This document shows, one piece after another, positions 1 to 34,051 of a stretch of DNA of 34,051 bases (positions within the stretch are counted from its first letter, which is position 1; each line of letters starts with the position of its first letter). The position numbers were made by a program, and so were the translations under genes. A model generated the notes under the pieces. That model was not told the DNA's origin. It did not search any database and saw only the letters and a list, made by a program, of their open reading frames with translations. Source of the DNA: Thiobacillus sp. (GTDB lineage Bacteria; Pseudomonadota; Gammaproteobacteria; Burkholderiales; Thiobacillaceae); NCBI GenBank assembly GCA_016124745.1, contig WGNC01000036.1, positions 1 to 34,051 on the forward strand, written 5' to 3'.

Positions 1-218
1 AGCTTCAGGCCCAAGTAGGCGCGGCCCTCGTTGGAGGTCTTGGACCAGGCGGCGCCGATCTCGGCACGGCCGACGAAGATGCGGTGGCTGGGGGCGTTCT
101 CGCCGCTGGCGCGGGCGTCAGGGACGATGCGGACGTTCTTGGTCTGGAGGCTGAGGGTGACGATTTCGCCGGTGAACTCGTTGTTGCCGGTCTTCTTGAA
201 GGTGCCGATGGTCGCCAT
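1..218 (-). CDS. DUF736 family protein (partial, 3' end outside window)
   Basis: The first 72 codons are visible, from an ATG at 218 preceded by an AGGAGA ribosome binding site; the gene runs off the left edge. The protein begins MATIGTFKKTGNNEFTGEI and continues through VRIVPDARAS and GAAWSKTSNEGRAYL, the recognisable DUF736 pattern. DUF736 proteins are small soluble proteins of about 100 residues found on alphaproteobacterial plasmids and conjugative elements. Their function is unknown, and they usually lie near antirestriction, ParB and transfer genes. Here the gene is downstream, on the same strand, of a conserved membrane protein. That supports the view that this edge of the window is mobile-element backbone. 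Confidence 0.88.
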   Translation of the reverse strand, partial: MATIGTFKKTGNNEFTGEIVTLSLQTKNVRIVPDARASGENAPSHRIFVGRAEIGAAWSKTSNEGRAYLGLK

Positions 219-332
219 GGTAGTTCTCCTTGAACTCTGTTCCGAGCCCGCACCATTGCGGTCTCGATGGCGATCGACAGGCCGGAGGCGATCGACGGCG
301 CACCCCGCAGGGGCCTGACAGCTAAGGAGAAC

Positions 333-468
333 TTTCTTGGTTCGCGAGGAATGGCGGCGCAGCCGGCAGGGGAAGAAAGTGCGACGCCGCTGTTGCGTCA
401 TAGGCGATCGAGGCTTTAGCCGACCTTCGGCCAGATCAGGCCATTGAAGAGGCCGTTTGGAGCGGTCA
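333..468. repeat. Dispersed backbone repeat, copy A
   Basis: About 135 bp here closely match 20862-20998 in the same orientation. Shared blocks include GCGCAGCCGGCAGGGGAAGA, TAGGCGATCGAGG, CTTCGGCCAGATCAG and GAGCGGTCA. In this copy the repeat lies just upstream of the DUF736 gene on the minus strand, so it probably belongs to that leader or promoter region. No convincing coding frame is conserved between the copies. Confidence 0.75.
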
Positions 469-777
469 CGGCACGGTCAGACAACGGAGGTTCTGGCGAC
501 CCTTCGTGACGGCAAGCGATGTCGTGTCGACGCTCACCGGCTTCGTCTGCCCTTGTCCTGGCGGGAACCTGTGTACGGCCCGTGCCGCCACCTCGATAAT
601 CGCTCCGCAACCATACTGTCGTCCCTTGCCGGGATGGACCCTGCCGGTTCAAGCGCTCCACTACGGCTGGATGGTTGGGATCAGCGCCGATCGGAGATCC
701 ATCGCAGCGCTACGGGTTTCCGTGACGAGTGCTGTGCACGTTGCTCAGGTTGGTCCGCCGAAGCGGCACTTCAGATA
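469..777. other. Intergenic stretch without a recognisable gene
   Basis: Between copy A of the repeat and the membrane-protein gene there are several overlapping open frames on both strands. None has a ribosome binding site or a protein pattern that I recognise. I see no terminator or transposon end here. Confidence 0.4.
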
Positions 778-1221
778 TTAGGCCTGCGCAAGGTTCCGAC
801 CGGACTGGGCGGTCGCCGTCGCCATTCCCGCGACCCGGATAAAGGCGGTTATGCCGACAGCGATCGCGCCGATGATGGAGAAGGCGATCTGCCATGCGTC
901 CGAGGGCATCAAATGCTTCACGATGCCATGCGTCGCATGGAAACCGGCGATGGCGGCCGGTGCGACGAAGGCGATCGCGACGACGAGCTTCAGCCACATC
1001 GGGCGGACGAACATGATGAGAAGATGGCCGACCGCGAAGGTCACGGCCGCGACAACGAGGCCGACGAGGATGGCGCCTCCGAATCCGGCGCCGGTGTCGT
1101 GCGCCCAGGCGCCGACGGCGATGCCGACAAACGCCGGCAGTGCGAACACGGCCAGAGTGAACAGCAGCCAGCAGAGCAGGCCGATGGCGACGAGAGAGGC
1201 GAGAACTGCGAGAATGATCAT
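778..1221 (-). CDS. Four-helix inner-membrane protein of unknown function
   Basis: This is a 147-residue hydrophobic protein starting at an ATG at 1221 with GGAG about nine bases upstream. Four hydrophobic segments are evident: residues about 1-35 (MIILAVLASLVAIGLL then CWLLFTLAVFALPAF), about 40-68, about 75-98 (LKLVVAIAFVAPAAIAGF) and about 110-132. A short polar tail follows. There is no signal peptidase site and no enzymatic motif. A second, frameshifted copy lies at 27980-28414, and the downstream gene order there is the same, so the gene belongs to the mobile-element backbone. Function is unknown; a small integral membrane role linked to plasmid maintenance or transfer is inference only. 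Confidence 0.75.
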   Translation of the reverse strand: MIILAVLASLVAIGLLCWLLFTLAVFALPAFVGIAVGAWAHDTGAGFGGAILVGLVVAAVTFAVGHLLIMFVRPMWLKLVVAIAFVAPAAIAGFHATHGIVKHLMPSDAWQIAFSIIGAIAVGITAFIRVAGMATATAQSGRNLAQA

Positions 1222-1358
1222 GGTGGTGCGCTCCGCGAGAGGAAGTCTGACGGTTGCGCCTCCACCACCACCATGGCGCGACCGAAATATAGCTGAAAAT
1301 CCGATGCGCCGGGAGCGGAAATCGAGATCGATTCCCGCGCGGCATCGGTTCGCCCCGG

Positions 1359-1526
1359 TCAGGGGGCGAAGGGATCGAATTCATGGATGATCGCTGCCGT
1401 GTCTCCATCGTACTCGCTGGTCGGCATCACCGAAAGGGTGCCGTCTCCGGCCTGGAAGATGATGATGGCCGCCATCAGCGTGGTGGCGAGGCTGAATGCG
1501 AAGGCGTGTGCGTCGTTGAGGGACAT
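1359..1526 (-). CDS. Small conserved backbone protein, 55 aa
   Basis: The chosen start is the ATG at 1526, which has an AGGAG about eight bases upstream. The frame stays open further 5', but the second copy at 28556-28723 shows conservation only from MSLN onward. The protein reads MSLNDAHAFAFSLATTL, one hydrophobic stretch around residues 8-24, then QAGDGTLSVMP and an acidic C-terminus ending DPFAP. It may be a single-pass membrane protein or a soluble peptide. It lies upstream of the membrane-protein gene on the same strand, with a 137-bp gap. Function is unknown. Conservation of a clean frame in both copies argues that it is expressed. Confidence 0.7.
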   Translation of the reverse strand: MSLNDAHAFAFSLATTLMAAIIIFQAGDGTLSVMPTSEYDGDTAAIIHEFDPFAP

Positions 1527-1797
1527 CGATCCAGCTCCTGTACCGAGCGGAGGACCATCCCCCCCGCTGACAGGCGCCCGAAGTGTCGGGCTGAGCGCTG
1601 CAATCACCGCGTAGGCGCAGCCGAAGCGGCGGCATGCTCGCATACCCGTTTGAAGGCTTCGTCGATCCGGCGCGGCCGAAGCGCTTGACCAGAGGCGTGA
1701 TTGGCGAAGCGCAGTGATGTTTAGAAGTTAATCACCTTTCGCGCGCAATTCCCGTTCCAGGTGCTGCGCGCGGCCCTGGAACAGGAGAGTATTCGCC

Positions 1798-2550
1798 ATG
1801 AACGTCTCGTCTGCGTCGCTGAACGCGGCGTCTCTGTTCGCCAAGGCTGCGGCGGCCCCGAACGCAGATTCGGCTGCCGCCGGCCCTGCCACGCCGAAGT
1901 CCCCCCTCGTATCGCTGCTTGAAGAAAAGTCGCCTTCGATCTCAAGCGCCTCGCGATCGGACAACAAAAAGACGCCGCAACAGGATGTCGCCGAAAAGCT
2001 CAAGGCGCTGGGCGAGCAGTTCCTTGCCATCATGCTCATTACCGACCCGGTCGACCGGGCAAGGGCTGCGAAGGACATGTACGAGAAGTACGCTCAGACA
2101 GGAGAGGAGTACGCGGGCGCGGTCGAAGGTCAGCGTGCGGTCGCCGAGGCTGCTGGCCAGCCGTACGATCGGAATCCCAACCCGGGCGCCGGCGACGGTA
2201 TGAGCCCGGTCGACAGCGCGGCGGCTGGCGCTGCGATTCCCGCCTTGACGATGAGCGCCGCGCCGTCCGCGGCGTCCCTGACCTACCGCGATCTCTCTAT
2301 GGAGCAGATCAAGTCTTTCGCGAATGTCGCGCGGCAAGTCTATGAGACCGCCGTGGACGAGGCTCGGCGGAAGGAGGACGACGATAAGAAGCTCAACGGA
2401 TTCGACGCGGAGATGAAGGACGCGAGGGAAGTCCTGGATAAGGCGGCAAAGTCGGTCGAAGGGCCGGGCGCCACCGCTGAGGGGTTTGATGCCGTGGTCA
2501 TGGCGACCTCCAAGTCGGCCGCGCCGCTGATTGTGGACGTGAGGGCGTGA
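1798..2550 (+). CDS. Hypothetical protein, 250 aa, lacking Cys and Trp
   Basis: A strong ribosome binding site (AGGAGAG) precedes the ATG at 1798. The product is not recognised. It is Ala-rich and Ser-rich over residues 1-60 and contains neither cysteine nor tryptophan. Two predicted helical charged regions are visible: about 63-115 (QQDVAEKLKALGEQFLAIM, then ARAAKDMYEKYAQTGEEY) and about 165-225 (TYRDLSMEQIKSFANVARQ, followed by Lys/Glu/Asp-rich helix). The linker between them is rich in Gly, Pro and Ala. There is no signal peptide or membrane segment. The gene stands alone between the left repeat and the ParB fragment. The composition resembles exported or structural appendage proteins, but that is only a suggestion. 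Confidence 0.7.
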   Translation: MNVSSASLNAASLFAKAAAAPNADSAAAGPATPKSPLVSLLEEKSPSISSASRSDNKKTPQQDVAEKLKALGEQFLAIMLITDPVDRARAAKDMYEKYAQTGEEYAGAVEGQRAVAEAAGQPYDRNPNPGAGDGMSPVDSAAAGAAIPALTMSAAPSAASLTYRDLSMEQIKSFANVARQVYETAVDEARRKEDDDKKLNGFDAEMKDAREVLDKAAKSVEGPGATAEGFDAVVMATSKSAAPLIVDVRA

Positions 2551-2667
2551 GCCGGACGAGGGTTCTGGAAGGTCGAACGCGGCAGGGTCACTCTTCGGCT
2601 TGATGGGGTAGTCGCGAAAAGAGCCCAGCGCCGCTGCGGATCCGCAATGGGAATCGGGTGGGAGCAA

Positions 2668-2686
2668 CTGGCAGTCGAACTGCCAG
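2668..2686. other. Short hairpin in the 1798-2550 3' region
   Basis: An 8-bp stem (CTGGCAGT / ACTGCCAG) with a 3-nt loop lies 118 bp downstream of the hypothetical gene's stop. There is no T-tract, so calling it a terminator would be weak. Confidence 0.3.
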
Positions 2687-2767
2687 GATGGCTGCGACTG
2701 TTCGCATCGGCGGCGCTAACCGCTTCATCGAGATAACGTCATGGCCACGCTCCTTCGGTAGGAATGA

Positions 2768-2791
2768 GCGGAGCGGCCGAAGCCGCTCCGC
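2768..2791 (-). terminator. Hairpin at the 3' end of the ParB fragment
   Basis: A perfect 10-bp GC-rich stem (GCGGAGCGGC / GCCGCTCCGC) encloses a CGAA tetraloop. It begins eight bases beyond the ParB fragment's stop codon on the minus strand. No long T-tract follows, so termination efficiency is uncertain. Confidence 0.6.
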
Positions 2792-2798
2792 GTTGCAC

Positions 2799-3275
2799 TC
2801 ATTCCGCCGCGACGAGCTGGCTTTCGTCTTCGACATCCGGAGAAACCTCCTCCTCGTCGTCACCGGCTAGGAAGTCCGGCAGTGCTTCGCCGTCATCCCC
2901 ACCGCCGGCATCGGGTTCAGCCACGGGCACGTCGGCCTCATCGACAAGGCGCATCGGCTCGGGCAACCAGCCGGCATCGGCCAGCAGGCGTTCGGCTTCC
3001 TTCGCCATGTCGGCCTTCTTGAGGTGGTCGATGAGCTGGGCGGCCTGCTCGCCGGCGCCTTCGCGCATCGCCTGAAGAATGCGAGGCTTGGTGACGCGGC
3101 CGAGATAGTTGCCGACGGTCGGACGCCAGCCGATCTCGATCATGTCGAGCCCGGTCGCGCGTGCAAGCCGGTCGGCCTGGCCGAGCCGCATGTCGAGGCT
3201 GTGCTGAGAAATCCCGCTGCCGCTGAAGGGGTTGAAGACTTCTAGAAAGTGATCAATGACGCTGGTGCCGCCCAT
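2799..3275 (-). pseudogene. C-terminal fragment of a plasmid-type ParB/RepB partition protein
   Basis: The frame matches the C-terminal region of the long ParB-like proteins of alphaproteobacterial plasmids. It shows QADRLARATGLDMIEIGW, RPTVGNYLGRVTKPRIL, QLIDHLKKADMAKEAERLL and GWLPEPMR, followed by an acidic tail ending VAAE. These long proteins normally have several hundred residues, with an N-terminal ParB nuclease-like domain and a helix-turn-helix. Both are missing here, leaving about 158 residues from the first usable ATG at 3275. No ribosome binding site is seen. I infer a truncated relic cut at its 5' side when the catabolic genes arrived. A short open frame ending in ERPEAQ stops at 3280, five bases upstream of this ATG; its identity is unknown. 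Confidence 0.72.
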
Positions 3276-3448
3276 GACGCTATTGAGCCTCCGGCCGCTC
3301 GGTCGATGGCGATGCAGGCATCTCGTCGGCCGGCGCGCCTTCATTGCGCAGTATCTTGTTTGGCGAAGGAACCGGCGCCTCGCTCGCCGGGCCTTCCACC
3401 GTCGGCGATGTACTCGTCGACCGTAGCACCGACGGTTTGAGACTTTGA

Positions 3449-4864
3449 TCAACCGAAGACGGCGCGGGGTTCGGTGAAGGCCTGCATGCCTGCAACGCCA
3501 AACTCGCGTCCGAAGCCCGACAGCTTGAAGCCACCGAACGGTGCTTTGGGGTCATCGACCAGTTCATTGATCATCACGCGGCCCGCTTGCAGGCGGTTTG
3601 CGATCGCGCGGGCGCGCTCCCGGTCCGCGCCGTAGACGTAGGCGTGCAGGCCGTATTCGACGTCATTGGCGATCGCGACGGCGTCATCTTCGTCGCGGTA
3701 GGTGATCATTGCCAGAACCGGCCCAAAGATCTCCTCCTGGGCGATGGCCATGTCGTTGCGGACATTGGCGAACAAGGTCGGCTTAACGAAGTTGCCGGCT
3801 TCAAGGCCCTTAGGTTTGCCTAGTCCGCCCGTCACCAGGTCGGCACCCCCATCCAAGCCCTTTTTGATGTAGCCCTGCACTCGGTCCCAATGGCCGGCAG
3901 TGATCATCGGCTGAACGGTTGTTGCCGGATCGGCCGGATCGCCGGATTTCAGCGCTTCCATGGCAGCCTTCAGCGCCGCCTTGAATTCCTCGCCGCGGCG
4001 CTCGGGAACCAGGATGCGGGTCCCTGCAATGCAGGCCGAACCGGTGTTGATAAGTCCCACCGTCAGCGCGAACCCGACTGCGCCTTCCACGTCGGCGTCT
4101 GGCATGATCACGGTCGGCGACTTGCCGCCGAGCTCCAGCGTTACCCGCTTCATGGTCTCTGTTGCGTCCCGGTTGATCAACTTGCCGACCCGGGTGGAGC
4201 CGGTGAAGGAGATCTTCTGGACGTCGAGGCTGCGGGTGATCGTGTTCCCAACGGGGTCGCCCAGCCCGTTCACGACGTTGATTACGCCAGCCGGCAGCCC
4301 AGCTTTGTGAAAGGCCTCCATCAGCACCTGTGCCTCAAGGGCGCTGAGTTCGCTCGGCTTGATAACCACAGTGCAGCCTGCGGCGAGCGCCGATGCCGCC
4401 TTGCCGCAGACGAACCAGGGATTTCCGTTCCAAGGCGTCAGCAGCCCGGCCACGCCGAGCGGCACGCGCGCGACCTCCGCCGCGTTCACTCTCTGCTGGA
4501 AGTTCTCTGGCTTTAGGGTTTCCTGGGCTAGGACGAAGAAGTCTCGGGCCTGGGTCATCGCATAGCCTGAGAAGCCGGCGAGACCGCCGAACTCAGCAAT
4601 GCATAAGGCTGTCAGATCGTCTAGGCGCTCGGTGACGGCGTCCGCGAGCTTCTGTAGCCAGGCCTTGCGCTCGTCCAGCGTGGTCTGCGACCATGCGGGG
4701 AATGCCGCCTTGGCGGCGGCGATGGCGCGTTCGGCATCCACCGCGTCGCCCATTGTTACGCGGCCGATCAGTGCGTTGTTGGTGGGGTTGCGTACCTCAA
4801 CGACATCGGCGCCGTGAGAAGCGACGAACGCGCCATTGATGAAATGCTTGGTGATGATCTTCAT
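3449..4864 (-). CDS. NAD(P)-dependent aldehyde dehydrogenase
   Basis: At 471 residues this is a full-length member of the aldehyde dehydrogenase superfamily, which oxidises aldehydes to carboxylic acids with NAD(P). Visible landmarks are WNGN with Asn146, the cofactor-binding VVIKPSE with Lys169, FTGST at 220-224, the general base Glu244 in LELGG, and the catalytic Cys278 in NTGSACIAGTR. The C-terminal region shows QEEIFGPV and APFGGFKLSGFGRE. In most family members the residue two before the cysteine is Gln (GQxC); here it is Ser. The gene is third in a TetR-SDR-ALDH operon and starts 45 bp after the SDR gene. Substrate is unknown. The SDR could supply an aldehyde, or the pair may detoxify one. 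Confidence 0.93.
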   Translation of the reverse strand: MKIITKHFINGAFVASHGADVVEVRNPTNNALIGRVTMGDAVDAERAIAAAKAAFPAWSQTTLDERKAWLQKLADAVTERLDDLTALCIAEFGGLAGFSGYAMTQARDFFVLAQETLKPENFQQRVNAAEVARVPLGVAGLLTPWNGNPWFVCGKAASALAAGCTVVIKPSELSALEAQVLMEAFHKAGLPAGVINVVNGLGDPVGNTITRSLDVQKISFTGSTRVGKLINRDATETMKRVTLELGGKSPTVIMPDADVEGAVGFALTVGLINTGSACIAGTRILVPERRGEEFKAALKAAMEALKSGDPADPATTVQPMITAGHWDRVQGYIKKGLDGGADLVTGGLGKPKGLEAGNFVKPTLFANVRNDMAIAQEEIFGPVLAMITYRDEDDAVAIANDVEYGLHAYVYGADRERARAIANRLQAGRVMINELVDDPKAPFGGFKLSGFGREFGVAGMQAFTEPRAVFG

Positions 4865-4909
4865 GACTTTGCTCCGGGGTTCTGGATGCTTCAGGTGAAA
4901 AAGGCGGGA

Positions 4910-5773
4910 TCAGGCGGTCGGCAGCGCCGGGATGGGGCTGGCGGTGTCCATGTCGATCGACGCGCTTACTGCTTGCCAAAGGTCGGCTTCGGCGGCCCTT
5001 GCCTGCTCGGCTTGGCGAGTGAGCTGAAAGGCGTCGCTGCCGAGGAGGATGTGCGGCGGAAGCGTCTCGGCTTGGGCGATCTTGAGGACGATCTGGGCAA
5101 CCTTGATCGGATCGCCGCGCTCGTTGCCCCAGAAGCCCTCCATTTGTTTCATGCCGACGCCGACTGACGGCTCATACTCGGGCAGCAGCGGCTCCCGCAG
5201 GGCATGTGCACGCTTGCCCCAGTTTGTCCGCAACGCTCCCGGCTCCAGCGCCGTTATCTTGACGCCGAACGGCGCGGTCTCGAGTGCGACCCCTTCCGTG
5301 AAGCCGCCGACGGCCCATTTCGAGGCGAAATAGGCAGCGTTGCCCGGAAAGGCGGTGCGCCCGCCCAGTGAGGAAATCTGAATGATATGGCCGCTGCGCT
5401 GCTGACGCATCACGGGAAGCGCCGCGCGCGTCAGGTTCACCACACCGAAAAGGCAGGTTTCGACAAGCTTGCGGAAATCATCCGAGGGAACCTGCTCGAA
5501 GGGGCGTGTATCTCCATAGCCGGCGTTGTTGACGAGTACATCGAGCCTGCCAAACGTCTCGACCGCAGCCTGCACGGCCGCCTTGCCCTCATCCTCGTTC
5601 GTCACATCCAGCCGGACAGCGCGCACCTGCGCCTCATATTGTGCGACCAGGTCGGTCAACTGAGCGGTGTCACGCGCCGTGGCGACAACTTGGTTTCCGG
5701 CCTGCAAGGCTGCTTCGGCGATATTGCGACCGAGGCCGCTACCGCTTCCTGTGATCAGCCAAACTTTCGACAT
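4910..5773 (-). CDS. Short-chain dehydrogenase/reductase (classical SDR)
   Basis: This 287-residue protein has the classical SDR Rossmann motif TGSGSGLG at 8-15, LDVTN near 55-59, NNAG at 82-85 and the catalytic set Ser135, Tyr148 and Lys152 (YFASK). The length is slightly above the usual 250, with a C-terminal extension seen in the oxidoreductase/short-chain group that includes many annotated 'SDR family oxidoreductases'. It is an NAD(P)-dependent alcohol/ketone oxidoreductase, probably cytosolic. It lies 59 bp downstream of the TetR gene and 45 bp upstream of the aldehyde dehydrogenase gene. A TTAGATGAC motif in the TetR-SDR gap, also present upstream of the TetR gene, suggests control by that repressor. 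Substrate is not determinable. Confidence 0.92.
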   Translation of the reverse strand: MSKVWLITGSGSGLGRNIAEAALQAGNQVVATARDTAQLTDLVAQYEAQVRAVRLDVTNEDEGKAAVQAAVETFGRLDVLVNNAGYGDTRPFEQVPSDDFRKLVETCLFGVVNLTRAALPVMRQQRSGHIIQISSLGGRTAFPGNAAYFASKWAVGGFTEGVALETAPFGVKITALEPGALRTNWGKRAHALREPLLPEYEPSVGVGMKQMEGFWGNERGDPIKVAQIVLKIAQAETLPPHILLGSDAFQLTRQAEQARAAEADLWQAVSASIDMDTASPIPALPTA

Positions 5774-5800
5774 TCCGTATTCTCCTTATAATTGACCGTT

Positions 5801-5820
5801 CAGACAGTCATCTAAATTGT
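5801..5820. promoter_or_regulatory. Candidate operator between TetR and SDR genes
   Basis: CAGACAGTCATCTAA at 5801-5815 contains GTCATCTAA (TTAGATGAC on the coding strand). The same 9-mer is found at 6411-6419 upstream of the TetR gene. It also resembles CAGACAGTTATTTAT, read on the minus strand from about 6440. Shared occurrence before both genes of one operon is the evidence; binding by the TetR protein is inferred. Confidence 0.5.
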
Positions 5821-5832
5821 GAAAATGAGAAC

Positions 5833-6399
5833 TTAGCTGAGCGCTCGCCACACTGCCTCGAACCCGAATTTGCAGAACGCGTCAGCTTGCGCGGGATCGC
5901 GGATCATGAAGTCCGTCGTGGTCGCCACCGAGGTTTCGACGAGCGCACCGACATACTGCAGAGGAGCGTCGCGCAGCGCACCGTTGGCGCTCGCCCGCCG
6001 CATCAGCGCTAGCGATGACCCGGCTCCCTCGTATGCTGCCTTCCGGCTTAGCTCGGTAATTTGATCCGATACGCTGAGCTGCGCGAGGACCCGTCGCTTC
6101 GACGGATTCGACGCCCCCCAATGCGTCCAACTCACCCAGAGATGATGGAGCTGGAGGCGCGTATCGTCTCCGGCCGGCATTGCAGCCGACACGGTGTTGA
6201 TCAACTCCGTCTTCAGCTCAAGATAAACCGCGTTGAGGAGCTCAGACTTGGTGCCGAAGTAGGTGAAAACCGAGCCGTGCGGCACCCCCGCCCTCTTGGC
6301 GATCTCGGCAGTAGCTGCACCAAGCCCCTGTTCGGCGACAAGGTCCGTCGTCGCCGCTAGGATGGCATTCCGCTTATCCTCACTCCTAGGCCTTGCCAT
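5833..6399 (-). CDS. TetR/AcrR family transcriptional regulator
   Basis: This 188-residue protein has a typical TetR N-terminal helix-turn-helix at about residues 8-55: RNAILAATTDLVAEQGL, TAEIAKRAGVPHGSVFTYF, then a KSELL helix. The ligand-binding C-terminal half is divergent, as is normal. It is the first gene of the TetR-SDR-ALDH cluster, all on the minus strand. It is expected to repress its own operon and to be released by a small hydrophobic ligand, perhaps an aldehyde or alcohol handled by the enzymes. The start at 6399 is supported by the MARPR opening and by the operator-like motif ending about 12 bp upstream. Confidence 0.9.
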   Translation of the reverse strand: MARPRSEDKRNAILAATTDLVAEQGLGAATAEIAKRAGVPHGSVFTYFGTKSELLNAVYLELKTELINTVSAAMPAGDDTRLQLHHLWVSWTHWGASNPSKRRVLAQLSVSDQITELSRKAAYEGAGSSLALMRRASANGALRDAPLQYVGALVETSVATTTDFMIRDPAQADAFCKFGFEAVWRALS

Positions 6400-6407
6400 G
6401 CTACCTC

Positions 6408-6441
6408 GCTGTCATCTAACTGATCTATAAATAACTGTCTG
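6408..6441. promoter_or_regulatory. Candidate operator/promoter of the first TetR gene
   Basis: Two related half-elements face each other: CTGTCATCTAA (6409-6419) and ATAACTGTCTG (6430-6440), separated by about ten AT-rich bases. GTCATCTAA recurs at 5807-5815. An imperfect inverted arrangement immediately upstream of a TetR gene fits autoregulation. Confidence 0.5.
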
Positions 6442-6689
6442 CTCACTCATTCTCAAGGGCGGTGCGATGCTTTTTTTGCGCGGCCGCGACCAACGTAGCA
6501 GGCGCCAGGAGCGGGGGCATCTCCGGTGACGTCTCGCGCCGAACTCTCGCAAGCGATCAGGCGAAATGCCCATATGGATGCAGACTAGGTTTTTCCGGCG
6601 ACGTCCTTCAGCCGGTCAATGAGCAGCGGCCCGCTGGAGCGCACCCCATTTTGATCGGACAGGTAGCATAACCGATAAGGCATTCGCCT

Positions 6690-6875
6690 ATGAGTACGAC
6701 TATGTCGAAATCCCCTGACGGCCCGTTTTCGCGGGTCGAAGTGATCACCTCGGTGCAGCGTCGGCGCCGTTGGTCGACGGCCGAGAAAGTCCGTCTCGTC
6801 GAGGACGCGATGCAGCCCGGGATGAGCGTGTCATTCGTGGCGCGGCGCGCCGTGATCCTTCGCGTCAAAGGTTGA
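6690..6875 (+). pseudogene. Truncated IS3-type transposase OrfA (N-terminal relic)
   Basis: The first about 50 residues read PFSRVEVITSVQRRRRW, STAEKVRLVEDAM and MSVSFVARRA. These match the helix-turn-helix start of OrfA proteins of IS3-family (IS2-like) elements. The frame then departs from the family after VARRA and stops nine codons later. The rest of OrfA and all of OrfB are absent nearby. The sequence about 6636-6660 (GCGCACCCCATTTTGATCGG) could be part of the old left end, but no matching inverted repeat was found. It marks an old insertion between the TetR operon and the MDR gene. Confidence 0.7.
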
Positions 6876-7162
6876 TAAGCCGTACCGCCAAGGTCTCTAG
6901 GTGAGTCGCTGGGTCGCCAACACGAACACGACGAACAGCGCCTCGTCCCAGACGGCCCAGGCTGCGCCGTCGTAGGTGGCAAGCGTCCTGATGACGGCGC
7001 ACCGTTATCGGCTCACAGGAGCGATTTACCTAGTTTGGCTTGATTTGCCGTGTTTATGACCTTCCTAGCGCATGGGAGCTGACTAAGCTGATGCGGACGC
7101 GCGCAATACGTGAGTCGTCCACCTTAAACGGAGCGGGCTGGCCAAGTTACGGGGTACGAGAC
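6876..7162. other. Intergenic stretch after the IS relic
   Basis: About 290 bp hold no supported gene. They probably contain leftover IS sequence and the promoter of the MDR gene. I cannot place -35/-10 boxes with confidence. Confidence 0.4.
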
Positions 7163-8101
7163 ATGAGAGCAGTCGTCACACGATCGACTGGAAACGAGAC
7201 TTTCGTCCTTTCACAGGTTGATGACCCATCGCCAGGTGCCTCGGAGGCGCTGGTTAGAGTCGAGGCGTTCTCTCTCAATCTCGGCGAGGTGCGGCGCGCA
7301 ATCACCCAGCCGGCTGATGGCTGGAGACCCGGGTGGGATTTCGCTGGTGTCGTCGAGCGCTCGGCCGCGGATGGGAGCGGTCCGCCAACGGGAGCGCGTG
7401 TCGTCGGGTTCGTGGAAGAAGGAGCTTGGGCTGAGGCTATCGCCATCTCCACCCGCTCGATCGCCGAGATACCGGCGTCTGTCTCCATTCAGCAGGCATC
7501 GACGTTGCCTGTGGCTGGACTGACCGCGCTGAAGGCGCTGGAGAAGGGCGGCCTTCTGGTTGGGAAGAAGGTCTTGATTAACGGCGCGTCCGGCGGCGTC
7601 GGCCATTTCGCCTGCCAGCTCGCGCGCGCGTCTGGCGCGTATGTCGTCGGTGCGGTTCGTAGAGACGAACTCCGACAGCAGGTATTGGATGACGGTGCGC
7701 ACCAAGTCATCGTCGATGCCGATCTCTCGTCGGCTTCAAGCACGGGTCCATTCGACCTAGTCCTTGAGTCCATCGGCGGCGCGGCGCTCGCAACGGCGCT
7801 CACGATGCTCGCGCGCGATGGAGTGTGCGTCAGTTACGGCAATTCGGCGCGGCAACCCGCGCCTATTGATGTCAGCAAGTTCTATCTGACCGGCCGGCCA
7901 CGGCTTGAGGGCCTCTTCCTCGTGTCGGAATTGCGCTACGAGCCGCCGGCGTTGGGCTTGGCCAGACTGCTGCGCGCGATCGAGGCCGGCCATGTCGTTC
8001 CGAGGATCGAGGTCCAGGCACCGTGGGTCGAGGTAGATAAGATCGCGAAGAGCCTCTTCGAGCGGCAGGTGTCAGGAAAAGCTGTGCTCAACATAGGCTG
8101 A
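7163..8101 (+). CDS. Zinc-independent MDR oxidoreductase (quinone oxidoreductase-like)
   Basis: I take the ATG at 7163, giving 312 residues beginning [10 protein letters not shown], because this is where the family's N-terminus begins; the frame is open another 41 codons upstream. The GroES-like half shows [11 protein letters not shown] and [10 protein letters not shown]. The Rossmann half has [14 protein letters not shown] at 141-154. The structural and catalytic zinc ligands of alcohol dehydrogenases are absent, placing it with NADPH:quinone oxidoreductase or enoyl-reductase-type MDRs that reduce quinones or conjugated carbonyls. No adjacent regulator is seen on its 5' side. It is followed in frame, after its TGA, by a relic of an NTF2-like protein. 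Confidence 0.87.
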
Positions 8102-8137
8102 GGCGGCGGAGCGAACGAAGCACGCCACGCGGCGCGT

Positions 8138-8242
8138 ATCGACGTCCTGTGCATCGAAGGTGGCAAGATTCGTGAAGTCTGGCTATTTTCCGAGGATCAG
8201 AACGCCGAGGATGCATTCTGGGGGCAGAATTCAGTGGCTTGA
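8138..8242 (+). pseudogene. C-terminal relic of an NTF2/SnoaL-like protein
   Basis: Thirty-four codons plus a stop read IDVLCIEGGKIREVWLFSED, then QNAEDAFWG. This is the typical last strand and tail of SnoaL/NTF2-like proteins. The fragment is in the same frame as the MDR gene but separated from it by the TGA at 8099-8101. The rest of the protein is missing and there is no start codon or ribosome binding site. I infer a deletion that joined the end of the MDR gene to the tail of a neighbouring NTF2-like gene. Confidence 0.6.
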
Positions 8243-8289
8243 CAGCCGGTTTCGATCCGGTGTCTCGGTTCCGCTGTCGCGCCGCCCGA

Positions 8290-8790
8290 TCACAGATTGG
8301 TCGTCAGAGCTGGCAGTCTCGTCAGAACGACCTCGGCGGAAATGCCGCCGCCGTCTCGATTTTGCAATCGAAGCTCGCCACCGATCGCCCGTGTGAGCCG
8401 ATAAGCGATTGCCAAACCGAGGCCGGTACCACCAGTTCCTCGGCTACGCGCTTGTTCGAGCCGGAAGAATGGCCGCATGACAGCGTCAAGTTGATCGTCC
8501 GGGATGCCCAGTCCCCTGTGTCCAGCACCCGGATGGCGATCGTGTCGTCTGCCGATCTCTCGATGCTGAGATAGGCATCACCAGCGAACTTCAGCGCGTT
8601 GTCGATGGGCATGAAGGCGCCGCCGATCGCCAGCTATCGCTTGCACGTTGACCGGGAAGCGGCCGCCGGCGGATTCGTGGATCGTTGCGGCGATTTCCTT
8701 ACCGCGAGCGGTCATGACGGGGACGGCGTCGAAGTCTGTGCCCGTCAGGATTCGACATCCCGGCGGGCGCGCGTCATTCCGCGTTGTCAA
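8290..8790 (-). pseudogene. Decayed sensor histidine kinase C-terminus
   Basis: Pieces of an HATPase domain appear in successive minus-strand frames. About 8520-8612 reads IDNALKFAGDAYLSIER then IAIRVLDTG (N-box region). About 8290-8478 reads FFRLEQARSRGTGGTGLGLA and ends GGELRLQN (F and G2 boxes). The frame changes between the two blocks, and a further fragment about 8640-8790 is in another frame. The dimerisation and sensor regions are missing. This is therefore an inactivated, truncated kinase gene. It points to a formerly neighbouring two-component system. Confidence 0.7.
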
Positions 8791-8820
8791 ACTGCCTATT
8801 GAGGAGTAAATCCCATATAA

Positions 8821-8834
8821 AGTGACCGGTCATA
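8821..8834. promoter_or_regulatory. TetR operator 1 (TGACCGGTCA)
   Basis: The perfect palindrome TGACCGGTCA occupies 8823-8832 in the context AAAGTGACCGGTCATAT, just upstream of the second TetR gene. The same core recurs at 9464 and 9556. Confidence 0.8.
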
Positions 8835-8853
8835 TATGTTGGGGTGAGCTGCG

Positions 8854-9426
8854 ATGCCAAGGCCAAGTGTCCGTGGGAAGTTGGTCCAGGCGGGGCTTGA
8901 GACGCTGCATGCGAAGGGTTTCAACGGCTGTTCGATCCAGGACATCACGGAAGCCGCGGGCGTCCCCAAGGGGTCATTCTTCAATCACTTTAAGAGCAAG
9001 GAGCTGCTCGTCCTCGACGTGCTCGGTCCCTATGGCGAGAGCAACCGGGTCGATATGCTTTTCGACGAGAGCAAGCCTCCGCTGGAACGGCTGCGCCAGC
9101 ACTTCAACTTCCTGGCCGACAGCTATGCGCGGTTCGATTTCGAGCGCGGTTGCCTGCTGGGGAACCTCGGAGCCGAGATCGCGACGTCGCATCCGCCAGT
9201 GCGCGAAGCGCTGCGCGAGATTCTGCAGGCATGGTCCGGGATCGTCGCCGGCGTCCTTCGCAAAGCCCAAGCAGCAGGCGAGATCAATCCTGATCTCGAT
9301 GCCGACGAACTCGGAAACTTCCTCGTCAACGCGTGGGAGGGCATCGTCCTCCGGCTGAAGATCGTGAAGAACCGCGAGCCGGTGGACGAATTCCTGGACG
9401 TCTGCTTCCGGCTGCTGCTGCGGTGA
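8854..9426 (+). CDS. TetR/AcrR family transcriptional regulator
   Basis: This 190-residue regulator begins MPRPSVRGKLVQAGLE. The helix-turn-helix spans about residues 8-52 (GFNGCSIQDITEAAGVPKGS, then FNHFKSKELL). The C-terminal half (FERGCLLGNLGAEIA, AWEGIVLRLK) matches the TetR group that often sits beside oxidoreductase or DJ-1 genes. Its own promoter carries the palindrome TGACCGGTCA at 8823-8832. Two more copies lie between it and the downstream DJ-1/PfpI gene. Autoregulation and control of that gene are strongly suggested. The stop at 9426 leaves 224 bp before the DJ-1 start. Confidence 0.92.
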   Translation: MPRPSVRGKLVQAGLETLHAKGFNGCSIQDITEAAGVPKGSFFNHFKSKELLVLDVLGPYGESNRVDMLFDESKPPLERLRQHFNFLADSYARFDFERGCLLGNLGAEIATSHPPVREALREILQAWSGIVAGVLRKAQAAGEINPDLDADELGNFLVNAWEGIVLRLKIVKNREPVDEFLDVCFRLLLR

Positions 9427-9463
9427 TCCGCTAGGTTACAAAGCTTCACTTGACAGATTAAAG

Positions 9464-9473
9464 TGACCGGTCA
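9464..9473. promoter_or_regulatory. TetR operator 2 (TGACCGGTCA)
   Basis: Second copy of the palindrome, in the context AAAGTGACCGGTCATAT. This matches operator 1 over 17 bases. It lies 37 bp after the TetR stop codon. Confidence 0.8.
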
Positions 9474-9554
9474 TATTGTTTTGTTGCCGTAGTGGTGGCT
9501 CCTGATGGGGCGCGCGGCGTGATGTGTCGGGGCTCCGCTTTCGATCGGATAAAG

Positions 9555-9566
9555 GTGACCGGTCAC
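9555..9566. promoter_or_regulatory. TetR operator 3 (GTGACCGGTCAC)
   Basis: Third copy, extended to a 12-bp perfect palindrome, about 85 bp upstream of the DJ-1/PfpI start. Operators 2 and 3 are centred 92 bp apart, which would allow cooperative or looping repression. Confidence 0.8.
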
Positions 9567-9650
9567 ATTACTTCAGACATGAATGAAAACCTACCCGGAT
9601 CATGCTTGGTGATCCGTCATGACCGGGCTTCCACAGAAGGAGAAAAAGAG

Positions 9651-10586
9651 ATGAGCATCGACACAACCGAAGATCCTGACAGCGAAGGATCCAAGGGGCA
9701 TAGCCGCCGCAACGTCATGATCGGCGGACTTGGCCTATCTCTCGCGCTGCTGGCGCCTATTGCTGGCGCAGGGCCGGCCCTTGCCGCGGACCGCAGCCAG
9801 GTCCTCATCATCCTGTCGAGCGCGGGCGAACTCAAGCTCAAGGATGGCAAGACGTATAAGACCGGATTCTATCTGGATGAATTGTCGATCCCGCTGCGCA
9901 AGCTCGTCGAGGCTGGCTACACGCCCGTCTTTGCCAATCCCGAAGGCAATGCCGCAACGTTCGATCCCGTCTCGAACGATAAGGCCTTCTTCGGCAATGA
10001 CGACAACGCCCGTGCGGCGGCAGTCAGGTTTCTGGAGGGTTATCCTGGGATCAAAGCGCCGAGGACTCTCGCCGATGTGGTTCGGGAAGGCACCTCCGAT
10101 TATGTCGGCATCTTCATTCCGGGCGGCCATGCGCCCATGCAGGATCTCATCCAGAACAAGACTCTGGGCGACATCCTGAAGACCTTCCATGCCAACGCGC
10201 GGCCGACCGGCGTCATCTGCCACGGTCCCACCGCGCTGTTATCCACCGTTTCCGATCCTGTGGCTTATCGGGAGGCGATGGTCGCGGGCGATATCTTTAA
10301 GGCGAGCAAGATCGCAGAAGGCTGGCCCTATGCCGGCTACCGCCTGACGGTGTTTGCGACTGGCGAAGAGCGGATCATCGAAGGACCGGGTCAGCAACTT
10401 GGCGGCTCGGTTCTCTTCTATGCGGCCGATGCGCTCGCGCAGGCCGGCGCGCATGTCGATCGCATTGCGGCTTTCCAGCCGAACGTGATCGAGGATCGCG
10501 AGCTCGTCAGCGGGCAGCAGCCCTTCTCGTCGGACGCGTTCGGCGAGGCCTTCGTCGCGAAGCTGCTGGCGTCCGCCGCTCGCTGA
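9651..10586 (+). CDS. Tat-exported DJ-1/PfpI family protein (Hsp31/glyoxalase III-like)
   Basis: The start at 9651 has AAGGAG ten bases upstream, giving 311 residues; an upstream in-frame ATG at 9492 lacks such a site. Residues 18-46 form a twin-arginine signal (SRRNVMIGGLG, then a hydrophobic core, ending ALAA). The mature domain shows VLIILSSAGE, Glu77 in FYLDE, FIPGGHAPM at about 155-163 and the nucleophile Cys190 with His191 in GVICHGPTALL. This is the arrangement of Hsp31-type DJ-1 superfamily proteins, known as chaperones, glyoxalases or deglycases. Export of such a protein is unusual, since most are cytosolic. TGACCGGTCA sites place it under the upstream TetR. A hairpin terminator follows. 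Enzyme activity is inferred from family only. Confidence 0.88.
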   Translation: MSIDTTEDPDSEGSKGHSRRNVMIGGLGLSLALLAPIAGAGPALAADRSQVLIILSSAGELKLKDGKTYKTGFYLDELSIPLRKLVEAGYTPVFANPEGNAATFDPVSNDKAFFGNDDNARAAAVRFLEGYPGIKAPRTLADVVREGTSDYVGIFIPGGHAPMQDLIQNKTLGDILKTFHANARPTGVICHGPTALLSTVSDPVAYREAMVAGDIFKASKIAEGWPYAGYRLTVFATGEERIIEGPGQQLGGSVLFYAADALAQAGAHVDRIAAFQPNVIEDRELVSGQQPFSSDAFGEAFVAKLLASAAR

Positions 10587-10592
10587 AGTGAA

Positions 10593-10624
10593 CACGAGCC
10601 GGCGGCTGAAGCCGCCGGCTCGTG
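10593..10624 (+). terminator. Hairpin terminator after the DJ-1/PfpI gene
   Basis: A perfect 14-bp stem (CACGAGCCGGCGGC / GCCGCCGGCTCGTG) with a TGAA loop begins seven bases after the stop codon. It is followed by ATCTCTTTC, a short pyrimidine-rich run. Confidence 0.75.
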
Positions 10625-10846
10625 ATCTCTTTCCCGAAGTGCGAGTGACGGACGCATTCACTGGTCGGCAATGCCATCCATGCAGAAGCCGGTTCGGCTC
10701 CGCTAAGAAGTGGAAGGCCTGCGGCTGTGGATGCGTCTACGACACGGGCGGTCACGACAAATGGCTGTAATCGATGTATATATGACATTTGAGACGTAGA
10801 CTTGCCGGATTAGTTTCGGGCTCCACAAACCATATTGGAGCTTGCA

Positions 10847-11653
10847 ATGACTTCGACCTCAAAAGGCACCGCGCTGGTCACCGGCGCTTCATCCGGCATT
10901 GGTGCGATCTACGCCGATCGCCTGGCACGCAGGGGCTATGACCTGATCCTCGTGGCCCGCAATCAGGCGCGCCTGAATGAATTGGCCAAGCGCCTCACCG
11001 ATCAGACCGGTCGCTCGATCGAGGTTGTTGCGGCGGATCTCGGCAACAAGGCGGATCTCGCCCGCGTCGCGAATGTACTGAAGACCGATGCCAGCATCAC
11101 CACGCTGGTCAACAACGCCGGTATCGGCGCGACCGGCCCGCTGCTGGTGTCGGACGCCGACAAGATGGATGAGATGATCACACTGAACGTCAGCGCGCTG
11201 ACGCGGCTGACTTATGCCGCGGCGCCACGCTTTGTCGAGCGCGGCGCGGGCACGATCATCAACATCGCCTCGATCGTCGGCATCGCGCCGGAGGTGCTGA
11301 ACGGTGTCTATGGCGGGACCAAGGCTTTCGTGATCGCCTTCAGCCTGTCGCTGCACAAGGAACTGGCGGAGAAGAACGTGCGCATTCACGCGGTTCTGCC
11401 GGGTGCAACAGCCACGGACTTCTGGGGTATCGCCGGCGTGCCGGTCGAGCACCTGCCGAGCGAGATCGTGATGCCCGCAGAGGAGATGGTGGACGCGGCT
11501 CTTGTCGGCTTCGATCTGGGCGAGCTCATCACCATCCCTTCGCTGCCGGATGTGCGCGATTGGGAGGCCTACGAGGCGGCGCGTCAGAAGCTCATGCCGA
11601 ACCTCTCGCTCAAGGTTCCGGCGGCGCGGTATCGCGCGTCGGTCGGCGGGTAG
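10847..11653 (+). CDS. Short-chain dehydrogenase/reductase
   Basis: I chose the ATG at 10847, preceded by GGAG at a 6-bp spacing; a TTG four codons upstream is less likely. The 268-residue product has TGASSGIG at 12-19, ADLGN at 63-67, NNAG at 89-92 and the catalytic Ser142, Tyr155 and Lys159 (YGGTK). The Gly-Gly-Thr between Tyr and Lys is common in the SDR group related to DltE/YqjQ-type oxidoreductases. It is a cytosolic NAD(P)(H)-dependent reductase of unknown substrate. No TGACCGGTCA lies in its promoter, so it is not obviously part of the TetR regulon next door. A rho-independent terminator closes the unit at 11684. Confidence 0.92.
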   Translation: MTSTSKGTALVTGASSGIGAIYADRLARRGYDLILVARNQARLNELAKRLTDQTGRSIEVVAADLGNKADLARVANVLKTDASITTLVNNAGIGATGPLLVSDADKMDEMITLNVSALTRLTYAAAPRFVERGAGTIINIASIVGIAPEVLNGVYGGTKAFVIAFSLSLHKELAEKNVRIHAVLPGATATDFWGIAGVPVEHLPSEIVMPAEEMVDAALVGFDLGELITIPSLPDVRDWEAYEAARQKLMPNLSLKVPAARYRASVGG

Positions 11654-11683
11654 GCCTCTGTTCGGAATCTGATGCCGCGCCCT

Positions 11684-11717
11684 GGGCGAGCGCCACAGGA
11701 CGCTCGCCCATTTTTTT
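11684..11717 (+). terminator. Rho-independent terminator after the SDR gene
   Basis: A perfect 9-bp stem (GGGCGAGCG / CGCTCGCCC) with an 8-nt loop is followed by A and seven T residues. This is the clearest intrinsic terminator in the window and separates the SDR gene from the next one. Confidence 0.9.
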
Positions 11718-11733
11718 CATGGAGCCACGGACA

Positions 11734-12453
11734 ATGCCTAATCTGCTCAACCGCATCATCGAGGCCCATGGAGGGCTCGAGCGATGGAACCAGTTCAACA
11801 TCGTCAAGGCGATGATCGTCACGGGCGGCGCCTTGTGGGCGATGAAGGGACTTCATCAAGATCCCGATCCGCGCGAAATGACGGTGTGGCTCCGTGAGGA
11901 AAGGGCGTCGGTGATCCCGTTCGGTGCGCCGAACCAGTTGACCGCCTTCACACCCGGCCGCATCGCGATCGAGACGATGGAAGGCGCTGTCGTCGCCGAG
12001 CGTCTGGATCCTCGCGCCGCGTTCGCTGGCCACGAGAAAACCACGGCCTGGGACCCGCTTCATCGCGCCTACTTCAACGGGTATGCGCTCTGGACCTATC
12101 TGACCACGCCCTTTCTGCTCACCCTTCCCGGAGTCGTGGTCGAGGAACTGGATCTGTGGGACGAGGCCGGAGAGACCTGGCATAGGCTCCGCGCGCGTTT
12201 TCCGTCGCAGATCGCGACGCATAGCGAAGTGCAGGACTTTTTCTTCGGCAGCGATCTGCTGCTGCGCCGGCACGACTATTTTGTCGATGTCGCCGGTGGA
12301 TTTGCCGCCGCACAGCGCGTCTACGACTACGCCCAGGCCGATGGCATTTGGCTTCCGACGAAGCGCCGTGCGTTCACGCGTGATGCCGAGAACCGGGTGA
12401 TCGAGGATCCGCTGATGGTGTCGATCGACCTGAGCAATATCCGCTTCGCATAA
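11734..12453 (+). CDS. Conserved hypothetical protein, 239 aa
   Basis: The ATG at 11734 has GGAG ten bases upstream; an in-frame ATG at 11719 is an alternative that would add MEPRT. The protein opens LLNRIIEAHGGLERWNQF, a pattern reminiscent of LolA-like or outer-membrane-lipoprotein-sorting-like proteins. It continues with hydrophobic and aromatic strands (ALWTYLTTPFLLTLPGVVVE, VQDFFFGSDLLLRRHDY, ADGIWLPTKRRAF). There is no signal peptide, so a periplasmic role is doubtful. No catalytic motif is seen. It is convergent with the MFS gene and follows an SDR, which fits a small-molecule-binding role, but I cannot assign a function. Confidence 0.75.
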   Translation: MPNLLNRIIEAHGGLERWNQFNIVKAMIVTGGALWAMKGLHQDPDPREMTVWLREERASVIPFGAPNQLTAFTPGRIAIETMEGAVVAERLDPRAAFAGHEKTTAWDPLHRAYFNGYALWTYLTTPFLLTLPGVVVEELDLWDEAGETWHRLRARFPSQIATHSEVQDFFFGSDLLLRRHDYFVDVAGGFAAAQRVYDYAQADGIWLPTKRRAFTRDAENRVIEDPLMVSIDLSNIRFA

Positions 12454-12567
12454 GTGTCCTCCCTCGCAGCCGGACGGGAGGGCCAGACGAATGGCGTCGC
12501 TTCCTCCCGGCGAAACCTGACGTTGGGTGCGCGACGAGAGCCGCGCGCCAGACGTTTCGACTGGTGG

Positions 12568-13833
12568 CTAGGCCGTCGCTGGTATGCGTCGTATGGTGCG
12601 CTCATTGTCGCCAAGCGCGACGACCAGCAGAGCTGCGATAACGGCCAGACCGATGGATGCGGTCCATAGTACGCCATAGCCCCCGCTCCAGTCGAAGACG
12701 GCGCCGCCGGCCCAGGCGCCGGCCGCTCCGCCGACCGCATGGCCAGCCGAAAGCAGACCCATTGAGAGACCGAGCACCCTGATCCCCAGCCGGCTGGCCA
12801 GATAGCTCGCGGTGACGGGAACGGTGGAATAGTCGAAGAGCCCAAATACGATCGCGAAGATGATGAGCAAGGGATAGTTGTCGGCGACGAACAGCAGTAG
12901 GAAGAAGGCGCCCGCGCGAGCCGTGTAGATGAACGCCAGGAGCAACGGCCGATGCACGCGGTCGGACAGCCATCCGGCGGCAATCATTCCGGCGAGGTTC
13001 AAGGCTGAGAGGACGCCATAGGCGGCCGCGCTTGGAACCGGGCCGAAGCCGCACAGCGACGCATATGGCATGAGGTGAGTCTCGATGACGCCGCTCGTCG
13101 TGAAGCCGCAGATTGTGTAGCTCCAGAATATGGCGTGGAAGACCGGACTACGCAGTAGCGTGCCGAGGTCGCTGCGAAGGCCCTTGCGGCCATCGGCCTC
13201 GCCATGAAGTTGGTCGCCGGCTGTCGACGTCGGTCCGCGGGAGCTCAGCGCTCGCCATGTCACCGGTATGAGCAGGAAGCAGGCCAATGCGAGCAGCAGG
13301 AAGGGCGTGCGCCATTCCCCGCTTTGCATGAAGAACGCAAGGACCGGCATCAGCAGGAGCTGCCCGGCGGTCGACCCGGCGGTGCCGATCCCGACAGCCA
13401 GGCCACGGTTCTGCTCGACTCTCTGCGCAATCGCGGCCGCGACAACATGCTGGGCGATTGTGCCGAAGCCGATGGCACCGATTCCGGCGAAGCCGATCGG
13501 CAGCAGCCAAGCCGTGACGCCTGGTTGGGCAATCGCGACGAGCGCGACGCCGAGGCCGATCGCGGCGAGCCCGAAAATCAGGAGCGGCCGAGAGCCGCGA
13601 CGATCGACCAGTCCTCCGGCGAAGGGCGCCACGACCGCCATGACGAGCAGTGCCACGGCAGCGATCCCGGAAATGAATCCGCGAGACCAGCCGAATTCAG
13701 ATTGCCACACCGGCATGGCCAGCGACAGCGAGCCGCGCACCGTGAATGCCAAGGCAAGCGTCATGAACCCCAGAGCGACGACGCCCCAAGCGCCTGCGCC
13801 GTTCTTCGGGTTTATGGCAGCGTGTTTGCTCAT
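12568..13833 (-). CDS. Major facilitator superfamily transporter
   Basis: This is a roughly 421-residue integral membrane protein with about twelve hydrophobic segments. The signature loop between segments 2 and 3 is GGLVDRRGSRPLLI, and its second-half counterpart is AGWLSDRVHRPLLL. The N-terminus is short and cytoplasmic (MSKHAAINPKNGAGAW). I prefer the ATG at 13833; a TTG two codons upstream is possible. The gene follows the ArsR gene, with the start lying 9 bp past the ArsR stop, so the two are surely cotranscribed. Substrate is unknown; oxalate/formate-type and YbfB-like MFS proteins share the general look. The ArsR regulator probably controls it in response to its substrate or to redox state. 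Confidence 0.92.
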   Translation of the reverse strand: MSKHAAINPKNGAGAWGVVALGFMTLALAFTVRGSLSLAMPVWQSEFGWSRGFISGIAAVALLVMAVVAPFAGGLVDRRGSRPLLIFGLAAIGLGVALVAIAQPGVTAWLLPIGFAGIGAIGFGTIAQHVVAAAIAQRVEQNRGLAVGIGTAGSTAGQLLLMPVLAFFMQSGEWRTPFLLLALACFLLIPVTWRALSSRGPTSTAGDQLHGEADGRKGLRSDLGTLLRSPVFHAIFWSYTICGFTTSGVIETHLMPYASLCGFGPVPSAAAYGVLSALNLAGMIAAGWLSDRVHRPLLLAFIYTARAGAFFLLLFVADNYPLLIIFAIVFGLFDYSTVPVTASYLASRLGIRVLGLSMGLLSAGHAVGGAAGAWAGGAVFDWSGGYGVLWTASIGLAVIAALLVVALGDNERTIRRIPATA

Positions 13834-13842
13834 GGCCAACGA

Positions 13843-14142
13843 TCAGATGGTTTCGATCGCACGTGCGAGTTCGGCAAAGGCCGTCTCGACGCGCTTGAAG
13901 TAGGTGAATTTTCCGACCCGGAGTGGACGCAGAAAGCCCGCCTGGGTCAGCACTTTCAGATGGACGGACGCCGTCGCCGGTGACACGCCGAGCTTCTCGG
14001 CGATGTAGAGGCCACAGACGCCTTCCTTCTTGTCGATGGGATGCTCGGCGCCAAAATGGCGTGACGGCTCCTTCAGCCACTCCAGGATCAGGAGCCGCTT
14101 TGCGTTCGACAGGGCATTGGCCTTTGTGACGACATCAGTCAT
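13843..14142 (-). CDS. ArsR family winged-helix repressor
   Basis: This is a compact 99-residue ArsR/SmtB-type protein. The opening MTDVVTKANALSNAKRLLIL and LEWLKEP form helices 1-2. The recognition region is YIAEKLGVSPATASVHLKVL at about 46-65, followed by the beta-wing RPLRVGKFTYFKR. Only one cysteine (Cys43) is present, so the classical paired-Cys metal site is missing and non-metal sensing is likely. It forms a two-gene operon with the MFS gene and is divergent from the GlxA/AraC-type regulator gene. An inverted repeat lies directly upstream of its start codon. No Shine-Dalgarno sequence is evident, so the mRNA may be leaderless or weakly initiated. Confidence 0.9.
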   Translation of the reverse strand: MTDVVTKANALSNAKRLLILEWLKEPSRHFGAEHPIDKKEGVCGLYIAEKLGVSPATASVHLKVLTQAGFLRPLRVGKFTYFKRVETAFAELARAIETI

Positions 14143-14144
14143 AG

Positions 14145-14168
14145 TTCGACGATTAGCATATCAACGAA
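14145..14168. promoter_or_regulatory. Candidate ArsR operator
   Basis: TTCGACGAT and ATCAACGAA form a 9-6-9 inverted repeat (7 of 9 pairs match) three bases upstream of the ArsR start codon. Its position in the divergent region between the ArsR and AraC-type genes fits autorepression. Confidence 0.6.
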
Positions 14169-14279
14169 TCGTTCTCAATGGCGTACGGGGCCGATCTTGA
14201 GAGGAACCAACATTGCACATGCTCTCTTTTTGTCCTAAATGTTCTATATAACGCAAATTGGGACGCACGAGGTGCTGAG

Positions 14280-15224
14280 GTGCATAGGATCGGTTATGTC
14301 GTTTTTCCACGGTTCCAGCTCATGGGATTTGCGGCCGTGACCGCCTTCGAGATGGCCAACCTCGAGCTTGGCGTGTCGGCCTATGAGATAGACTTATTGT
14401 CCGAGACGGGTGGCGAGGTGAAGTCGTCGGCTGGCTTCGGCGTTGTCACGAGCGCCTTCGACGACACCGTCTACGACACAGTGATGTTCGGCGCTGGAAC
14501 GGCGATCGAGCCGATGACGCCAGGTTTGATGGAATTCGCACGCCGATCCCTGCAGACATCGCGCCGGGTGGCGGCGCCATGTACCGGCGCTTTCATTCTT
14601 GCTGAAGCCGGTCTGCTCGATGGGCGTCGCGCAACGACGCATTGGGCTTTTGCTCACCAGCTCCGGACGCGCTTTCCAGCGGTGAGGATCGAGGAGGACC
14701 GCATCTTCATCGTCGATGGCAGTGTGTGGACGTCGGCCGGCATGACGGCGGGCATCGATCTGGCGCTCGCCATGATCGAGAAGGACCACGGCGCGGATGT
14801 CGCTCGCTCCATCGCGCGCAAGCTCGTCGTCTACCATCGGCGCGCTGGTGGCCAGTCGCAGTTCTCCGCGCTGCTCGAGCTGGAGCCGAAATCGGACCGC
14901 ATCCAGAAATCGGTCGAGTACGCCAAGGCGAACCTGCGTGGTTTGTTGTCCGTGGAAGAGTTGGCGGATGCGGCAGGGCTGAGCGCGCGCCAGTTCAGTC
15001 GGGCGTTTAGGGCCGAGACGGGACAGTCGCCGGCCAAGGCCGTGGAGCATCTTCGCGTGGAGGCGGCACGGCTGATGATGGAGGAAGGGCGGCATTCCAT
15101 GGACGTGATCGCGGAAGAGACGGGTTTCACCGATCGCGAGCGCATGCGTCGGGCGTTTCTTCGGACGCTCGGACAGCCTCCACAAACAATCCGCCGAAAT
15201 GCGCGAGAGAGCGCAGCGGCATAA
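14280..15224 (+). CDS. GlxA-type AraC family regulator with DJ-1/PfpI sensor domain
   Basis: The protein has a DJ-1/PfpI-like N-terminal domain (about 4-165) and a C-terminal AraC double helix-turn-helix (about 218-305: LSVEELADAAGLSARQFSRA, GFTDRERMRRAFLRTLGQPP). The cysteine of the nucleophile-elbow position is present as Cys101 in APCTGAFILAEAG. I prefer the GTG at 14280, because related proteins start HRIGYVVFP; the frame is open back to an ATG at 14178, which would add 34 unlikely residues. It is divergent from the ArsR-MFS operon and 28 bp upstream of a D-cysteine desulfhydrase-like gene, which it may control. Ligand unknown. Confidence 0.88.
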   Translation: MHRIGYVVFPRFQLMGFAAVTAFEMANLELGVSAYEIDLLSETGGEVKSSAGFGVVTSAFDDTVYDTVMFGAGTAIEPMTPGLMEFARRSLQTSRRVAAPCTGAFILAEAGLLDGRRATTHWAFAHQLRTRFPAVRIEEDRIFIVDGSVWTSAGMTAGIDLALAMIEKDHGADVARSIARKLVVYHRRAGGQSQFSALLELEPKSDRIQKSVEYAKANLRGLLSVEELADAAGLSARQFSRAFRAETGQSPAKAVEHLRVEAARLMMEEGRHSMDVIAEETGFTDRERMRRAFLRTLGQPPQTIRRNARESAAA

Positions 15225-15252
15225 TGAACCAGTCTCAGGAAGGGCAGAGAGC

Positions 15253-16275
15253 GTGAGTGATTTCGAAAGCCGTATCAGTGAGTTTCCGCGCGTCGCGCTC
15301 TTCTCCACCCCGACCCCGATCGAGCGGCTGAGCCGCATCGAGGAGGCGCTCGGAGACGCGCTGCGCGGGGTACGTCTTTACATCAAACGCGACGACACGA
15401 TGGGGCTCGGCGGCGGCGGCAACAAACTGCGCAAGCTGGAGTTCCTGTTGGGCGAGGCGAGGCAGGAGAAGGCCGACACCATCATTGCCGTGGGAGGGCG
15501 CCAATCAAATCACGCCCGGCTCACAGCGGCAGCGGCCGCCAGGCATGGGTTTCAATGCGAGCTTGCGCTGGCACAGGTCGTGCCGAGGATGGATACGGAC
15601 TACCAGGAGAGCGGCAACATTTTGCTCGACAATCTGTTCGGCGCACGCGTGCATGATCTACCTGGCTCGGCCAACCCGGTCGAGTTTGCCGAAGAGCGAG
15701 CTGCTGTGCTGCGCGCTGAGGGCAGGACGGCCTATGTCATGGCGTCGGGCGGTTCCAGCCCTACGGGTTGCCTCGGCTATGCCGTTTGCGCCAATGAGAT
15801 CGCCGAGCAGGCTCGTTTCCTTGGCATCGCGTTCGACGAGGTGGTCGTGCCGAATGGAAGTTCTGGAACCCATGCGGGGCTGGCGGCCGGATTCGTCGCG
15901 CTCGGCAGCTCAGCATCAAGAGTGCGCTCGTTCTCCGTCCTGGCCTCAGAGGAGGACAGCCGGGCAGCTACCCTCGGTAAGGCGAGGGCGACGGCTGCAT
16001 TGCTTGGATGCGAGGCGACGATCGAGGAGACCGATATTCGAGTGGACGGATCGGAGCGCGGTTCGGCCTATGGCGCCCCAACCGCCTCGATGGTGAGTGC
16101 GGTGCAATTGATGGCGCGGCGAGAGGGGCTGCTTCTCGATCCTGTTTATTCGGGAAAGGCGTTTGCAGGCCTGCTGGCCGCCGTCCGGAATGGGGACTAT
16201 CGGGACGGCGCGAGCATTTTGTTCGTCATGACTGGCGGCGCGCCGAGCCTGTTCGCCTATCGGCATGAATTCTAG
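15253..16275 (+). CDS. PLP-dependent D-cysteine desulfhydrase / ACC deaminase family enzyme
   Basis: The GTG at 15253 has AGGAAGGGCAGAG upstream and yields 340 residues, the normal family length; an ATG at 15199 overlaps the preceding gene. The PLP lysine is Lys58 in GGGGNKLRKLEF. The substrate-binding QSNHARLTAAAA (84-95), ASGGSSPTGCLGY and PNGSSGTHAGL follow, then DPVYSGKAFAGL and FVMTGGAPSLF near the end. This family includes D-cysteine desulfhydrase (D-Cys to pyruvate, sulfide and ammonia), ACC deaminase and L-cysteate lyase. The exact substrate cannot be fixed from sequence. Cytosolic. It lies in an apparent operon with the GlxA-type regulator. Confidence 0.9.
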   Translation: MSDFESRISEFPRVALFSTPTPIERLSRIEEALGDALRGVRLYIKRDDTMGLGGGGNKLRKLEFLLGEARQEKADTIIAVGGRQSNHARLTAAAAARHGFQCELALAQVVPRMDTDYQESGNILLDNLFGARVHDLPGSANPVEFAEERAAVLRAEGRTAYVMASGGSSPTGCLGYAVCANEIAEQARFLGIAFDEVVVPNGSSGTHAGLAAGFVALGSSASRVRSFSVLASEEDSRAATLGKARATAALLGCEATIEETDIRVDGSERGSAYGAPTASMVSAVQLMARREGLLLDPVYSGKAFAGLLAAVRNGDYRDGASILFVMTGGAPSLFAYRHEF

Positions 16276-16554
16276 CGCAATTCTGAGGCAAGGCTAGGAC
16301 ATCGTATTATAACTAAACCGAGCGAATTGTAGATCATCGAAAGGGCTTGGCAATGCTAGTAAGTAGCTACCAAGGTGCGGATTGCCGTCGTTCGATTGAT
16401 GCTGAACCTGCGATCTGCGGGCACCTATTTGTATCGCAGTGTATGCGCCTGCCCGAATCGTACATTGGCTTTCAATTTTCCCGGATGGGAACACAGCGGA
16501 GATACATGCGGATCGGCGTCTACGGCGGAGCTAATCCGGTCGGAGAGAAAATCG
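16276..16554. other. Non-coding stretch before a broken hydrolase gene
   Basis: No frame here has family resemblance or a ribosome binding site. The last about 20 bases carry the GGAGA site belonging to the broken hydrolase start at 16555. Confidence 0.4.
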
Positions 16555-16830
16555 ATGTCAGACAAGATCAACGAGCAGCGGCGGAGATTCGTTGGCGCCG
16601 CAGCCATTGGAATGGTTGACGCGCAGCGCGGTGTGACCGGTACGGCCCACGCTCAATCCGCCAATCCGGTCCTCCGCGCGTGTGCCGACAGTCAGGCCGG
16701 GCACGAACACGTCCTTCGCCTCAATCAAGCAGATCAACGTCGGCGAGCTGAATGTTGGCAACGCCGAAGTCGTTCCCATCAACGGTCCTGTGGTTAAAGT
16801 CCCGAGTTGCGCGGGTAGTATCACCTACCT
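16555..16830 (+). pseudogene. N-terminal relic of a Tat-exported alpha/beta hydrolase
   Basis: A good ribosome binding site and ATG at 16555 begin MSDKINEQRRRFVGAAAIGM, a twin-arginine signal, followed by GVTGTAHAQS as the cleavage region. A frameshift follows. The next frame (from about 16682) reads VRPGTNTSFASIKQINVGEL then NVGNAEVVPINGPVV, the start of an alpha/beta hydrolase or epoxide-hydrolase-like domain. The expected HGWP oxyanion segment is degraded (VPSCAGS), and the catalytic serine region and everything after it are gone. This is a truncated, frameshifted gene. The LysR gene immediately downstream may once have been its neighbour. Confidence 0.68.
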
Positions 16831-17002
16831 GATCTCGCAAAGTCGGAATTCTATCCTCGCGGCGTTCCGCAACGAATCGGAAATTCGACGCCGCGGTTTC
16901 CAACCTCGCCGCGTCTTAGGTTTCGCCGAAGTCCCGGCGTTCATTTCGAGGAAATGGCGGTTATGGAATCATGCGAACGTAAAGTGAGTTGCAGAGATAT
17001 TT

Positions 17003-18022
17003 ATGCCAGATTTGTCTCTTGATCTGCGGTTCTTGCGTTATGCGCTCGTCGCCGCCCAGCAGGGAAGCATTCGGCGGGCGGCGAGCGTGCTCGATGTTCA
17101 ACAATCGACACTCAGTCGCCGAATCCAGTTGCTTGAGCACCGCCTCGGTTTCTCGTTGTTTGAGCGTGATTCACGTGGGATTCGGCTCACAAGCGCCGGA
17201 GAGAAATTTCTCAAGGAAGCAACGATCGGCGTAAACCATTTTGATCGCGCCGTTCAACTCGCCGCCTCGACGCATCGCGGCGAGCGGGGCGAACTGCACA
17301 TCGGGGTGCTCGCGACCCTGGCGTCAGGCTTCCTCCAATCCCTGATGCGCCGACATTTCCAACGCCATACTGGCGTGAAGGTCAGTCTGCATGAAGGCTC
17401 CGCGCAGGAGAACCTTCATCGGCTGGCGCTCGGCCATCTGGACATATTGTTCGTAGCGAATTGGCAGCAGCAGTCGGACTATAGCGCAGCAGAGCTGTGG
17501 TCGGAGCGCATTTTCGTTGCGGTTCCCGAGGAGCATAGGCTGGCGCAACGCGACATCATCGTTTGGGAGGACATCAATCGCGAGACGTTCATCGTGAGCC
17601 GAGGCGGACCCGGCCCAGACTTCCGGGATCACATTGTACGCCGAACGGCCACCATGGGCGTCGTGCCGGCGATCGATATCCACGACGTCGGTCATGCCAG
17701 CCTCATGGGTTTGGTCTCGGTCGGGTACGGCGTGGCCTTGACCTGTGGGTCCGAAGCGGAAGCGACGGTATCTGGTATTGCTTTTCGCCCCCTTGGTGGT
17801 GACGAGGATCTTATTCAGTGGAAGGCAGTCTGGTCGCCAAGGAACTCCAATCCGGCGTTGCGCCGGCTTTTGGAGCTGACCCGATCAATGGCCAAGGAGA
17901 GCGCGGGAAAAATCAGAAAGCGAAGGCTGAGGAACGGGTTCGCGGGGGCGGCTATATGGCTCCTTTTTCCGATTGCGACAATTTTCGGCGCGCACGTGCA
18001 AATGCTCGGTCTGTGGCAATGA
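17003..18022 (+). CDS. LysR family transcriptional regulator
   Basis: This 339-residue regulator has the LysR winged helix at about residues 8-65 (DLRFLRYALVAAQQGSIRRA, QQSTLSRRIQLLEHRLGF, LFERDSRGIRLTSAGEKFL). A substrate-binding-like effector domain follows from about 90 to 300 (GELHIGVLATL, RLALGHLDILF, MGLVSVGYGVAL). Typical LysR proteins end near residue 300. Here about 35 extra residues run on (RKRRLRNGFAGAAIWLLFPI and beyond) across sequence that is antisense to another relic frame, so the natural C-terminus was probably lost at a recombination junction near 17900. The regulator may still be functional. Its original target is not evident. Confidence 0.85.
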   Translation: MPDLSLDLRFLRYALVAAQQGSIRRAASVLDVQQSTLSRRIQLLEHRLGFSLFERDSRGIRLTSAGEKFLKEATIGVNHFDRAVQLAASTHRGERGELHIGVLATLASGFLQSLMRRHFQRHTGVKVSLHEGSAQENLHRLALGHLDILFVANWQQQSDYSAAELWSERIFVAVPEEHRLAQRDIIVWEDINRETFIVSRGGPGPDFRDHIVRRTATMGVVPAIDIHDVGHASLMGLVSVGYGVALTCGSEAEATVSGIAFRPLGGDEDLIQWKAVWSPRNSNPALRRLLELTRSMAKESAGKIRKRRLRNGFAGAAIWLLFPIATIFGAHVQMLGLWQ

Positions 18023-18164
18023 AGCGTTGGACCATTGGGCCTATGAGCTTTGCCGGCTCGGTGATTGATTGCCCGGTTTCGGCGGCGAGAGCCTCGGCGT
18101 AGGCGAGGATGTCGCGGTATCCCGCCTCGGCGCCGACGCTTAGCAAGCGTCGAGAGCGCTGCGG
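17952..18164 (-). pseudogene. 3' part of an ORF interrupted by IS66
   Basis: The minus-strand frame reads RSRRLLSVGAEAGYRDILAY, AEALAAETGQSI and PAKLIGPMVQRFIATDRAF, ending at 17952. Removing the IS66 element and one copy of its target duplication joins it in frame with 20774-20923, giving about 120 codons from an ATG at 20923. The C-terminal part looks protein-like; the N-terminal part less so. I do not recognise the family. The interrupted product is unknown. Confidence 0.5.
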
Positions 18165-18172
18165 CCTTGAAC
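18165..18172. repeat. IS66 target-site duplication, left copy
   Basis: CCTTGAAC here is identical to 20774-20781. Eight bases is the characteristic duplication size of IS66-family elements. Confidence 0.93.
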
Positions 18173-18196
18173 GTAAGCATGCGCCGTAGGCCGCCT
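18173..18196 (+). repeat. IS66 left terminal inverted repeat
   Basis: The sequence begins GTAAGCATGCGCCGTAGGCC and matches the complement of 20750-20773 at 18 of 24 positions. Confidence 0.88.
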
Positions 18197-18275
18197 TGTT
18201 GAGAAGCATTTCGGCGTCCAGCTTTTCGCGTTCGTAATCCGGCAGCAGTGCCGGCAGCGGTGCTGGAGAGCTGGC

Positions 18276-18665
18276 GTGGATGATGAGACCTATGTTCGCC
18301 GCCGTCGCTGGAGTGTGGAGGAGAAGCGCGCGGTCGTGGGCGAGGCGCTGTCGAGCGGGAACGTGATCGCGACGGCGAAGCGGCATGGCATCCAGGCGCA
18401 GCAGATCTACCGATGGCGCGAGCGGCTCGATGAGCGGCAAAGTCCGACGGCGTTTCTGCCGGTGTCGATTGCGCCGGATTCTGTGTCGCCCCGTCCAGCA
18501 CCGGTGCTGGATCAGGGCATCCAGGACCCCAGTCCAGCAGTGATGCTGGATCGTTCGCCGCGCGTTGAGATCGTGTTGTCCGCCGGTCGGCGCATCATCG
18601 CCGAGGGCAACGTCGATATCGATGTGATGCTCAGGTTGGCGCGCGGCCTCGAGGCGCTCAGGTGA
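18276..18665 (+). CDS. tnpA: IS66 family accessory protein TnpA
   Basis: A 129-residue protein with an N-terminal helix-turn-helix: [37 protein letters not shown] variable middle and a C-terminal [18 protein letters not shown] follow. This is the standard IS66 first ORF. Its role is accessory to transposition, probably DNA binding. Its stop overlaps the start of tnpB (GTGA), so the two are translationally coupled. Confidence 0.92.
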
Positions 18666-19009
18666 TCCCGGTTCCCGTCGGCGTGAAGGTGTGGCTCGCG
18701 ACCGGCCACACCGATATGAGGAAGGGGTTCGCCTCGCTGGCGCTGGTGGCGCAGGAGGTCTTGAAGCGCGATCCGCTCGGTGGTCACATCTTCTGCTTCC
18801 GCGGGCGTCGCGGCGATCTTTTGAAGGTGATCTGGCACGACGGGCAGGCGGCGAGCCTCTACGTGCGCCGGCTGGAGAAGGGCCGCTTTCTGTGGCCGTC
18901 GCCGGCCGACGGTGTCGTTGCGATCACGCCCGCGCAGATGGGGTACCTGCTCTCCGGCATCGACTGGCGCAACCCGGTGGAGACTTGGCGTCCAACTGCG
19001 ATCGGATAG
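18662..19009 (+). CDS. tnpB: IS66 family accessory protein TnpB
   Basis: This 115-residue protein starts at a GTG overlapping the tnpA stop. Diagnostic segments are [40 protein letters not shown] and [10 protein letters not shown], all hallmarks of IS66 Orf2/TnpB. It is required for efficient transposition of IS66 elements. Its biochemical role is not settled. Confidence 0.95.
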
Positions 19010-19054
19010 AGCTTTGCGCCTTGTTTTTGCCGGCCGATGTGATTCCCTCTCCTT

Positions 19055-20710
19055 GTGAGCGCGCCCGCTGAATCGCCCCTGTCGCCGACTCTGCCGACCG
19101 ATCTTTCGGCGGCGCATGCGATGATCCTGGCGGAGCGCCAGGCGAGGATCGAGGCGCAAGCCGAAGCTCTTGCGGCGAAGGCTGCAGCGTCATCGACCGA
19201 GGTGACGATCGCGCATCTCAAGCTGATGATCGAGAAGCTCAAGCGAGAGCTCTATGGCCGGCGCTCCGAGCGCACGGCGCGGTTGATCGACCAGATGGAG
19301 CTCCAGCTCGCGGAGTTGGAGGAGGCCGCTACGGAAGACGAGATCGCGGCGGAGGCAACGGCGCGCCAGGCGTCGCTGCCCGCTCCGGCCCTGCGCCGCC
19401 GTCCTGTCCGCAAGCCCTTCCCGGAGCATCTGCCGCGCGAGCGGGTCGTGATCGCAGCACCGACGTCGTGCCCGTGCTGCGGCTCGATGAAGCTGTCGAA
19501 GCTGGGCGAGGACGTGACGGAGACCCTGGAGGTCGTGCCGCGGTCCTGGAAGGTGATCCAGACTGTGCGGGAGAAGTTCACGTGCCGCGCTTGCGAGACG
19601 ATCACACAGCCGCCGGCGCCCTATCATGTGACGCCGCGCGGCTTCGTGGGGGCGAACCTGCTGGCCATGGTGCTGTTCGAGAAGTTCGGACAGCACCAGC
19701 CGCTCAACCGCCAGAGCGAGCGCTACGGCCGCGAGGGTATCGATCTCTCGGTCTCGACGCTCGCCGACCAGGTCGGCGCGGTGACTGTGGCGCTGGCGCC
19801 ATTGCATGACATGATCGCCCGGCACGTCATGGCGGCGCAGAGGCTGCACGCCGACGACACGACGGTGCCGATCCTGGCCAAGGGCACGACCGACACGGGC
19901 CGGATCTGGACCTATGTCCGCGACGACAGGCCCTTCGGTGGCGCCGATCCGCCGGCGGCGCTCTACTTCGCCTCGCGCGACCGGCGGCAAGAGCATCCGG
20001 ACGCGCACCTCGCGGCTTGGAGCGGCATCCTGCAGGCCGACGCCTATGGCGGTTACAACGGGCTGTACGATCCCGCGCGTCCGGGCGGGCCGGTCACGTC
20101 GGCGCTCTGTTGGTCGCATGCCCGCCGGGGCTTCTTCGAACTTGCCGACATCGCGGCGAGTGCGCGGCGCAGGCCCGGCGCCGCACCCGTGTCACCGATC
20201 GCGCTGGAGGCCGTGAAGCGCATCGACGTGCTCTTCGCCATCGAGCGTGAGATCAACGGTCTGAGCGCCGACGAGCGCCGCCAGATCCGGCAAGAGCGCA
20301 GCCAGCCGCTCGTCGACGACCTGCACGTCTGGCTCGGCGAGCAGCGCGTCAAACTCTCGCGCTCGGCGACCGTCGCCAAGCCGATCGACTACATGCTCAG
20401 GCGCTGGGGCGGCTTCGCCGCCTTCCTCGACGACGGGCGGGCCTGCCTGTCGAACAACGCCGCCGAGCGAGCACTCAGAGGTTTTGCGCTCGGTCGAAAA
20501 GCCTGGCTGTTCGCGGGTTCCAGCCGCGGCGCCGAGCGGACCGCCGACATGGCGACGCTGATCCAGACTGCGAAGATGAACGACGTCGATCCACAGGCTT
20601 GGCTCGCCGACGTTCTGGCCCGCATCGCAGGATTACCCCAGCGCCGGCTCGACGAGCTACTGCCGTGGAACTGGCGCACCGACGGCGCCGACCGCCGTAG
20701 AGCAGCCTGA
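19055..20710 (+). CDS. tnpC: IS66 family transposase TnpC
   Basis: This 551-residue DDE transposase starts at a GTG. Residues 45-95 form a coiled-coil/leucine-zipper-like helix (HLKLMIEKLKRELYGRRSER). A zinc finger uses Cys139, Cys142, Cys177 and Cys180. The catalytic core shows Asp268 (LHADDTTVP), Asp329 (LQADAYGGY) and Glu471 (SNNAAERALRGFALGRKAW). Length and motif order are those of intact family members, and there is no frameshift. It cuts and pastes the element through the terminal repeats. Some minus-strand frames inside it are long but are shadows. Confidence 0.96.
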   Translation: MSAPAESPLSPTLPTDLSAAHAMILAERQARIEAQAEALAAKAAASSTEVTIAHLKLMIEKLKRELYGRRSERTARLIDQMELQLAELEEAATEDEIAAEATARQASLPAPALRRRPVRKPFPEHLPRERVVIAAPTSCPCCGSMKLSKLGEDVTETLEVVPRSWKVIQTVREKFTCRACETITQPPAPYHVTPRGFVGANLLAMVLFEKFGQHQPLNRQSERYGREGIDLSVSTLADQVGAVTVALAPLHDMIARHVMAAQRLHADDTTVPILAKGTTDTGRIWTYVRDDRPFGGADPPAALYFASRDRRQEHPDAHLAAWSGILQADAYGGYNGLYDPARPGGPVTSALCWSHARRGFFELADIAASARRRPGAAPVSPIALEAVKRIDVLFAIEREINGLSADERRQIRQERSQPLVDDLHVWLGEQRVKLSRSATVAKPIDYMLRRWGGFAAFLDDGRACLSNNAAERALRGFALGRKAWLFAGSSRGAERTADMATLIQTAKMNDVDPQAWLADVLARIAGLPQRRLDELLPWNWRTDGADRRRAA

Positions 20711-20749
20711 TCAAAAGCACCCCAGGACCGATCCCGCATAGCCGCCAGT

Positions 20750-20773
20750 CCGCGGCCCACGCCGGACGCTTAC
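20750..20773 (-). repeat. IS66 right terminal inverted repeat
   Basis: Read inward on the minus strand it begins GTAAGCGTCCGGCGTGGGCC. It pairs with the left end at 18173. Confidence 0.88.
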
Positions 20774-20781
20774 CCTTGAAC
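20774..20781. repeat. IS66 target-site duplication, right copy
   Basis: CCTTGAAC, identical to 18165-18172, immediately outside the right inverted repeat. Confidence 0.93.
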
Positions 20782-20923
20782 AGTTCGCCCCAGCGATAGT
20801 CGACACCGTCCTCGAGCCCGGCACAGCCCTCGGCGTCCGCGCCCGGTTGGCAGCCAGGCGACTTTGTTGTTGCGCGAGGAATGACGGCGCAGCCGGCAGG
20901 GGAAGAAAGTCGATCGGCACCAT
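20774..20923 (-). pseudogene. 5' part of the ORF interrupted by IS66
   Basis: Fifty codons from an ATG at 20923 (MVPIDFLPLPAAPSF) run in frame to the target duplication and, with the element removed, continue into 17952-18164. The first part overlaps the dispersed repeat (copy B), which is not conserved as protein in copy A. The real start may therefore lie elsewhere. Confidence 0.4.
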
Positions 20924-20998
20924 TGCGGCATAGGCGATCGAGGCGCAGCCGTCCTTCGGCCAGATCAGTCCATTAAAGAGGCCGTTTTGGAGCGGTCA
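20862..20998. repeat. Dispersed backbone repeat, copy B
   Basis: This matches 333-468 in the same orientation with scattered substitutions and small indels. In copy A the segment leads into a DUF736 gene. Here no DUF736 gene follows, so this is a detached fragment of backbone. Confidence 0.75.
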
Positions 20999-21345
20999 GC
21001 CAGACAGAGTCCAGTCGAGTGGAACTGGCAATCATATGCCCCGATCAGGCACCGGACACAGGTTCAGGGCGCTATCGTCACACAGCCCACGCAGGGTTTG
21101 TCACCGCCGCGCGCAATTTGCCACGCTGGAAGCGTGAACTTCGTGGAACGCGCCATCAATGGCAAAAAGCATCGTCGACATGACTGCATGACCCGCTTAC
21201 GTCCGACAGACTCTTTTTTTGCCAATCGATGAGTCGCCAGGCGAGCGACAGACAATTCCACGGTGGTCGCTGATCCCACCAGTGTGTGGATCGAACTCGC
21301 TTCGATCACGTCAGTCGGCTTGCTCCAGATTGCCGCATGCGGCGT
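20999..21345. other. Intergenic stretch between backbone repeat and HxlR gene
   Basis: I see no supported gene or terminator here. Open frames on both strands are short and lack ribosome binding sites. Confidence 0.4.
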
Positions 21346-21777
21346 TTAAACATCATCGTGCGCGATATCGATTCCAACGTTCATTTCGTGAAAGCGTTGG
21401 CGTGCCGCCTTAATATCCGCGTGGCTGCGCTCGGCCCACCCGATCAAAGCTGCCAGTGGGCTCAGCATCGATTGCCCCAATGGCGCTAGACGGTACTGAA
21501 CGGCGGGTGGTTTCGTCGGGAACACCTGACGCGTGATAATCCCGTCTTCCTCCAGATTGCGGAGCGTCTGCGTAAGCGATCGCTTTGAAATGTCAGGGAC
21601 GTCCCGCAATAACTCAGCAAACCGCCGCGGCCGCTCGGCTAGAGCCATTATAAGCAAGGCGCTCCATTTTTCGCCGAGGCGGTCAAGCACATCCCGGACA
21701 GGGCACTGCGATTGAACGACGGGCATGGCAGCCCACCGTTTGAAGCTCTTGATAACCTCTTCATTTTCGCTCTGCAT
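21346..21777 (-). CDS. HxlR family regulator (QorR/YtfH-like)
   Basis: I use the ATG at 21777 (143 residues, [10 protein letters not shown]). A TTG at 21804 lies over the TATAAT box on the minus strand and so is likely upstream of the transcript. The winged helix spans about 25-100: [68 protein letters not shown]. Cys25 occupies the position of the redox-sensing cysteine of YodB, HypR and QorR, so thiol modification by quinones or electrophiles may be the signal. Related regulators sit beside qorB in other bacteria, and an intact qorB-like gene is 3.4 kb away. Related sites lie at its own promoter and before qorB. Confidence 0.9.
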
Positions 21778-21796
21778 CCGACAATTCCCAAGACCA

Positions 21797-21819
21797 AGTC
21801 TCAATTATATACCATGTCT
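21797..21819. promoter_or_regulatory. HxlR promoter with candidate operator
   Basis: This 23-bp segment matches 25196-25218 upstream of qorB at 18 positions (AGTCTC..., ...ACCATGTCT). It contains ATTATA at 21804-21809, the TATAAT -10 box of the minus-strand HxlR gene. A bound protein would block transcription, fitting autorepression. Confidence 0.65.
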
Positions 21820-21994
21820 GAAGAGTCTCCAACATCTAACGGGGCGCAATGATGAGCAGCTGAGGTTTGCGTGATTCCCGTCAGGGACAGTCCGCGGGCG
21901 GCTGAGCAACCCAGCCGACGTTTTAGCTTCGTCCGTCGCCAATGCGTGCTCCGCCAACGTGGCATGCGGCGTTCTCGGTATGCGGTGCAGCCGA

Positions 21995-22147
21995 CGTTAC
22001 CAAGGGCAAAAAAACTGCCTCCTTCCTAACCCTCTAAAGTCTCTATATGAGACCTTGTTACAAAGAAAGACAAGAGAGGAGGCTCTGATGGACGAGAGAG
22101 CCAAACTGTTCGTAACCGGCACCGCGGGCGGGTTCGCCGCGCGCTAG
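21995..22147 (+). pseudogene. Duplicated qorB promoter and 19-codon qorB stub
   Basis: This segment is similar to 25150-25300: a shared GTTACC, AAACTGCCT.CTTCC, GTCTCTATATGAGACC and a start codon. The stub at 22088 reads MDERAKLFVTGTAGGFAAR then stop, against MDETATLLVTGAAGRLGAL in the intact gene. It keeps a ribosome binding site (GAGGAGG). It therefore now forms a short translated leader ahead of the Tm-1-like gene. Duplication by insertion of the Tm-1 module is inferred. Confidence 0.75.
22038..22054. promoter_or_regulatory. HxlR-type box ahead of the Tm-1 operon
   Basis: A perfect inverted repeat GTCTC-TATAT-GAGAC lies at 22039-22053, identical to the one at 25197-25211 before qorB. It is about 155 bp upstream of the Tm-1-like start. 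Confidence 0.7.
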
Positions 22148-22209
22148 CCTGCGTATGGGGCACATTCAGCGCTCCAGCCATCGAATGCCCTTCTCAACGG
22201 GAGCTGCTA

Positions 22210-23529
22210 ATGTCCGTATCAAAAGAATTCAATGGGGGAAATCGTAAGCCAGAGACTTTGGTGCATGCAGCGCCGCCAGCGGTGGCCGTACTTGGTAGTT
22301 TCGACACAAAAGGCGGCGAATTGAGATATCTGTGTCACCGGCTGAAGACTGCGGGGGTTGACGTAATAACCATCGACTTTGGCGTATATGGTCCTGCAAT
22401 TGACCATATAGATTTCCCAGCCGCGCACGTAGCCAGCGCTGGAGGCGCCGACCTATCCGACCTCAGAATATCCGGTGATCGAGGATCTGCCCTTTCCGTG
22501 ATGGCTAGCGGAACCGCTGAGATCCTGCGGCTGTTGATGAAGGAACGACGCATCCGGGGGGCAGTTTCGCTGGGAGGCGGCGGTGGAACAAATGTTGCCA
22601 GTAAAGCGATGCAGAGCCTTCCGATCGGCTTTCCAAAGCTCATTGTCTCGACGGTCGCAAGCGGAAACGTCCGGCCATACGTCCAGGAGACTGATCTTAC
22701 ATTGATGTATTCGGTCTTGGATGTTGCCGGTTTGAACCGCATCACCCGCGCCGTTTTAAATAATGCCGCGAGTGCCATCGCGGGCATGGCTTCGCAAGTA
22801 AGCGTTGGTGCTGATGAGCCAACGCGCGCCCCTTCTGTTGCACTCACCGCTTTTGGCGTGACGTCCAAAGGAGCGACGGCGGCACGCCGCCGCCTGGAGG
22901 AGCACGGCTTCGAGGTGCTGGTCTTCCATGCGACGGGCTCAGGCGGCCTCTCCCTGGAGAAGCTCCTCAGAGCGGGTTTCTTCTCTGGTGTGTTCGACCT
23001 CACCACTACCGAGTTGGCTGACGATCTGGTGGGCGGCGTGATGTCGGCGGGGCCAGATCGATTGACCGCAGCTGCCGAGGTAGGAGTGCCGCAAGTCGTA
23101 TCACTCGGAGCGCTGGACATGGTCAACCTTGGACCGCTTGCCGATGTCGCTCCAGAATTTCGCGCGCGCAGACTCATCCGCCACAACGACATGATGACCC
23201 TAATGAGAACTACGGCAGCGGAGAACTCAGAGTTGGGAAGCCGGATGGCTGCAAAATTGAACGTCAGCACGGGACCTGCCGCAATTTTCATTCCATTGAA
23301 AGGGGTTTCTTCCGTCGCCATCGCGGGAGAGCCTTTTTTTGATCCGGAGGCGGATCAGGCGCTCTTCGCTGCGATCCGAAATGGACTCGGGCCGAACGTC
23401 AAACTCGTTGAACGTGACGTTGATATCAACAACACCGATTTTGTGATCGAGGCTGCCGACGAATTGGCGGCAATGATTGCAAGGCTCCCCAATCTGGAAG
23501 AGATCGAACATGACTATGAAAAAAAGTGA
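22210..23529 (+). CDS. Tm-1-like ATP-binding domain protein (UPF0261)
   Basis: This 439-residue protein matches the UPF0261/Tm-1-like family. It shows VAVLGSFDTKGGELRYLCHR near 28-47, AVSLGGGGGTNVASKAMQSL about 118-137, IVSTVASGNVRPYV about 146-159 and a second Rossmann-like half beginning ALTAFGVTSKGATAARR. Conserved RARRLIRHNDMMTLMRTT lies around 318-335. The tomato resistance protein Tm-1 has this domain, with an ATP site, as its N-terminal part. The bacterial role is unknown; links to aromatic or carbohydrate catabolism have been proposed. The ribosome binding site is GGGAG. It overlaps the TIM-barrel gene by 20 bp. It lies behind the HxlR-type box and the qorB stub. Confidence 0.92.
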   Translation: MSVSKEFNGGNRKPETLVHAAPPAVAVLGSFDTKGGELRYLCHRLKTAGVDVITIDFGVYGPAIDHIDFPAAHVASAGGADLSDLRISGDRGSALSVMASGTAEILRLLMKERRIRGAVSLGGGGGTNVASKAMQSLPIGFPKLIVSTVASGNVRPYVQETDLTLMYSVLDVAGLNRITRAVLNNAASAIAGMASQVSVGADEPTRAPSVALTAFGVTSKGATAARRRLEEHGFEVLVFHATGSGGLSLEKLLRAGFFSGVFDLTTTELADDLVGGVMSAGPDRLTAAAEVGVPQVVSLGALDMVNLGPLADVAPEFRARRLIRHNDMMTLMRTTAAENSELGSRMAAKLNVSTGPAAIFIPLKGVSSVAIAGEPFFDPEADQALFAAIRNGLGPNVKLVERDVDINNTDFVIEAADELAAMIARLPNLEEIEHDYEKK

Positions 23530-24343
23530 CATTTTGCGGCGTTTCTCCGAGCAGTTGAAAGCAGGACAAAGGCTTATTGGAGCTGGCGCAGGAACGGGCC
23601 TGTCGGGAAAAGCAGCACTGGCCGGAGGGGCGGACTTTCTGGTCGTCTACAATTCTGGGCGATACCGAATGGCCGGCCGGGGATCGCTGGCCGGCCTTCT
23701 TGCCTATGGCGATGCGAACGCGATCGTGTTGGAAATGGCTCGGGAAATCATTCCCGTTACGAAGGGAGCGCCGGTATTTGCAGGCGTCAACGGAACCGAT
23801 CCCTTTCGCCTAATGCCGCAGTTTCTGGCCGAGTTGAAGGCGGCGGGATATTGTGGTGTGCAGAATTTTCCAACTGTGGGCGTTTTCGACGGAGACTTCC
23901 GGGCGAACCTTGAGACGACAGGCGCCTCGTATGGACTCGAGGTAGACATGATAAGGGAAGCAGTCGGACTTGACATGGTCGCAGCACCCTACGTGTTCAA
24001 CGAAGATGAAGCTGTCGCAATGACAAACGAAGGCCAAGCCGACATTCTCGTTGCACATTTGGGCTTGACTACGTCAGGTTCAATCGGAGCCACTGAGGCT
24101 TTCGCACTAGACGAAGCGCTAGTAAAAATTCAGAGTATCGTTGATATTGTTCGGAAGTCACGAAAAGAGGCTTTGATCCTCGCTCATGGCGGTCCGATTG
24201 CCACGTCCGAGGATTGGCAATACATATTGACTCGGACAGAAGGCCTCGATGGCTTCCTGGGGGCATCTAGCATGGAGCGCCTTCCAGTCGAAGAAGCGAT
24301 CAAGACGACACTTTCGAAGTTCAAAGCTGTGAGCAAGTCTTAA
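23510..24343 (+). CDS. TIM-barrel protein, PEP hydrolase-like family (Tm-1 C-terminal domain homologue)
   Basis: I chose the ATG at 23510, preceded by GGAAGAG and overlapping the Tm-1-like gene; the in-frame ATG at 23477 lies inside that gene. The 277-residue product reads IGAGAGTGLSGKAALAGGAD near 23-42, LVVYNSGRYRMAGRGSLAGL about 44-63, VFAGVNGTDPF about 89-99, GVQNFPTVGVFDG and LAHGGPIAT about 225-233. These are marks of the 'phosphoenolpyruvate hydrolase-like' TIM-barrel family that forms the C-terminal half of plant Tm-1. Overlap with the upstream gene indicates coupled, roughly equimolar synthesis, so the two probably form a complex. The reaction is not established. Confidence 0.9.
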   Translation: MTMKKSDILRRFSEQLKAGQRLIGAGAGTGLSGKAALAGGADFLVVYNSGRYRMAGRGSLAGLLAYGDANAIVLEMAREIIPVTKGAPVFAGVNGTDPFRLMPQFLAELKAAGYCGVQNFPTVGVFDGDFRANLETTGASYGLEVDMIREAVGLDMVAAPYVFNEDEAVAMTNEGQADILVAHLGLTTSGSIGATEAFALDEALVKIQSIVDIVRKSRKEALILAHGGPIATSEDWQYILTRTEGLDGFLGASSMERLPVEEAIKTTLSKFKAVSKS

Positions 24344-24730
24344 ATCCAAGCGCCAGTGCCAACTGCGCCGCGCTTGCACACCCTCCCATTTTACAGATAG
24401 GGCGCTGGAGTGGCGCACCGTAATAAGCTCCACAAGAATTCCGATTGAACGATGTCGATCTGAAATGGGATCATGACCGATTTCGTACATCAGAAATGGA
24501 ACTGGTTTAACACGCTTCGACGTACATCGAGGCCTTCGCAATACCCGATTTCTTCGGTGCGAATGCTCTTCAGACGAAGTGGTGCCAGCAATCCCGCTAC
24601 TTCGAGAAAGCGGCGAGCGAGCCGGACGAACCGCTCTGATTTCGCTAGGCTCAACGAACTTCGTGCGCGACACCGCGCATTCGGATCTGGCCAAGCTAAT
24701 GTACTCGGCACACACCGGACGCAGCATGAG
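24344..24730. other. Degenerate stretch, probable IS debris
   Basis: No intact gene is supported. Minus-strand frames change repeatedly (for example a short GLDVRRSVLNQFHF). This may be the decayed 3' half of the IS3-type orfB relic to its right, but the resemblance is weak. Confidence 0.35.
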
Positions 24731-25010
24731 GAGCGTCGCGGCGCGCCCGTAAAGCCTGCGCCTGCATCAGCAGCTCGATCCGATGCAGGCCGCAATTGAC
24801 GCCGTCTGCAAGCACGTCATGCCAGACACGGCGAGCGCCGTAAGTGCGGTCAAAGCCGATGAAGCTCGCCCACACCTTCGCGCCGATGTCTTCGTCATCT
24901 TGAGAACGCTTGCTCGGCTTCCGGTTGAGCGAGGCATGGAAGCTGGATCGGGAGATAAGCGTCGCAGAAGGCCATCCCTGCCACGGGAGGCTGGTTAGTA
25001 GAGTGGCGTT
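24730..25010 (-). pseudogene. IS3-family transposase OrfB fragment
   Basis: The minus-strand frame contains SRSSFHASLNRKPSKRSQDD, then GAKVWASFIGFDRTYGARRV, WHDVLADGVNCGLHRIELLM and QAQALRAR. This is the helix-turn-helix region preceding the integrase core in IS3 OrfB. The N-terminus before SRSSFHA is diverged. The DDE catalytic domain after RAR is missing or scrambled. No terminal repeats were found. It lies between the TIM-barrel gene and the restored qorB promoter, consistent with the Tm-1 module having arrived with an IS. Confidence 0.75.
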
Positions 25011-25195
25011 ATCTTGGGGCCCGCTCACTTAGCTCTTCAATGTTAACGAGCGGCTGTGACGGCTGGGCCATCGGGGGTTCGGCTGAAATTCCGTCGCTAG
25101 GCTATAGCGCATTCACCCGTCGGGGCATGCGCGCGAGATAGGCGCAACTGAAGTTACCTGGTGCAAAGAAACTGCCTTCTTCCAAAGTTCTCGAA

Positions 25196-25218
25196 AGTCT
25201 CTATATGAGACCATGTCT
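25196..25218. promoter_or_regulatory. HxlR-type box ahead of qorB
   Basis: GTCTC-TATAT-GAGAC at 25197-25211, continuing CATGTCT. It resembles the HxlR promoter site at 18 of 23 positions and shares its core with 22039-22053. It ends about 27 bp upstream of the qorB start. Confidence 0.75.
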
Positions 25219-25245
25219 TATACAGAGGCTTATAGGAGACCTTCA

Positions 25246-26142
25246 ATGGACGAGACAGCCACACTGCTCGTTACCGGTGCCGCGGGCCGGTTGGGCGCGC
25301 TGGTGTGTAGGGCGTTGTCGTCGGCGGGTCGCCGGAACGTCGTCGCCGCATCACGGTCGCCCGAGAGACTTACGGATCTCCGTGTTAAGGGCATAGAAGT
25401 CCGACGAGCCGACTTCGACGATAGTGCGTCACTCGAAGTGGCGTTTGAGGGCATCGATAGAGCGCTCATCATCTCGACCGACGCTCTGTCGGTTCCAGGT
25501 CAGCGCAAACGCCAGCACCGGACGGCACTGGAGGCAGCAATAAGAAGCGGTGTGAAGCACGTCGCTTATACCTCGATGCCGAATGCGGAATTCAGTTCGG
25601 CAATCCCCTTCGCGCAAGATCATCAAGACATGGAGGCCGCGCTGCGGGAAAGCGGGCTTGGCTACTCCGTGCTGCGCAATAGCTGGTACCAGGAGAACTT
25701 ACTCGCCTATCTGCCCAATATTCTCCGTTCAGGCATTTGGTTCACGGCCGCTGGCGATGGGCGCATCGCATACGTATCGCGCGCAGACGCAGCAGATGCC
25801 GCGGCCAAGGTGCTCGCGTTTGGTCATGGGTCTGAGGTCGTTGAAGTCGCAGGCCCAGAAGCGCTTACAGTTGAGGAAATCGCCGTCATCATACGCGAGG
25901 TTCTCGGGCTCTCGATCCGTGTCGAACATGTTTCGCAGGAACGCCTCGCCGTGGAATTGGCGCGCCAGGGTGCGCTGCCAGAGGTCATCCCCATGGTGTT
26001 AGGTACCGAGGCGAACCAGCGAGCCGGCCACTTTGACGTTAACCATGATGCATTGTGCAATGTTTTGGGTCGCCCGGCGAAGGCCCTCGCTGATTTCTTC
26101 CGGACCGAAATGACCATGCTTCTCGCCCCGGTGCGGTCGTGA
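25246..26142 (+). CDS. qorB: QorB-like NAD(P)H:quinone oxidoreductase (NmrA/atypical SDR)
   Basis: The ATG at 25246 has TAGGAG ten bases upstream and gives 298 residues. The N-terminal NAD(P)-binding motif is VTGAAGRLGALV (9-20), followed by RRADFDDSASL about 58-68, HVAYTSMPNA and YSVLRNSWYQENL, typical of YtfG/QorB and NmrA-like atypical SDRs. There is no classical YxxxK. Two-electron reduction of quinones, avoiding semiquinone formation, is the known QorB role. An HxlR-type operator precedes it, and an HxlR gene is at 21346, matching the qorB/HxlR pairing in other bacteria. It is first in a likely operon with an old yellow enzyme and an NTF2-like protein. Confidence 0.88.
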   Translation: MDETATLLVTGAAGRLGALVCRALSSAGRRNVVAASRSPERLTDLRVKGIEVRRADFDDSASLEVAFEGIDRALIISTDALSVPGQRKRQHRTALEAAIRSGVKHVAYTSMPNAEFSSAIPFAQDHQDMEAALRESGLGYSVLRNSWYQENLLAYLPNILRSGIWFTAAGDGRIAYVSRADAADAAAKVLAFGHGSEVVEVAGPEALTVEEIAVIIREVLGLSIRVEHVSQERLAVELARQGALPEVIPMVLGTEANQRAGHFDVNHDALCNVLGRPAKALADFFRTEMTMLLAPVRS

Positions 26143-26226
26143 GACCGCCCATCTGACTCATCCGGTTTTCAAATTACCCACGACGGCCGCAGTGGCATTT
26201 CATCCCTTCAATCCGAGGCAAACAAC

Positions 26227-27327
26227 GTGACTGACATTCTCTTCACTCCCTTTACGATCAAGACTCTCACCGTCCCCAATCGAATCACAATGCCAGCCAT
26301 GACTCGCGGGTTCAGCCTTGGCGGCGTGCCAGGCCCGGACGTAGCGGCTTACTATGCGGCCCGTGTCGCCGGTGGCGTTGGCCTCATTATCAGCGAGGCC
26401 GTCGCGGTAGAGCGCGCGGCGGCAGCTGAGGTCCTCGGCATTCCCGTGTTTTATGATCCCTTGGCCCAGACCGGCTGGAAACGGGTCATCGAAGGCGTCC
26501 ATGCTCTCGGCGGTCGCATCGCCGCGCAGCTTCATCATGCGGGCGCTCTACGTGATCCAGAAACCATGAATGCACCGGACACGCCGAACGACGAACCTGA
26601 CACGATGTCAGAAGAGGACATCGCTGACACGATCTCGGCATTCGCCAAATCAGCGGCCACGGCCAAGTCGCTCGGTTTCGATGCGGTGGAGGTGCACGGC
26701 GCCAACGGCAACCTGATTGATCAATTTCTCTGGGAAGGGCGCAACACGCGGACGGACCGCTGGGGTGGTAGCCTTGTTGCCCGCACGCATTTTGCCGTCG
26801 AGGTGCTGCGCGCGGTCCGTGCGCAGGTGGGGCCTGACTTTCCTGTATTTTTCCGCCTCTCTCAATTCAAGCAGGGGGCTTATGAGGCCAAGATCGCACA
26901 GGATCCGGCCGAGCTAGAGAAGATCCTCGGCCTCCTATCGGACGCGGGTAGCGACGCTTTCCACGCGTCGCAACGTCGATTCTGGGAACCTGCTTTCCCA
27001 GACTCACCGCTCAATTTGGCGGGATGGGCTAAGCGTCTGACCGGGAAGCCATCGATCACTGTCGGATCCGTCGGGCTGAACGGGCCGGACATCACCGACT
27101 TGTTGACGGGCAAAGGCGGCAACGCCGGACCGGCTGGGCTGGACGAACTTCGCTCTCGCGTTGAGGCGGCTGAATTCGATCTGGTCTCCGTCGGTCGCGC
27201 ACTTCTAACGGATCCGGCCTGGCCGAACAAGGTTCGCGACGGTCGGCTAAAGGATCTCTGTGGTTTCGACCTCACGTCCTTGGGCAGTTTGGTGACTGAA
27301 GCTCCCCACCCGCCGCATGTTGTGTAA
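26227..27327 (+). CDS. Old yellow enzyme family alkene reductase (NADH:flavin oxidoreductase)
   Basis: The start is a GTG at 26227, giving 366 residues, the family's length. FMN-barrel landmarks are MPAMTRGFS (22-30), AAQLHHAG (99-106), the substrate-anchoring pair His157/Asn160 in EVHGANGNLIDQFLWEGRNT, TDRWGGS, and LVSVGRALLTDP near the C-terminus. Old yellow enzymes use FMN and NAD(P)H to reduce activated C=C bonds, nitro groups and quinones. It follows qorB by 84 bp and is followed 28 bp later by an NTF2-like gene, so a detoxification operon under the HxlR box is likely. The usual HGAHGYL is changed to HGANGNL, a common variant. Confidence 0.92.
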   Translation: MTDILFTPFTIKTLTVPNRITMPAMTRGFSLGGVPGPDVAAYYAARVAGGVGLIISEAVAVERAAAAEVLGIPVFYDPLAQTGWKRVIEGVHALGGRIAAQLHHAGALRDPETMNAPDTPNDEPDTMSEEDIADTISAFAKSAATAKSLGFDAVEVHGANGNLIDQFLWEGRNTRTDRWGGSLVARTHFAVEVLRAVRAQVGPDFPVFFRLSQFKQGAYEAKIAQDPAELEKILGLLSDAGSDAFHASQRRFWEPAFPDSPLNLAGWAKRLTGKPSITVGSVGLNGPDITDLLTGKGGNAGPAGLDELRSRVEAAEFDLVSVGRALLTDPAWPNKVRDGRLKDLCGFDLTSLGSLVTEAPHPPHVV

Positions 27328-27355
27328 CTCAACGAACATCACAATGGAGGACCAA

Positions 27356-27727
27356 ATGAATGTCCAACCCCATCGCCATCCCTTTATCGATGACCTCGCC
27401 GAAGATGTCGTTTTACTATCGTCGATCTTGCGTCGGCCTTTGTCAGGCCGTGCCCAGGTCCTCAAGGCGGTGAAGGCAGGCGGCAGCCTTTATGCCAACC
27501 AGACGCAGAAATTCCTCGGCAGCATCGAGGGGCGCACCTTCTTCGAATACGAAGTCGATCTTGCCGACGAGAAAAAAACAACTGGCCTCGTCTCAATTGA
27601 TCGTAATGAAAAAGGCGAGGTAACACATCTGAATATTACCTTCAGTCCGCTCGGATCGGTCCTGAGCCTCGCAACCGGTGTCAGGGACATACTCGCTGCC
27701 GATTTCGATAGTAGCCTCTTCATCTAG
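27356..27727 (+). CDS. NTF2/SnoaL-like small protein
   Basis: The ATG at 27356 follows GGAGG by five bases. The 123-residue protein has the alpha+beta pattern of SnoaL/NTF2-like folds: FIDDLAEDVVLLSSILRRPL, GRAQVLKAVKAGG, then strands RTFFEYEVDL, GLVSIDRNEKGEVTHLNITF. The family includes ketosteroid isomerase-like enzymes and non-catalytic ligand-binding proteins. It is the third gene of the qorB-OYE unit. Catalytic residues cannot be assigned. Confidence 0.8.
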   Translation: MNVQPHRHPFIDDLAEDVVLLSSILRRPLSGRAQVLKAVKAGGSLYANQTQKFLGSIEGRTFFEYEVDLADEKKTTGLVSIDRNEKGEVTHLNITFSPLGSVLSLATGVRDILAADFDSSLFI

Positions 27728-27746
27728 GCGTGGAGGAAAGATTGCA

Positions 27747-27797
27747 ATGAAGGCAGTTCAGCTCGTCGCCGTCTTGGCGGCGAGCAAAGCTTCATGA
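27747..27797 (+). pseudogene. N-terminal stub of a zinc-type dehydrogenase
   Basis: A strong GGAGGAAAG ribosome binding site and an ATG at 27747 begin MKAVQLVAVLAASKAS, followed by a stop. MKAVQLV is a very common start of MDR alcohol dehydrogenases/quinone reductases. The rest is missing, so the operon appears to have been cut here. The identification rests on only a few residues. Confidence 0.5.
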
Positions 27798-27922
27798 AAG
27801 CCCAGCCACGCTTCTAGTGGTCGAGGGTTTGAGCGGTACGTTCCAATCAAGGGGTGATCCACGCCGACGGTCGGAACGGCGAACAGCTATATGCCGGTTG
27901 TGACAGGCTGCGGGCGAGAATC
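27798..27922. other. Junction sequence
   Basis: This short stretch lies between the cut operon and the palindrome. It has open frames but nothing recognisable. Confidence 0.35.
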
Positions 27923-27977
27923 CAGGGCAACGAGTCCAGGTTGAGAAAGCCTTTCTCAACCTGGACTCGTTGCCCTG
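27923..27977. repeat. 55-bp near-perfect palindrome
   Basis: Two 27-bp arms (27923-27949 and 27951-27977) are exact reverse complements, separated by a single C. It abuts the stop codon of the broken membrane-protein copy, i.e. the inner edge of the right direct repeat. As RNA it would fold into a very stable hairpin; as DNA it could be a cruciform or a recombination scar. Confidence 0.9.
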
Positions 27978-27979
27978 TG

Positions 27980-28414
27980 CTAGGCCCGGGTCATGTCTTG
28001 CTCGGACGATCCAAGCGCGGCCATTCCAATCACGCGCACGAATGCGATGATGCCAACGAGGACCGCGCCGACGATGGAAAAGGTGAACTGCCAGCCTTCC
28101 GAAGGCATGGTGTGTTTTCACGATGCCATGTGTGGCGTGACAGCCCGCGATGGCCGCAGGCGCGACGAAGGCCGCCGCGATCGCGAGTCTCAGCCATATC
28201 GTGCGAAACGAGCGCGAGGAGGGCTTGGCCGAGGCCGAGCGTGAGCGCGGCAGCGACAAGACCGACGAGGATCGCGCCGAGCAAGCCGGCGCCATATGCC
28301 CAGGCCCCGGCGGTCGCGCCTGCAAAAGCCGGCAAAGCGAATACGGCCAGGGTGAACGGGAGCCAGCATAATCCGCCTGGTGGCGATGCTGAAAAGGACG
28401 CCAAGAAACATCAC
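27980..28414 (-). pseudogene. Frameshifted copy of the four-helix membrane protein
   Basis: Segments in successive frames match the intact protein at 778-1221: a short MFLGVLFSIA, then GGLCWLPFTLAVFALPAFAG, WLRLAIAAAFVAPAAIAGCH, and MPSEGWQFTFSIVGAVLVGI. The frame changes near 28365. There is a one-base insertion in a TT near 28212 (before RTIWLRL), and another in an A-run near 28117 (GIVK-HTMPSEGW). At least three frameshifts show that the copy is dead, unless sequencing errors are involved. Confidence 0.82.
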
Positions 28415-28555
28415 AATGGTGGTTTCCGTGAGAAAGGTCTGACGGTTGCGCCTCGACCACCACCACGGCGCATCGCTAGTATAGCCGAAGAGAAGGCGGG
28501 ACGGGAGCGGAAATCCAGCAGGATTCCGCTAGCGAGCCTGACGCCAGGCCCGCGG

Positions 28556-28723
28556 TCAGCGGGCGAAGGGGTCGATCTCGTGAATGATGGCAGCGAAGTC
28601 GCCATCATACTCGCCGGCAGGCATGACGCCGACCGTGCCGTCGCCGGCCTGGAAGATGACGATCGAGACCATGAGGGTGGTGGCGAGGCTGAAGGCGAAG
28701 GCATGAGCTTGATTGAGGGACAT
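28556..28723 (-). CDS. Small conserved backbone protein, 55 aa (second copy)
   Basis: It starts at the ATG at 28723 (MSLNQAHAFAFSLATTLMVS) and ends DPFAR. It is nearly identical to the copy at 1359-1526; differences are mostly conservative (for example VSIVIF for AAIIIF). The frame is intact although its downstream partner is broken. GGAG lies upstream. Function is unknown. Confidence 0.7.
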   Translation of the reverse strand: MSLNQAHAFAFSLATTLMVSIVIFQAGDGTVGVMPAGEYDGDFAAIIHEIDPFAR

Positions 28724-29026
28724 GTGACCGGCTCCTGTCTTGGAGGCGGGAGACCATCTCCCGCGCGACAGGCGCCCGATGTGTCCGGCCGATGGCCGCA
28801 ATCACCGTGGAGGCAAAGCCGCAGCGGCGGCATGCGTGCATAGCCGACCCTTTACGGGTTGATGGCGTCAGGCCCTCGGCTGGACCAAGGATCAGCGCAT
28901 TTGGAAGCGGGGGATAGTGTCTCGCTTTGACCGGGTGCTAGGATTGTCCTTCAAGAGTTGCACTGCGTTGGATTCGAGCCGTGCGCTGGTCGTCCGCGTC
29001 GGAAGGCAGTAGGACGCGAGCGAGCG

Positions 29027-29782
29027 ATGGCAGTAGCCGCATTCCACATATCAGACGGTAACGAGGCTCTCCGGGACGATATCCCTGCGGTAGTCGAACT
29101 GATCGAACGGACAGCCCGCTGGGTCCATCCGGAAACGTTCCGTCGCTTGCCGGTATGGGCGCCGCATACGGCTCGCGGTCGTCCGCTCTATGACGCTGGC
29201 TGGTTGCGTCGGTACACGAATACTAAAAAGGCGACGAAGGTCACCGCTGAGAAGTTCGAGGGCAATGTCGCTGCGCTCAACGCGCTCGTGGCCGCTCTCG
29301 GTGTCGCGGCTCGGAAACCGAAGAATTGGACCGTCTGCCACATATGGGGATATGACGATCCGTCGTTCGCGCAGCAAAGCAGCGTGGTACAAGATCCGCG
29401 CTATTTCTCCTGCGTCGCGAATATGGTGTGGTTGCCGACGCCGCTGAAAGGCTTCACGGACACACTGCCCGAGATCAAAGCCATGTCGCGGGTCTGCGCC
29501 TTCCACCTCTATGGCTGGGCTTGCGAGCACCCATCGGTCGCCGAGCAATCCGAGAAGGTCAAGAATGGCTGGATCCCCGAAGGCTATCCAAAGACGTGGC
29601 CAGGTCCAGAGCAGCCGGGGATTTTGCCGCCTGGGACAGCACCGTTCGGCGAACGGATCGAACGCGAGATTGCCAAGCGCAAGAGCAAGATGAAGGCTGA
29701 TCTCGCGAATGCTGCCTTCTTGCACTACCCTAAAGAGGAAGTGCTTTCCGTCCTGAAGTTCTGGGGCATTGACCTGGATTGA
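29027..29782 (+). CDS. Hypothetical protein, 251 aa, with Cys/His-rich centre
   Basis: I take the ATG at 29027 (MAVAAFHISDGNEALRDDIP); an upstream TTG at 28958 is less likely. The middle shows WTVCHIWGYDDPSF (101-114), DPRYFSCVANMVWLPTPLKG (123-142), FTDTLPEIKA and FHLYGWACEH (159-168). The CHIW...SC.NMV.LP pattern resembles HNH/treble-clef-like proteins in which a Cys-His pair precedes a hydrophobic strand, but I cannot confirm a nuclease. The N-terminal 30 residues are acidic. It is the only plus-strand gene in the right backbone and converges on the DUF2493 gene, sharing a hairpin with it. Possibly a defence or mobile-element accessory protein. Confidence 0.75.
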   Translation: MAVAAFHISDGNEALRDDIPAVVELIERTARWVHPETFRRLPVWAPHTARGRPLYDAGWLRRYTNTKKATKVTAEKFEGNVAALNALVAALGVAARKPKNWTVCHIWGYDDPSFAQQSSVVQDPRYFSCVANMVWLPTPLKGFTDTLPEIKAMSRVCAFHLYGWACEHPSVAEQSEKVKNGWIPEGYPKTWPGPEQPGILPPGTAPFGERIEREIAKRKSKMKADLANAAFLHYPKEEVLSVLKFWGIDLD

Positions 29783-29800
29783 CGGCGCTTACGCGCCGTC
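29781..29800. terminator. Bidirectional hairpin between convergent genes
   Basis: An 8-bp stem (GACGGCGC / GCGCCGTC) with loop TTAC starts within the stop codon of the 251-aa gene. It holds part of the DUF2493 stop codon in its loop. It could end transcription from both sides, although T-tracts are absent. Confidence 0.65.
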
Positions 29801-30727
29801 TCCCTTCGGGCGAAAATCGAAGAGCGGAATGCCGAGCTTCCTGGCCTTGTCGGCGAGATTGTCCTGGATGCCCGTGCCGGGGAAAACAATGACTCCGATC
29901 GGCAGCACGTCGAGCATCTGATCGTTGCGCTTGAACGGTGCGGCCTTTGCGTGCTTCGTCCAGTCGGGGGCGAAGCCAACCTGCGGCACCTTGCGGGCGT
30001 CGGCCCACTTCGCTGCGATCTTCTCGGCGCCTTTCGGCGACTTGCCGTGGATCAGCACCATGTCGGGATGCTTCGCATGGACCTGATCTAGCTTGGCCCA
30101 GATCAGGCGGTGATCGTTGAAGTCGAGTCCGCCGGTGAAGGCGATCTTCGGACCGGCGGGTAGCAGCACCTCGTTGTCGGCGCGCTTCTTCGCGGCAAGG
30201 AAGTCGCGGCTGTCGATCATGGCCGAGGTTAGGTTGCGATGGTTGACCATCGATCCGCTGCGGGGGCGCCAGGGTGAGCCGGTGTGCCGTTCATAGTGTT
30301 CGGCGGCCTGGTCGCGCATCAGCTCGAAGGCGTTGCGGCGTTCGATCATCGTCTGCCCTTCGGCCGTCAGGCGCTCCAGTTCGACCGCCTTCACCTCGGA
30401 GCCGTCCTGTTCACGCTGCCCGCGGCGCTGTGCCTGCTCGTTGTCGTCCAGCTCGCGTTCGATCCGGTCGGTGGCGCGGTGGAAGACGTTGACGGTCGAC
30501 CAGAGGAGGTCGTCGAGGTCCGGCTCGAGGCGCGTGTCTTCCAGGGTGACGATCAGGGCGTCGAAGATATCGGCGATGGCGCCGGCGACGTGGGTGCCTT
30601 CGGGGAGTGGCCGTCCGTCGGGTTCGTCCGCAAAGGGACGGTAGCCATAAAGCTGAAGCTCGTGGAGGACGTGGTCGGTGGGGGATGATTCATGATGCGG
30701 CTCGTAGCTGTCGTCGTGCTCGCTCAT
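29789..30727 (-). CDS. DUF2493 domain protein (SLOG-like fold)
   Basis: The ATG at 30727 has AAGGAG about nine bases upstream and gives 312 residues starting MSEHDDSYEPHHESSPTDHV, the usual start for this backbone protein. The N-terminal half is helical and charged (RATDRIERELDDNEQAQRR; VELERLTAEGQTMIERRN). The DUF2493/YspA-like Rossmann domain spans about 192-306: KIAFTGGLDFNDHRLIW, DMVLIHGKSPKGAEKIAAKW, GVIVFPGTGIQDNLADKARK. Such SLOG-superfamily domains bind nucleotide-related ligands. The gene belongs to the helicase-toprim-DUF2493 set found on alphaproteobacterial plasmids. The frame is open upstream into the toprim gene without a stop codon. Confidence 0.88.
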   Translation of the reverse strand: MSEHDDSYEPHHESSPTDHVLHELQLYGYRPFADEPDGRPLPEGTHVAGAIADIFDALIVTLEDTRLEPDLDDLLWSTVNVFHRATDRIERELDDNEQAQRRGQREQDGSEVKAVELERLTAEGQTMIERRNAFELMRDQAAEHYERHTGSPWRPRSGSMVNHRNLTSAMIDSRDFLAAKKRADNEVLLPAGPKIAFTGGLDFNDHRLIWAKLDQVHAKHPDMVLIHGKSPKGAEKIAAKWADARKVPQVGFAPDWTKHAKAAPFKRNDQMLDVLPIGVIVFPGTGIQDNLADKARKLGIPLFDFRPKGDGA

Positions 30728-32092
30728 CGGGATGCTCCTTCGTCGGTGTGACCGCGACCCTCGCGGCCTTCTGGCGACGAAAGCCGGCAGGCGGGCCGGA
30801 CCTGCACCCGGAGCGAAGCGAGAGGGCCGGAGCGCAGCGGAGGACGGCGAAGGCCGGCTATTTTGCTTCGCGATGGAAAGGCCCGCAGGGCCGCCGGAAA
30901 ATAGTCGGGCGCAGACGTTGCCGGTCCGGGCCGTTTGCTGGCCGATCGCCCTCTCGAAGGCCGGGTTGCGGCTCTCCCCGACACCTGGGAGCATCCGAGC
31001 GAGTTCTAAGCGACGGCGTTGCCGCCACCAGCGTTCCCCTTCCGGGTATGCCGCCGGCGCCATGAAGCGTGCGACGTCCTGTGGTGCGATCTGCACCCGC
31101 GCCGCTACCCGCAGGCTTTCCAGTCCAGCCAAGCGGAGATCCTCGTTGAAGTCGCCCAGCCTCGGAGACACGACGACCGCCTCGATCCCGGCCGCGTTCG
31201 CCCGTTCGATCAGCGTCGCCATCGCACCGTCTCCGGCCGGATCGTTGTCGCGCGCGATGTAGAGGCGGCGCAGCGTCGCGGGAAATGCGATGGCGGAGAG
31301 GTGTGCTGCTGAGAGCGCTGCCGCCATGGCCATATCGGGCAATACGCATCGCAGCGACAGCACCGTCTCGATGCCTTCGCCCGCTGCCATCACGTCGCCC
31401 GGTACACCGAAGCGGACCGCGTGCCCGAGAAGGTCGCCCATCGCTCGCCTCGGTGTGTCGATCGGCGCCTTGTCCGAGCCGTCCGGGGCGAGCCAGGTGC
31501 GGTGTGCGCCGGTGATCCGGCCAGCCAGATCGGTGACGGAGGCGATCATTGCCGGCCAGGTCTCGGTCGGCGAATGCTCGTCGGGCCGATAATAGCATCG
31601 GGGGTGGAACCGCAGCGATCCGGTTCCGTGCAAAGCCGTAATCGCACGTCCCCGTAGATACGCTTCCACGACAGTGCCCAAAATCGGCTGCGACATGCCG
31701 ACGAGCCGTCGCGCCGCTTCCGGAGATCCGGTTGGCGCCGGGGACTTGCGCTCGCCACCGTGCGGACGCTCCGGTTCGGGATGTGGCATCGACAGGAACG
31801 TGCGCGCCTCCTCAGTGACGTCTTTGAAGTCGATCAGGCCGCAGCTCTCGCGGATGACGTCCAGCAGGTCGCCATGCTCACCGGTCGCGGCATCGGTCCA
31901 TTTGCCTGCGGCCCCTTTGCCGGTGTCGCCGCCTTTCAGCCGCACGAACATCGAGCGGCCCGGCGTATTGCGGACGTCGCCAACCAGCCAGTAGCGGCCT
32001 TCGCGGTGGCCGGAAGAGAGATAATGACGGCAGACCGCCTCGGCCTGTCGACCGAGACGCTGTGCCAGTTCGGAAGCATCATGACGGGCCAT
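29789..32092 (-). CDS. Toprim (DUF7146) protein continuing in frame into DUF2493
   Basis: The ATG at 32092 overlaps the helicase stop (TGATG) and begins MARHDASELAQRLGRQAEAV. Residues 1-100 form an N-terminal region. The toprim core at about 230-345 has AAGEGIETVLSLR (the catalytic glutamate is in GEGIE) and RLYIARDNDPAGDGA (the DxD pair, Asp282/Asp284). Related proteins usually end just after QDVARFM, near residue 345. Here no stop occurs: about 108 low-complexity, Arg/Pro/Ser-rich residues follow before the DUF2493 methionine, giving a 767-residue frame. Either a true fusion exists, or the intergenic segment has lost its stop and translation restarts at 30727. Toprim domains act in primases and topoisomerases, and a DNA-replication role is likely. 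Confidence 0.82.
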   Translation of the reverse strand: MARHDASELAQRLGRQAEAVCRHYLSSGHREGRYWLVGDVRNTPGRSMFVRLKGGDTGKGAAGKWTDAATGEHGDLLDVIRESCGLIDFKDVTEEARTFLSMPHPEPERPHGGERKSPAPTGSPEAARRLVGMSQPILGTVVEAYLRGRAITALHGTGSLRFHPRCYYRPDEHSPTETWPAMIASVTDLAGRITGAHRTWLAPDGSDKAPIDTPRRAMGDLLGHAVRFGVPGDVMAAGEGIETVLSLRCVLPDMAMAAALSAAHLSAIAFPATLRRLYIARDNDPAGDGAMATLIERANAAGIEAVVVSPRLGDFNEDLRLAGLESLRVAARVQIAPQDVARFMAPAAYPEGERWWRQRRRLELARMLPGVGESRNPAFERAIGQQTARTGNVCARLFSGGPAGLSIAKQNSRPSPSSAALRPSRFAPGAGPARLPAFVARRPRGSRSHRRRSIPMSEHDDSYEPHHESSPTDHVLHELQLYGYRPFADEPDGRPLPEGTHVAGAIADIFDALIVTLEDTRLEPDLDDLLWSTVNVFHRATDRIERELDDNEQAQRRGQREQDGSEVKAVELERLTAEGQTMIERRNAFELMRDQAAEHYERHTGSPWRPRSGSMVNHRNLTSAMIDSRDFLAAKKRADNEVLLPAGPKIAFTGGLDFNDHRLIWAKLDQVHAKHPDMVLIHGKSPKGAEKIAAKWADARKVPQVGFAPDWTKHAKAAPFKRNDQMLDVLPIGVIVFPGTGIQDNLADKARKLGIPLFDFRPKGDGA

Positions 32093-34051
32093 CACGCTGC
32101 CTCCCGCTCGCCGATGCGCTCGACGGGAAAGCGCTCCAGTACCTTGGCGAGGATAGATGGGCCGGAAGCATCGGTCGGTACGAAGACGCGCAGCTTCCAC
32201 GAGATGATCTCGCTAAACAGGCCGTAGGCGCGCAGGCGATCGCGCATCGCGTCGGTGAAGCCGGACAGCTCGATGCGGTTGGCGCCCATGACGCGGACGC
32301 GGCGAAGCTGCATGCCCTCGGCGATGTCGAGGATGGTGCGGCCGTCGATCAACGCTGTGAAGGCGTCGTCCGGTGTCAGCGTAGTGGCTCCGGTCGCTAG
32401 CGCACCGACGACCCAGGCTGGCGAGACACGGCGGCCAATGATGCGCTCGCCCGCATCAGTCTGAAGCCGATAGACACGCGCCGACTCGTTCGGAAGGCGC
32501 TTCCAGATCGGCAGCAGCAGCCCGGCGACGATGTGGATCGTACTATCAGCGAACTCCGACACCTCGGCGATCTCGGCGGTCCAAGCCTCCACGAAGCTGT
32601 TCCGATCCGCTTCCTCCCAATGGCTCTCGTCCATCGAGCAGAGGGTGGCATGGTGCTGCTCCATCGGACGGATCAGCGCCACGCGCCGTTCGATCTCGCC
32701 ATCGTCGAGCATGATGGACGATGTCGGAACCTGTACGGCAGCGCGGCCGGAGCGGCCGTTGACCAGCAGCTTCGCGCGCGGATCGGCGAGAAGATCGAAC
32801 GCGCGGTCGAGCAAGGTCGGCCGGTTGCGTTCGCGCCGGGTGATCGTGAGCAACTGCGTTTCGGCGCTGGTGCCCGGATGGACGTGGATCGTCTTGCGGT
32901 CGGCGACGATGAAACTCTCGGCCTGCAGTGTCTCCAGTCCGAGGTCATACACGCCGCTGGCGATGGCGCCCTCGATCTTGGCGTTGAGGAGCTGCTCGAA
33001 CGCCGTGAACAGGATGCCCTGCAATTCGATGGTCAGCGCGAGAAGCCGGTTGAGGAAGGTGGTGATTGGCGGCAGCTCGTCCTTGATGCCGTTGTCGTCC
33101 ATCAGCTTCAGGCCGGTGGCAGTCTCGAACATTTGCAGCGAGCAACCCTCGACCTTGGCGCGGACCAGCAGGAGATAGAGCTGGCGCAGCGCGTCACGCG
33201 CATAGTGCGATTCCAGATTGTCCTCCGGCCGGAACAGGCCCTGACCGCCGGTCTGGCGCTGGCCGCGTGTGATCGCCCCCAGCGTGTCGAGCCGGCGGGC
33301 GATCGTCGAGAGGAAGCGCTTCTCGGCCTTCACATCGGTGGCGATCGGCCTGAACAGTGGCGGTTGCGCCTGGTTGGTGCGGTTGGTGCGGCCGAGCCCC
33401 TGGATCGCGGCATCCGCCTTCCAGCCTGGTTCGAGCAGATAATGGACCCGTAGCCGCTGGTTCCGCGCCGACAGGTCGGCGTGATAGCTGCGGCCGGTGC
33501 CACCAGCATCCGAAAAGATGAGGATGCGCTTCAGGTCATCCATGAAGGCGGAAGTTTCCGCCAGATTGGCGGAGGCAGCGCGATTCTCCACTGCAAGGCG
33601 CACACCCTTGCGGACGATCCGCCGCGATCGACCTGTAACCTCGGCGACGATGTCCGTGCCGAAGCGTTGGACGATCTGGTCGAGCGCGCCGGGGACCGGC
33701 GGCAGGCTCGCCAGCGTCTCGATCAGGCTGTCGCGGCGCGCGACGGCCTCGCGGCTTTCGACGGGCTGGCCGTCGCGATAGACCGGCCGCGACGACAGGT
33801 TACCCTCGCTGTCGGTGAATGGTTCGTAGAGCTGCACCGGGAAGGAATGGGCGAGGTAATCGAGAACATATTCCCTCGGCGTGATGTCGACGCGGACGTC
33901 GTTCCATTCCTCGGTCGGGATCTCGGCAAGGCGGCGTTGCATCAGCGCCTCGCCGGTCGAGACGATCTGGATGACGGCGGCATGGCCATCGGCCAGGTCC
34001 TGATCGATCGAGCGGATCAGGGTCGGCGTCTTCATGCTGGTGAGGAGGTGG
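32092..34051 (-). CDS. Strawberry-notch-type helicase, C-terminal part (partial)
   Basis: The frame is open to the right edge, so the N-terminal DEAD-like half lies outside; at least 652 residues are visible. The C-terminal helicase half shows HAAVIQIVSTGEALMQRRL, DILFSDAGG-like IFSDAGGTGRSYHAD, then motif VI as QGLGRTNRTNQAQPPLFRP, where most relatives have RTHRTNQ. Domain features of the bacterial strawberry-notch family follow (HYARDALRQLYLLLVRAKVE, DELPPITTFLNRLLAL, FTAFEQLLNAKIEGAI). Full-length relatives are about 1400 residues and are encoded on large plasmids and conjugative elements with the same neighbours. Its stop overlaps the toprim start, so translation is coupled. Confidence 0.92.
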   Translation of the reverse strand, partial: HLLTSMKTPTLIRSIDQDLADGHAAVIQIVSTGEALMQRRLAEIPTEEWNDVRVDITPREYVLDYLAHSFPVQLYEPFTDSEGNLSSRPVYRDGQPVESREAVARRDSLIETLASLPPVPGALDQIVQRFGTDIVAEVTGRSRRIVRKGVRLAVENRAASANLAETSAFMDDLKRILIFSDAGGTGRSYHADLSARNQRLRVHYLLEPGWKADAAIQGLGRTNRTNQAQPPLFRPIATDVKAEKRFLSTIARRLDTLGAITRGQRQTGGQGLFRPEDNLESHYARDALRQLYLLLVRAKVEGCSLQMFETATGLKLMDDNGIKDELPPITTFLNRLLALTIELQGILFTAFEQLLNAKIEGAIASGVYDLGLETLQAESFIVADRKTIHVHPGTSAETQLLTITRRERNRPTLLDRAFDLLADPRAKLLVNGRSGRAAVQVPTSSIMLDDGEIERRVALIRPMEQHHATLCSMDESHWEEADRNSFVEAWTAEIAEVSEFADSTIHIVAGLLLPIWKRLPNESARVYRLQTDAGERIIGRRVSPAWVVGALATGATTLTPDDAFTALIDGRTILDIAEGMQLRRVRVMGANRIELSGFTDAMRDRLRAYGLFSEIISWKLRVFVPTDASGPSILAKVLERFPVERIGEREAA

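Follow-up and report, generated by a model that had tools for sequence, protein, structure and literature searches.

Regulators that belong by sequence to the same family as the HxlR protein of the window, i.e. the whole stretch of 34,051 nucleotides of Thiobacillus sp. contig WGNC01000036.1 analysed here, include HxlR, HypR (YybR) and YodB of B. subtilis as well as QsrR, all sharing an N-terminal Cys, and their targets and operators differ from those of the window HxlR. The accessible part of one report describes B. subtilis HxlR as being activated by formaldehyde via a Cys-Lys crosslink in helix 1 (PMC7835342). In the accessible parts of the literature surveyed (including PMC3946193 and PMC7835342), which comprises few subscription papers, we found nothing on this operator, neither for ytfH/qorB nor for HxlR-NmrA regulation. 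In E. coli K-12, qorB is divergent from the HxlR-family gene ytfH, and YtfG/QorB (2zcu) is the best solved relative of the QorB from the window. Unlike the window, the E. coli locus has a single promoter and no Tm-1 operon, and its 88-base intergenic region lacks both TGCCTyCTT and GTCTC-N5-GAGAC, containing instead, as judged by eye, TACTTACT-AAA-AGTAAGT.

The second known system is Tm-1, a virus-resistance gene of tomato. The virus-inhibiting role is that of the plant Tm-1 protein and has no bearing on the bacterial pair described below. Tomato Tm-1 and plant Tm-1L are composed of a UPF0261 and a TIM-barrel part according to the accessible part of PMC5028733, as is the pair in the window, the parts being fused in plants and encoded by two genes in the window. 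The accessible parts of the literature surveyed, including PMC5028733, gave no bacterial function for UPF0261/TIM-barrel pairs.

Organisation of the locus

We propose that the locus is a YtfH/QorB-type stress module, consisting of hxlR, qorB and an old yellow enzyme (OYE) gene, in which the qorB operator-promoter is present in two copies, the second copy, reduced to 19 qorB codons, presumably serving the UPF0261 (Tm-1-like) and TIM-barrel operon directly behind it. The features are as follows.

21346..21777, minus strand: hxlR, YtfH-like MarR/DUF24 regulator (PF01638, E 4e-24; best PDB chain 1yyv, E 9e-22)
21804..21831, minus strand: hxlR promoter-like TGGAGA-16-TATAAT (10/12 consensus matches in scan)
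21796..21815, plus strand: O1, degenerate operator-like AAGTCTCAATTATATACCAT over the hxlR -10 (matrix score 23.8)
21984..22142, plus strand: stub, second copy of the qorB 5' region comprising promoter, leader and initial codons (75.2% identity over 161 columns, E 6.6e-22)
22016..22024, plus strand: box A TGCCTCCTT of the stub promoter (matrix analysis of foreign loci)
22023-22028 and 22046-22051, plus strand: stub -35-like TTCCTA and -10-like TATGAG (by-eye reading)
22039..22053, plus strand: O2, operator-like GTCTC-TATAT-GAGAC in the stub promoter (matrix score 30.2)
22088..22147, plus strand: truncated qorB stub ORF of 19 codons (AGGAGG at 22077-22082)
22210..23529, plus strand: UPF0261/Tm-1-like gene (PF06792 and PF23189; tomato Tm-1 3wry, E 1e-79)
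23510..24343, plus strand: PF09370 TIM-barrel (PEP hydrolase-like) gene (E 4e-112)
24734..24955, minus strand: IS3 transposase relic, HTH_21 region (E 3e-10)
25141..25245, plus strand: intact qorB promoter and leader (box A 25173-25181)
25180-25185 and 25204-25209, plus strand: -35-like TTCCAA and -10-like TATGAG of the intact copy (by-eye reading)
25197..25211, plus strand: O3, operator-like GTCTC-TATAT-GAGAC of qorB (matrix score 30.8, top of the window)
25246..26142, plus strand: qorB, NmrA/SDR, NAD(P)H:quinone oxidoreductase-like (PF13460, PF05368; best PDB chain E. coli YtfG/QorB 2zcu, E 3e-47)
26227..27327, plus strand: old yellow enzyme-like flavin oxidoreductase adjoining qorB downstream (PF00724, E 8e-53)

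The regulator carries a clear HxlR winged helix domain (84.6 bits at a cut-off of 20.8), and its N-terminal Cys25 is invariant in all 121 aligned sequences, i.e. the window protein and 120 of the 945 relatives listed. ATG 21777 is the more likely start codon, because the alternative TTG 21804 coincides with the last base of the predicted -10 element. The gene diverges from the stub and not from intact qorB, which lies 3.2 kb farther, and the distance from its ATG to the stub box A is 238 bases compared to 7-86 in ten annotated relatives. Among 151 genomes of the family of genome G806, only one locus with an hxlR relative was detected at E 1e-42, and this locus (L088) was left out of all foreign-locus counts.

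A second, diverged copy of the qorB promoter

The original prediction that the qorB promoter and first codons occur twice is borne out by self-blastn of the entire window, in which 21984-22142 repeats 25141-25300, and the Tm-1-like gene, the TIM-barrel gene and the IS3 relic do lie between the copies. Queried against its own genome, 21995-22160 retrieves only itself and 25153-25300 (76%), thus no third copy, and among plasmid DNA the qorB copy has no relatives and the stub copy two matches at E 0.5. The homology stops near qorB codon 18; the stub ORF reads MDERAKLFVTGTAGGFAAR and then a stop, and with AGGAGG five bases upstream of its ATG it is, as had been suggested, a short leader capable of translation. 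Its peptide aligns with a score of 49 to both the window QorB and protein P0121, the next of 121 sequences reaching 36. No trace of the missing qorB body was detected: in five stretches compared on either strand, no score surpassed the top one of 60 shuffles.

With 25% of their columns differing, the copies do not go back to a recent event, and a recent tandem duplication is rejected. Each promoter copy is nearest to the other: they align with a score of 153, whereas the best of 29 foreign divergent loci, each represented by approximately 150 bases starting at the NmrA match, reach 58 for the stub and 97 for qorB. Since 36 of 500 shuffles score as high, the similarity of the upstream flanks is not significant, and we make no claim of their homology. 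The second copy could derive from a sister locus rather than from tandem duplication, i.e. two related hxlR-qorB loci may have been joined by mobile-DNA recombination, in which case the hxlR at 21346 would first have been paired with the stub, and intact qorB-OYE would stem from the sister locus. The divergence, the lack of significant flank similarity, the IS66 and IS3 sequences near the promoter copies and a qorB devoid of an adjacent hxlR all fit this history, the greater closeness of the copies to each other than to any of the foreign loci speaks against it, and we regard it as a real but doubtful possibility. It alters the history of the locus, not its regulation.

Conservation between the copies is uneven. 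Both boxes taken together are identical in 34 of 36 columns versus 74 of 112 in the remainder (p 0.00047, the box limits having been chosen after the alignments had been inspected), the operator block is identical in 19 of 19 columns, and the distances between box A and the operator, 24 and 25 bases, differ by a single base. This argues against the stub being a decaying relic whose operator has persisted through inertia, with the Tm-1 operon either silent or transcribed from another, unrecognised promoter. We consider such a relic unlikely, with the following observations in its favour: nine of the first 17 stub codons are changed, seven of the nine nonsynonymously, the leader from the operator to the stub shares just 18 of 38 columns, and scanning for a consensus sigma-70 promoter gave none on the plus strand of either copy. 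The by-eye reading TTCCTA-17-TATGAG in the stub is a poor promoter candidate. The stub promoter does stand directly ahead of the Tm-1/TIM-barrel pair as predicted, the scan of 21750-22300 finding neither a terminator between the stub and the Tm-1-like gene nor any plus-strand promoter-like site, with 62 bases from the stub stop to the UPF0261 start. Region 20700-27800 gave no Rfam match and is thus without a known RNA leader. A terminator-like site at 25197 turned out to be the operator itself.

Operator-like sites in the window and in foreign HxlR loci

The palindrome GTCTCTATATGAGAC, GTCTC-TATAT-GAGAC as originally noted, is kept in both copies at 22039-22053 and 25197-25211, in each overlying the -10-like region. 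Across 3,345,709 bases, the only two matches to the strict pattern GTCTCNNNNNGAGACC are those in the two copies, and its reversed control has none. A matrix trained on foreign loci only, using a regular expression that the sites in the window had suggested, places the qorB, stub and hxlR promoters as the top three of the window, the next unrelated place scoring 10.5, and none of 200 randomised window versions attains 23.7. A third putative HxlR site, also part of the original prediction, is present at the hxlR promoter, albeit in a degenerate form (AAGTCTCAATTATATACC at 21796).

The site recurs in foreign hxlR-qorB loci. Comparison with simple relatives, as the original prediction had proposed, revealed 29 of 44 foreign HxlR loci in which hxlR diverges from an NmrA/QorB gene; box A (TGCCTyCTT) is present in 26 of these 29 versus four of the remaining 15 (p 4.5e-5), and the GTCTC-N5-GAGACC-type palindrome in 18 (16 strict and two of a Paraburkholderia form) versus none of the 15 (p 4.6e-5). 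The subset of 26 loci that were not hand-picked, 18 of them divergent, shows the same distribution for box A (15/18 versus 2/8) and the palindrome (12/18 versus 0/8). A matrix score of 18 is missed by seven of the 29 divergent loci and reached by one of the 15 others (L047, 19.0). TGCCTyCTT together with GTCTC-N5-GAGACC is therewith predicted to be the operator code of a branch of proteobacterial HxlR-QorB modules.

Plasmid hxlR-nmrA pairs were found in Shinella, Sinorhizobium, Sphingopyxis, Azospirillum and Paraburkholderia, and also in Rhizobium, Bosea, Salipiger and Lichenicola. Like the window, all eleven pairs fetched have divergent genes and box A; the palindrome is present in six (L012, L013, L017, L019, L020 and L023) and was not met in L014-L016, L018 and L024. 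In contrast to the window with its two copies and distant ATG, the plasmid pairs are single copy with the hxlR ATG near box A, and the spacing between box A and the palindrome is 40-44 bases in most of them, 26 in Paraburkholderia and 24-25 in the window.

Proposed regulation of the UPF0261/TIM-barrel operon

In the window both UPF0261 halves are followed by the adjacent PF09370 gene, the two genes overlapping by 20 bases. UPF0261 and PF09370 are adjacent in 26 of 30 other loci, 25 of them in the order of the window, and also in all eight plasmid contexts; a fused plant-like gene was not present among the 26 pairs, and no UPF0261 protein was found on viral contigs. These pairs of other bacteria and archaea are thus mostly arranged as in the window, but unlike the window they lack an HxlR-type upstream site, with none in 600 bases or less upstream of UPF0261 in the 30 other loci (best score 8.3).

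It is very likely, judging from sequence comparison, that a YtfH-like HxlR operator-promoter fronts the Tm-1 operon, because of the matrix ranks, the two strict genomic sites, the better preservation of the boxes and the absence of such a site from all 30 other UPF0261 loci. This supports a model according to which the palindrome GTCTC-N5-GAGAC is most likely bound by HxlR, presumably as a dimer of winged helix subunits; since the palindrome covers the -10-like region in both copies, binding would result in repression of both. HxlR would come off the DNA once Cys25 is hit by a thiol-reactive compound, resulting in joint induction of qorB-OYE and the Tm-1/TIM-barrel operon, and hxlR itself would be induced likewise via the third, degenerate site overlying the hxlR -10 (predicted autoregulation). 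The original interpretation, an operon captured under an electrophile-responsive regulator, is supported in part, the electrophile signal and an insertion of the operon into an already duplicated promoter being hypothetical. We infer HxlR binding, repression, Cys25 sensing and transcription from the stub promoter on into the Tm-1 gene, and we judge the model as a whole, i.e. a YtfH/QorB stress module with a doubled operator-promoter through which HxlR co-regulates both operons, to be moderately probable.

Alternatively, HxlR might control qorB and itself only, the Tm-1 operon being under another trans-acting regulator, GntR-like as in some relatives. The eight annotated plasmid contexts of the UPF0261 pair contain ABC transporter genes in five and a GntR gene within 5 kb in four cases, and no HxlR/QorB relative was found within their stretches. 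No GntR gene is present among the 27 window proteins scanned, however, and the sole transporter recognised in the window is an MFS gene at 12568-13836, more than 8 kb off, making regulation by GntR in trans rather improbable.

Co-regulation by HxlR would provide a way of testing how UPF0261/TIM-barrel pairs are regulated, a testable predicted operator for many uncharacterised HxlR-QorB modules and a readable case of an operon brought under a resident regulator by operator-promoter copying. More tentatively, the spare operator-promoter of a mobile HxlR-QorB module may act as a port taking up metabolic operons, by which the UPF0261/TIM-barrel pair might have been recruited into an electrophile/aromatic-compound detoxification regulon; if true, the pair would belong here to this regulon instead of standing in its frequent ABC-transporter/GntR setting.

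Mobile-looking context of the contig

The contig looks foreign, transposon-rich and mobile; an exact end overlap of 20-300 bases that would suggest circularity is absent. Given a draft host assembly of 48 contigs with 2.57% contamination, and no match at E 1e-40 for the UPF0261 and QorB proteins in 116 other family genomes searched, an assembly chimera has to be considered. Against it, relatives of HxlR (94%), UPF0261 (93%) and QorB (97%) are each located on one 21,272-base contig in another assembly, in which the same gene set is very probably present, and we regard a chimera as highly improbable. Seven inverted-repeat pairs of at least 16 bases are present in the window, none of which frames 22148-25140. 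The IS3 transposase homology in the window, located between the TIM-barrel gene and qorB, is a fragment only; its region 24734-24955 is 69-73% identical to IS3 transposase genes of plasmids in the 10 records listed of 40, six of these 10 being annotated as IS3 transposase or unannotated.

A second copy of the qorB promoter upstream of the UPF0261/TIM-barrel genes

The source genome is a 3.35 Mb draft in 48 contigs, the window being one entire contig of 34,051 bases, and the region in question comprises the following features:

18276-20710, IS66
21346-21777, minus strand, hxlR
21984-22147, qorB stub behind a full qorB promoter
22210-23529, UPF0261/Tm-1-like gene
23510-24343, PF09370 TIM-barrel gene
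24734-24955, IS3 relic
25141-26142, intact qorB promoter and gene
26227-27327, old yellow enzyme gene

Comparing the window with itself, 21984-22142 matches 25141-25300 (75.2% of 161 columns, E 6.6e-22), and a search of its own genome revealed no third copy, in agreement with the duplicated qorB promoter of the original prediction. The match ends near qorB codon 18; no remnant of the remaining qorB body was detected in the five stretches compared, and the upstream flanks of the two copies show no significant likeness, their score being reached by 36 of 500 shuffles. The copies are each other's nearest relatives, with an alignment score of 153; against 29 foreign loci the stub reaches at best 58 and qorB 97. 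The stub peptide scores 49 both with the QorB of the window and with P0121, a relative from a 21,272-base contig, followed by 36 for the next of the 121 sequences compared. Nine of the first 17 codons differ between stub and qorB, seven of them nonsynonymously, as would be expected once one copy is no longer constrained as a protein.

Relatives of HxlR (94%), UPF0261 (93%) and QorB (97%) are each found on a contig of 21,272 bases, the only contig size common to all three lists of relatives, with ten further sizes common to HxlR and QorB, suggesting that a sister arrangement probably exists with all three on one contig. Instead of a duplication, the two copies may stem from two sister loci that recombined, an origin we rate as less likely than not and which would be compatible with the same regulation; an assembly artefact is very improbable.

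Among the other 116 family genomes searched, neither the UPF0261 nor the QorB protein has a match at E 1e-40, and the 299 others drawn from the order contain no QorB match at E 1e-60; the hxlR-qorB/Tm-1 region therefore looks foreign relative to the host's kin. The window also contains a direct repeat of about 840 bases (821-1648 and 28020-28846; 72% identity, E 2e-117), which encloses metabolic and regulatory genes over some 26 kb and whose right copy has a decayed-looking reading frame, and a second one (331-468 and 20861-20998; 140 columns, 87% identity) with one copy between IS66 and hxlR. At 27923-27977, two perfectly inverted arms of 27 bases flank a single-base loop, which represents either a strong hairpin or an effect of the assembly. 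At the contig end (29789-34035, minus strand), genes for a DUF7146/Toprim/YAcAr protein and a protein with a Strawberry notch-type helicase C-terminal domain resemble those of plasmids or integrative elements.

A shared putative operator in foreign HxlR loci

We compared 44 HxlR loci (5 from one search, 13 hand-picked from plasmids and 26 from another search; one further locus, L088, is left out of the counts), 29 of which have an NmrA/QorB-like gene divergent from hxlR. The sequence TGCCTyCTT (box A) is intergenic in 26 of these 29; of the remaining 15 loci, 4 have it upstream of hxlR (p 4.5e-5). The palindrome occurs in 18/29 versus 0/15 (p 4.6e-5), in the form [GC]TCTC-N5-GAGACC in 16 loci and as the Paraburkholderia form GTCTCTATGATAGACC in two. 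The 26-locus set alone gives 15/18 versus 2/8 for box A and 12/18 versus 0/8 for the palindrome. The distance between both elements is 24 bases at the stub and 25 at qorB; it measures 26 in Paraburkholderia, whereas the fifteen further loci having both show 40-44. A weight matrix built from the 18 foreign sites, window sequence not included, scores above 18 in 22 of the 29 divergent loci and in one of the 15 others, and never did so in 100 rounds of shuffled intergenic sequences.

Four loci (L021, L022, L049, L050) carry TGCCTyCTT before hxlR without a divergent NmrA relative, so that box A may be an element of the hxlR side, or one shared by more HxlR loci than the palindrome is. In L047, L044, L050 and L011, HxlR loci without NmrA, a related but different palindrome is present, e.g. 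AGTCTATTTTTGTGACC (matrix 16.7-19.0), which hints at operator drift inside the HxlR family.

Predicted sites and the state of the stub

With the matrix run over both strands of the whole window, the top three places are 25195 (30.8), 22037 (30.2) and 21796 (23.8), in that order. Next come the reverse strands of these sites, and the best unrelated place scores 10.5; in 200 randomised windows 23.7 was never reached. Across the entire genome the strict palindrome is present just twice, once at each promoter copy, and the degenerate third site, AAGTCTCAATTATATACC, overlies the -10 of an hxlR promoter-like TGGAGA-16-TATAAT. The three HxlR sites proposed originally thus hold as predictions.

Promoter elements were read by eye, not predicted by a tool, in the window, L019, L023 and P. 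hospita. A -35-like element lies at the end of box A: TTTACA in long-spaced relatives such as L019 and L023, TTCCNN in P. hospita and in the window. A -10-like GATAAG, TATGAG or TATGAT comes 17-18 bases after it. The TATGAG of the window lies inside the palindrome, which in L019 and L023 comes after the -10; both placements would suit a repressor.

Between the copies, the blocks of box A and the palindrome agree in 34 of 36 columns and the rest in 74 of 112 (p 0.00047, a single comparison of two sequences with box limits set after viewing), which favours selection on the regulatory part of the stub after gene loss; that the stub promoter is a dead relic appears unlikely. AGGAGG five bases ahead of the stub ATG makes the short translated leader put forward earlier plausible, and 62 bases separate the stub stop from the UPF0261 ATG. 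We found neither a terminator nor a plus-strand promoter-like site in 21750-22300, a scan which leaves room for a further promoter since it also missed that of the stub. The hxlR ATG lies 238 bases from box A, compared to 7-86 in ten annotated relatives, so the stub side does not simply reproduce the arrangement usual elsewhere.

Regulator and proposed mechanism

The best solved relative of the window HxlR is 1yyv; next come YybR (HypR) and HxlR, with YodB and QsrR among the further ones. Of these, HypR, YodB and QsrR act as thiol or quinone sensors. All 121 aligned HxlR sequences (the window's and 120 listed of 945) share Cys25 and Lys37. B. subtilis HxlR is described as sensing formaldehyde via a Cys-Lys crosslink in helix 1 (PMC7835342). 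The gene names first given are apt, as QorB has E. coli YtfG/QorB as best solved relative and qorB and ytfH of E. coli K-12 are divergent like the hxlR-qorB modules here, whereas the K-12 intergenic region has its own, different palindrome.

We consider it probable that HxlR controls the UPF0261/TIM-barrel operon through the predicted operator at the stub. Most likely, HxlR would repress this operon and qorB-OYE (old yellow enzyme) via the same palindrome, and a thiol-reactive compound would release the repression. Co-induction with QorB and the old yellow enzyme would point to a role of the UPF0261/TIM-barrel pair in carbonyl, quinone or aromatic-compound handling. Each component of the arrangement is of a known kind; the literature searched, mostly titles and starts of abstracts, yielded neither such an operon behind a second HxlR-qorB operator-promoter nor a description of the operator rule over foreign HxlR-qorB loci, the rule being undescribed as far as these searches go.

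Surroundings of UPF0261 in other loci

Among 30 UPF0261 loci (L003 and 29 from one search), the PF09370 gene adjoins UPF0261 in 26, downstream in 25 of these and fused in none of the 26 pairs, and in all 30 the 600 bases upstream of UPF0261 are free of matrix sites scoring above 8.3. Eight annotated plasmid contexts of the pair contain ABC transporter genes (5/8) and a GntR regulator (4/8) but no HxlR or QorB relative at E 1e-3, the best matrix score being 14.9, within L085. The placement behind an HxlR-type operator therefore seems peculiar to the window among the loci examined. Control of the window operon by a different regulator is rather improbable in our estimate.

Long UPF0261 open frames of 742-821 aa occur in L052, L055, L056, L059, L061, L064, L066, L067, L070, L072 and L079. 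In L087 (3945-6197), UPF0261 likewise lies in a long open frame, and its annotation as ABC transporter protein suggests a fusion of UPF0261 to a transporter part.
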